From: Amyelois transitella
Taxonomy: Eukaryota; Arthropoda; Insecta; Lepidoptera; Pyralidae
NCBI RefSeq assembly: GCF_032362555.1
Contig: NC_083526.1
Coordinates: forward strand, 3,616,001 to 3,680,000
Direction: 5' to 3'
Length of the DNA stretch: 64,000 nucleotides
Of the stretch, positions 1 to 64,000 are shown piece by piece; within the stretch, counting starts at the first letter, position 1, and the number at the start of each line of letters is the position of its first letter. The notes beneath the pieces were generated by a model. The model ran no database searches. It saw only the letters and a list, made by a program, of their open reading frames with translations, and was not told where the DNA came from. The position numbers and the translations under genes are program-made.

Positions 1-1250
1 CTAATTTCACCAGTAAGTACTTCCATGGTATATTATTCTAGAGTTCCATAAACCATCCAAATAAATTTTCTTTCCTTTACTCAGAACTTAGTATTTGTTC
101 GCTTCGAATGGTAGGTAGTGTCACAGCTTCGCATTCTCAAACGAGAAAACACCTTTATATAAAAAAACCAAATTAATTCGGTTCGATTAGGTAAGGGGTA
201 ATCACAATTCTATAATGGTTGACGCATAATAAGCTAACAGAATGGTCAAAAAGGGACTTCATTTCATAGAGATTAATTTGGCTTGCGAATAGTTAAAAAG
301 GGGTCGAAAGATAATCATAAAAAATATGAATGGTCCATTGGCGGTGAAAAATTTTATTTAAAAAATATATTTTATGAAGAGTCTATTTCACGGTATCACC
401 TTAGTGTGGCATAATAAATTGATATCTTAGCTCCCACGGGATAAAATGAAATCTTAATTCATGGACTTCACACAATGACGACGTATGGGCACTCAGATTT
501 TTTGCATTTCTCGAATGAATGAACTTTACTTATGAATGATAATTTTTTCATTCACCTGTGCCAGAGACAAGTTGGCGACGATAAAAATTTGTATTGTAAC
601 GTTTTATTATTTATGGTTTTCGGTTTGTGAATGGACACATAGTTTGAGGAAGAAAAAACGTAAAGGACTAGAGATTTTGACCATGAATGAATTATATTAG
701 TAGGTAGTTAATGAAAAAAATATGAACTGTCATAATCATGAACAAGTTTATATACAAATTATATAACTAAAATACCAATTCTTTCTATTTAAAATGAATT
801 TTAATATATGAAATCAATTATATTATCCCAATTTCCCTCTAATTTAAAAAATCGACTGTTAGTTACGTGTCGAGTCTACCGCTCGTAGAGGAGACGTAAA
901 TAGCAAAGACATTTCACTTACTTAGGTAAGTTAGAGCGCCTTTTACGTTACAAATACTAAAAGCTTTGTCTAAATAAACGACAAATACAACACAGAATTT
1001 ACTCAAATTAGTTAAATATAAAATATACGCCACTAATTGCATCTATTAGCACATTTTCCTCGTTTTATTGATTAAGTTAACTAAATCATAGACCCCAAGA
1101 TCTCAGTTAGACCAAATTAGAAAAAAATAAAACATTTTCCATCATTTATTTATTAATTTGTTTGCGGAACTATTGATAACCTAACCAGAGACCGAACCTT
1201 TTGATGAAGCACAATCAAGCACTCAATCACGGAGTGGATTACACGAAGTG
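1..1250. other. AT-rich intergenic sequence, no gene seen
   Basis: AT-rich DNA without a convincing reading frame, splice-flanked exon or recognisable RNA gene. Stop codons are frequent on both strands. I see no repeat family here that I can name. Confidence 0.5.
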
Positions 1251-1251
1251 G

Positions 1252-1335
1252 TAGCTAAACGTGGCCTATCAGTCTTTCAAGATTGTTGGCTTTGTCTACC
1301 CTGCAAGGAATATAGACGTGATTATATGTATGAAT
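1252..1335 (-). repeat. Family A interspersed repeat, fragment
   Basis: Reverse-orientation fragment of the ~260-bp repeat that I call family A. It shows the 'gtggcc..cagtctt..gactgttggctntgtctacc' core followed by 'atatagacgtg'. The rest of the unit is missing. This family is described fully at 57765-58018. Confidence 0.7.
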
Positions 1336-1740
1336 GTTTACAAAAAGGTACAAAAATGTCTATGATTGAAAGCTTGAATATGATTTTTTCGATTTCGATA
1401 AAAATCACCTCAATACATTTTTGTCCAGTAGATCGCTTTCGTTGGAATTTTCAGTAAGTAACCTGTGTTGGACTTCGGGTAATAGGCTATTTGACAAAGT
1501 TCTAAAAACTATCTTAGGGTATTTATTTGTTTATAAGGAGCCCTACAAAAATACTTTTCTGCCTTTATTACAGCTATTTTATTAAAAAATCGAAAAAGAA
1601 AATGAAATATTCAAATATGCCGCCAAAACGCGACTTTTAGCAATATGGCGGCCATGGCATGAAGTGACGTAAATTTCGTGTAAATATCATACAAAGCTTG
1701 TTGGTGTTTCGAAAAGTTTTGATTTTCTCTTGTTTTATTT

Positions 1741-1904
1741 AACTTGTGCCACGTCATATGTGTGAAAATTATTAAAACGAGTTCCTATAAATGTTGTGCA
1801 GTGCCTCAATGCACTAATACAACAATAAAATCTCCTACGAAACTGTTTTTTTCTATGCCGATGGATTTGAATATTCGCAAGAAGTGGTTTCAGATCATGA
1901 TCTA
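1741..1904 (+). pseudogene. THAP zinc-finger domain remnant
   Basis: One frame from about 1790 reads YKCCAVPQCTNTT, a short basic stretch, then LFFSMP and RKKWFQ, and meets a stop at 1902-1904. The spacing of Cys-Cys, PxC, the F-x-x-P turn and the KKW tryptophan is that of the first half of a THAP (C2CH) DNA-binding domain, found in transposase-derived proteins. No in-frame start codon and no second half with the remaining Cys/His are seen, so this is a fragment, probably from a repeated THAP-containing element. Family assignment is from memory of the motif. Confidence 0.55.
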
Positions 1905-1970
1905 AGATCAGTGGTTACCAAGATATACCTACTTACATTGATGTTTTCACATTCCTCAGTTCGGCAGCAT

Positions 1971-2011
1971 AGAAATCTGGATTGTCTTTGAAGAAGACAA
2001 TCCAGATTTCT
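1971..2011. repeat. Perfect hairpin, 18-bp arms, 5-nt loop
   Basis: Left arm 1971-1988 and right arm 1994-2011 are exact reverse complements, with loop TGAAG between them. The arm core is AATCTGGATTGTC. It lies just downstream of the THAP remnant. Confidence 0.9.
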
Positions 2012-2529
2012 TCTTCCAACCATTATTGCGACCACTTTTGGTAGGTTTCGACTGTCAGCTTTCGCGGAATTGGTTTCCATTATTAAATACTATGTTATCT
2101 GAGTAATCCTGAGCGATCAAACACTTATAAAATCTTGAAAAATAATAGCGAACACTAAGGAACGGTACGATCGACAGTCTGTTTATGGATAATTGACGTC
2201 ATAATAGAAATAGCCAATCACGTTCGTTTTTAGTCACGTGACAGCTGCATATAAAAACCTAATTTTCTGAGACGGATTTTGTTTAAATAATGCAATATTT
2301 TTATCTCGCGTTATTACAAATCGCTCCAAAAAAATAATATAAAGACTGATGACATAAAAGAAATGTATATTTTTAATACAGTCAAATAGCCTATTAACTA
2401 CATTTTACACAAAATTTGCCGTGGAAACATATCTAAGACAGACAGACATCCGCATTTATTATATTATTAAGTGGATACCTACCAGAATAGAGAAAAACAA
2501 AAAGGCACAACTTATTTCATAAAACCTTC

Positions 2530-2700
2530 AAGGTAAAATCGTAAACACAATTTAATTCGTCTCCGCCGAAGTTGTCTCAATGGCGTCGGCGAGCGATTGT
2601 TCAGTTGCGGGTAGTCAATACATTCCGGTAGCGAGTGACGCAACGCGGCCGACGTCCTCGGTCGCCATTCAGCGCCCGTGGCGGACGTGTAATGTTGATG
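2530..2700 (+). other. GC-rich island, possible exon or promoter
   Basis: A CpG-rich patch in AT-rich surroundings. From an ATG at 2580 a frame stays open for about 44 codons (starting MASASDCSVAG) up to about 2712. Possible donors exist (GT at about 2688 and 2695) but none is strong, and I do not recognise the peptide. It could be a first exon with its promoter, or a CpG-rich regulatory element. No partner exon was found nearby. Confidence 0.25.
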
Positions 2701-2896
2701 CTGGATATTATTGCAGTTTTTAAAAACAATTTAAAATTAATTATTATAAAAAAAATTGTTACATTAAACAGATAATTTAACACAGAGTAAGTACTTAATT
2801 TATATATATACATGAAGTAAATTAAGATTTTTATATTAAACTCTTTTTAATAATAGGCTCATCAATATACAGGCGTACATAAGTTGAATTAACACA

Positions 2897-3155
2897 GACA
2901 TACATATAATCACGTCTTTGTGTCTTGCGGGGAAGACAGAGCTAACAGTCTTGAAAAGACTGATATCTGGGCCACGTTCAGCTGTTTGGCTTAATGAAAG
3001 AATTGAGATTCAAATAGTGACAGGTTTCTAGCCCATTGCCTAAAATAAGAAACCTAAGTTTATAAGCCCATCCCTTTGTCACCTTTTACGACATCCATAG
3101 GGACGTGATAGAGTGGTCCTATACTTTTTTATTGGTGCCAGGAACCACACGGCAC
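2897..3155 (+). repeat. Family A interspersed repeat, full length
   Basis: Forward copy beginning with the CATA-rich lead and 'cacgtct', including the 'cagtcttgaaaagactga' hairpin, and ending 'ggaaccacacggcac'. It is moderately diverged from the other copies. Confidence 0.85.
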
Positions 3156-4840
3156 AGTAAGTTGATATAGTTGCTTAAAAAAAGCTTTATAATGCTGAGT
3201 GTCGTTCATTTTTAAAAAGCTTTAAGTTGAAATAAGATTTTCTATTCTGAGCCTTTAAAAAAATAAGAACAAACAGCCGCTCTTTATTTTTTTTAATTTG
3301 TAATTTACATTTTAGACCATCCAAGAATCTAAATTGAAGAATACAACATAAAACCATCGCATAACACGATAAACTATAATAAAAGGCGCGTAAACAACCT
3401 TTACACTAAATTTCCTTCCTGAACAAATTCTCTTCATTACGTGAAAATTAGACTTCCATTACACCTAAATGAAGTTTCAAATAATTCGAGCGCATACAAA
3501 ACACTTTCGGGCTATTTGGCAAACGCAATTTTCCCCATCGTAACGGCACACGCTCGCATAAGTAGTAAAACTCTACATGCTAGACAAGGACAGTGATACA
3601 CCATCCCGAAATACATTCCCCGCAATAAATGTGCGGGAAAGAAAGAGACGTAGTAATAGCCGGAAATTAGCACTCGTCTATCTTTCATTTTACACCCCAA
3701 ATTTTCTTATTCCAATTTCCTTTCGCTACGAGGACCTTCATTTTACGGCAGTAACTGTTCGTTTTCGAATCAAGGGAAAATGTAACTTGAGTTTAACATA
3801 TAAGGTAGAAAATTGTTTTGGTGCATCAAGACTGTTTCAGTCGTTCTATATTTGTTGGCGTTTTAGAACACTCTGTCATTTGAAATGAGTCATTTTCTGA
3901 TAAGAATGCCCTATTGGTTGAGACGTGTGCGCCGCGAGCCGCGGCCCGATAATGCTATTTCCGAACGTAGATAGCGAATAACTTGGGTGTCGGTTTTTGC
4001 CAGTTTTAATAATAAAGTGTAGGGGAGACGGCGAGATATGGAAATGAGCGTGTGGAGAGAGGAAATTTGAATTTATACACCAGATAGTTTTTATTCACAG
4101 GGTGCTGTGATTAAAGAGTAGATTTGGCGAATATGGGTCGCTTTACATCTTTTTACGACGATATAAACCAAATTAATAATGCGTGAAAATATTTCTTCTG
4201 TGTCAGGTCAGGTAGCTGAGCAAAGGTGCCGATTGATTTTGGCGTGGGAATGGAAGTGCGATATGTGGGTTGGTGTATGTTACCTTCGAGTCATTTGCTC
4301 TGAAAGTAATGTGTAATGTGATGTATCGCTGCGGTCAATATAATCAATTTGACCGTTTTGTAGTGTAGTGACTAGTAAGTAATGTGGGAATTGAAGAAGT
4401 GCATCAAATATATTTTTTTTTGCAAACAGGTTTGTTCGTTTGTTTGTAATATCTTTATTGAACAGAAATATACACAGTTACATAAATAGTACATAGTTAT
4501 AAAAGAAATAAAGCACTTGCAATGGCGGACTTATCCCATGGAGGTCAGATTCATGTTAATACGAATACCATCCATAAAAATGTGATTATACCTAGCTACT
4601 CACTCATGGCACTACTTATAAAAAGTGTGTAAGTATATTGTATCTAAAAGAATTGATGACCATCTATGAAATAGATAACAGCCTGAATAGCCTGATAAGA
4701 ATTTCTGAAAATCCCTTAAAAATGCAGCCCTGGGCAAAAATAGATGTGCACTCTTAATGAGGATGTTTCCAAAATATTATTAAGTATGTGGTACTTAGGC
4801 ACTTCATAAAAAAATCGTAAGTATCTTTACTTTAAACTAG
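3156..4840. other. Intergenic sequence with small CpG-rich patch
   Basis: No gene is recognised. Around 3930-3950 there is a short GC-rich patch (gccgcgagccgcggcccg). An open frame at 3577-3888 has no family signature or splice context and is treated as chance. Confidence 0.4.
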
Positions 4841-4844
4841 CTTT

Positions 4845-5006
4845 TGCCTGTGACTTCGGCCAGATGGTTATGTTCTTGGGCTTGGGCTTCTCAAGGTCAA
4901 CTCTATCTCTGTACCAAATTTCATCAAAATCGGTTCAGTGGATAAGGAGTAAAAGTGTAACAGACGGACGGGTTACTTTCGCTTTTATAATATTAGTAGG
5001 GTTGAT
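4845..5006 (+). repeat. Degenerate non-LTR-type repeat tail (family C)
   Basis: Contains 'tcatcaaaatcggttcagtgg' and 'ataatattagta', phrases that recur in several places in this window (25.7, 46.1, 47.9 and 57.0 kb) and are typical of old lepidopteran RTE-like 3' ends. Exact borders are not resolved. Confidence 0.45.
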
Positions 5007-7290
5007 CCTTCAGTGAAAGTTATTTCTCAGCCTTATGTAGCATTTTAGCATTGACAGCAACCTTTCGGGCATTATTAATCGATAGCCACGATACAAAACA
5101 ATGAAGTTTACAATAAATAACCACAAAAGTTCAGAAATTACTTACTTTACAAAAAACAAAAGCTGCACATGCACATTTAACAGCATTAATTTATTTAATG
5201 AGATGAAAACAAATGCTATCAAATTAAAATTCTCTCCGATAAAAAGGCAGACATAGCAATTAATTCAAATCGATTTCCACTTAAACAAACCCTCGCCGTG
5301 AACGATCAGAATTTCAAATTCGACTTCCAGAAAACGCAGCCAGAATGGTGTAAAGGTTCTTTTTTGATTCCAATATGCCATTTAAACGAAACGCGCCAAA
5401 AGAAATAATAGTTGCAGCCCAGTTAGGTTGGCCAGCCTGATGCTATCTTGGCAGTTGGCACACCTGACCGACGCTAATTGGACAATAAATCAATTCTTCC
5501 CCGCTTCTTATTGGCGAATCGTGGCATTCCAATATTGAAAATTTGGCCGCGCGATATTGACAACATGATAAAAAACAATAGGGGGCTATCTTTTTCTTTT
5601 GTGTTCATCTCAGGATCCCGGTTCCTATTAAGGCTCGATCGTTTTATGTTTTGTTTGTGTCCAACCAATGTCTTATCGGCAAGACAATTTGTTTTTAGAA
5701 CCTCGTTATTGAATTATTAATATTTATATTTTGTACAAATTTTATTTGATGTGACAGTTACAAATCAAAATGTATCGATCGAATGTAATTTTGGTATTTT
5801 TTATTCCACTTTATCAGCATTCTGCGAAGACAACCAGATTTTTTAATTAAACATTGAGTACTATAAAAGAAGGAAATAGCATTAATGCGGCGAGTGCGCG
5901 GGCGTCATCCATTTTAGAGTTATTAACAAAACGGAACGCGCGCCCGGCTAATCTGGGCGCGCTTGGAGCGTAATTAAATTCTGAGAACAAGCGAGCTATT
6001 AAAGCGAAACGGTAGCGCGACGCCCATTACAAAACGGAACGTGAATAATTATTTCGTTCCCGCCTTTTTTACTTTTTCCCAGTTCGATTTTCGAAAGCCC
6101 GCGTTAATGTGGCGTCGCTGCCCTTTGGCACGAAGCTCCGTGAACAATGTTCTCGTAAAATCTTATTCAATTACTGGAAGCATTCACTTAATAAACTGAT
6201 AACGATTTTATTTTAGTTAATCATTTTTAAGGATTTTTGAGTGGGACGGAGGGTTTGCGTTTTTAATTAAAAGGATATTTATAACTTTATTAATAGAGCT
6301 TTTTAATAAGTTACCGTAGTTTAAGTACGTTGTAAGTTTAGTAAATAGAATTAACCTACTAAATCACTTCACTTAAACACATGCTTTATAAAAGAATATC
6401 TAAAACAATTGAAAAAAAAAACAAAACATACCTAAATAATAAAATCACTTGTAACTATCTGTCAGCATGATTAATCGACGCGTTTACAAACTATTTGTAA
6501 GTAGCTGCTCACAAAACATAACCATTACTTTGATTTAAACGTACCTCTTTATCAGACACCGTAAGTCGGGAGCTTATTATAACATCCGAATTGTATATCA
6601 TCATGCCCAGATGACGCGAGGCGATACGGGCGCCAAACTTATGTCATATGTCAAAATATATGTTAACAGAACGGCCGATGAGGCAGCCTGATACCATGCT
6701 TTGAATATTTTAAGGCTGTCTCACAGTGAGAGGAGCTTTAATAATCAGATATTATTGCTATATGACCATATATTCTGCATAGACAAGCTTTTAAAAGATT
6801 GTGGATGAAGCCTAAGCTACTTGTGCGACGATAAGTCTAATCATTATGTTGAATATGGTTTTATTTTTTATTAAAAATATTTATTTGGTGTTAAATGTAC
6901 CTATTTAGAAATGTAGCCAATAGTCAACTGTAGTTGTGAAGCTAGTCATTGAAGTGGGAATTATAAATATGAAAAATTGAATCCCATATTGTACTGAAAC
7001 CGAAAATGAGGGCAAAATACTTAAACACAAATTTTTGCGCAGTTAAAATAAAGGTATCAAATTCATTAAAGAATTGATATGCAAGATGAAAACAAAACAA
7101 ACTATAAAAGAATGGTGTTACAGTTATCACTGTCACTTTCACATTACCTACCACATATATAAGTGGATTTTATAATTTTCAAATTCTATGGAATCAGTAG
7201 TAGACTAAAATACCTACTTATTGAAAGCTATATTTATTAAGTCAAATAAAGATAATATCGTTGCAGTGTATGCCAGCCTTAACAAATATG
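5007..7290. other. Intergenic sequence with GC-rich island at 5885-6130
   Basis: Mostly AT-rich without a supported gene. At 5885-6130 the base composition rises sharply (gcgcgggcgtcatcc, gcgcgcccgg, gggcgcgc, gtagcgcgacgccc), the look of a promoter or conserved non-coding element. Overlapping open frames at 5474-5720 run on both strands and show no motif. Confidence 0.4.
5938..5962. repeat. Short GC hairpin in GC island
   Basis: GCGCGCCC and GGGCGCGC form perfect 8-bp arms around a 9-nt loop (ggctaatct) that contains the homeodomain core TAAT. It sits inside the GC-rich island. Confidence 0.7.
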
Positions 7291-7713
7291 ACAAGCTATG
7301 CCTGTCATTTGACATTGTTTATACACAGTTAATGGCACTCCTCATTTGAATGCGTTGGTGGTCCGCTATGAAAAAGCTGGCTGCTTTTTGTAGCTGAAAA
7401 CACAAGCAATCTGAAAAACTTCTACTAACTCTGCATTGGGTAATGATTTGAGTTGACAAGCTTTTTTCTGCGTCTTCACTGTCACCTAATGTGGGTACAA
7501 CAAAATTTTATAATAAAAAATAAATAAACAGGACGGCAGATTGACCGTGGAATCTATTATAGGGGTGATGTTTTCGTGATGCATCTAATATGCGATGGAG
7601 TAAAAATTTATAGTTGCAAATCTTACTTATTGTTCCCAAAGGCTATATTACTTATTACACTAAAATAGCAATAAAAACAAAAAAGGCATTAAATAATAGG
7701 ATTTAAATAAAAA

Positions 7714-7716
<3 letters not shown>

Positions 7717-7811
<95 letters not shown>
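7717..7811. repeat. (AT)n microsatellite
   Basis: An uninterrupted AT dinucleotide run of about 95 bases. It ends 45 bases before the LTR element at 7857. Confidence 0.98.
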
Positions 7812-7812
<1 letters not shown>

Positions 7813-7856
7813 GTATCACGTATTCACGATTTTATCCCTTACGATACAGACAGACT

Positions 7857-9932
7857 TGTGGCGACATCTCTACGCCACTCGTCACAACATCCAATCTCAC
7901 AACTACTGTCAATCATCGCGAAGAAATTGACGCGCTTAACCAATAGCAGCGAAGAACCCAAATCGCGATTTCAGAGATTTCAAGGATTGGAGCTATATAT
8001 ACAACCTCCGACTCAACATCGTCGGAAAGCTGTCGGAGGCCCAAGTGCCACCAAGAATGGTCAGGGTTTTGGCCTCCTTCCTCACCGATCGCCGAGTTCA
8101 CGTCGCAGTGGAAGACGCCGTCTCCTCCGTGCGCCCTGTGCGCGCGGGAGTTCCGCAAGGCAGCTGTCTGACCCCGGCCTGCTACGCCGCGTTCACCGAT
8201 GACATCCCTGCCGTCGGCCAGCTAGCTGGAGCTAGCGCTGTACGCTGACGATGCGGCGTACTACGCGTCGTCCATACGCCCGCTGTACGCCGCCAAGAGG
8301 CTGCAGCCCACACTCGAGGCTCTGCCGGGCTGGCTCTCCAAATGGAGGCTCTCGGTGAACGTCGGCAAGACCCAAGCGATCGATCATGACGGGGACAAGA
8401 CCCCACCCGCCTCCACTGCGACTGCTCGGCGAACCGGTGCCGTGGCGGCCACACGTCAAATATCTGGGAGTTACCATTGACCGGCGTCTCACGTTCAAGA
8501 AGCACGTGGGAGACGTCGTCGCGAACACCAAGGCAGCGAGAGGGAAGCTTCACGGAGTCCTCTCCTCCAGCCTCCCCCTGAGGACGAAGCTCGGGATCTA
8601 CCGAGCATATGTCAGATCCCGCCTCACGTACGCGGCCCCGGCGTGGTACGCCTACTGCTCTGAGACCAACAGAAGTAGACTCAGAGCCCAGGAGAACCTC
8701 AGTCTCAGAGCAGTCGTCGGCGCCCCGCGGTACGTGAGGAACTCGACGATCCTCAGGGACCTGAAGTGGGAGGGCCTTGACGACTTTGTGGCCAGGCTGG
8801 CCACGAAGATGTTCGAGAGGGCGGACGCATCTGCACATGAACACCTGCGCGGCATCGCGCCACTCCATGCCCGCCCTCCGGACCGTCGCGTGAAGCCCTC
8901 ACCTCGCTGCCTTGCGGCAGACGTCGTCGCCCAGTGATGACGCCGCCGCCGATGGGAACTCCCAGAAGACAGAAGAAGAAGAAGATCCAGGCCGCCACGG
9001 CCGCCCCACTGACCTGCCTACAGCTGTAGGCAGCGATGAAGCCAACGAAGAGGGTCAAAAACCCTGACCGTTTGCTCCAACTCCTACACAAGGAGTTTGG
9101 GAGGACTACACGACCGATCGTCGGAGCCGCGGTTCCCCAGGCATAACACCTAGCCTGGCGGAAGATCTTCCCTTTGGTGGCGGTCGAGCCGAATCATCGC
9201 TCCCGCTACATTGGTGACCCCGACGTGATTGGAAGCAACCTTCATCATCAACTCTCCAATCCTCAGTATCACTCCTCACTCTGCAAGCAGTCTCACAGCA
9301 AGCCAGCAACTGGGTATCGCAGCAGGTCCATCGCAGCCAACTCAACAAGCTTCCTGGTCCTGTCTCCACCCGCACTTACTCTCATCGTCTTCAGCGACCG
9401 ACGCATCTACTGCAGCCCACGCCTGGATCTCTTTGACGGCCGCTCTTCTCTCCAGCGTGGCAGCTCTGCATGAATCTACCGGCGCCAACAAGTCGACTTC
9501 GCTCTCTACCGTCTCGACTCACCGCAGACTACGAGCAACGCAACGGCTCACTCCTGACTCACTAGGACTTCGAGCTACTTCCGACTCACTGGAAGACAAC
9601 TGGCACTTGCAAGCTACTGAAGCACAGATTGCACAGCAAGATCAAGACTTCAGACCTCCGGTCTTGGGGGGGAGTACTGTGGCGACATCTCTACGCCACT
9701 CGTCACAACATCCAATCTCACAACTACTGTCAATCATCGCGAAGAAATTGACGCGCTTAACCAATAGCAGCGAAGAACCCAAATCGCGATTTCAGAGATT
9801 TCAAGGATTGGAGCTATATATACAACCTCCGACTCAACATCGTCGGAGCCGCGGTTCCCCAGGCATAACACCTAGCCTGGCGGAAGATCTTCCCTTTGGT
9901 GGCGGTCGAGCCGAATCATCGCTCCCGCTACA
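7857..9932 (+). mobile_element. Small non-autonomous LTR retrotransposon with nested LINE
   Basis: Two copies of a 255-bp LTR (TGTGGCGACATC...CCCGCTACA) bracket a short internal region at 9211-9677. The right LTR is 9678-9932. The left LTR is 7857-9210 and is split by a LINE insertion. Both ends are flanked by the 4-bp target duplication GACT (7853-7856 and 9933-9936). Directly after the left LTR, 'ttggtgaccccgacgtg' looks like a tRNA primer-binding site, and 'cttggggggggag' just before the right LTR is the polypurine tract. The ~467-bp interior has no gag or pol motif, although a frame from 9229 stays open for 237 codons into the LTR. This is TRIM-like or a Ty3-type deletion derivative that must use enzymes from elsewhere. 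Confidence 0.88.
8026..9116 (+). mobile_element. 5'-truncated Jockey-like LINE inside LTR
   Basis: Inserted in the left LTR with an 8-bp target duplication ATCGTCGG (8018-8025 and 9117-9124). Removing it restores a 255-bp LTR, exactly the length of the right one. It encodes the C-terminal half of a non-LTR reverse transcriptase: GVPQGS (~8150), YADD (~8241), then WLSKWRLSVNVGKT and VKYLGVTID (~8455), and the usual basic/Trp-rich C-terminal region ending at a TGA at 8935-8937. The frame shifts twice (8045 frame, then YADD frame, then the 8386 frame), so it is dead. It ends with an A/G-rich 3' UTR. Confidence 0.85.
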
Positions 9933-9936
9933 GACT

Positions 9937-10847
9937 CAATAAACACGAGACTTAAAGTTCAAAGTGATATAGGTAGGTACGATAGCTCCTAGATAATAAA
10001 AAAAATATCTAGTTTCATTCAATTTAGTTCACACCAAGTCTTAATAGCCTACCTTATAATAAATACCTAAGTTACTAGAGAAACATTTAAAAAATGAAAT
10101 AAGTCTAGATAGTATCTACCAACCAAAGATTTTTTTTCGCTCAATTCGACATGCTGCTTTTTCCAAGGAGGATTTGTTACCACTAACGCCATCTGTCGTA
10201 TTATTGTGATGGCGGGCCGCGCAATGCAAATCGTTCCGAAATTGCAGCAGAGAAAAAACGCAATCGGAAAAATCTGGCAGGTGTTCACTTCTCATTAGGT
10301 CCTTGTACGCACCTGCCTTCGCAATCTGCACGTATTACATTTTCACGAGCCGACCTTTCTAGATAAATTATTCTGTTCGTATGTAGGTAAGTAGAACTAA
10401 TTAACGTGAAATTGAAACTTACACTACCTGCCTACGCCCTACACTGCTACATGGTTATCGATGCATAATAATTATCATTACGTGAAAGGCCTTAGTACTA
10501 AAAAAATTTAAAAGTCATCGTTTTTTAGAATAAATGAATATACCTATTGATAAACATAACATAGGGACTACAAAGTACTCAAATAAATTTAATTTTGTAA
10601 AACCACCTACTAAAACATACAGTAGGCCTGCTGCAGTCTACATTAATTTGAGTGCTAATCGATACTCTTATGGTGAAGTAAAAACAGTGAGAAAACCTGC
10701 CATGATACAATTATAGATATGTCTGAAATGACTGACGTGTCGCCTTCTTGCAATGCAGGAAATTGTAAAATTAGTTACCTACAAAATGGAATAAAAAACG
10801 TTACGGTAAGACTACACATTTACATAACAGTCCTTATACATAAGAAC
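9937..10847. other. Intergenic sequence, no gene seen
   Basis: AT-rich, with one GC-richer patch at about 10200-10240 that contains the octamer-like ATGCAAAT. Open frames at 10067-10331 and 10534-10913 carry no motif. Confidence 0.4.
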
Positions 10848-10990
10848 ATACAGTCATATAATCACGTTTTTATCCCTTACGGGTTAGACAAAGCCACCGT
10901 ACGAAAAGTCTGAAAGACCACGTTCATGTCGTGTCACTATTTGAGTCTCAATGCCTTTGCCAGTTGCCTGCCAGTCACCTAAAAAAAGAA
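10848..10990 (+). repeat. Family A interspersed repeat, partial
   Basis: Forward copy covering the 'cacgtttttatcccttacggg' start through the 'gccagtcacctaaaa' middle. The second half is lost and the copy is quite diverged. Confidence 0.65.
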
Positions 10991-11862
10991 TATTAGTTTT
11001 GAATTATTTCGAATTCTATGATGTTCTCTTACATTTCCATACAAAATCTCTAGCATGAGGTCTTTTTTATCATAACTCTAAAATATAAATAAAGGCACGA
11101 GACACCGGCTATCGAATATGATGGATTGGTTTCTACCATTAGAGTAAGATCCCAGAGCCGTAAGACACAACTTATTTTCTAAAGAATGGATCTTTCGATT
11201 CTCAGTAGTCTTTCATGTACTTTTAATACCTGCATGTTTGTGAGACTTGCCCAGTGACACCTGCGCAGGTACCAGGCGAGAAAGGTAACTAAAAATCACA
11301 GTTACTTAACTTAAATTTTTATGACTGATTTTTATATATATTTTATAGACTATTACTCTGAAGTCATATCAGAGAAGTCAGACGCTTTTCATGCGCCAGA
11401 ACTTTTGTCAGACGCTTTAAAGTTCTATCAAAAAAAAATTAACTTAATTTATTTTTAAATGTCTGACTTTTATATATGTTATTCAGATAACTATTACAAA
11501 GTTGTATTAAATCAGTCAGACAGTTTGTAATGACCAAACACCCCTTAAACACAAGAATTACTCAGCCTCGAGTATGAGCGCGATAGCACAATGCGCATGC
11601 GCGTCAGAGTAAAATATCTAATATTTGAAAAGTACTTACTGTTTTCAATTTCATATTTTTGCATATCTATTCAAATACGATGAAATTTATAATTAAAATA
11701 ATAATTAATCATTTTTAAAATAATATAATATATTGCATATAAATAGGGGAAAATGAATTTTTTTGTAGCAATAGCCTTTCAAAAAGAATGATTTTTAATT
11801 TATTTAAAAAAATATATCTATTATAATAATTTCAATAAAAAAATAATTAATTATGATTAATC

Positions 11863-12010
11863 AATTGAATAATTATTTTATTGTCTCTTTATCATCTTCA
11901 TCATCAAAATAATCATTTGAATTTTCATCATTTATTAAATCTCAATACTGTCCACTCAAGTCATCGTCCTCATCATCAGTTAGATTGTCGTTGCTGGCAG
12001 AATATTCCGT
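11863..12010 (-). pseudogene. Acid-rich reading-frame remnant in fold-back centre
   Basis: The minus-strand frame from 12010 reads TEYSASNDNLTDDEDDD, has one internal stop, then continues with NDENSNDYFDDEDDKE to a second stop near 11863. The dense Asp/Glu tail resembles the acidic ends of many transposon-encoded proteins, but no catalytic motif remains, so the source is unknown. Confidence 0.3.
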
Positions 12011-12076
12011 AAAAATAAAATCATAAACAATTAAAAAATAGTATAGTTATAGTAAACCTATAACATATAAATATAA

Positions 12077-12265
12077 GTGAAAGGCGACTAAGGGATAGAC
12101 TTACAAACTTGGGATTCTTTTTTAGGCGATGGGCGAGCAACCTATCACTATTTGAATCTCAATTCTATTATTAAGCCAAATAGCTGAACGTGGCCATTTA
12201 GTCTTTTCAAGACTGTTGGCTCTGTCTTCTTCGCAAGGGATATAGACGTGACCATATGTATGTAG
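12077..12265 (-). repeat. Family A interspersed repeat, partial
   Basis: Reverse copy running from 'aaaggcgactaaggg' to 'agggatatagacgtgacc', in the centre of the fold-back element. The 'ccgggaaccacacggcac' end is missing. Confidence 0.8.
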
Positions 12266-12293
12266 TCTACTTTAATTTCGACACCACCGCAAC

Positions 12294-12366
12294 GGCTTCG
12301 ATGGTCCAGTGGTTAGCGCGTGAGACTGTGAAGTTGGCGGTCCGAGTTCGAGTCCCAACAATAACA
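12294..12366 (+). repeat. tRNA-like SINE head
   Basis: Has a Pol III A box (TGGTCCAGTGG) and B box (GAGTTCGAGTCCC) at tRNA spacing. The 5' GCTTCGA has no matching 3' acceptor strand, so this is a tRNA-derived repeat head rather than a working tRNA gene. Confidence 0.55.
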
Positions 12367-13462
12367 AGATATGTATTAATTTTTATTAAAAATATTTTTT
12401 TTGTGTTGTTTGAGTGTATTTATTAAAAAAACTGAAAATCAAAATACTACATATAATCATACGGTAAAAATATTTTGTCTGTACATTTAATATTTTGACT
12501 GAAACAAATAGATAATTTTTTTTACATTTTTATTTTTATATACAGTATGCAATATATTATATTATTTTAAAAATGATTAATTATTATTTTAATTATAAAT
12601 TTCATCGTATTTGACTAGATATGCAAAAATATGAAATTGAAAACAGTAAGTACTTTTCAAATATTAGATATTTTACTCTGACGCGCATGCGCATTGTGCT
12701 ATCGCGCTCATACTCGAGGCTGAGTAATTCTTGTGTTTAAGGGGTGTTTGGTCATTACAAACTGTCTGACTGATTTAATACAACTTTGTAATAGTTATCT
12801 GAATAACATATATAAAAGTCAGACATTTAAAAATAAATTAAGTTGGTTAATTTTTTTTTGATAGAGCTTTAAAGCGTCTGACAAAAGTTCTGGCGCATGG
12901 AAAGCGTCTGACTTCTCTGATATGACTTCAGAGTAATAGTCTATAAAATATATATAAAAATCAGTCATAAAAATTTAAGTTAAGTAACTGTGATTTTTAG
13001 TTACCTTTCTCGCCTGGTACCTGCGCAGGTGTCACTGGGCAAGTCTCACAAACATGCAGGTATTAAAAGTACATGATAGACTACTGAGAATCGAAAGATC
13101 CATTCTTTAGAAAATAAGTTGTGTCTTACGGCTCTGGGATCTTGGACTACATGGCTAGTATGCTCGGAACTCGCTTTTGACAAATACATATCTGTGAGGC
13201 CTTGACACGTGTCTAACTGTGCTTTCTAAACAATTAATTAACTATAAAATATTATGTGATGACCAACTACCGACCTACTTACATACTTATTGCTTTTTTG
13301 TTCTAGCAGTGTTAATGCCGTTTTTAATTAGGTAAACCCGTAGGTATTTGCGTTACGCGAATAAATAAATTTTCTTTATCAAATACTTATATACCTATCA
13401 GAGTAAATTGATTTGTGATATACCTATACTTTAACGATGCAATATAATTCAGATAATTCGAA

Positions 13463-13562
13463 TAGCCAAATAGCTGAACGTGGCCATTCAGTCTTTTCAA
13501 GACTATTGGCTCTGTCTACCCCGCAAGGGATATAGACGTGACCATATGTATGTATGTATGTA
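13463..13562 (-). repeat. Family A interspersed repeat, fragment
   Basis: Reverse fragment with 'agccaaatagctgaacgtgg', the 'cttttcaagact' hairpin and 'agggatatagacgtgacc', ending in the ATGT tetranucleotide run that marks this end of the family. Confidence 0.8.
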
Positions 13563-13849
13563 ATTCTAATTTGATGGTAGGTACCTACAGGTTAAAATTT
13601 TGTTTAACATTTTATAATAACTACTTCATCTCTTGAAGTAAAAAGCGACTAAGGGAAAAGGCACAGTTCCTTCAGTGGAAGCTATCAGCCGCTTCTCTCC
13701 CCGTAAAAAGCCTGGAGATTCTTCCTTCTCCAGTTAAGGAGAGCCCTCAACCGTCCAACTGAGTAAACTTTACCTGTAACTATCTCTCCGTATCTCACTT
13801 CCATCCATAGTGAAAGATTATATTATGGTGTAGGTGATCATTAGGTTAG

Positions 13850-13945
13850 CCGATGGCACCGTTTGGTTTTAGTGGGTTCAAGCCCCACATAACCCATTCG
13901 GCTTCCCGTAGCCGGCCGGGTAGACCAAGGTCTTTCCAAACGTAA
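13850..13945 (+). repeat. Short interspersed repeat with tRNA-like T arm
   Basis: 'gtgggttcaagccccac' is a perfect T-arm shape (5-bp stem, 7-nt loop) and matches a B box. It is followed by 'ggcttcccgtagccggccg' and an A-run at about 13943. Probably a SINE fragment; it is not an intact tRNA. Confidence 0.4.
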
Positions 13946-13967
13946 AAAAAAAAAGTTGTTCATTAGG

Positions 13968-14035
13968 TTAGCTGAACGTGATGCCTTATTGATTCTGTCT
14001 ACTCCCGTAAAGGACAAATAGGACGTGATACTGTA
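13968..14035 (-). repeat. Family A fragment, degraded
   Basis: 'ttagctgaacgtgatgcc', 'ctgtctactcccgtaaagga' and 'ataggacgtgat' preserve the order of the reverse family A core, with many changes. Confidence 0.45.
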
Positions 14036-14149
14036 GAGTAATATGTATTATGATAAAATAAAAAATATCGCTAGTTCTTAATATAATTATTAACCCACTG
14101 TGCATAAAAATGTAAAAGTTTAGGCGCGAGGAGTAGTGCAGCAAAAAAC

Positions 14150-14386
14150 TATATTATCCACTGTCAATGTCAAAGTCAACTAAACAAATGTCATTTGTCA
14201 ATGTCCATTGTTTGTCCACAACAAACCAACGACAGACAACAGACAAATACAAGCGAAGCAAAATAAAAATCGGCTTCGTTTTTTTACGATGAAAAGTGAT
14301 AATAACTCAGATTTTAACTAATTATGCATGTTATATGCAATTAACTACATACAAATCATACTTTTTAATTTTTGGTATCCCAAAAA
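14150..14386 (+). promoter_or_regulatory. Likely promoter and 5' leader of GTF2H3
   Basis: From 14160 to 14212 the motif TGTCA/GTCA recurs (ctgtcaatgtcaaagtcaac, atgtcatttgtcaatgtcc). Similar TGACATTTG-type clusters precede MARCHF5 and lie in the presumed first exon of the SLC10 gene. A ten-codon upstream ORF begins at 14289. No TATA box is obvious. Confidence 0.4.
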
Positions 14387-17300
14387 ATGGCAGACGAAGA
14401 AGGTTAGGAAGTGTATTTTTCAAGAAATTTCTGCAACAATATTTCTTATTATTTGCGTTACGATTAATCTTGTTAGCTTGTCTGATAATTATATACTGAT
14501 GTCATTAAATATGTTGGTCAATAAATCCATTTTATTTTTATTTTTCAGCGCCATCAGACAGTAGTCTTTTGGTCATAGTAGTAGACACAAATCCGAACCA
14601 GCGTTACATAACAGAGGACCCCAAAGTCCTGACAAACTGCCTCGATGCCGTCATAGCGTTTGCCAATTCACATTTGATGCAGAAATCTGCCAACCAATTA
14701 GCAGTTATTGGGTGTCATTTTCATAAGAGGCATGTAGAAAAAATTCAACATAGTCAACTTATAAGACCAACCAGGATAACCTTTAATTAATAAAACTATC
14801 GGTTTTTTTTTCAGCGAATACTTATACCCCTCTCCTGGAAAACCTCTAGATGTGAGGCAAATAGATGGACAGTATGAATTGTTCACGTTGGTGGAGAAAA
14901 CTATTAAAGCAAGGCATGTCATATTTACTTACTTATTTGTAACCATCACACAAGGATATCAACATGTATCCTGCTTTTTGTAAAACCCTACTGTATCAAT
15001 CTCTTTTAACTGTGAAAAGAATAGGATATATTTATCAACAAATACAAAGATGTCAAAGATGTGAATTGGCACAAATTATTGTTAGTAATGATGTTAATGA
15101 CTATAATGCATATTCTATTCTGAAAAAAAAATATTTTTGCTAATTGCCATGGGAAAATACTCTAGACTTTCATCATAGCATATTATTATGCATTTTATCT
15201 CCCTATGTCATTTGGAATTTTATATTTTTCAACAACTTACTTCTTCCAGCAGAGCCTGTAGCTCAAGCAGTAGCTTACAGTAACAAAATACATTATCACA
15301 AAGATAGGTTTTGCTATAATATATTTTGTAACTAAAATTCCAGATTTTAAATGATAATTAACTTACAATACTTTAATTTTAGGTTAGTGAACCTAGTCAA
15401 AAGTCAGCCGCTTGAAGAAAAGCCAGGGGAATCACTTCTTGCTGGGGCTCTCGCGATGGCATTATGTTACATAGCTAGGGTAAGTTCACCCATTATTGAA
15501 CACAAGTCTAGATTTTTTCATTTTACCTATGAAAAGAAACCCTTGCATTTACATATAATAATCTTTGCTGGAGATGAGGTAAGCCATGTCTCATATTGGA
15601 TTATGGGCACATACTATGGTTTCCATCACTATTAAATCATTACTCACAACAGAATGATTTGTACATAACCATGTGCATTATGCTTTTTTATTTGGGCACT
15701 GTAAACCATCTGAAGTGTCACTCTTTTATTTAATTTTAACTTCTTGTTGTTGCTAACTAAGACCACACAAACACTTATTTTTTGTGAAATTGCAAATATC
15801 TCAAAGTACTTAACCAAATGGTTCTAGAAATTTTGTAAGGAACATTCATAAAATTTACTTTCCCCTCAATTTGATTGGCAGACTTCACTTGCTTTGCTTG
15901 CTTGATTAAAATAATAATTGGTCACTAATATTATAGTTCTTATTATTTATTTAAATTTAAATTTTCAGATGCGTCGTCAAGCAGCGCCAGGCCTGCGCAT
16001 GAGCAGTCGCATACTCATAGTGACTGGTAGTTCCGACACCGCAGCGCAGTACATCAACTACATGAATGTGTTCTTCACTGCTCAGGTAAATAGGTCATGA
16101 AATTTTAAATTCTTTTACTAGCAACAACTCTCTTATCTTTGGGTCTTCTCTTCATTATTTAGTTTATTTTTTTATTAGATTCTTTACATACATATAACCA
16201 CGTCTCCTTTATAAGGTTATATGAGCCAACAGTCTTGAAAAGACTGAAAGGCCACATTCAGCTGTATGGCTCATTGATGGAATTGAGACTCTTATAGGGA
16301 CATATTGCTAGCCCATTGCCTACAAAATCCCAAGTCGCCTTTCACATCATCCACGGGAAGATATGAGAGAGTGGTCCTATTCTAAATGCCGGGAACCACA
16401 AGCATATCATTGTTTTTAAATACCCATCTGATGATTCCAGAAGCAACAAGTGCTCATCGACGTGTGCTCGTTGGACAAGCACCTCAGTTTGCTGCAACAG
16501 GGCTGCGACATCACGGGCGGGTTGTACCTCAAGATACCAACGTTAGAAGGCCTATTACAGTATCTTTTGGTATGTAATTTAAATTAAAGTTTACCTGGTG
16601 AAAGATCTGGTCAAGGGTACCGAAACCTCTGATGAAAAGTAAAGTATTGGATCGTGGTAAGTGGAAAAATAAAGTCTCTGCCCACTTCGCTGGGAAAGAC
16701 GCGTGGTTTTATGGATTTGTCATTTAAATTGAAAATATTACATTGTTATTATATGCATGGTCTGTTAAGAATAAGAGTCGACTTTGTCTAGATTTCATTA
16801 CTTTTTAGAGATAAACAAACAGCTCCATTGGGAGCATGCTAGTTTTTTAATAGAGAAGAGTGTTTTAGTGTGTTGTTATTTGACAATTTTATGCATGTAA
16901 TTGTCAACATATTACAAAGTCTGAAGCAGATTTAAGAAGGATTATATAAATATTGAAAAGCAATGGTCTTAAAATTGAGCCTTGAGGCACCCCACCGGCT
17001 CGTTGCAATACTTCTATTTCATGTCAAATTGATACTTTTATTAATTAACTGGCGACCCGCCCCTGCTTCGCACGTAGCATTTATACATATAAACCTATTG
17101 AATTACCATCTATAAAAAACCTGCATCAAAATCCGTTGTGCAGTTTTAAAAATCTAAGCACTTGATTGAGTTAGCCTCGAATTAAGTTCGAGACTTGTGT
17201 TACAAGATACTAACTCAACGATAATATATTTTATAATAAATACTTATATAGATAAACATCAAAGAAAATTTTTCCCATCATCCCTGGCCGGGATTCGAAC

Positions 17301-18385
17301 CCGGGACTTCCGGTGTCTCAGACAAGGGTACTACCGCTGCGCCACAGAGGCTGAAATAAAACGGAAAAACGCGAAAAGCTACTTCACTTTATACTATATA
17401 CCTAGTGGTTATGTGATTTCCCAGTGGGTGTTTCTGCCCGACTGCTCGGAGCGCACGAAGCTGGTGCTGCCCGGGCGCGGCCGCGTGGACTACCGCGCCG
17501 CCTGCTTCTGCCACCGCGACCTGCTCACCGTCGGATACGTGTGCTCCGTGTGTCTTAGCGGTCCGTATATATCCTGATTATATTATTAATGCGAAAGCTT
17601 GTACTCACAAGCTTTCGCATTAATAATATAATATGATTTAACAAATTAATGTATATAACAAACATCCATACCCACATACTCATGTGGGTATGGATGTTTG
17701 TTACTCTTTCACGCTAATATGTACTACTTAACCGTTAACGATGAAATTTGACGAATTACGATGAATATATAACTGATATATTTTATTTTACAGTGTTCTG
17801 CAAGTTCAGTCCAATATGCACCACTTGTCAGTAAGTATATTTCTACTTATTATTTAAAAATGCAAAGAGATATGAGATTAATCTTTTAAAATTAATTATG
17901 TTTCATGAATTGTGACATATTAATGTTTTAACTCATACACGTTTTCAATAACAGTCTCTTATGTTATTCAGTAGGTACTAGATTCCCGCGTATTTGCTTG
18001 CATATAAATTGCATCTTTTGCGGTAACCTGATGTATAAGCTGTAATGTTTTTTATAATTTGTTGCATATCTTGGTACTAATAAGATAATAATATTTTTTT
18101 AATAAAAAACAATTATCTTGATAAAAAGAAACAGAATATATTTCTGTCCAAATAAAATAGCCACAGCAATTTAATTGAAATGATTGAATTTTTAAGTATC
18201 GTTCGTTAGTAAGTATTCCAAAACGACTTACTCTAGGGCTCAGCTCAATTTGTGTAATTTGTTCCATAAACATTTGTTTATTTCATTATAGCGACAGTAA
18301 ATTTAGTTGTTTTTTTTTCAGCACCGTGTTCAAGATCGGTGGCCCATTGCCCATGATGAAGGCGAAGAAGAGGAAGAAGGTGTGA
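14387..18385 (+). CDS. GTF2H3: General transcription factor IIH subunit 3 (p34/Tfb4)
   Basis: Structural subunit of the TFIIH core, acting in the nucleus in RNA polymerase II initiation and nucleotide excision repair, partnered with p44. Nine coding exons: 14387-14402, 14549-14729, 14815-14913, 15383-15479, 15969-16085, 16441-16569, 17425-17560, 17794-17830, 18322-18385 (876 nt, 291 aa, close to the ~308 of the human protein). N-terminal von Willebrand A-like fold starts at [10 protein letters not shown] (residues ~12-21); [14 protein letters not shown] (~115-128) and [12 protein letters not shown] (~190-201) are family signatures. A C-terminal zinc-binding region has Cys 240, 242, 253, 256, 261, 267 and 270, and the tail is Lys/Arg-rich. 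All phases join without a stop. Introns 2 and 3 use GC donors (gcatgt). Introns hold a family A repeat, a tRNA-SINE and two perfect hairpins. Identification is from remembered family sequence; strong. Confidence 0.93.
16186..16404 (+). repeat. Family A interspersed repeat in GTF2H3 intron 5
   Basis: Forward, nearly full-length copy ending 'gccgggaaccacaagc' only 36 bases before the acceptor of exon 6, so it supplies sequence close to the branch-point region. An internal stretch is deleted. Confidence 0.8.
17048..17157 (+). repeat. Degenerate repeat tail (family C-like)
   Basis: 'gcatcaaaatccgttgtgcag' with 'cgcccctgcttcgcacg' is a typical old lepidopteran non-LTR repeat phrase. It lies next to the SINE at 17158. 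Confidence 0.45.
17158..17351 (-). mobile_element. tRNA-derived SINE (family B) in GTF2H3 intron 6
   Basis: Read on the minus strand it starts with a tRNA-like head (GCCTCTGTGGCGCAGCGG with an A box, and a B box within GGGTTCGAATCCCGGCC), followed by a body with 'atctatataagtatttatt' and 'cgaggctaactcaatca'. A second copy lies at 58751-59010. It ends 73 bases before exon 7. Confidence 0.85.
17577..17632. repeat. Perfect hairpin, 26-bp arms, ACTC loop
   Basis: Arms 17577-17602 and 17607-17632 are exact reverse complements (core GCGAAAGCTTGT) around ACTC. It starts 17 bases after exon 7 of GTF2H3. Confidence 0.95.
17656..17703. repeat. Perfect hairpin, 22-bp arms, ACTC loop
   Basis: Arms 17656-17677 and 17682-17703 are exact reverse complements (core CATCCATACCCACAT), again around the loop ACTC. 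It lies 23 bases downstream of the previous hairpin. Confidence 0.95.
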
Positions 18386-18790
18386 AGAGACTGATGCGTT
18401 TATGTAAATATGATTTAATATACATTTTTAAGTACTTATCGAAATAGTTTTATTTTTATCATTTTGATTTATATTAGTTGCGACTGGTGCTTTCATGGTG
18501 TGAGAAAATATTGTGAAACCTGCACTTTCAGGCAATTAGTTGTGTAACCTGCAAAGGTGCCCCTGCAAAGGTAGTAGAGGTCAGATGGGAGTCGCTTTGT
18601 ATAAAACCTGACTCACCCACAAGGATCGTGGTGACAGGCTGAAAAAGATGAGTTTTAAATTCACACCATACATAATTATGGTATTATTTACATACCAAGT
18701 TGAAATAATCTTTTGTTCATAGGAAAAGAATAAGTTCTAGAAATTATTCTTACACTATGACTTGCAATATTTCAATTATATCATGAAACC
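18386..18790. other. 3' end of GTF2H3 and downstream sequence
   Basis: Presumed 3' UTR after the TGA. The nearest poly(A)-signal-like words are variants (AATATA at about 18417). Nothing else is recognised. Confidence 0.35.
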
Positions 18791-18792
18791 AT

Positions 18793-18876
18793 CCGGTTGA
18801 ACGTGACTTTTCAGTCTTTTCGAGACCGTCGGCTCTGTCTACCCCGTAAGAGGTAAAGTCGGGGTATATGTATGTC
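18793..18876 (-). repeat. Family A fragment
   Basis: Reverse fragment: 'ggttgaacgtgac', 'cagtcttttcgagaccgt', 'ggctctgtctaccccgtaag', then 'atatgtatgt'. Confidence 0.7.
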
Positions 18877-21091
18877 CTTAAAATATAGTTTTTGCTTAGG
18901 CGTCAAAGCGTAACGATATCTTCAATATCTTTAAATGCAATACAATCACAAATAAACTAATTAGGCGATTAGCTGATTTAAATGAGATATGGAAATCGTC
19001 TTTATGACGGTAGGCTTTGTTACAAGGAAAAGTTTATCGGAGATTGAAATATCAATTGCCCTTGTCTAATACGAAACTCATTATAATAGAAAGTGCAGTG
19101 ACATTGCATAAAGCATAAATTGTTTTCAAGGATGGCACATAAGGTCACACTGTTTTGTTAATAAAAGTAATTAGGGTAGATATTTATATAACTGCCTAAT
19201 TATTTATTTAAAAAAAATCTAAATCTTACGCTGCGACCACGTTGCAATGCCTGTTTTTAACTAAAAAAATTGACAATTGTTTTTATTTTTTCTAAAATCT
19301 TGACACCTGGGATTGCTTTTATTTCTGTTGTAAATTACCAAAATAATAAAGTTCACCTTTTGCTAAAAAAAAATATATGAAATAAATAAGATAAATAAGA
19401 TTTAAATACATGAATATATAATAGATTGAAATAAAAAGATTAAACATAATCAGTCTGTATATTTTTGAGTTATCAAAAAAACAATTAATTAGCTTACATT
19501 TAGTGAGTCGCCATGATTGATAAAATGAATTACAACATTATGAAGCCTTAATTTTAACCGACACGTCCTAGATTCTATTGTATATAATCATGAGTTATAA
19601 AAGTAGTTTAGCTATAGGTAATAAAAGAAAACAATATAGTGGAAATAATATCCTCTTTTATACACTTCAATTTGTGTCCAATTTTTTTTTGCGAAGCTGA
19701 CTGAAACATACTTTTTACAACCGATAATTTGTCGATAAACAATGCATTTATATTAACTATCTGACTGATTAATGATGTTATTGCGGTTGCAATATAGATT
19801 ATTTAGTGTTAGACGCGATAAAAATATTTAAATCCAATTTAATTTTTCACACATTTGCAGAAGTTCGAGATAAAAATCTATACAAGATTAAAATAAAGTA
19901 ATGAATTGACATTGTTATACCTCTGATTTCCTTATTGATAAAATTTGAAACGCAACCCTATAATACGCATTATAGGGTATTATTAGAGTTGTGTATAATC
20001 TTTCTTTTCAAAGAACGATGAGAAAGAATTTTCCTGATCGGTTCCGTATTTCCGAAGATTACCCCTTACTTTATTGATTTACTTTTTTACTTTGATAATT
20101 TACTTGATTAACTTTAGTCCCCACGTGCTACTTGTCTATCTTAACTATGCGGAGACTAAAATGACGAAGTTAGTGGATAATGGCTAGCTGTAAAACGGAA
20201 ACAGTATCACATAATAAAGATGGCTTATTATACTTGAGTCTTGCATCGCATCCAGTTTTCTGCCCCAACCATTGCGACCAGTTGCGACGTCACATTGACA
20301 AGTATTCCAGAAATTTAGTAGAGTATGTTTGTTACTCCTTCACGGAAAATTTTACTCTTTCACGAAAAATCTACTGGACATATTTTGATGAAATTTGGTA
20401 CATATTATGTTATTCCCGGTTACATTCTAAGCTCTCTAGGTAATTGTTTTACATTATAACGATAAGAAACTATACCTAGAAAAAAACCTGGAGTGTGACA
20501 AAATACTACATAATAGCATTAACGCGCACGTATCGTTCTATTATTTTATGTCGAACGTTTTGAATAATGTTCATCACAGAGTTAATGAAAACCGGTAAGG
20601 TGCGCGTTTAATACTTGTATTATTTTTGAATAGTATGAAGCAACGCGAAAGTTTAAAGTCAGTTGTTACAAAATAAGCTAAATAAAAAAGATAATTTCTT
20701 ATCGGCTTCCGCCCCACTTTGTGTAGCCAGTATGAGGAATTTCCAATGTGTAATTTTGCTACTTTTCTATTCAACTTCATTTCAATACAATTATATCGAA
20801 GCACTTATTTCATTCAATGATTAATAACAACTAAACTTAACAAATGGTCATGGCCTTAACAAGAGTTAGAGATGAGAAATGAATTCAGGATGGCAAGTTG
20901 CTCGCGTATGATTTCCCGAGTTAAGTTTATTGTCTAAATCATGGTTTACTTTTCAAACAATCTTAGTTGAAGGCATGTTATTTCTAAGCAATTAGTGTTC
21001 TAATAGACTGTCGATAAATTACAGTCGAAACTTGGCCGTAACTTAATTTTCCGTCGTAAATTATTAAAACGACTAAAATCAATGATCTTAC
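18877..21091. other. Intergenic AT-rich sequence
   Basis: No gene is supported. A 10-bp-arm hairpin with loop ACGC lies at 19955-19978 (ACCCTATAAT). About 20325-20420 holds the repeat phrase 'tgtttgttactccttcacg'. Open frames at 20180-20443 and 20574-20804 have no motif. Confidence 0.4.
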
Positions 21092-22169
21092 CTCAGGAAA
21101 GCAAACCTACAAACTTGCCGATCTATATTTGCTATGTTTTGTCGATGGCTTCGAAAGCATTATCTATTTCTGTTTCTAATACTCTAGCATCAGTACTAGG
21201 TCTTCTGTCTACTACTGTAGGGTTTAAATTAGTAGATTTTTCGTCCGTCGGTTCCGCCACTTTGGCGTCGGCGCTCCATCTTCGATTACTGTCGATTGTG
21301 ATGTCAGGTTTAACTGGTTGGTTCACGTGGTATTCCATCGTCTTTGGCCTTTCTGCTGGTGTGTAGTTCTGAAAATTATCGGCTTTTAATAATCGAACAT
21401 GATGACGAAAAAAGTGGGGGGAAACGACCCAGAGGCCGCTGATAAAAGCGGTGGTCGGATCAGATCTCTGAGAGGTTGGAAACAGAGATCAGCGTCGCGC
21501 TGCATCAAGCGACGGATCTCAACCGATGAAAACAGTCACACAATCAGAGTCACGCTCACGATACTCGGTATTAAGTGACTAGTTAAGGATAGATAGAGAG
21601 TTATATAGGCAGTATAAGCACCTTATTATAAAGGCAGAGAATACATCTATCCACTTGGCACGATCATTGCATACATGTATATTTGCTTCATCCACATTCA
21701 TCAATCTTTTCACGCAGGCTCGTCGGTTAAGTTTGACCTTGATCGACCTTACACCAGAACACTCCCAATTTGATACACTACTATTTGATAGGTGTGTACC
21801 TCAAAAAAAAAAGAATAGATAGAGTCAAAAAACTTCTCTTCAAACTTTATTATCTAGGAGATAACCGTTAAATTATTTTTACATCTCATCTTTTTCAATA
21901 GGTAAGCTGTTGTAAATTTTTAGTTTATAAGTTGTCTTATTGTCAGCTTAAGTATTCATACCTCTCCATAAAGATCCTTGCTCAAGGAATGCCTCTTCTT
22001 GTTGGCCTGTTTGAGCCTCCCAGACCTGGAGATAGACAGTTTCCGCCGGCTATCCATGGGGGGTTCACCATCTTCCAAATCCCCTTCATAAACAATCGTT
22101 CGAGATTTCTTCTCGCTTGGGGTAAATAGGGATTTCAGATATTTCGCCATTTTGTTATTTCATTACGCG
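21092..22169 (-). CDS. PRR15-like small protein with SRSGR motif
   Basis: Two coding exons on the minus strand: 22150-21962 (63 codons, donor gtatga) and 21368-21132 (79 codons with the TAG), both phase 0, giving 141 aa. Exon 1 has an acceptor (catctcataatttccag) ending at 22170, so the ATG exon starts at 22169; exon 2 has acceptor attttcag. Residues ~34-52 (DSRRKLSISRSGRLKQANKK) match the SRRxLxISxSGRFKxKRK core of the vertebrate PRR15/PRR15L family. The N-terminal 'YLKSLFTPSEKKSR' also fits its K-rich start. No signal peptide, membrane segment or enzyme motif is visible. The family has no established biochemical function that I can state. A donor (gtaaga) 40 bases past the stop implies a 3' UTR intron. 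Coding status good; family medium. Confidence 0.7.
22155..22163 (-). promoter_or_regulatory. Minimal upstream ORF (ATG AAA TAA)
   Basis: On the minus strand a two-codon uORF ends 4 bases before the PRR15-like start codon and lies inside the same exon. It could lower translation of the main frame or promote re-initiation. This is inference from position only. Confidence 0.45.
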
Positions 22170-22334
22170 CTGGAAATTATGAGATGTTAATTTAGTATAC
22201 ATTGATACCGTCGGATGCCGTAAATGGTAAGTAAAGGAAAAGTGCTAACAGCTGATTCATTTCCAGGACGGGCAAAGATACGGCAGCCAGCTTCTGTACT
22301 AGGTAATACTACACATAAAGATAGCCACATCTAG

Positions 22335-22375
22335 GTAGGTATATCCCTTGCGGGGTAAACAGACAGTTTTGAAAA
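22335..22375 (+). repeat. Family A fragment
   Basis: Short forward piece 'tatcccttgcggggtaaaca' plus 'cagttttgaaaa'. Confidence 0.55.
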
Positions 22376-22963
22376 TTAATACTACACATACCTTATTATT
22401 CAAATACCAAGAAAATATATGGTTATAATTGACTAACAGCAAATAATGGAATCTGGGTAAACATATATTTGGCCAAAGCATTTAATATAAAAATACGCCA
22501 AATTATTTTTGTTCATAAAACGTAGTGCACATGTACTTAGCTAAAAGAGCGTCCGTATCGTGTATACCTGTATCTCTTTAGAGAAATGCGTCTAATCTAC
22601 GGAAACAAACTCTACAAATTAATGTAGAAAGCCTATAAAAAATTGCTGGCTTTGGATGTATGGAATTGAACTTTGGTATCTATACCTAATAAATAGTAAT
22701 AAATAGTAGCTACCTATCTCTTTAAAAAACTTAATGCAAGGTTTTTCTACATTTCACAAGTTACATACAGACTAAAATTAACCCCTGCGATGCCAGGGCG
22801 GAACACTAGTTTTAAACAATTGAAACACTATCTCGAGATATGAAATCTAGAATATAAAATTTCACCAAACTCAAGGTCTCACCCGTTCAACCGATAACCT
22901 ATCGAAGTCTTCAGCCGATCACAAAATTAAGTTAACATTACAAGTAACCAGGCAGGTACTTAC

Positions 22964-23010
22964 TGTTCACTATTGCTTTTCCGATAAGGTTGTTTGCAAT
23001 TTAACAATGC
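22964..23010 (-). other. Possible non-coding first exon of PRR15-like gene
   Basis: On the minus strand 'aatagtgaaca|gtaagt' gives a good donor at 22963. The sequence upstream (to about 23060) is GC-richer than its surroundings. It would pair with the acceptor at 22170. The 5' border is arbitrary, and no RNA evidence is available. Confidence 0.3.
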
Positions 23011-23060
23011 AGCCTCCGCCCGCACGACTAAACACGCACTGCACTGTAACTGCCACCTAT

Positions 23061-26000
23061 TATTTACCATAATTTCATCTTGTGATAAGATAGTGATAAA
23101 TTATCTCCGATAAGCGTTTCTTTTGATAATGAATTAGAATTACCTTTATCTGTTAATGATTGTTAGTTTTTGATTTTTCGATTGCATTGTGGGTTACCCG
23201 TTTAATTTTATTTGAGATTTGTTTGAATATTTTGAGTATGAAAGCATAAAGCTGTCATTATGAGTGCACAGCAACAATCCAGGATGCATGTATATCTTTC
23301 CCCTGAATTCATCGTAATATTCATGAAAACCTTATCTTAATCCCTGAAGTATCAACTGATAGTTTTCGAGAGCGATATGAGCTGTGGAATCATTTACAAA
23401 TTGTATACACAACATTTGATATGTATGTAGCAAATCCCTATGAAGAAAAATTGTAGTATATTAAGGTATGGGTACCTAGGTACCGTGATAGGGGAACTAC
23501 CGTGGTACTAGTGTCAAAGAACGAACCACAATATAAGTATTTCAAACTGTAACATCTGTTTATATTACATAAATATCTACCCATTTTAAAAAGATTTCCG
23601 TACATATTTTAAATTTTGGTCTCAGCTTTTGTCTTCAGAAATTATGAGGTAAGAAAATTGAAGTCGGTAAGTAATTTTAAAAACGTTTATTAAAATAATT
23701 TCAAATTATGTACAAAATGAACAAACTCAGTATCAAACTTGGTAATAAGCACCAATAACATTCCACAAGAATGATCAAATCATAAAACACGCCAATGTAT
23801 TAAACATTTTTCACAACAAAAAAATAGCCTAAGTACTTGTATTGCATTTTTAATAACATTTATTAATTTTAACCGAAAACAAAAATACACGTTTCTTTTT
23901 GTAGGAAGTACTCATTTCTATATTCTGTAACCGCCTTGATTAATTATGCCAACAAACAAATATACGTAAGAGTACTTGTGAATATTTAAATAATATATAT
24001 ATATATAAATTAAATAATATATATAAATTGGAAAAACTTATTGATAGTATATTAAATTAATGTGATGAGAAAAGAACAGAGTAGAGAAATGAAAGAGTTT
24101 GTAAATTCATGACAGTGTCTTTAAAGTTAGGAGAGCTTTGAAAGTTTGCGGACAGGTAACTAAGTGCAAAAAGTAATAATATAATATAAAATGATACAAA
24201 ATAGTGATATAATAGCAGTAACATAGAATGTCAACATTTTGAGCACGCTAAACAAAATTTATAACGTACCTAGTTTATTTGGTAATAGAAGGCCAATCAT
24301 CCGATACATATTTACAATATGTAAGTTGACAATGTATACACATAAAAATTTAGAATATATTATATAATGTAAGTAGACATAGCTTTGTTTATTCAATGCA
24401 TTATATTTATTTATTAATTATAATTATATTTATTAATATTATTCAAAAGGTCAAATTACAACGGCGTCAAAAATATAAAGGTACATTACAACCCACCCTT
24501 TAGTTTTCAGTACAAAGGTGCCCAGAACACTTGCTGCATTACCACGCTGGATAGCTATGGCCGTTCTTTGCACCAAAAACGAAACAGAGCAGGAGTCTCC
24601 AGTCTATTATATTATGTTATATTTAAGAGCAGGCCGCATAATTTGGAGGGCATTCATAAACGTCCACAAATGAATCTTCTTTCATAAAGATATGTTAATT
24701 CTCAAGAATAACAAATGAATTTAATGTGCTTTATTAATAAAAAACACGACCGATATAATTGCATTATCTCGTTAAACTTCATTATTTATAATATCAATAG
24801 GTAGGAAATAGGTATCTACTAACTATTAAGATATTTAATATATTATAAAACATTTTTTGTATTGCCACTAGTTTAGGCACTCTTTAAACGAAATGTGATA
24901 ATAATAAATTGATTTATGTAACAACTAAATGGATATTATACATAAAAAAAGCTAACAAACTAATCGTTGTCATGATCTTATGAGCAAATGAAAGTAAAAA
25001 TAAAAGCCATAAAAATTAGGTGAATTTACATTGAATGAAAGAAGGTAACCTACCCTACATTTTATATACAAAATATGTACATGTTGTAATTCTCAAAACG
25101 CTATTTATTTTGAAAAACGCGAATCAAGGCGACTTCTATCATAAATCTACATCACAGCAATTTTCGCCAAGCTAAAAATTTTATGATGACAATAATTTTT
25201 TATATCGGCCTCTTTCAGAGCTTTGATACATTATATTACCAGAAGGCTAATTTACGCTGAGACAGTATTTTAAAACAAATTACTTTGGTTTTTGTTTTGT
25301 CAATTATTCCTACTAAGATTGCACATTACTATATAATAAGATTTATGATCAGTCAATTAAATATAATTTTAATATAATATAATTATATATATAAACATTA
25401 ATATCGTATCGTATTAAAATTGCTATGGAATAGACATAACATGTAACTACAATAAAGTATGCTCTCGCGCCTTTTTGAAAAACGGCCAAGTGTGAGTCAT
25501 GAGTCGCGCACGAAGGATGCTGATCGACCAAAAATTGCTTAAAAATATGAAGAAATGCCATGCAATTTCTTTAGTTAAATAACACGCGTCTACCTGTAAC
25601 CATTCTTAATATTGAGCAAAAAATACGAAAAAAAAACACGTTTGTTGTATTGGAAACCCCTTAACGTATTTAGTATGTATTTGTTTTTATAGCGGCAAAA
25701 GAAATACATAAGTAATTTATAAAAAAAGGAGTTTTCTATCGGTCATGAGATACACCTGGTGACGGACAGACAGACAGCGGGGGTTTAATAATAACTCATT
25801 TTGTCCTTTTAGGTACGGAACATTAAAAAATGCTAATGGAAGCCTCTCAATGGATCTCTTTTACTGCTAAGTAGACAAATAGCTACCTATAGGAAGGTGA
25901 ATTATATTCCATATCTTATTCAAAATTTTTCTGGCGTTTTCAACGCTCAGCAAATATTTTTTGTTACCTTCGTTCAACTATAGATACACAGATGAAGGCA

Positions 26001-26315
26001 AAAATACACTCACTTTTATACGTCATTTTAAAGTAACATACAATTAAAAAATTGATCTTAATGTATTGCAATAAAACACAAAATCCTCAAATATAAAACT
26101 TTTGCTCATTATGAATTTTAGCTCAGCAGCTTTATATTTAAGCATTGTGTGCTTAAAAGAACAAAAAGATCCATTTTCGAACCGCGGGACCGATTTGTTT
26201 GTTTCGGATACTTCAACGGGATTGAGTCTATTAAATAGAAGTCAATGTTTTTTACAATCACATTGTCATATCGTCTGTGTCTGAGCGTAAATCCTCCCTC
26301 AGTGTTACTCATTCC
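23061..26315. other. AT-rich intergenic sequence
   Basis: Long runs of A/T and short ATATAT tracts (about 23990-24025) with no supported gene. About 25745-25830 holds a family C-like repeat tail (gacagacagacagcggg, ttaggtacggaacatt). The open frame at 25349-25561 has no motif. Confidence 0.4.
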
Positions 26316-26321
26316 TTTATT
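26316..26321 (-). terminator. Poly(A) signal AATAAA of MARCHF5
   Basis: AATAAA on the minus strand, about 20 bases past the stop codon at 26340-26342. It is the first canonical signal after the final exon. Confidence 0.6.
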
Positions 26322-26339
26322 TACATAAATAACTATAGC

Positions 26340-29300
26340 TTACACTGTCTGCTCAGTGTCGTCCCTAGTACTAGACATAGCGTCCGAAGTATTCATCGAA
26401 GTAACCGTTCTATACAATTTTAGGTTAGACTCTGTATAGTCTAGAATCTTCCTACTGGAATGTCGGATGTATAGCATTTGTTTATGGTATATTTTGAGGG
26501 CGCCTTTTATGGTTATATACGTTAGGCCACCCAGGATGGTCCTGTGTAAGTTGTTTTGTATGGACCTGAAGAAGATTTTGCCAATTATTGTGGATATAGT
26601 GGGGAGCAGCAGCGCTGAGCAGAATATTCGTGTTGGTGACAGGTGCGAGTTGCCGTTCTGGTTCTGGTTGTTGTTCTGGCCTGTCACGATGGCGCCACGG
26701 TCGCCTTCCACTCTGAAACATTGCTTCCTTTTTAATTTTCATTGTAATATGAGCTAAAACTTAGTTTATGCGACAGGAAGATTCAATTTTAACAGTGGGT
26801 CCCTGGCTTGGGAGTTTTTTATGCTTTAAAGATATAGCGGCGATTTTTTACACTGCTAAAATTCATATATCAAATTTTAATTCACACTATTTATTAAGGC
26901 TTAAAATTGGTTAGAAATAAAACTATCATCAAAAGGTCTTTATTTAGAAGGCATCTGTAGCGCAGCCATAGTCCCACGAACTAGAAAATTCTATTGACAG
27001 ATCCTACATTCTTTTTAAATTTTTTCAATATCAAACCAGCAGTTCGAATGTTATCGCGTAACAAACAAACAGATAAAATGTATTTTCATCCCCAAGTAGG
27101 TAAGTAGAAGATACAAAACAAAAATATAGTCGTTGAATTAGTATGTATCTCGTAACACAAGTCTAGAACTTAATTTATATTTTGCAATTAGTAAAAACAT
27201 GATAAACATATACATAACGATAATAATCTTCCTTGGCCGATTAATTTCATCACGAACAAAAATAAATACGATAGCTTTAACATGGTCAGTTAATAAGTTA
27301 ACCCCAATACTACGTAGCAAACAAAGTCCGCATACGAAAATCCTATCAGCTGATAATATTGACAAAACATGCAACCGTTTATCCACCGAGCAAGCAACTG
27401 GGAGAATATTTTATATTGTCATTATCCAATAGCAAATCGTTTGCAAATGTTAAACCAGAATAACATTTCTTGGCTATAAAAGAAATAGACAAGACATTAA
27501 CTCAAATAATACAAACAATTAACATCACGGCTCTTTCCCGAAGCGGTAAGTAGGCGGCATTTTTACAGCTGCACACTTCGTTCGCTACGTTCAAACTCTT
27601 TACATGCAATTTCTTCACATAGCCTTCTTTGCCGTGTGGTTCCCGGCACCAGAAAAAATAATAGGACCACTCTATCTATTTCCCATGGATGACGTAAAAG
27701 GCGACTAAGGGTAGGCTTATAAACTTGGGATTCTTGTTTTAGGCGATGGGCTAGCAACCTGTCACTATTTGAATCTCAATTCTATCTTAAAGCCAAATCG
27801 CTGAACGTGGCCTTTCAATCTTTACAAGACTGTTGGCTCTGTCTACCCCGCAAGGGATATAGACGTGATCATATGTATGTATGTATGTACATGAATATCC
27901 CATTTTATGTTTATGAATAGACCACAGATACCAAGAAGTTAGTTACAATAATAACTCTTTCATTTAGTAGGCGGTAAAAAATAGGAAACTTATATTGAGG
28001 CATGTAGCACATGTAAGTACATAAGTACTTCCTATTTTTCAACACAATTGCAGTGGGCCGGTCATGCGTAAACAAGCAGCTGTTTTTTTTTAAACAATCA
28101 CGCTAGACTTGGGTACGAAATTTATAAATCTAACAGTTTCGAAGAACTATTCAAAACCAGATAAATCTAACAGGAATCAAACCATAACGTACATTAATAG
28201 AGTACCTATACAGATCCACTACACACCTTCATTATTTTCAGTGTATGAAAATGAAGCGATATTTGTATGGGGCACATTCTAAATAAGTAATAAAGATCGT
28301 TTACGATCTTTTAGTGATAAAGTCACCTTTTGCTGCAATATTTTTTAATACATGTGAATATGCTGTAATTTATTATGGTGCAATAAAGAGTTATTGTATA
28401 TTTGTAAGTAAAACAATAAACATTTTTCCCAGACAACTGAAAAACATCTTTCCACTTCCCATGATCCCGACATACATTTTGTTTTTGCAAATTCAAGGTT
28501 TAGGGGACGTTCATTCATTATTGACCTAACCTTTCCCCGGAATTTCCCGACCCTAGTCTACATATTGTACCTACTTATATACAAAACTTAACATCCATAT
28601 GCATTAATTATACATTCAACATTCCTCAACAGCCCTTATTGCAATCACGAAGACAAAACAGACAGACAAAATAATTTTAAAGTACAAATACTTATAGTAC
28701 TCACCCGCCAAAAGGTAGTATATACGCCAACGCTGGTATCTTAGCACAGTACTTCCTCAAGAACAGAAGAACGGAGTCCTCCCAGTTGTACATCTTGGCG
28801 CTGATGAGGGTCACAGGTATGGTGGGGAGGAGGACCAGCAGCACCAGGGGGTCGGCTGACTCCATCATCTCCAGGCCCTCGCGGTGACCCACCACCTGGA
28901 ATTACAGGTTAGGGGTTCATAAGTCATCTTTCTGTCGTCATTGATCAGATGAGAAATATATTAAAAAAGACATAATTTTTTTAAATACTGAAAAAGGCTG
29001 CATGTATTTATCCCTCGTCGCAAGTCAATACGGCCACAGAGGTATTGAGAGGTTGCTAATCCTGTATTGCGTCTAATAGTAGAATCTCAAATTTATAAAC
29101 CTCTCTCTGGCAACTGGCACACCACGTTTTTTTCGCTAGTGCATGGCTGCAGTTCATACAGTTCTAGTCTAGATGGACAATCATGAAAGTTGCAATGGCT
29201 TGTACACTTTTCTTTGTGACCCATTGCAGTACGTAGCGTTGCGAAATGTGAATGAATTGACTGATATTTTCGTCCTGACACCAAACTCTCTTAAAGACGT

Positions 29301-32300
29301 TTCGATACATTAGTTGTCTTTTTTTAACTCGGTAAACCACAAAATGTAATTTTTTACAACACAATAAAAACGTTACAATTGAATGAGCTGGAAAGCGGAA
29401 AACAAATGCATAATGACAAAATTACATCCAATTGAGTTGTGAGAGAAAGTAGTAACGCCAAATCTATCGTCCTATTATGTAAGCCAAATAATACCTCACC
29501 GGTTGAATTATACAACTTAACATGTGCAATGGATATAGTTTTATTTGAAGACACTATATCACATACTAAAAACTACTGGGAGTCACACTAAGTCATACAA
29601 AATTCAGAAACGATACCTAAATGACCTTGATTTTTTTAAATTTCATTTCTTAGAAAGCCTAGTTCCTAGTTCGAAAACTCTAGAAAAATCCACAAAACTT
29701 CATTATTAAAATTTAACAATCACATATATAATTAACACAATTATAATAGCGTAGAATATAACACGACATGTGTGAAACAACAAATTCAAGTACAAAATTA
29801 TGAAACCAGTCGAAAACGAACTACAAAATCAAATAGTTTAACAACTAAAACAAAATGACTCATATTAAATTAACATAACTAGAATCTGCGCGATACTTGC
29901 CCCAAAACATGTTTATTGGCATTCAGACTGGGTTTTTAAACATTGTTTTCTATATATTCGCCTTTTACGACATCCATTCATGGGAACGAGATGGAGTGGT
30001 CCTATACTTTTTTTTTATTGGTGCCAGGAACCACACGGCACTTCTATCTATGTTTCAGCGAAACCCATGTTTCGGCTGTAACTTTATAAGTCAGCTTACC
30101 CTTTTTATATTTCTATAAGAATGAAGAAAAAAATCTTTCAAACAAAAATTAATATGAATAGGAATACATTTTGAAGAATAAGGAACTGAATCATGGATCA
30201 AGTCAACAAACACTGACGATCCTAGAATGTGACTGATTCTACTCTTTGATTACGAGTATTAATTCCGGAATTCCCCGCAATAGAAGGATCTAGCTCATTT
30301 AAACCATATCTATTTCTAATATCATAGTATTTGGATTTCCCGGAATCAGGCCACTGAGAAGTCCGGTTCGAAATTTAGATTTTGTATGCATGGAATAACG
30401 TGCTATCCATCTGTTATCTGCTAATTATGACGTCAAACAACCGATTTTGTTACGCACGTAAATTTTTGCGAGCACTTGCTAAGTACAATGAAATCCTTTA
30501 TTCACCTAATACGAATCCGTTATCTATACAAGCGATGATCCTACGTCAGGCTAAAACCGTTATGATTAACCCTATTTATATTTTACCGTAAATGCTCTTT
30601 GTGCCGAAAATTCGTGACGAGATAAAAGCATGTGTGAGTACCTGCTGTAGACTAGCTGTCATGTTAAAAGTAGTGACGAAGTCTACAATGTCATCTGTTA
30701 CTTAGAATTCAGCTTTCAAGTAGAGAAAGAGATCTTTAAATCAGTGCAAAATAAAATTTTTCCTTTTAAAAATAAATTGGGATATAAATAAAAACTTAAA
30801 TGGAAAAGAAAACATTAAAAATTAGTATGTCGCCTGGATAGCCCGTGTAAATAGGGCCTATCCTGCGGGGAGCTTAACCGAAAAGAAAAGTATGAGAAAA
30901 AGGAAATGGAAAAATATGATATTATTCAAGGCTAGACGACCGTATAACTAGGCAGTTTAAAAGGTACTCACCAACATCCACCGTGCAGAAGAAATCCTCG
31001 CAGTGAGACTGACCAGGGCTCTGGGAGGCTTCTAAGTTCTGCCGACCGGCTATTTGTAAAGTCCTTGAATAATACTGATTACACCAAATGTCTATGTTCA
31101 CTTCACAAATCGAAGTAGTATAATGACTAACGACTTAATAAAACTCATAAATTAACAGTTCCAGTCGAAGATCAATTAAAAGAACGGAGAAGATAAAAAT
31201 TCGGAAGATTCCGACATTAGAGATTTTGACACAATGTTTTTAAAAAGAAAAACAACACACTATCGCTCATGTGGCCAGTCAGACGCTAACCAAAGAGGCC
31301 TTCCGCATTAGGTTTTAGAAGGAGGTACCTCGCCACTACCTAGATGGTGCTAGCCTTGAATGAAAAACCTAAAGATATGGGTAAATAAAAATAAAAATGA
31401 AAAGATGGGACATATCGGTCCAACCATTCTCCCCGGCTTGGAAGTTCAAAGAACTTTCAAAGAAAAGAAAGTTGAAGTATATTAATTATTACAATATATG
31501 ATGAGAGAGAACACGGCTGAATTAAGAGACAATTCAACAATTAACGTAATTTAAAAATTATATTTTTAGGCAAATGAATTAAAGTTATTTATTGAGTTTA
31601 TAAATGATAAAATTTAACAACCGGTCTTTTATAACACCGTATTTTGTTTTTAACTAAGGCAACTCTGATAGTTTCATCATTGCCTGGATATAATTTTATA
31701 ATTAAACCTATAGGCCAAGTAAATGAAGCGAAGTGAATGAGATGAGACCCGAAATAAGTATTACTTTTTTTAAGTTTAAATCTTACGACAGTTCTAGCAT
31801 CTAATATCCCGAACTTTAGTTTCAGAATGTAAATAATTAAACCGAAACAAAGAAGTTTATCAGCTTTGATTAACTTTATATGCTTATGGAAATGTACACT
31901 GTGAACGACACGTAGTAAAAGTATTTCACATATTAAATGTGCCTTAATATTAATAACTGACACCTTCTTTTTGAAACGCAATACATAAATCGTAGTACGC
32001 AAAAGTTTCTCCCAGGAAGAAAAACGTTTAGAGAACTCATATAATACGAGCGATTCATTTTGATAAGTTAAAACATTGACTTTGAGTTCAGGTAAATAAT
32101 CCATATTTGGTGGGTTGATAAACCAAGGAAGGTAATTCCACCACAAGCTATTGGAAAGCAATAATTCAGCATATAGTATGACTGGGGCATTTACACCTTG
32201 AACATCGAATGAGCGAGCTACAATAGAGAGGATATTCCTCTTAGTACATTTATCATGTACATCGCAAACAGTAACAAACAACTTGTCATCACCAGGCTCC

Positions 32301-35300
32301 CACGCGAGACCTAACACCTTGGAAAAATTCCCCCCATTAGAAATATTCACCGTACTTCGGTGAAACTCGGGTAAGTGGGACAACAGCTCAGAAGAGTTGC
32401 TAGTCGACTTGACAAGGTCGAAAGATCCTGCCTTAAATAGGGAAACCAATTGTTTGGACAAAGAAACTACAATTTTATCATTAGGCACTGAATAAACTAA
32501 ATCGTCTATATGAAGCCTACTCTTAGAAGCAGCGACTGCTTCAGGAAACTCATGAGACGTACCCTCAGCTAACTGCTTAACAGTTCTCATAGTGAGATAA
32601 AGGCTTGACTTCAGTCCAAAAGGTAAAGGACTGAATTGAAAAGTATAAGTAGGTGGGAACGACTCATTGAATCGAAACAAAATACGCCAATATTTCCGAT
32701 CATTTTCGGGATTTATAATTTGTAAATACATTTGTTTCACATCAGCCGTCATAGCTATTGGAAACAATCGAAAATCAATAAGTAGTAAAAATAAGTCCGC
32801 CTGCAAATTAGGGCCAACGTAAAAGATATCATTCAGAGAAAGACCAGTATGCGTTTTAACGGTTGGATCTAAAACGATACGAGGCATAGGCTTGTCTGCA
32901 CGAATAACCGCGTGGTGAGGAATGTAATAGCCCTCAACATTTAAAGAAGATTGGGGAACTTCAGATAAATAGTCATTATCGATGTAATCTTGAATTACAG
33001 ATGTGTAATTCTCCCTTAACCCGGAAGTATGTTTAAATTTTCGCTCTAAAGCCATAAATCGACGAAGAGCAATAGCCCTTGAATTACCTAATTCTGAAGG
33101 CGTGCGACAGAACGGCAGAGGAATGGAATAGCGGCCACACTCGTCACGTGACACCGAAGATGTGAACAAATTTTCACATTCTGTTTCTTCCGGACTTAGA
33201 TATTTCATCAGCGGTATCTCCTCTAACTCCCAGAAATTCTGAAGGACATCGTTAAGAGCGAACCCAGTGAACGAAGTAACAGAGGATGTTTTGGGTACAT
33301 CACCCATTAAAACATAACCAAAGGTAGTCAATACAGCGGGTGGCGCGCTAGTGCCTGATTCAACTCTGTCACCTAGGTAAATATAGGGGAATAGCTGAGC
33401 GCCAAGGATTAAGTGTATATCCCCGGGAATGTTCCAGGTAAGGTCAGCCAAACAAATATTTTCTAAATGAGTAAAATCAGATTTATCAATAAAACAGGAT
33501 GGCAATTCATCCGTTAGACAATCAACCACTAATGCACTAATTTGGTATGACTGTTTGCTGTCTACACGAGACTCAATATTTAAAACAACATGCCCATGAA
33601 TAGGACGCGTTGACATACCAATTCCCTTAACAAAAGAATTACTTAATGGAATTATTGGTAAGTTCAATAATTTGCAAGTGTCGGTTGTTATAAGGTTATT
33701 CATTGAAGCATTATCAATCAAGCAATGAATCAACATCTTACTCGCATCCCTACCCTTGGCGTAGACCTGTGCCGTAGCTAGCAAAATAGCGCTCGAATGC
33801 ACTTTAGCATTAAAAGACATCGAAGCGGCATCGGTAAACAAAGATGACGTCACAGGGGCGGGTTGATACGGCGGGTTCTGCGCGCCACTGGCGGAGTTCA
33901 TACTCAGGTTCGAAACATTCTCTACGACCTGACAAGCGGGCCGCTGACTAGTGCACGCGCACTCGACTCGAGATGAAGAATCAGTTTTACCGACTTGCGA
34001 AGTTTGGAAATGAGTTTTGCTTTTAATAGCATTTTGCTCAGAATTATGTACTCTATCGAAATGCAACAAAGTATGGTGTCGCTTGTTACATAATCTGCAA
34101 ACAGCTGACGAATTACAATTGGAAACAGTGTGGTTTAATCCACAACAGTTAACACAACCGTTCTTAGATTTAATAAAATCATATCTACTTTTAGGTGAAT
34201 CTAAATTGCGGAAAGATGAACAGTGATACAACGCATGCTTATTGCCATGACAACAAGGGCATTTCTCAAGTGACACGGAATCAACAGTGTTGTCACAATG
34301 AGACAACAACGTGTACGTATTCTTCTTACGCGAGTTATTAGAAGACTGAGAAAGAGGTTTATTGACGTTCGAATTTTTAGAGCTTAAATTATTTGAACGT
34401 TGTAATATTTTAACTTGATCACGAATAAATGTAACTAAATCATCAGAGGAAGGTATTTCTTTCTCACGTACCGATAACTCGAAAGCTTGTACAGATTGAG
34501 TGTCTAAATTACGTAATGCACAATTGAGGAAAATAAAATCAGACAATTCCGAAATCCCTAACTGTTTTAATGCTAATATAGAAGCAGAGTATTTCTCAAT
34601 GAATATCTCTAAGCTCTGTGCAGTATAAGAAGTATTTTTCAAATCAAAAATATTAGACAAATAATGTGCACCTAGCGTGCGTTTGTCTTGGTATCGTTTA
34701 ACTAAGCTATCCCATATTATTCTATAGGTTTCGCCAGTAGGTACAATTCCGGCCGTGATCTTGAGGGCGTTGTGCGTTAATTTACCTATTAAATATTGCA
34801 CCCGCTGAGAATCTGACAATTGAGTATTATTATGTATGTTAGATTTGAATGACTCATAAAAAATAGGCCAGTTCTCAGTACGTCCATCGAAACTAGGGAT
34901 CTCAACGGCAGGAAGTTTAATATGAGTTTTTTGATTACATTTTGATACCGTGGGCTCCTTGACCTTGACCTCGTCATTCACGTTATTACGAACACGTTTG
35001 ATACGACAGTACAGATCGTCAAAGACGGCCAACTCTTGATAATTAGGAACAAATTTAGGGTTATCTTCCAGCATTAGCAAATTAATTTTATCAATTATTT
35101 TTTCAAAATTACCACGCAAATCGTCAATTGTCTCTGACGTGGCCATGAAACTTTCACAGGATTTTAATGTATAACTAGTAACCTTCTTTGAAAGTTCAAA
35201 TATATCACTAATACGGGAAAAAAGCATTTGTTTTTTAGAATTCAAAAGGGAAATTTCGGGATTATTCTCCATTACATCGGATAAAGCCATTATGGAGATA

Positions 35301-38300
35301 GAAATGAAATAAATGAAGTCTTGTGGTATTTCACAAAACCAATTAATAATTATTATTGATTATTTCGGTATGAAATAATATCAGAAAACCGAAAATAACG
35401 TTAAGGGGAAATGCTAAAAATTATGCAAATATGACAAATTTTATAATATGGCGACAGATGAAATGTTCAGGGATGAAATCCCTTTCCTCCCTGAAAGAAT
35501 TCAGCTTTCAAGTAGAGAAAGAGATCTTTAAATCAGTGCAAAATAAAATTTTTCCTTTTAAAAATAAATTGGGATATAAATAAAAACTTAAATGGAAAAG
35601 AAAACATTAAAAATTAGTATGTCGCCTGGATAGCCCGTGTAAATAGGGCCTATCCTGCGGGGAGCTTAACCGAAAAGAAAAGTATGATAAAAAGGAAATG
35701 GAAAAATATGATATTATTCAAGGCTAGACGACCGTATAACTAGGCAGTTTAAAAGGTACTCACCAACATCCACCGTGCAGAAGAAATCCTCGCAGTGAGA
35801 CTGACCAGGGCTCTGGGAGGCTTCTAAGTTCTGCCGACCGGCTATTTGTAAAGTCCTTGAATAATACTGATTACACCAAATGTCTATGTTCACTTCACAA
35901 ATCGAAGTAGTATAATGACTAACGACTTAATAAAACTCATAAATTAACAGTTCCAGTCGAAGATCAATTAAAAGAACGGAGAAGAGAAAAATTCGGAAGA
36001 TTCCGACATTAGAGATTTTGACACAATGTTTTTAAAAAGAAAAAACAACACACTATCGCTCATGTGGCCAGTCAGACGCTAACCAAAGAGGCCTTCCGCA
36101 TTAGGTTTTAGAAGGAGGTACCTCGCCACTACCTAGATGGTGCTAGCCTTGAATGAAAAACCTAAAGATATGGGTAAATAAAAATAAAAATGAAAAGATG
36201 GGACATATCGGTCCAACCATCGCCTACATTTCCCAAACGCACACCAAAAACTTTTATTTCAACGCTTTATATTTTGACTAATCCCTTAATACTAAATTTC
36301 GCACACACATGATTGGTAAGTACTTTTCAACCCGGTAGAAACTACCGTTCCCGTGGAAGCAATAAACAAAAATTCTCGCCGGCGAAGTAGCGTATAAACA
36401 GTCGGAAGAATTAGTCGAAAGAATTGAGAGAACAGTCGGAAGAAGTGAATACAACGAGAAACCGCAAAGATTAAAGAGAGAGGGAGAGAGTGCCTCACAG
36501 TTTTCATAAACATTCTTCTGTCGGTCAATCGTCTGTAGGTGAAATTCCGTAAAAAATTATATATTGATTGACAACAACAAAATTATGCAACACTATGACT
36601 CATGTTTCGTATTGGACAGATACTGATAAAATATCTCATTATTATTCATATTACTACTATAATTAATAGTTTATCTACAGTTCATCTTGGTTAAACATAA
36701 ATAGCGAATATGTTTATGCAGGTACGTCTAGATTGCAGTTGAAAACGTGAAATATAACAGCAATTTTATATAGATTCTTTGTATTATTGCTACTTTTAAC
36801 TTCCAAAATAATTGGAGGAGAATTTCTTGCATTTGAAGGCAAGATGAGCTAGGACCTATTAAAGACTTTATTTTTAATAATTCCATAGCTCTTTCTTTGA
36901 TTATTATTTATATATTTATCTACATCAAGGAATATAAGAATAAAACTTAAAATAAAGAGAAATCCAGTACAATTGATTTTTATTTTATAGATTTATTAAA
37001 CAAAGAGAAGCATGAATATTTCGGCACAAGTATAGTCTTATCAAAGATGACGAAAGCAATCAACACAACAATATGATAAATTAATTCAGATATAGGTACA
37101 TATACTGGCAACAATAACTCCATGTCCTTTATCACCTTGAAAAGTCTCCAACTCATGAAATATAAATCAATATTTACCACAGTTTCGATACTTACTTACT
37201 TAAACGTTATTAAGACGAAGACACCATACGTAAATTGCCAATTATCATAGTTACCTACGTATTAACGAACCAAAATTGAAACAATACATTTGACGCCGAC
37301 AAATCATCGTAATGGATTGATTTCAAGCGATTTTTCACGCTTTATCAACGTGGATGTTTTGTAAACAGCGCAACACTTGATAACTTAGTTATGTATTTAC
37401 CAAAATAAGATTTTTAACGTGTTAAAGAAATTCTATTTTTTTAGGAATACATAAATTAGCCATTATCTGCAACCAACAAGTTTCATTTACCTTTTGACCT
37501 TTTCCATCACAAGTACTCTTTTTCAGAACATTTTTTTTTTATTCGTATAATAATGCAGTTGTATTTAATACGAAGCGGTATCTTTCACGCGCACGTATCA
37601 TTTTCAGTTTAAAACATGCAAAGACTTCAACACAACCAACCTGAAATAAAGCCAATGCACCAATGGCAATCGCTGTCAAATACTCAGCCACAGCCATCAC
37701 AAAACTGCCAGCTCCAAGCACAAGCTCATTAAGACTCTCAAACTCTACTGCATACAGTAGGTATACGGAGCCACCCGTGATCAGCACAAACATCAATGCT
37801 AGTATGTAAATGCCTACCTGCATCACAGTAACAGCTCCGTACGTTATAGCAATCCAGTATATAGATCCCAGTAACACTCCACCGGCGATGAATGGGCAGA
37901 TTTTGTGGGTGATTTCTTCGACGGCGTCTAGTAATGCAACGAATGCGCCCATAGACGGGAACACCACTATATATTCTGCTTTGCACTGTGGACACAGGAC
38001 CTTTCTGGCAATGTTGCCTCTTTGCTTTTCATCCACCCACCGCTGGAGGCAGCTCTGATGTACCTGGAACAAGCGATTTGATCAATGAAACAGATAGTGC
38101 AGAATATTGTGCCTATATTTTTATATGCAATCTAACTATTTGTAATGGATGTATAATTCCAGCCTCAATAAAAGATGGTATACTTTAGAGTAGAACCACT
38201 TCATATCTTTCCCATGGAAGTCATAAAAGACGACTAAGGTACTCTCGTAGGAGGGCTAGCAACCTGTCACTATTTGAATCTCAATTCCATCATGAAGCCA

Positions 38301-41300
38301 TACATCTAAACGAGGCCTTTCAGTCTTTTCGAGACTGTTGCCTCTGTCTACCCCGCAAAGGATATGGACGTGACTTTATGTATAAGCGATGGTAATATGA
38401 AATTGTTATAAAGGCTTTGGTGGCTTTTTTTAAAATAAAACAAAACACGAACTAAGCATTTGTGTAAAAATAGATAGAGTTATAATTGAAGGTAATTAAC
38501 TGAATTATAATATTATCAAGTGCTGCATTGTCGACGATAACGTTGCTATTAAGATAATGATTGATCGTTTATCATATAAAGAAGCAAATAGAGTATACGA
38601 AGTTGCTAACACGTACAGTATCCAGTAGTAACTAATCAATTATAATTTAATTAAGTACCGTAGTCATTACATTGTGCCTACCTTACATTGTTTTATTAAT
38701 AATTATTTTCTTACCTTGTGTAATGTAGAATAATTAATATTTATGTATAATTTTGCATGCAAATTTTATAGCTGCGTCAACTTTATGGCATTGTCTTTTT
38801 TTATATATCCTATACTTATTCCTACTATTAGTATTTACTATCAATTATATATTTTATTTATTTATTGGACGTCCTTTATCTTTATATTATACCCGAATAA
38901 AGCCATAGCGTCCGTTTTCATGACACGCCTATTATAGGCAATAATAGGCGTGTCATGAAAACGGTATACATATAAACATATACATATAGTCACGTCTATA
39001 TCCCACAGTTTCGAAAAACCTAAAAAACCACACTCAGCTGTAAGGCTATATGATGTAATTTAGATTCAAATAGTGACAGGTTGCTAGCCCATCGCCTACA
39101 AGGAGAATTACAAGTTTATTAGCCTTTCCCTTAATCGCCTTTTACAACATCCATGGGAAAGATATGGAGTGGTCTTATTTTAAAGCGCCGGGAACCACAC
39201 GGCACTTTAAAAGAAAACGGCATGTCGGTAAAAAAAATACAATCTATGCCCCACTGTATATTACCAATGCATGATAAAAAGACCTTCAATAGCGTTTCTC
39301 GCTGCATTGTCTTTGTATAAAATTTTCATAAATTAGTGCCACGTCGGTAATTGAACAGAATAACAAAAGTAATTCATCACCATTCCTGCTCCGAGGAAGT
39401 TTAACCAAAAAAGCCGGCTAGCCATAGCATTTCGAAATAAACGACCATGATATTTTCCATGGAAAAAAGTACAATTTAATCGAACAACATGTATTTAACT
39501 GCATATATAGAGTTATAGTTTATGTGTAGTATATATATATATATATAGGAAGATTATTTATTATTGATTGACCGATGTATCAAAACACAGCCCCAGAACG
39601 CTTGGTCTGAAGATATGAGAGTCTTCATATCTAGTCTAGAGGTGTACTAAGAGAGGATTTCCTGGAATTCTCGCGGGAAGGTAAACTGCCGGGATTCTCG
39701 ATTTACGCGGGCGAAGCTGAGGGCGTACTCTAGTCAAAGAATTGTACTAGACGTAGTGTAATCTAATTTTCTTAAGTTTCTTCTTTTAGGCGATAAGGTA
39801 GGAATCTGTCAATGTTTTAATCACAATTCCATCTTAAAGCCATACATCTGAGCGTGGCCTTTCAGACTTATCAAGTCTGTTGACACCGTCTAAATGTATA
39901 ATATACTGTATGTTTTCATGTATTATAGGTAGTGTTATCAAAGGCCATGGACGACATAGCAACCTCTCCGAAGAGGCTAGGTACCTACAAACAGAGTTAT
40001 GTAGGTACCTAAATTAGTTTGAGTACTAACTGATGCTCATACGGCGAGGGAAAGTATGAACAACAAGCCCCATTTTCTAAGTGGGGCACGATAACAGAGA
40101 TTTTTTTTATTTTGCGAGTGATGAACAAATTTGGCTCAGCCAAAGGCCGGAAATATTGCAAAACGCTTCAATCCTAACATCCCATGAAAACCTACAATCA
40201 ACGCTTCTCCGGCGTCGAAACTGTCACAGTACAATGACCGCGGTCAATGTATTGACATTTAGGTACTTACCTTGTGACAATAGAAATTCATGTTTGCTAT
40301 TCGCAGACGTGAGACATCGTTTACTTATACGAACAGGCTAAGGCGAGTTCTCATTCATAAAACGTCATGCTAGTGGCATTTTATCCTTAAATCCGTCGTA
40401 TGTTTATTTGTTAACTCTTCACAGCTAAACCATATAACCAAAAACATACAGGTGAAAATGTTACCGGGATTAACGCCAGGAAGAATAAGGAGTGTGAAAT
40501 ACGCAAAAGGACATAGCTAGGATACTTTTCACGTGGGTGGAGCCACGGGCGAAATCTAGAACATAATAAACAACACCCCTCTTTTCCGAAGGGGTAGGCA
40601 GCAACAACGTCATTACACTTGCCATGATCCTTGCATACTTCTTTTGCTTCACCCATTCATTAATCTTCCTAGGAATAAACTTGCCAACTGATAAAAAAAT
40701 ACAGACAAAGTAAGAGAAGACTTTCCAACTACCTTTACTGAAAAATATCTAGCTCATAATCCCATCTCAAGCAGTATTAATAAAAGATATTAAATATGCA
40801 AACAAAAAATCATAATAAAAATTTTCTTATCAAAACATGATAACATTCTGTGAAAAAAACGCAATTCGCTTTGTGTGTTGTGATTTTATATTTGAGAAAA
40901 ATCTGTTAAGCACAAAAGGTATTGTTGCTGTCAGATAAACTCCTACAGGACAATAAACACTGACAAAGAATTGGAAATTTCACATTATCTTAGTGTTTTA
41001 TCATTATGAATGTATAGAAAATTATCTCAATAAAAGCAATGATGATAATTTTCACAGTTGTGCACATACCTTATGAATCACTCTTTATTTAAAAAATACA
41101 AATTCCATTGAACTTCAGCTTTCATCAGACCTCAACTCAACTACAAAGGAGAAGATTCTCAACTCAAGTGCACATGTGTTAGTTTTGAAAGAAATCTGAT
41201 GAAAGGGTCTTAAAAAAATAAACAGATACCAACTTCAAATTCTATGGCTGAATATATTTAGAACATACATATGTTGTCATGTCTTATAGACAGAGTCAAC

Positions 41301-42509
41301 AGTCTCGAAAAGACTGAAAGGCGACATTCAGCTGCATGGCTTCATGATGGAATTGAGATTCAAATCCAAACAAATCCCAGGTTTATAAGTCTATCTCTTA
41401 GTCGCCTTTTACAACATCCATGGGAAAGATATGGAGTGATTCTATTCTAAAGTGCTAGAAACCAAACAGCATTGTGTAATTTTCAGATCAATTTGGATAA
41501 ATATTTTTTCATTTTATTAAATGGACCTCTTGCAATTAATAGCCTGACTTAATAACTTGACAAGGCTTATGTTTTATCTTCCGTCTCTATAATTGAGATC
41601 TATCAAGTAGGTAGATAGAGAGATATAGACACACATTATTATTATGCCTTTGACTTTATTACTGGAAATTTCAAGAGTTATCTACAGTATTCAGATTAAC
41701 TTTCTCCCTATTATTGGCAAACATTTTGCAGCCTCTGTGGTATCAACGCATCTTTGAGGGCTAAAATAGTGTTGAAAAACAAATAGAAGGAATATCTACT
41801 TATTCCAAAAAAGGGATTAAAATCTGTAAAAATTACATAGGTAATAATGAAAAATGTAGTTTCTTGATAAATTTTTCATGTAAGACCCAAATTTTTTGAT
41901 TGCATGATAAAGTATTTAAAACATTGATACCATGTGTAATTTTATTGTGAGAATGAAACGCAACAGGAAATGGAAATCTAATAAACTTGGGATTTATTAG
42001 TAAGGTGATAGGCTACCAGCATTATTTAAATCTCAATTCCATCCTAAAGCTGAACACAACCTTAACATTTAGATTCCAATTGGAGTAAATATTTGAAAGT
42101 AGTTTTTTTAGAATCATGATTAAAAAATTAATTATACCAAAACACCTTCCTATCAATACGTCAGCTTACGTAAAAAAGGTTCTTTTTCAAGAGATACTGA
42201 AAATTTTACGCATTTTGCGCAAAATATAAAGCAATTATATTGATAAGTTATGCAATTTACAGCCTGCCGCGCTTTCACCGCAGTATAACAGTAACTTGCT
42301 TAAATGTTGCATTGGCAAAAACTTACCCATTTTGTGGTTCCAATACATTTGCAAGGTTGCACCCACGCTGCCAGCTTATCGTCGGCCTCTGTAGCAAAGC
42401 ATACCCAGCAAGACTTCAAATTCTCATCATCAGCAGTTTGCAAAGCTTGTGATTGCGAGGTGCCCGTTCCCATATTTGTTTCTTGTGCTGGAGACTTTTC
42501 ACTTGACAT
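26340..42509 (-). CDS. MARCHF5: E3 ubiquitin ligase MARCHF5 (MITOL-like)
   Basis: Membrane RING-CH E3 ligase of the mitochondrial outer membrane, ubiquitinating fission/fusion and stress proteins in known homologues. Four coding exons on the minus strand: 42509-42327, 38063-37818, 28895-28705, 26712-26340 (993 nt, 330 aa). All junctions are GT-AG and in phase. C4HC3 RING: C34, C37, C53, C55, H63, C66, C85, C88. Four predicted membrane segments: ~119-142 (IYWIAITYGAVTVM), ~160-178, ~236-256 and ~263-282 (RTILGGLTYITIKGALK). The VMQ|VVGH junction and TILGG motif match the vertebrate protein closely. The 330 aa exceed the ~278 of human MARCHF5 because of an Asn/Gln-rich linker (~218-230) and a longer Ser/Thr-rich tail. 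Intron 2 (~8.9 kb) hosts a BEL retrotransposon. Exon 2 may have a longer form, listed separately. Confidence 0.93.
27631..27889 (-). repeat. Family A interspersed repeat, full length, MARCHF5 intron 3
   Basis: Reverse copy from 'gccgtgtggttcccggcacc' to 'gatatagacgtgatc' plus (ATGT)n. It is well preserved. Confidence 0.9.
29959..30041 (+). repeat. Family A fragment (3' third)
   Basis: Forward 'cgccttttacgacatccat' to 'ccaggaaccacacggcac'. The remainder of the unit is absent. Confidence 0.8.
30704..31426 (-). repeat. BEL element 3' LTR
   Basis: Nearly identical to 35496-36219. Contains 'tcgcctggatagcccgtg' and 'gggcctatcctgcggggag'. It is the 3' LTR because the polypurine tract adjoins its 31426 side. 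Confidence 0.92.
31598..35290 (-). CDS. BEL/Pao gag-pol polyprotein, RNase H and integrase cores missing
   Basis: One open frame of 1230 aa starting at ATG 35290. Gag part: DUF1759-type region ~125-300 (PSFDGRTENWPIFYESF), then Cys/His knuckles at ~344-357, 379-392 and 398-410. Aspartic protease around LIDNASM (Asp526). Reverse transcriptase ~790-940 with TADVKQMY (Asp850), LPFGLKSS and the catalytic HIDD (~927-930). A Peptidase_A17-type segment follows (~960-1040). From there the frame jumps to integrase-N-like sequence (FSSWEKLLRTTIYVLRF, ~1090) and then to the DUF5641-type tail (WPIGLIIKLYPGND...KRPVVK). RNase H and the integrase catalytic core are not found, and full Pao polyproteins are several hundred residues longer. 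The element is therefore non-autonomous for integration, although the frame stays open. Confidence 0.88.
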   Translation of the reverse strand: MALSDVMENNPEISLLNSKKQMLFSRISDIFELSKKVTSYTLKSCESFMATSETIDDLRGNFEKIIDKINLLMLEDNPKFVPNYQELAVFDDLYCRIKRVRNNVNDEVKVKEPTVSKCNQKTHIKLPAVEIPSFDGRTENWPIFYESFKSNIHNNTQLSDSQRVQYLIGKLTHNALKITAGIVPTGETYRIIWDSLVKRYQDKRTLGAHYLSNIFDLKNTSYTAQSLEIFIEKYSASILALKQLGISELSDFIFLNCALRNLDTQSVQAFELSVREKEIPSSDDLVTFIRDQVKILQRSNNLSSKNSNVNKPLSQSSNNSRKKNTYTLLSHCDNTVDSVSLEKCPCCHGNKHALYHCSSFRNLDSPKSRYDFIKSKNGCVNCCGLNHTVSNCNSSAVCRLCNKRHHTLLHFDRVHNSEQNAIKSKTHFQTSQVGKTDSSSRVECACTSQRPACQVVENVSNLSMNSASGAQNPPYQPAPVTSSLFTDAASMSFNAKVHSSAILLATAQVYAKGRDASKMLIHCLIDNASMNNLITTDTCKLLNLPIIPLSNSFVKGIGMSTRPIHGHVVLNIESRVDSKQSYQISALVVDCLTDELPSCFIDKSDFTHLENICLADLTWNIPGDIHLILGAQLFPYIYLGDRVESGTSAPPAVLTTFGYVLMGDVPKTSSVTSFTGFALNDVLQNFWELEEIPLMKYLSPEETECENLFTSSVSRDECGRYSIPLPFCRTPSELGNSRAIALRRFMALERKFKHTSGLRENYTSVIQDYIDNDYLSEVPQSSLNVEGYYIPHHAVIRADKPMPRIVLDPTVKTHTGLSLNDIFYVGPNLQADLFLLLIDFRLFPIAMTADVKQMYLQIINPENDRKYWRILFRFNESFPPTYTFQFSPLPFGLKSSLYLTMRTVKQLAEGTSHEFPEAVAASKSRLHIDDLVYSVPNDKIVVSLSKQLVSLFKAGSFDLVKSTSNSSELLSHLPEFHRSTVNISNGGNFSKVLGLAWEPGDDKLFVTVCDVHDKCTKRNILSIVARSFDVQGVNAPVILYAELLLSNSLWWNYLPWFINPPNMDYLPELKVNVLTYQNESLVLYEFSKRFSSWEKLLRTTIYVLRFKKKVSVINIKAHLICEILLLRVVHSVHFHKHIKLIKADKLLCFGLIIYILKLKFGILDARTVVRFKLKKSNTYFGSHLIHFASFTWPIGLIIKLYPGNDETIRVALVKNKIRCYKRPVVKFYHL
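35496..36219 (-). repeat. BEL element 5' LTR
   Basis: Partner of 30704-31426. It is followed on the minus strand by a ~205-bp leader before the polyprotein ATG. The leader has an imperfect hairpin (TTCAGGGA/TCCCT..CCCTGAA, 35465-35496). Confidence 0.92.
36220..37537. other. MARCHF5 intron 2, unremarkable part
   Basis: AT-rich intron sequence. The open frame at 36292-36528 has no motif. Confidence 0.4.
37538..37543 (-). terminator. AATAAA overlapping an in-frame stop
   Basis: If exon 2 of MARCHF5 is not spliced at either donor, its frame runs to TAA at 37539-37541. That TAA lies inside an AATAAA, followed by an A-run and then a T/G-rich stretch. This is a possible alternative 3' end for a truncated membrane isoform. 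Confidence 0.35.
37641..37817 (-). CDS. Possible alternative 59-codon extension of MARCHF5 exon 2
   Basis: Directly after the canonical donor (CAG|gtaggc at 37818/37817) the same frame continues without a stop for 59 codons to a second donor (CAG|gttggt at 37641/37640). Both donors are phase 0, so using the second would insert 59 residues between VMQ and VVGH. The segment is hydrophobic (YILALMFVLITGG; FVMAVAEYLTAIAIGALALF) and could add two membrane passes. It aligns with the end of exon 2 over ~45 positions, about 16 of them identical with one gap: LLxAVE in both, AG, and a final GA..Q before the donor. That pattern suggests a duplicated exon end. Canonical joining at 37818 matches the vertebrate protein exactly, so this would be an isoform or a decaying duplicate. 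Confidence 0.45.
38190..38383 (-). repeat. Family A repeat, MARCHF5 intron 1
   Basis: Reverse copy from 'ccacttcatatctttcccatgg' region to 'ggatatggacgtgac'. The terminal 'gccgtgtggttcccgg' end is lost. Confidence 0.75.
38912..38964. repeat. Perfect hairpin, 24-bp arms, 5-nt loop
   Basis: Arms 38912-38935 and 38941-38964 (core GACACGCCTATTAT) are exact reverse complements around AGGCA, in MARCHF5 intron 1. A family A repeat begins right after it. Confidence 0.95.
38970..39205 (+). repeat. Family A interspersed repeat, full length
   Basis: Forward copy from the CATA-rich lead and 'cacgtctatatccc' to 'cgccgggaaccacacggcac'. Confidence 0.85.
39636..39725. repeat. Short interspersed repeat (family E)
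   Basis: 'agagaggatttcctggaatt', 'cgcgggaaggtaaac' and 'gatttacgcgggcg' match the order of phrases at 51244-51330, so the two are copies of one family that I do not recognise. Confidence 0.5.
39778..39900 (-). repeat. Family A fragment
   Basis: Reverse middle part with 'cttttaggcgataagg', 'ccatcttaaagccata' and 'gagcgtggcctttcag', diverged. Confidence 0.65.
40585..40672 (+). repeat. Short interspersed repeat (family D)
   Basis: 'ccatgatccttgcatacttc' and 'ttcacccattcattaatctt' belong to a phrase set (ttgccacgatc..gcatac..cttcatccacattcat) also found at 21648-21740, 43428-43505 (reverse), 44700-44810 and 55780-55880. Confidence 0.5.
41264..41471 (+). repeat. Family A interspersed repeat
   Basis: Forward copy with the conserved 'cagtctcgaaaagactgaa' hairpin and the 'tagtcgccttttacaacatc' block. 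The end is degraded to 'gctagaaaccaaacagca'. Confidence 0.8.
41970..42062 (-). repeat. Family A fragment, degraded
   Basis: 'ataaacttgggatttattag', 'ggtgataggcta' and 'aaatctcaattccatcctaa' keep the order of the reverse unit. Confidence 0.5.
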
Positions 42510-42790
42510 GACAAACTGCGTATCCACAATAATAAAAACACAGACGTTGTTATGTTATAGGCACGACCACAAAATACTAAACGCAAATAATGTATAATAT
42601 CAATACTTTGTTTTTGTTATCAAATAAAATTACACAAATTATGTTTCAAAATTAAATTTCAACTCAGCTGTTTTAGAGTCGTGTCCGACATGAATGAAAT
42701 AAATTGATTAGATTGAATGAAAATTAATATTGTAATGCAATGAGATGTACTTGTGTGACATTGACATACGATTGTCAAAAATCGAGTACA
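42510..42790 (-). promoter_or_regulatory. Likely promoter and 5' leader of MARCHF5
   Basis: Sequence upstream of the start codon. At about 42755-42779 'gtgacattgacatac' and 'gattgtcaa' give clustered TGACA/TGTCA words like those before GTF2H3. No TATA box is evident. Confidence 0.35.
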
Positions 42791-42943
42791 ATGAGATAGA
42801 CAATCGATAATTTTAAGAAAACAATCGTAAAAGTCGTATTAATAAATATCAAATCTATCTGTATATCTACATTATCGATACCATTTAAATACCTACAAAC
42901 ACGTCCTAAATCCTTACTGGCTATACAGAGTGAACAGTAAATA

Positions 42944-43107
42944 AACCGAAAGGCCATTTAAGCTAAATAGTTCATGATGACTTATTCAGATGAGATTGAC
43001 CGCCCATCAGCCAAAAACTCAAGTTTAACAGCCTTTCTCTTGATTGAATTTTACAATGAAAGGTATGAAGTGGCATTATTTTAGAGTGCCTAAAACCAGA
43101 AGGCAGT
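42944..43107 (+). repeat. Family A fragment, degraded
   Basis: 'ccgaaaggccatttaagcta', 'ctcaagtttaacagcc' and 'gtgcctaaaaccagaaggca' keep the forward order. Confidence 0.5.
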
Positions 43108-43177
43108 GAAACTACTAGGGCCAATCTTCGGAAACACTCAACCGTTCTTGAAAATTCTTTCACCGTTAAAATGGTAC

Positions 43178-43414
43178 TGTGGTGACATCACTTAGGTATG
43201 TCACACACTAACTGTCAATCATCGCAAAGAAATCAGCGCTCAGCTAATATCAATGAAGAATCTAAATCGCATAAACAAAGATTTTACGGATTGGAGCATA
43301 AATACAAACTCCAACTCAACATTGTCGGAGCTGCGGTCCGCCAGGCATAGCATCGAGCCTGGCGGAAGATCGTCCCTTCGGTGACGATCGAGCTGAATCA
43401 TCGCTCCCGCTACA
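43178..43414 (+). mobile_element. Solo LTR related to the 7857-9932 element
   Basis: Starts TGTGGTGACATC and ends TCATCGCTCCCGCTACA, matching the 255-bp LTR of the element at 7857-9932 with many substitutions and small gaps. No interior or partner LTR is nearby, so it is a solo LTR, older than the first element. No target duplication was found. Confidence 0.85.
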
Positions 43415-43427
43415 GCTTTGGAGAAAA

Positions 43428-43505
43428 GTACAGTGCGTGTGCGAGCGGGCTTGCATGAACAGAATTATGAATGTGGATGAAGCGAAAGAAGTATGCAATT
43501 ATTGT
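43428..43505 (-). repeat. Family D repeat, reverse
   Basis: 'gcgggcttgcatgaacag' and 'tgtggatgaagcgaaagaag' are the reverse complement of the family D phrases. Confidence 0.5.
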
Positions 43506-44979
43506 GGCATGTGGAAAGTTGTAGCCTCTGTCAATCCCTCTGGGAAAGAGGTGAAATTTTATGTATGAACACAATGCATGATGCTTCAAATGGAAAAAAA
43601 ACTAGCAAAATCCAACAAATTAAGTTATTTTTTAAAGTGTGTGTGTGTCGTCTATTCAAGTGGAATCGCACCGCAAAATATACTAGATTCTAATCGATTC
43701 AAATCGATGAAATTTTACACTTTACAACACCAAAAGTATGGTATTTTCTTCTTGACAAGTTTGTTTTTTTAAGTTTTTAAGCCTCAGATAACAAAACATT
43801 TCCATCATTAACATAAATATCTAAAATAAATACATAGGTACCTTTTGCGGATATAAATACCTAACATTGAGTAAAACTCAAAATTCCTTATTCTTAGATA
43901 CCTTGACATACCTATCAATGTGATTTCGCCAAGATCTAACTGTGACGGCTGAGAGAAGATGATGGCCAGGCAAGAGAGCCTTTGAATCAATCAAAGTCAA
44001 CGTGTCAATATCAAGAGATTTCTCATTTCTATTTCACGAGTTAGAATCATTCTTTAATATTATCTGTGGTTAGGATACGAGCAAAGCAACACAACACATT
44101 GCAATGCAATTAATACTGCAGTCCAAGTGGAATTGGTGATTTATCAAGGAAAATAAAATATTATTAAGTGAACAATTATAAACATATTCACCAAACCGTC
44201 AAGCAACATTTCGTAAGTTTTGTTTTAAAAAATACCTATCAAGTAGGTACAACATTAACTTCATACATTGTCGTTTATAAACTTTCTTTTAGTTAAAAAA
44301 TATAATACATACACTGTATATACGTATATTCTTTTTACATAAACAAATTTATTATATTTTAATTTACTAATTTTCAGTCAAAGTTTTCAGAGTAACCGTT
44401 ACGTACTCGTTTACATAACTGCATACCTTTGCCTGCATAAGTTGAAGTTTGCAGGAAAATAAAGTATAATTTATAAGTTAAATAGTTATTTTTCTTGTAT
44501 CTGTATTTATTCTTGTAACTATCTCCTATCGGAATACTTTCTGACAAAACTAAAGCAATAAATAACACTGACCCATCAAATTGAGTTTAGTTCACAAACA
44601 TGATGTAATAATGTGTTCATTTGATGCTGGGTAGCCCTTAAATATAATTTATTAATAAAGCCTGTTGCATTTTTTGACATTTAAGATCCACATAAAATAC
44701 ATACAAAAATGACTCTTTCCCAATGGTAGGCAGAAACTACATGTTGCCACAATCCTTGCATACCTTCATCTCTAATTTTATCCATTTTCTTAACTCTCTT
44801 CATGTGAGCACTTCAATGCTCTGCAGAGCTAGCATCGCTTTTTATTATGATGTGAAACAGGACAGTGATAGTTAATAATAAATGCGCGCCCAATATAAAT
44901 TTTGCACATGTCATGCTAGCCCTACAGGTGGGTATTTTAAGTAACAGATCCAAGCAACCTGAATTTGAGTATAGCCTCA
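43506..44979. other. Intergenic sequence
   Basis: No gene is recognised. A family D-like copy lies at about 44700-44810. Open frames at 43493-43772 and 43808-43990 are unsupported. Confidence 0.4.
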
Positions 44980-45143
44980 TTCAGATGTAAGAAGATTCAA
45001 ATAGTGACAGGTTGCTAGCCTGTCGCCTAAAAGAAGAATCCCAAATGTATAAGGGATAGGCCCTTAATCGCCTTTTACGACAACCATGGAAAAGAGAGTG
45101 GTCTTATTCTGCTTTTCTAATGGTGCCGGGAACCACACGGCAC
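44980..45143 (+). repeat. Family A repeat, 3' two-thirds
   Basis: Forward from 'aagattcaaatagtgacagg' to 'gccgggaaccacacggcac', well preserved. Confidence 0.85.
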
Positions 45144-46214
45144 AAAACAATGTTCTCACAATTCAATCTGTGCATGACTAATACAATTTTATATATTTTT
45201 AGACAGTATTTAAGCTAGCTGCCACAACTTATTTTTTAGCCTTTATGGTGTTCGGCCCAGGGCTAACAGCTATAAGGATTATTAAAATAATGTTACATTT
45301 ATTACTATAACCAACCTTAATCACTGTTTGGGAAATATACTTAGTGTTCTTTTTCACACCTTTTTACTCTTTTATTGAACAAACATCTTTAACATTTCTA
45401 TACAGTAAAATTTTAAATATATAAATTAAGATTATACAATGTGGCTTTGGCTGTAAAGATTATTTTATCTTTAAAAAAGGAATAAAATTAAAGCACAATG
45501 TCCTTAATTTATTATTGAAGTATGTTTGTTCCTTATCAACTTTTCATATTATCAGAAATACTCCTGAGCACCTGGTATATTTATTGAATAAGAAATAAGT
45601 ACTTGAAAGAGTTTCATAAATTTGTGTAAATTTTTTCATCAAGAAATACCATAGGTATGTAATGAGAATTTATTTAAGAATAAAGTTATAATAATACCTA
45701 GCTGTTTTGCCCAAAAATCAATTCATCATTGCAATTTGTTATCTGGGCAAAAGCTAGCAATTTTATAAACAAGCATTATAATCTAGCTTTTGCAGGTTTG
45801 CTTCAGTGGGAATTTAGTTAATTTGTTTCTTAGTTAATGCTTAGTCCAGCATAATTAGGTTGTTTTGTTTGGCATACCTTTTCCTTTATTTATGTGCAGA
45901 TTTTGGGCACAACTGCTTTGTCATAGCAGTATATTATGACTGCTATTATTCCATTAATCAGCTTTTACTAAGAAATGAAACTTTATTATTCAATAGTTCG
46001 CTCACATGGAATTTACAGAAAAAAGTAGCCTTTTTTATTGATAATTTCCTGGTCTATTCTATCTGTATATCAAATTTCATCAAAATCGGTTTAGTAGTTT
46101 TTGAATTTATTCATTAAAAACATACAGAAATACAAATTTATTTCTATTTATTATTAGTGTGGATATGTTGTGATCTATTATTTAATTATTTATAGTCAGA
46201 AAGGATATATTTTT
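45144..46214. other. AT-rich intergenic sequence with repeat tail
   Basis: About 45780-46160 holds a family C-like tail ('caaatttcatcaaaatcggt'). The open frame at 45860-46117 overlaps it and is not treated as a gene. Confidence 0.45.
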
Positions 46215-46446
46215 ATATTATCGGCGACTGGATAACCTTGGGCGCGCGCGAGACAAGAGGGGACGGACATTCGTACCTCAAGCCAATCAAGTTCCTCTCC
46301 GCTTCACCAACCCAGTCGTGTCGCACCACGCGTTGAAACCGCGCGTCTTCCCGCGCAAATTTGACATTTGTGTTTTTTTTACTTTCTTTTTTTTCTGTGC
46401 CGCAAGACCCTGTAGTGTGCCGGTTGCGTCATTGCCGTGAACCTAG
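46215..46446 (+). promoter_or_regulatory. Promoter and non-coding first exon, probably of the SLC10 gene
   Basis: A sharp GC-rich island (gggcgcgcgcgagacaag, cgcgttgaaaccgcgcgtc) in AT-rich DNA is followed by 'atttgacatttgtg' and then a stretch ending CCGTGAACCTAG|gtgaga, a good donor at 46446/46447. No start codon with a lasting frame is present, so it looks like a transcribed leader exon. The next suitable acceptor and gene on this strand is at 56340, giving a ~9.9-kb first intron. The link is inferred. Confidence 0.45.
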
Positions 46447-47185
46447 GTGAGACGTGATTCCACTCGTGTACAACGCTAGCTAATCGTGTGAATGATCTAC
46501 CTGCCTCTTGCATGAAGTACCAGGTGTATGGATGTGTTTAAGCAGTATCGTAATGACGTCAAGAAGTATTCATATTGGTATTTATGGATAGTGACAGTAC
46601 CTATACTTACCTTTGAGTACCTATTACTAGTACTTCCACATGGCCGTGTTAGGTTTTCCCGAGTTTAATTCTTCCTTATTCCATTCTTAACCTGGATGTA
46701 TTAGGAATTACATTATTAAATTAATCAAAAAATACTATTGAGCGTTTCCAAGAAAATAGTGAATTAGGCATGAAAATATATTGTTTTTTTTAGGAAGCAT
46801 TGGTCCCAGTCTCCTACATGTGGTTGCGATGAAAAGATTACATTCACGTCAGAGTCCGTGAGGTGGTTTAAGAGAAAGCTCGTAGATAACAAACCATCAC
46901 AGTTTGCAATGTAGGTGGATCTGACACCGCTTCTATAAACAAGAAATATCTCAAAAAGATTGCAGTGCGTATCATATTGCTATTTCTGATCGATATCTGG
47001 TGTGATAACTTTTATCTCATACACCTATCTTTATAAAGGTATCCATAGTTTAGCGCCTTGTGTATTATGTAAGGAAGGAGAAGACCATAGTAAAGTCCTT
47101 TTAGTTACTATCAAGTTTATGCTGTATAAAATCACAGAATCAGTAAATTTAATGTACAGAACGGACTTAGACTTAGTTCTTCTTT

Positions 47186-47311
47186 AAGGTGATGGGCTAG
47201 CAACGGTACCTGCTACTATCGTTCTAGAGTCTCAATTCCATCTTAACTTAAAACGGCCTTGTCTAGCCTTGGTGTGTCTTTTCGAGATTGTTGCCTCTTT
47301 CCCCGTAAGAG
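47186..47311 (-). repeat. Family A fragment
   Basis: 'aaggtgatgggctagcaac', 'gagtctcaattccatctta' and 'ttttcgagattgttgcctct' keep the reverse order. Confidence 0.65.
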
Positions 47312-47869
47312 ACACCGTTGCACTGTGCTGATTGGCTGATCAAAGCCGTGTCTTGATGTATATGCAAACCTGATATGCACTGTCTTCAGACGCATCACAA
47401 TACATTTTTCAATTGAAACATACCTACTGACATCGATCATAATGATCGAAGCCTACTGAAAATTAGTGTTGAGTAGCATTGAACGACAAGCTTTAATTTT
47501 CATAATTATACCTGTTTTATGAGATCGTTGAGGTTATCTTCATTGAACTATCAGTAACTAAGGTTGGTTGTGTATTCGTTGTATTATCACGTCAAGACAT
47601 TCTATTCTTGCAGGTACGAGTATAGTGAACCGTAATACTCGTACATACACTGCAGATAAAATTGAGTTCTCAAACTTATGGCCTCGTTACGAAAATATAT
47701 TATCAATGAAAAACTATACCAAGTTACTTACCAATCTTTCGCAATAATATAGAAATCTTTGGATCTGAAGTTCTCCTAAAAAAGAGTTGAGAAAAAAAAT
47801 AGCTAATTCTTGTTTTGTCTTTTCAATTTACTATAGTAAGTACTACCTACTACTAACTCCTTACTGATA

Positions 47870-48078
47870 TTATATTATGCGAAAGTCTGTCTGTCTATTC
47901 TGCTTTCATAGCTAAACCGCTGGACCGATTCGAATGAAATAATAGTTAAGAAGCCGCGTTATAACAAAGAATACCTTTCTTCAAAAATCAACCCCTAAAA
48001 TACTAAAAGAAGGCCTAAAATTTTTATGAAAATTATCAATTTTACCCGTGTGAAGCTGGTGCGGGTCGCTAGTACTTT
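47870..48078 (+). repeat. Degenerate repeat tail (family C-like)
   Basis: 'gcgaaagtctgtctgtctat', 'taaaccgctggaccgattcg' and 'gtgcgggtcgctagtac' are typical of old lepidopteran non-LTR repeats. Confidence 0.5.
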
Positions 48079-48776
48079 ATAAACTTTAGGGAATATGAAA
48101 GTACCTACCGAAGCCTTGGATTGGATTACTCGCAAAATGATCTTTTAAATTGCATTGTAAAGTCCAAAGTCAATTAAATTCCGATGTTGGTTTGCCTTGA
48201 AAATGCCATTATTAACTGCATAAAAGATGGAGAGTATAGAGTAGGTTAATTTTTTTTCCTACGGACAGAAACTTAAAACATTCATTTGTTTTGGGCCTTG
48301 GCGTGATTCTTTACGAGTTTGCTTGTCTTCTGTTTCATTGTCAAACCATAATTTTTTGGTCTGCCATTTGTACTCAAGCCATCGCATCAGCATCATGGCG
48401 AAACTTTAATTATTCTGCATCATGTGAGCAGTAACGTTAATTTGATACAGACTAATAGACAGCGCTACCCTCGTTATTTTCTCAGTTTTTTTTATTATTA
48501 CAGTCAGAAACTAGGTCATTCTGGTAATAACCCCTTACGTGACGAAAGGATTCGAATAAACAATTTTAAATTCTCATCAAATTTAAATCATCACTCTGGA
48601 AAGGAAACTGTAAGGAACTGATAAAAGAAACTGTGTCCCACAGTAGTTAAGTTATTATTCTTTTGTTCTCGTTTTATTTTGTGTTTACCGGATACTAAGG
48701 TCACTTTGTCACGCAAAAAGTACGTCGCTGTTATGGCTACATTATGACACTGCATTTTATTACTGCCTCTGTAGAC

Positions 48777-48905
48777 TCAACATACATATATCATGTCTAT
48801 CCATTACGGAGTAGACAGAGCTACAGTCTTGATAAGACTGAAAGGCTACAATCAGCTGGATGGATTACAGATGGAATTGAGATTCAAATAGTTTCAAATA
48901 GCAAG
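48777..48905 (+). repeat. Family A repeat cut by mariner
   Basis: Forward copy 'catacatatatcatgtctat' to 'gaattgagattcaaatagt'. It stops close to the TA target site of the mariner at 48908, and the second half does not resume clearly after 50216. Confidence 0.75.
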
Positions 48906-48907
48906 TA

Positions 48908-50214
48908 CAGGGTGGGCCATGAATTTGTTTACATTTGAATTTGACTTCGCGCGCAAACAGCAGAGGGGCGTGGTGCGGGGAGAGGTCTAACAGCTAGCTC
49001 AGTTCTTGGAAATTTAGTTGACATGGATCGCTTCACGGGACCGCAGCGTGCCTTTTGGGTAAAGCAATTTTATTTAAACAATAGTTCGCTCACTCTGTGC
49101 GGCGTCTATTTCGCGTGGAATTCCATTTACACGACCTAAATGAGTGCCCAAGCTCAGTTTTAATAAAGAAATGGGTAAACAAATTTGAAAAGACCGGATC
49201 GACGCTGAATGTGAAGCAAACCGGCGGCCCACGGACTTCACGGAGTGATGAGAACGTGCAGAGAGTTTCAGCTTCAGTTCGGCGCGATTCAAATTTGTCG
49301 ACGCGCAAACGCTCGGCTGAATTAGGCATATCTCGCACGTCTTTACGCCGCATTTTGAAATGTGATTTAAAATTACATCCATATAAGATTCAATTAGTGC
49401 AAGAACTAAAGCCTAATGATTTGATTTTACGCAAACATATGCTGAAACAATGTTGGATCGCTTCCGTAACTTTGACAACATCTTGTTCTCTGACGAAGCC
49501 CACTTCCATCTCAATGGGCACGTCAATAAACAAAATTACAGATATTGGAGCAGCGAAAATCCCAGGGCTAAACAACAAAGGCCTCTTCATTCCCTTAAGG
49601 TCACTGTATGGGCAGCCATTTCAGCTACAGGAATCATTGGACCTTATTTTTTTGAGGATTTTCGTGGCTGTACGATCACAGTAAACTCCTCCGAGTATGT
49701 GAAGCTGCTGAGAGAATTTTTGACACCACAGCTGCAAGAATTTGCCGGCTACAATCGGCAGACGTGGTTTCAGCAAGATGGAGCGACTTGCCACACGTCT
49801 AATGAATCCCTACCGGTCGTCAAAGAAATGTTCCCAGAAAAGCTCATTTCCCAAAGAGGTGACATTCCGTGGCCACCTAGGAGCCCCGACCTAACGCCAG
49901 CCGATTTTTTTCTTTGGGGATATCTAAAACATCGTGTCTATACCCACAAACCAAAGACATTGCTTCAATTAAAGGCGAAAATAAGAGAAGAAATGTCAGC
50001 GATCCCACGATCTTTATTACGGCGAGTATTCGAAAATTTTCGTGCTCGTTTAGAGGAATGCCAACGCCGTGATGGTGGCTATTTAAATGATATTATTTTT
50101 AAAAAGTAATTTCCATTTTATAAGCTATCTCTTAAATAAATAATTTTTGATGTAAATATAATAGTTTTTTTTTAATGAATTTTTAAAATGTTAACTAATT
50201 CCTGGCCCACCCTG
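48908..50214 (+). mobile_element. mariner-type element, DD41D spacing
   Basis: 1307 bp with terminal inverted repeats of about 29 bp (CAGGGTGGGCCA at both tips, 26 of 29 bases matching) and a TA duplication on each side (48906-48907, 50215-50216). It encodes a Tc1/mariner transposase on the plus strand, described separately. Both ends are intact while the gene is broken. Confidence 0.93.
49023..50109 (+). pseudogene. mariner transposase, two frameshifts
   Basis: ATG at 49023 starts MDRFTGPQRAFWVKQFYL. The frame changes near 49096 and again near 49440; each change corresponds to one missing base. The helix-turn-helix DNA-binding half spans 49023-49430 (KWVNKFEKTGS, GGPRTSR). The DDE/D domain has FSDEAHF (first Asp), QQDGATCHTS (second) and SPDLTPADFFLWG (third), with 41 residues between the second Asp and the Asp of ADFF, which fits the DD41D (rosa-like) group. 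Stop TAA at 50107-50109. As it stands no full enzyme can be made. Confidence 0.9.
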
Positions 50215-50840
50215 TAGATTATAATATATACCAACATTGTAAGAAAAAGCTCAGTATAGGTTACATGTTCTACACAATGTTAAGCCGCAGAAGTCTAAGA
50301 AGGTATTATTATTTATGTGGCTCTTAGATATTAGTAGTAAAAAGTTGACCATATTGACTATGACCAAAGTAGTACAATCAATTTATCTAATTGATACTTA
50401 TGCATAAATCTCATAGGTATATCAACAGCTGCGATCAACAGTAAACTGGTAACACAATTTGCGCAACTGTTCAACGTGACTTGTCTCACACGAGGTTTGA
50501 CTTTCAAACCAGTTTGGATTTGGCCACTAGCGGGAATAACATGTGAAAATAGTGGCATTGAAGTCCTGGGTTAACGTCGTCGCCAGAGTTGATTTGATAT
50601 GGAATAGCTAGTCATTTGATAGAATATAATAAGGATGCCCTGCCCTCCTCATTCATGAACTTTTACAACGCAATATGCCGTATCATCTCTTCTATAATTT
50701 CGGATAACCAAACAAATCTAGTTTTGCCACCTCACGGCTTTGCCTGGCAAGGTATGACTTACCCAGCTTCGTAAAAAGAAAGCTCCAATGCAAAAACGAC
50801 CGAAGGTATGATTAAAACGAAACGGAATGTTTTCCACAGC

Positions 50841-50912
50841 AGATCCCTTGCGGGGTAGACATAACCAATTGTCTTGAAAGTACCGAAAGGCTTTACATCA
50901 GTTTTAAGCATT
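50841..50912 (+). repeat. Family A fragment
   Basis: 'gatcccttgcggggtagaca' and 'ttgtcttgaaagtaccgaa'. Only the first third of the unit is present. Confidence 0.65.
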
Positions 50913-51243
50913 TGTTTTATTTATAAACATAACCTTTAGATGACTATACGATACATATAAAGAGATAAATGGATAAAACCAATAAATCGACCGATATAAA
51001 TAAGGAAAGTAAATTATTTAGCATTTGAACTGCAATAGCTCGTAATAAACTTTCCTTATTTATCTTGAATTGGAACCTTTGACTTTAGTTTATTTACGGC
51101 AAAATAATCGCAGGCTATCGATCTTAGTTCATCGGTACTTTTCTTACGGATAGCCTGAAGCACATATTTCAAGAGATAAGTTTGAGTTGGACACTGAATG
51201 AACGACGGACATGTCAACGCACAGCCAAACCGGAATTTGACAA

Positions 51244-51330
51244 ATTCAGATCTCTAGACCGAAGAGAGGATTCCTCGAATTACCCGCGGGAAAGGAAAAC
51301 AAGATTTTTCGTTTTACGCCGGGGCGTAAT
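51244..51330. repeat. Short interspersed repeat (family E)
   Basis: 'gaagagaggattcctcgaat', 'acccgcgggaaaggaaaac' and 'cgttttacgccggggcg' match 39636-39725. Confidence 0.5.
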
Positions 51331-52139
51331 AATTTATGTTTTTACCGACTTTACCATTATCAATTACCTTCCACCCAGTAATAAAAATAATGTCGTCACA
51401 AAGTGCACATCGACCAGGAAAATCCTACATAAATTAAGACTAGGTATTTAGATTATTTTTATTTGTTTCTGCGTAATTAACCTAGGTAATAATATTCGAT
51501 TGACTATATTATTGTTGTCAAGATAACCACATATTTGTTATAAATTTATTTAGTACATTATTACAATCCAATCTTCGTTCCCCAAGTTTCAATAGAAGCG
51601 GTAGCCGAAAAAATAATAATTTTACAAATCATCACCGATTTGATTGTGTATTATCAGCGTGAGAACATTGCACTACAATATTGGGTAAGTCGGTGATGTA
51701 AGTCGAACAACTTATAGAGCACTCTTTTATATCGTTCAGAAACCGTCACACTTCAATTAAAGTGTGCAAAAACCAATGATACACGGTTATTTTTTATAAT
51801 TTTGTCAACATGCCTAAACAATGATTTGAAAAATTTTCTTGTATCATCTACCTAAATTTAGTATTATTTTTTTGCTTTAGAATTTCGGTTTAAAGCTTTT
51901 AGAAAGTGATATACATATACAATTATGTATAGCCAGCCCTAGATTCAATATAGACATTGAAATTCATTATTACGCCGCCATTTGTCGTGCATCCCTGACC
52001 GTATGATAATACTTTATAAATTAATTGCAATTCATACTATCTTGTATTTTTTTCATATCTACATATTATACTTGTGTGTGTAGTAGACGGCAACGTAAAC
52101 AAATAAGAATACATAAACAATTATTCATGTTAAAAATTG

Positions 52140-52290
52140 TTTAAGGGCTATCAACCTGTCGTCATTTAATTTAATCTCAATTCAATTAATAAGCCATACA
52201 GCTGACCGTAGCCTTTCAGTTTTGTCAAGACTGTTGGCTCAGTCCACCCCGCAATGGATATCGACTGTATGTATACGTGATATGTTACAA
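52140..52290 (-). repeat. Family A repeat, partial
   Basis: Reverse 'agggctatcaacctgtcg', 'tttgtcaagactgttggctc' and 'accccgcaatggatatcg', moderately diverged. Confidence 0.7.
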
Positions 52291-55200
52291 TGTATAAGGC
52301 ATTTAAATAATAGAGCTATAAAGATCTACAAAAAAAATTATAAGAAATATTTATAACGGTTTAAAAAATCTTATGAGAAGTACAAAACTAAAAACAGAAA
52401 CTTTATTGTAAAAAATACAAATGTATAGCACAATTGCCGGATTTAATGCTAGGAGCATTTCTACCAGTCAACCATTGGGTCTGACAGAGAACTTTATGTG
52501 GGGTCAAATATAATTATATTTAAACCAACACATATATTAACAAAGGATACCTATTTATCAAGTGCTCTTTGTAAATCGTCCGTATTAGACTTGCCGACAT
52601 AGCATTACAAGACTGGCTGTAAATTAGCCATTGTTCTCAATTACGTCCTGTCTAATGTTATTACTATTTTATGATCAATACCAGTAGATACTACACAAAT
52701 TATTAGTTAGATTAGTTGACCTAAGAAGAAGCGTAGTAAATTAGTATGGTAGATAGCTATACCTTACAGAACTCATTGTTATAGCTAAACTATTTCAATT
52801 ATATACCTATTATTCCTCATCAGAAATTTACATCCCATTAAAAATGGGATACAAGGTAAAAGCAATTAAAAACTTACTCAAAATTATACAAAGTAATAAA
52901 TTACATCACGTGAAGTAGCCATTTGTAACTGATCAAATTACATCACCTTGAATTACTTAGAAATCAAGAAATTTCGGAACTAAATAGCGTTTTAATATGC
53001 AATACCTTATTCCATCAAGATTCGCAATTGTTATTCCAATATTTTTTGTCAATTCAATTTTAATTGCTAATTAAGTATGTAATTAATATTAATAGTGCTA
53101 TTGATTATTTTAGGGTTTATTTCTTCAAAAGAAAAAACTAAGCATCTACGAAGGTTCGGTAGTGTATGTCCGTAGTAGTTCCTGAGATTAGCGCGTTCAA
53201 ACAAACAAACTCTTCAGCTTTATAATATTAGTATAGATTAAGCGTTGACAAGAATCTAAAGACCGTAAATATGTATTTCTAGAATGACAGTATTTTTTTT
53301 TTCTTATTATTCTTTATTATGCAATTTACAAGAAAGGGGGATACGTGACTTAGAAACAGTAACCAGTGGGTTATTAACAGAAACACTAGGTATTGAATAA
53401 TTTTTGGCGCAGCCCCAGTTGTTTTGGTGACTGGCCGTCAGCTGACCCGGCTTGACCTTCATTCTTCATATCAAAATTGTGGGTGGTGTATGCCTTGTAA
53501 TGAAATATCACTTTATACAGTAGTAAATATAAATCTACGATATTTTTTAAAATAGTTAATTCTTTTCTTGTAAAAAAAAACTTCTAAAAGAATTGAAGCT
53601 AAATGTTTCTTTTTATTTATTAGAATTTGGGACTCCATTTCCGCTCATGTTTAATCTTGACACAATATGCGCCTTTATTTTGTGGGTTTAAAATTTAATC
53701 CATACATTTTCCTTATATTTAGTATCTTTAAAGCAGTAGGATACAAAGCGACTTCTTCACGTAACTAATTCATAATTAATCGCCCAATCTATCATACCCT
53801 TCCATCATACAATATTTTAATGACTGCTTATCGTGTACGTGAGATTTAGAAATTTTTATATCTAATCTGAAATTTCCCAAGTACCTATACAGGTTCTAAG
53901 CTGAAGGTCGTGAAACTAGGACCTGAGTGAATGGTAATTGACCATACCATCAATTTTGGGTAATTAACAGTTTGCTTGTAATTTGGATGGATAATTATGA
54001 ATTTGTCCTCACTCACTAGCATTTTTATACACTTTATTATGCTGGCAATTTTAATACAATCCTGAATTAATATTATAATTTAACGACTAGCAACCTCAGA
54101 TAATTATGATAACGAGATAACGACTATAAATAGATAAAATACCAACAATTTGGCCATATAAATCTGTCAAGAACTATTTAGGCTTTCTTTGATTTCTGGA
54201 GTCGTCTTGAGTCTTTCCAATTATATCGCACTTCGATCTTTGCTTTGATCTATAAAAGATTTATTGACTTTGACTGTACCCTTCCCTCCACCTTCTATAT
54301 GGCGAATTTGTAAAATACTATACATTATTTTTTTCATAATATAATTATTGAAATACTAAGACAAATTCATAAATTGTTCATATACTTTATACGCTAATAT
54401 GCCCAAAATTTTGTTTCCTTATTTTCAATACATATTTTTGTCATAAATAATTAAGTACTTAGTCATTAACTATTTAAAATGACTTTGGCTTAATTTTTGT
54501 GTAAAAAACAACGACGCTATATTTTTTATCTGACAGAAAGCTACATTTTGGTTTTTCAAATATTTTTTTTACTGATTTTTAAATCAATTGGCTCGTCGAG
54601 ACGCATGAATGGTCGCAAATCTCCATGATCCGGTCACAGAATAATTTGAAATTCAAATTCGGCCCCATTAATTCCAGAAATGTTCTTGAATTCGTATTTG
54701 GTGAGGAAAAAAGCGCATTTCTTAAAAGTACTATACTTACTGCTTTTTTAACATTTTATTTTCTTCGTTAATTTTATGACGTAAAATTTTGGTCACGCAT
54801 TAATATATTATTTATTTTAATTTTTTATACCTATTTTTTATTGTTTTAATAAGCGAATATAAAAAAGGCAAATGTTTTAATAAAAATAAAAATAAAACAA
54901 TTAATTAAATACATAAACCGATCCCTAAGCTTGTCATGGATTAAGCTCCAAATGTCGTTACTATCAAAACTTGCTAATTATTCAATAGCAATGTTAATAA
55001 TCCTTATCTTCTTATCTCTACGTGACTAAAATACGAGATGTTATCTTACTAGGTGATATTGGTATTGTAGTTCTAATTGAATACAACAAGCAAGCTATTA
55101 ATACCTCTATGGCTTGGTGATAAAGCTCACGACATATTTATAAAGTATAACGTATAGAAGCATTATGATTCTTGGTCAGTAACGTTATACTCGCATAAGG

Positions 55201-56339
55201 CCACAGTCGTGTTGTATTTGATAGTAATTTATTAATGTTAAGGTGGGTTTTAATGACTTTACATGCAGTTAAGTGTTTAATGATTGTGTTATAGTTTTAA
55301 CAATTAAGCATGTTAGTAGGTACGCATATCTTGCAGTTTCCTTGAATGTAGATCTTGAAGTGGAACATTTTTTAATAAGCTGTTTTAAAGAAAATTTTTA
55401 TGAGTCTAAAATCTACAGCACACAATAATTTATCAATTAAATTCTTTCTAATTAAAAAAAAAAACTTACTCTAAAAACATGAAAAACATACCACCCAATT
55501 CACACATTAAACTTTACACACACAACCTTAGAAACTACTTAAAAAGAAGACTGGTATCTGTGACTGGTAGGTAAGTTAAGTACATCTAAAGTTACAGATA
55601 ATAAATACTTTCCGGAAGTTACCTTACAAATGTAGGTTGCGGTTCGACTAGGAGATCGGTTACCTTTTATCGATTGACAGAATTATTAGAAAATTTGTGT
55701 CTGCAGTAAATAGTATATTTTTTCGAATACTGGTTGGCGCTTATGGAGATGACTTTTCTGTAAAAACAAACAAACCTCTGCAAATCACACATCAGGGTAT
55801 CCCTCCACTTGTCAGGATCCCTGCATACTTTAATCCACGTTCAGAACACTCTTTAAATTAGCTCATCGGTTAAGCGTACTCTTGACCTGAATTTTCGTTA
55901 AGACGTCCTCGATAAAAACACTGTTCCTTTTTCTACTCTTTAATAACCAAATAGGTGAACAATATGTATAGGCCACCTATTGGTTAGCAGTAATAGCCCT
56001 TAAAACCATAACCTGTGAACGTACCCCAACACATGAAAACACATACATATTTTGGTCACTCCAAGGTCTTTTAGAAATATTTTCGTCTTTGGTCGAACCT
56101 CGTGACATATCAATATAATCGTACCTAAATGAGAAAATCATATAACTACTTACGTATAGAATGAATGTGACTCCACTAGAGCTTTGGTTAGCAATCAACA
56201 GCAATACAGTACATAGCTATCATTGGTTCATGGCCATGTTAGGATTTGATCCTGTTTTTCACGTTTTTGTAGTCTGGTACTTTAACCCTTCGACCACCAA
56301 TGTTTGTCTGTTCTATAACGTATCACGTTCTTGTTACAG
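52291..56339. other. AT-rich sequence, presumed SLC10 intron 1
   Basis: No exon is recognised. A repeat tail lies at about 53145-53235 ('ttcctgagattagcgcgttc', 'ataatattagtatagat') and a family D copy at about 55780-55880. The open frame at 55977-56204 is unsupported. Confidence 0.4.
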
Positions 56340-56353
56340 AGTAACGGGCCAAC

Positions 56354-59300
56354 ATGTGTCCCATTTGGCCTCTCCATCTGATCATCATCTACCTCCTGGC
56401 GCTGTGCCCGCTGTGGGTGTTCTGCCAGGCGGTGCCCAACCTCCTCGCCAGCTTCACCCCCGACCTGGTCTCCGTGCACATGGACGACTACTACTACGTA
56501 GATGTTGCTGTCTCTGGTGAATATCGTTATAGTATTATATTTATGCAATCCATATATTGTAATATATGGATTGCAATAAGAATACTCCTTACTCCTACTA
56601 CCTGTGTTTTTTTTCTGTTTTTCTTTTTCTTAGGATGCAATAAAGAGTCTATCTATCTATCTTGTTACAGGCACGGGAATGCAACCCGGCGACAGTTTCG
56701 GGTTATCAACGGTGAACAATCACATAGCTACAGGGGAATGGAATTCCACGTATCAACTGATAGAGACCACGGACCGGTGGGAAGGGAGGATAAGGGTCAG
56801 AGGGAACTTTTTAGGTAATTACTAGCTGTCCCGGCAAACGTTGTTTTGTTACATAAATATTTTTTAAGTAATTTCTAGTTAAAAAAAATGTTATGGGTGG
56901 ACAACCCTTATCACTAAAGGGTATGAAAAATAGATGTTGGCCGATTTTCAGACCTACTCAATATGCTCACAAATTTCATGAGAATCGGTCAAGCCGTTTC
57001 GGAGGAGTACGGGAACGAACATTGTGACACGAGAATTTTATATATAATAATTCTAGTTCCCATATTGCGAAACGATAAATATGAGCCCCTATAACTAATA
57101 AATACAAGGCAAGATCTTGGGCAGAAGGAACATTGGACAACGACAAATCTATTAACCAGTTTCTAAGTCAGACTTACTTACTGTAAACTTTACATCAAAT
57201 ATTCAACAGCTTTTTGCCAATTGTCAGTCGTTCTTACTTCGAATTCAAATTTTTTGTAGTTTTGTTTTTATCTTGTTTGGAAAAGTTGCCAAAGATATGC
57301 TGTTATTGCTAATCAGATACCTACTACCTTTCGTTCGACGAAGATATTCTTTGTTGATCCAAATTCCTCCTTATTTTTAACCGCCTTCAAAAAAAAACTA
57401 TTTGTCAGTTTGACCTGTATGTATGTCCGCGATTGTCTCGCGTTTTGCAACGACCGACTTTGATGCAGTTTTCAGGAAACTGTTTGTTACACTTAGTTTT
57501 AAAAATTTAACTCTTTTAGCAAATGTTATTGAGAATCTTCAATTGTTTTAATTAATAATATCTTTTATTCCAGGTAGAACAGACTTGAGTGTGGAAGGGA
57601 GGCGGGGCGCGGCGGCGTTCCCGGTAAACAACTCGCTGCCCGTGGTGGTCACGAGGCCGGTCCGGGTCATTGACAGGGTGTTCACCTCCAGTGTTGCCAC
57701 ATTTGTATGTTATTTACTTATTTTTTTATTTTTACTAATTTATGTACACAGAAAACATCACATCAAATATAATCACGTCTATATCCCTTGCGAGGTAGAC
57801 AGAGCCAACAGTCTTGTAAAGACTGATAGGCCACGTTTTGGTTGTTTGGGTTAATGATAGAATTTAGGTTCAAATAGTGACAGGTTGCTAGCCCATCGCC
57901 TAAAAGAAGAATCCCAAGTTTATAAGCCTACCCCTTAGTCGCCTTTTACGACATCCATGGGAGAGAGATGGAGTGGTCCTATTCTTTTTTCTGTTGGTGC
58001 CGGGAACCACACGGCACAGAAAACATCGAGACTGATAAACACAAGAAACAAAATTACAAAAGTTCTATCTGTCACCTGGATGGTCGCATTAAGCTTTGAA
58101 GTCTAGGTAAAGCAGATTTTAGTATAGAAGGTGTTTTTAGTAGGTACCCAGAGTACTAAAGCGAACGCTTCAATTGGACGCATATACCAGCCCCCGTAGC
58201 GTGACACGCGTGACGCCATTTTTATCGCGCGAAAAACTATTGCTGTCTCGTTTCACGTCATAATAAAAAGCGAAACAGCGATAATTTTTCGTGCGATAAA
58301 AGCTGCCGCTGTCATTTAGTACCTATTGACTTACGAACCTTCAAGTTTTTCTAGTTACTACATACATACATATACATAATACGTCTATATCCCTTGCGGG
58401 GTAGACAGAAAAAACAGTCTTGCAAAGAGTGATAGGTCACGTTCAGCTGTTTGGCTTAATGATAGAATTGAGATTCAAATAGTGATAATAGAAGAATCCC
58501 TAGTTCATTAGCCTATCCTTCAGTCGCCTTTAAAAACATCCATGGGAAAGAGATGGAGTAGTCCTATTCTTTAGCGCCGGGAACCACACGGCACCTAGTT
58601 CTAGTAACTAATTTTAAATATTTTTCAGGTGTCCCTCATCTTCATAAACTTCGGGTGCGCGATGCACTGGCCCACGGTGAAGGAGGTGGTGAAGAAACCT
58701 ATAGGGCCCGCCATCGGCATGGTCGGCCAGTTTCTGTTCATGCCATTGGTAAATAAATATATAAATAAATATAAATATACACGGGACAGATTACACTGAT
58801 TGAGTTAGCCTCGAAGTAAGTTCGAGACTTGTGTCACGAGATACTAACTCAACGATACTATATTTTATAATAAATACTTATATAGATAAACATCCAAGAC
58901 CCAGGCCAATCAGAAAAAGTTCTTTTCTCATCATGCCCTGGCCAGGATTCGAACCCGGGACCTCCGGTGTCGTGTCACAGACAAGCGTACTACCGCTGCG
59001 CCACAAGGGCAAATATTGTTCATTTCTTCCTTGAAATGTAAACTGTTGTTATATTATGTTAAAAATAATTCCGGATGCTACCAGGGTAAAATTGATGAAC
59101 TTATATACTTGTGAATGTATGTTATGTTTTCATACAAAAAAACTAAGCCGATTTTGATGATATTTTGGCACAGAGTACGTACTCTTCGTTCGTATATTAG
59201 TAGTAGTTTCTTTAACAATCTTTTATAGTCTTAAATAATGAAAGTATATTATTATAGAACTAAAAATTAATTTCGTAAAAAAGTTCACTCGATCCATCCA

Positions 59301-62300
59301 CGGCGGCTGTTTACCATCAATGAGTAGTGCATTCATCGCCATCCGTCCACACTATTTACAAAGAGATAATACAAAGATTTGTATTATTGTATGTTTCTAA
59401 CGAATAAACTCAAAAGTTCTGTATTGATTTTCACGAAATTTGGCACAGACATAGAATCTATTCGATATTACTCGAGGATGCTTGGTTGTTTTCTTGGATT
59501 TCTCACGGGAGCGATGCCTCGCGCAAAATCTAGTCTATAATTTTGCCGCTGTAAGACTTTTAAGGTGCCGCTACCTATCCATTAGCCGCAAACAAAACCC
59601 ACCAACTTATATAATTTATCTGTGTAATCTGACCCGTAGATATTCATTTATTTGATTGCTGCATACAAAACCCACCAACTTATATAATTTATCTATGTAA
59701 TCTGACCCCTTCATATTTATTTATTAGATTTTTTTTTTCTATATTCCAGATCTCGTTCGGCCTAGGTTTCCTCATCTTCCCGGACACTCCAGAGATGCGC
59801 CTGGGCATGTTCTTCACGGGCGTGTCTCCCGGCGGCGGAGCCTCCAACATCTGGACCTTCATCCTCGGGGGAAACCTGAACTTGTCTCTCGCCATGACTT
59901 CTATGTCCACTCTACTGTCGTTTGGTGAGGAATCTTTTGAGTGATAATAATATGGGCCTTTTGAAAGGCATACAAGTCAAAGTTACTTCTTTTAAGAATT
60001 TTGTTTATGTACCTGTGTATCTCTTTATACTTACTTTTTTCACATTACGCAATAACTTCTATGCGAAATCAAATACGGTTTTAACATTTTCAAAATTATA
60101 TTCGTTATATTATTATTACGTTCATGTAGTCACGTCTATATCCCTTGTGGGGAAGACAGGGCAAACAACTAGAAAAGTCACATTGAGCTTTAATGATTTA
60201 TGCTTAAGGTTAAATAATGGAATTGAGATTCCAATAGTTACATGTTCCCATCGCCAAGAAACAAGAATCCCAAGTTGTAATCCTTGCCGTTAGTCGCCCT
60301 TTTACGACATCCATAAGAAAGATAAGTAGTTCTTAAGAGCCAATACGGCACCCAGCTTAGAATAAAATTTATGATAGATATTTCATCACACATTTTCACA
60401 ATAAATACTTCTCTTCCAGCCGTGATGCCCGCCTGGCTGTTCTCCCTCGGGCAAGTGGTATTCGCGAACGCCAACATCGGAGTGCCGTACACTCGGATAG
60501 CCACGTTCGTGATAGGCCTCCTAGTACCTTTGGGTATAGGGCTGGCCATGCAAAAATGGACGCCAAAGTTAGCGGCGTTCATGGTCCGAATTCTAAAAGG
60601 ATTCTCGACGACGCTACTTTTGTTCATCATAGTGTTCGCTATAGTGACAAATTTGTATATATTTGAGCTGTTCACGTGGCAGGTTAGTGTTTTTTGTTTG
60701 TTGCTATTTGTAGTTAAGAAGTGTCTCTCTAGAACCTGGGGTTTAATACGGGGTGTATTACAACCCAAAAGTGGGGAGTCAGGTTTTATAAATAATGGGT
60801 AGAAGGAAATTTTAATTTTCACTTTGTACAGTTTTAATGTTAAATAATTTCATTCTATTTTTAACCCACGCCGAAAAAACCACGAGATATTATAAAGTAT
60901 GTAAAATCATAGCTTCCGAACTGATGAACCGATTTTAATTTTGTTGATTAAAGAAGGTTTTAAGAAATTGAGAATGTTTTAAGCTTTGAGTGAAATCGGT
61001 CCAAGATGGCCGCCGCCACAAGATGTCGGATTAATCTTTTCCACGATTAGTTTAATAAGCACAACCCCCAATATTGAGTCAAACTAAATTGAGTCGTAGA
61101 ATAAGATTCGAAATTCGAATCAAGACATTGATTTGAAATCATTTTCGAAATTAAATTTTTAATATTATTTTTTTCAGATAATAGTAGCGGGCATGGGCAT
61201 CCCGTGGCTGGGGTACATGTTCGGGTACGCGCTCGCTCGCATTCTCAAGCAGCCCCACGCGGACGCGTTGGCCATCTCTATAGAGACGGGCATTCAGAAC
61301 ACCGGCATCTCTATATTCTTGTTGCGGTACGCGCTGGATCAGCCTGAGGCGGATCTCACCACGGGTAAGGGGATATAAACCATCTCCGGAGGTCTTCTGG
61401 GTGACTCTTTGGCTGGTCAAGCAAATTCTTCCAGCTACTTCCCAAGAGACTTATTGTACTCTAACGTCTTTTCCTGTTAGCGTCAATTTTGATTACATCA
61501 TCTCTCTTGGGAGGAGCCTGGAGTGCGCCTTACGACCATTAGCCTGGATTACCCTGGATTGGGTGAGTCAGGTTTTTGCACGAAGCAACTACCATCTAAT
61601 CCCCGCAACCTTTGCAGGGGAATCTAATCCATATTAGATCATGCATTGCAATGCACTAGATGAAGGCCTATTCCCTTATACGACCACAATATTATAGTAC
61701 TATTGTTCATAATACCAACGTATTTGTTCGCAGTGGTGCCAGTATCAGTGGCCATCATGACGCCGATCCCCATGACCTGCATTTACATCTACCAGAAGAT
61801 AGCGGCTTGGTGAGTTACCTTTGATAAGCTTTGTTTGTCTCTAGCTAGAAAATATAACCAACCCGGATAAAACACACATGAAACGAGAAAATTTGTGATA
61901 AATTTTTCGATATCTCCAATATTTTTTTTTCTATTTATGAAAACTATAATAATTTAAACGTAAATCAGTAAAAATATTATAAATAATAAACGTAATCTAA
62001 AAAAATCTAGTTAAAAGTCTTTTAGTTAATTTTTTTGGGTTTTAAAAAACGTTTTGTTTTTCCCTGGTTGGTTATATAAGTCACTGGTTTGTAATCGTTC
62101 GGAAAGTAAAGTTAAAAAATACACACTTTAGTTATATTTGGGGAAAATTTTTTTACGTAAATATTAAATTTACGTAAAAAGTTTTAAGATTATGTATATG
62201 ATTAAGATATATCTCTGACTAAACTCCTAACAAATTTTAATTTGTTAAATATGGATGTTTGTTAGTGATTTTCATATTAACTGGGGTTTGTGGGAAAGTC

Positions 62301-63787
62301 TTTTGATATGTTGTGTGTTGTCAAGGGTGAATAATTTTCAATTGTAATGGGAGCATCGAACAAATTAGATTTTATATTTAGATTGTTAATGTATTTTTTA
62401 TTATTGGCTCAAATCATTCTTGTAAAAATGCAAATGTCTGCATATTGGTATGTTTTTTTTTTAAATGGTTCACTTTTCAATTCATTGGGAATTCAGATTA
62501 GATATATAAAAAAATAAAAAAGTTAATTTTTTTTTTCAAAATTCTTCAAACAATTTTTTTTTTATTTTCATATTACATTATTCGTCACGAACATCATTAC
62601 ATTCCGATTGTCGTCCTAGTTTGGGAGGTATGTCGAAACAATTAAATTTATACGGTGGCGGGACTCTCACTCACATTGGGAAAATGCATGTTTTTGTTTG
62701 GGAGTAACGGGAAATTGTGTGTGTGTTGAATAAATTTTGACTAATAATGTATGCCTCAATCTTGAGAAAATGCTTGGTTATACAGTATATGATATGAGTG
62801 AAACAGTTTTTTCAAACCTTCGTGATTTTTATAGTACCTATTGTAGTCATAAATTTTTATGCCTAGCAAAATAAAAAATAACTAAATTTAAATGGGATAA
62901 ATTATGAAATTATCATAAAAGGCTGACTACTTAATCGCTGAATTTCTTTATTTGATCTCCAGTACAAACATAACTTTTTTTGTATTTTTATTTTTCATTA
63001 TTATCTCGTATCAATTCTGTTTCACTCATAGTCTTATTGTTTTCGGATTTATTGTGCTTAAGACGAGAACTTACATAGTTTAGCCGCAAAATAATCCTCT
63101 TAAAATTTTTGTGTGCGGGATTCTTCCAAATTTTGTTTATGGAAAAAATGGCCTTCTTGGAAAAACGTAGATTAGTGTGTGACTAAAACTATCTAGTTAT
63201 GTTCCTTGTTACTATAATTTCGTTGAATTTAAGCTTAATCTTTGTGATTTGATTTGTGTTATTAATAATTTATCTGTCAACCGTCTGGAAACCATCTTGA
63301 ATATTTTTTATTAATCAAGACGGTTGCCAGACCGAGCCTTATTTTAGTGAATAACAATATTCAATAATCGATGAATAATATAATATAATTATATTATATA
63401 TATAATATAATTAGTCCGAGAAAATCCTAAATTCCTTCACCCCAAACCGGAGAACGAGGTCATCTTTCCAACATTGTTCTGTCTTGTGTATAGTCGCCTG
63501 AGGAGAAACTTGATCCGCCTATGTTTTTGTTTTGTATGAAGAGAATGTCATGTTTATCTGCAGGCGAATACACTTAACTTAATTGATTCGCGGACGTGTG
63601 ACGTAATGTCAGGTCAAGAATACCCATAGAGTACGACATAAAAAGGTGTAAAATTTGACAAGATTTCCGTTTCCGCAGTGTCGCAAACAGAAATCAACAC
63701 CGGAAAATTGTCGAAGACCTCACTCCAGTATCAGAGCGAGTCGAGCCCGACGTCGTCGCAGCCGCTGATGTCGAAAAACGAAGCTGA
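56354..63787 (+). CDS. SLC10-family (sodium/bile acid symporter-like, P3-type) transporter
   Basis: Nine coding exons: 56354-56516 (exon from 56340), 56671-56814, 57574-57704, 58629-58748, 59750-59924, 60420-60682, 61178-61364, 61734-61809, 63679-63787; 1368 nt, 455 aa, all GT-AG and in phase. Residues 1-22 form a signal peptide (IIIYLLALCPLWVFCQA). A ~110-aa luminal or extracellular domain follows, with N-glycosylation sequons (WNSTYQ, VNNSLP). About nine membrane segments then span ~143-418. SBF-family marks: GVSPGGGASNIWT (~211) and SIETGIQNTGIS (~366), whose Glu and Gln correspond to Na-binding residues in characterised bile-acid symporters. The long N-domain and length fit SLC10A3/P3-like proteins (~477 aa) better than the short ASBT type. 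Substrate unknown. The last exon is also open in a second frame. Confidence 0.9.
56544..56575. repeat. Perfect hairpin, 15-bp arms, 2-nt loop
   Basis: Arms 56544-56558 and 56561-56575 (TGCAATCCATATATT and its reverse complement) around GT, in the 154-base intron right after the first coding exon of the SLC10 gene. Confidence 0.9.
56821..57052 (+). repeat. Non-LTR-type repeat tail (family C) in SLC10 intron
   Basis: 'tagctgtcccggcaaacg', 'gagaatcggtcaagccgtt' and 'acgagaattttatata' mark a well-preserved 3' end of an RTE-like family. It begins 6 bases after the donor at 56815. Confidence 0.6.
57765..58018 (+). repeat. Family A interspersed repeat, best full copy
   Basis: About 255 bases: lead-in of CATA/ATAA, 'cacgtctatatcccttgcg', 'ggtagacagagccaacag', the small hairpin AGTCTT..AAGACT, 'gattcaggtt..caaatagtgacagg', 'ttgctagcccatcgcctaaa', 'cccaagtttataagcc', 'agtcgccttttacgacatcc', 'atgggagagagatggagtgg', then 'gccgggaaccacacggcac'. 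No protein frame, tRNA head or inverted ends are seen. The start side is usually next to (CATA)n or (ATGT)n. Class unknown; a SINE or a non-autonomous DNA element are both possible. Confidence 0.9.
58361..58594 (+). repeat. Family A interspersed repeat
   Basis: Forward copy with a short internal deletion after 'caaatagtga'. It ends 'gccgggaaccacacggcac' 34 bases before the acceptor of the SLC10 exon at 58629. Confidence 0.88.
58751..59010 (-). mobile_element. tRNA-derived SINE (family B) abutting a splice donor
   Basis: On the minus strand the head GCCCTTGTGGCGCAGCGG with A and B boxes (GGGTTCGAATCCTGGCC) begins at 59010. The body matches the copy at 17158-17351, and the AT-rich tail (TTTATATTTATTTAT) runs into the donor gtaaataaat at 58749. 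A short TSD could not be fixed because of the simple-sequence tail. Confidence 0.88.
59592..59709. repeat. 73-bp tandem duplication
   Basis: 'acaaaacccaccaacttata' onward repeats once with a 73-base period (59592 and 59665). About 44 bases are almost identical, with one change (tctgtgta to tctatgta). It lies just before exon 59750. Confidence 0.85.
60126..60352 (+). repeat. Family A interspersed repeat
   Basis: Forward, full-span but diverged copy: 'gtcacgtctatatcccttgt' to 'aagagccaatacggcac'. It ends 67 bases before the exon at 60420. Confidence 0.8.
61810..63678. other. Last intron of SLC10 gene
   Basis: AT-rich, no exon recognised. An imperfect inverted repeat lies near 63280-63335 (GTCTGGAAACCATCTTGA against its near-complement, 16 of 18). 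An AT palindromic tract lies at 63380-63410. Confidence 0.5.
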
Positions 63788-64000
63788 GCGGGTCTAACGT
63801 TGTTATGTCGCTGTTGTATGCTTGTAGTATGCCGGACTTGATAGCTTGGGTCAAATTATTGACTATTGTCGATAAATTTTATAGATGTAAATGTTGATGT
63901 TGAAAACTTTAAATGCTTTTGCAAAAGGAATTTATGAAATAGATGTCAGTTGCTTAAGAAAGTAAGTTTGAGTTATTTTTTTTTTTTGTTTTTACTGTTA
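63788..64000 (+). other. 3' UTR region of SLC10 gene
   Basis: Sequence past the stop codon. No AATAAA is seen before the window ends, so the transcript end may lie outside. Confidence 0.4.

Follow-up and report, generated by a model that had tools for sequence, protein, structure and literature searches.

The 64,000-nucleotide stretch of Amyelois transitella DNA analysed here ("the window", in which all positions are numbered) carries a MARCHF5 gene on its minus strand. A tblastn search of the window with the human MARCHF5 protein returned four blocks on that strand, collinear with one another and along the protein, with an identity of about 57-64% to the human sequence over the main blocks. 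Exon ends were then set by the splice sites read from the DNA. The gene, the extension of exon 2 that is the subject of this report, and the tail that follows it are laid out as follows, where a slash within a motif marks a splice junction:

42327..42509, minus strand: MARCHF5 coding exon 1, from the start codon to the donor TGG/GTAAGT (tblastn with the human protein, joined translation)
37818..38063, minus strand: MARCHF5 exon 2, with the end of the RING-CH domain and TM1, up to donor 1, CAG/GTAGGC, at 37818/37817 (tblastn, joined translation)
37641..37817, minus strand: in-frame extension of 59 codons with two hydrophobic segments, up to donor 2, CAG/GTTGGT, at 37641/37640 (open frame, codon score, hydrophobicity, single copy)
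37539..37640, minus strand: tail of 33 more open codons and a TAA, with an AATAAA overlapping the stop (intron-like codon score)
28705..28895, minus strand: MARCHF5 exon 3, with a phase-0 acceptor, beginning VVGHREGL... (tblastn, joined translation)
26340..26712, minus strand: MARCHF5 exon 4, ending at the stop codon (tblastn, joined translation)

Joining the four exons through donor 1 gives a protein of 330 aa (the short form), in which the RINGv domain (PF12906) is found at 49.1 bits (cut-off 21.6; E 6.4e-13). The junction of donor 1 with exon 3 restores exactly what we take to be the arrangement of the human protein (VTVMQ/VVGH).

Several other features lie in the window. Inside MARCHF5 intron 2, on the strand of the gene, there is a 1253-aa open frame of a BEL/Pao-type retroelement (31601-35359, minus strand); its DUF1759 and DUF5641 matches are over the cut-offs, and its Pao peptidase and reverse-transcriptase matches are weak and below them. 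On the plus strand, 49085-50106 holds a Helix-turn-helix (DUF4817) match and a weak DDE_3 match in two open frames that overlap and differ in phase, a pattern as in a decayed mariner-like transposase, and 17170-17574 is an exon with a Tfb4 match (E 4e-18), belonging to a TFIIH subunit gene. Open frames are present on both strands at 8185-9939, where the GC content is 0.54-0.64 against 35% for the window; the two longest had no Pfam match at E 0.01.

Exon 2 ends at GTGATGCAG/GTAGGC (37818/37817), and 59 further codons in the same frame lead to TTTATTTCAG/GTTGGT (37641/37640). When the DNA was re-read, the coordinates, the frame and both CAG/GT sites were as the first-pass annotation had given them. 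The 177 bases 37817-37641 contain no stop in frame, against 7 and 4 in the strand's two remaining frames, and the frame remains open for 92 codons past donor 1, 33 of them beyond donor 2, before the TAA at 37541-37539. Since donor 1, donor 2 and the acceptor of exon 3 are all in phase 0, either donor can join exon 3, and the long form reached through donor 2 would have 389 aa.

An open stretch of this length had been called unexpected, and our simulations agree: of 20000 intron-like Markov sequences with the statistics of this gene's introns, 2.0% were open for 59 codons and 0.24% for 92. We also drew a genomic sample of 24 loci (240 kb of the species' own genome, coding parts included), in which 59 open codons followed 19 of 342 CAG/GT sites and 92 followed 6 of them; at none of the 342 did the open frame lead to a second in-frame CAG/GT 40-92 codons further on. 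Within the 8611 bases of this gene's introns CAGGT occurs twice and CAGGTnnG is absent. Because CAGGT is so rare there, an in-frame CAGGT at the point where the coding signal ends (see below) is notable. The T at position +3 of donor 2 (GTTGGT), an uncommon base at that place in a donor, counts against the use of this site. The earlier description of the stretch as AT-rich proved incorrect, as the GC content is 0.45 in the extension, 0.49 in exon 2 and 0.35 over the 99 bases that follow the extension. The best GC boundary falls at 37571, past donor 2, while a boundary at donor 2 is 2.6 log units worse and one at donor 1 is 7.4 log units worse.

Coding character was measured by a codon score that contrasts nine distinct open frames with MFS transporter matches, taken from the species' own genome (10 MFS matches, two sharing one frame), with triplets of this gene's introns. 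We found that the extension scores 0.225 per codon, the same as exon 3 (0.225), with exon 2 at 0.159 and exon 1 at 0.099, although this score is not independent of hydrophobicity because it was trained on membrane proteins. The mean over 71 MFS pieces, each scored after its gene had been removed from the training set, was 0.086. The score can miss a true exon, since exon 4, read in the right frame, gives -0.036; the 33-codon tail gives -0.044 per codon. In the genomic sample the value of the extension was reached by none of 299 open windows with a GC content of 0.40-0.50 and, without a limit on GC, by 6 of 888 open windows, and in this gene's introns by none of 25 open windows. Among open dinucleotide shuffles, 2 of 1500 reached it; the corresponding counts were 81/1500 for exon 1, 3/1500 for exon 2, 33/1500 for exon 3, 74/152 for exon 4 and 349/1500 for the tail.

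Followed in blocks of 15 codons, the score is still positive on crossing donor 1 and throughout the extension, and it drops below zero just after donor 2. The second half of the extension carries most of it (0.332, against 0.114 for the first). In addition, base composition differs among the codon positions of the extension more than expected from mononucleotide shuffles (p 0.013), and equal unevenness was seen in 1.6% of 1661 overlapping windows from 20-60 kb, with the exons and the retroelement masked. All p-values in this analysis are optimistic, because the finding had been singled out by a reader who had the whole window to choose from. Altogether, these results support the conclusion that the extension reads as coding and that the coding signal stops at donor 2.

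The extra peptide had also been described as hydrophobic, which the comparisons confirm. Its mean Kyte-Doolittle value of 1.57 exceeds that of all 1151 open 59-codon windows from the sample and the window (0/1151 reach it). Of the shuffled versions that are open, 11 of 2000 dinucleotide shuffles and 1 of 3000 mononucleotide shuffles attained this value. Most of this signal is carried by the first half, since its value was reached by 21/2000 shuffles and that of the second half by 191/2000. The hydrophobic peaks, near GIYILALMFVLI and VMAVAEYLTAIAIGALALF, flank an acidic stretch and form two candidate membrane segments. A simple Kyte-Doolittle scan (peaks >1.3) yields 5 peaks for the short form, 7 for the long form and 5 for a form that retains the intron; the scan itself does not reproduce the four-TM description of the protein, as the short form already gives 5. 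Hardly any gap separates TM1 from the first new segment, which leaves little room for a turn and makes the topology uncertain.

The first-pass annotation had further proposed that the extension duplicates the preceding membrane segment. A local alignment of exon 2 with the extension does exist, over 45 columns with one gap, but by our own count it holds 15 identities where about 16 had been claimed. Its score is 36, which 600 of 20000 shuffles attain when compared with the TM part and 800 of 20000 when compared with the whole of exon 2; it was also reached by 3 of 143 hydrophobic MFS 59-mers and by none of 42 hydrophobic pieces of the sampled DNA. A comparison anchored at the donors is more suggestive. 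It omits the final Q, since the splice consensus imposes this residue; the match of the last 13 residues before the donors (YWIAITYGAVTVM, YLTAIAIGALALF) was reached by 0 of 1035 hydrophobic MFS k-mers, and that of the last 19 by 1 of 786. At the DNA level, exon 2 and the extension are no more alike than shuffles (score 21.0, shuffle mean 21.1), and the extension showed no resemblance to exon 3 or exon 4. Thus, of the proposed duplication, the suggestive match at the ends stands, while the overall alignment is within reach of shuffled sequence and lacks a DNA counterpart; the extension may possibly be an old duplicate of the end of TM1.

In the 327-Mb genome of the species, exon 2 matches itself only, both as DNA with the extension and as protein alone, and the protein of the extension plus tail matches itself and one chance-level place that contains a stop (E 0.68). 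The extension is thus single copy in its own genome at the sensitivity of the search. Relatives of the protein of exon 2 plus extension were sought in a viral collection (viral_contigs; 2 pattern matches, 0 confirmed) and in a prokaryote collection (genome_contigs; 57 pattern matches, 0 confirmed). A PDB search by sequence gave no match for exon 2 and none for the extension plus tail, and the extension has no match in Pfam. An origin of the extension from a mobile repeat was considered and rejected, because the abundant repeat in question, at about 38300-38182, lies upstream of exon 2 and outside the extension. This piece (38182-38300) has many matches in the window and in most of the sampled loci.

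The explanation that we favor, at slightly better than an even chance, is that exon 2 has two 5' splice sites and that two isoforms of 330 and 389 aa are made. We rank it as the likeliest because donor 1 joins exon 3 as it does in the human protein. The upstream donor (37818/37817) would yield the ordinary 330-aa ligase, and the downstream donor (37641/37640) would keep the 59 codons and thereby insert two additional membrane segments behind TM1, ahead of the next loop, in a form of 389 aa. Part of the transcripts would in this way gain a membrane hairpin through the second donor. With two passes added, the C-terminal tail would stay on the same side of the membrane; the packing around TM1 would change, since the first new segment follows TM1 almost directly. 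From the sequence we infer the use of donor 2, the making and stability of the protein, its topology and a function of the long form, which may perhaps lie in a change of its partners, its assembly or its stability in the outer mitochondrial membrane. As for the isoform that had been proposed, its coding-like character and its two hydrophobic segments in frame with exon 3 hold up, and the internal duplication is weaker than claimed.

A rather unlikely alternative, though one to be taken seriously, is that chance has left an ordinary stretch of intron open, GC-richer and hydrophobic, and that donor 1 is the sole donor used. The 59 open codons after 19 of the 342 CAG/GT sites of the sampled DNA, coding parts included, are in line with this, as is the selection of the finding from many. 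What it has to accommodate is that the codon score, the hydrophobicity and the open frame are each unusual and that the signal stops at an in-frame CAG/GT. In a variant of the same explanation, 37641/37640 would be a recursive splice point: the CAG/GT there is also acceptor-like, TTTATTTCAG resembles true acceptors and has a branch-like TTGAC upstream, and the 177 bases run from GT to AG. However, the stretch before this AG is no strong pyrimidine tract, and a recursive splice point would leave the hydrophobic frame unexplained.

We consider it improbable that the transcript ends inside intron 2, giving a 235-aa form that comprises the RING, TM1, the new segments and a basic tail (KLKMIRARERYR) up to the TAA at 37541-37539. 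It is true that no stop interrupts the 33 codons of the tail (5.9% of its shuffles are likewise open), that the GC content is raised as far as about 37571, and that an AATAAA overlaps the TAA; however, an AATAAA is found near 72 of 566 stop triplets in this gene's introns. A retained intron is ranked lower on account of the codon score of the tail, which is that of intron (-0.044 per codon, a value that 349/1500 shuffles reach). Equally doubtful is a lineage-specific constitutive insertion in which donor 2 alone is used and every MARCHF5 of the species has the hairpin: the coding signal does run through donor 1 without a dip, but donor 1 (GTAGGC) seems no worse a site than donor 2, and its junction with exon 3 is exactly the human arrangement (VTVMQ/VVGH).

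Alternative 5' splice-site usage is a general phenomenon, and the two-isoform explanation would fit it in that exon 2 has two in-phase donors, both of which suit the next exon; the difference is that the candidate extension here would encode a two-segment membrane hairpin. Two papers present MARCHF5 (MITOL) as an E3 ligase of the RING-CH type that sits in the outer mitochondrial membrane and has four transmembrane domains (PMC4897099, PMC6893362). The present gene resembles it in the RINGv domain and the exon order, and is unlike it in the possible insertion of 59 residues in two segments after TM1. For fish MARCH5B, likewise a MARCH5 gene with a splice variant, a variant that excludes exon 5 has been described (PMC4897099); that variant lacks an exon, whereas in the present gene an alternative donor would make an exon longer. 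Drosophila CG9855 was used as one full-length cDNA in a study in whose main text the word "isoform" does not occur (PMC10427020). Among the open-access matches listed for MARCH5, MARCHF5 and CG9855, none concerned an insect MARCHF5 isoform of this kind.

A more far-reaching proposal, which we regard as unlikely, is that the lineage switches between the donors, that the hairpin would be an old duplicate of TM1 under selection, and that splicing would set how MARCHF5 is seated in the membrane and which partners it has. MARCHF5 is a regulator of mitochondrial dynamics, and descriptions of the protein give it four TM segments. If the two-isoform explanation is true, the hairpin spliced in beside TM1 would be a natural variant for probing the membrane part of MARCHF5, and the locus would exemplify a coding extension that is missing from the annotation and was recognized from sequence alone.
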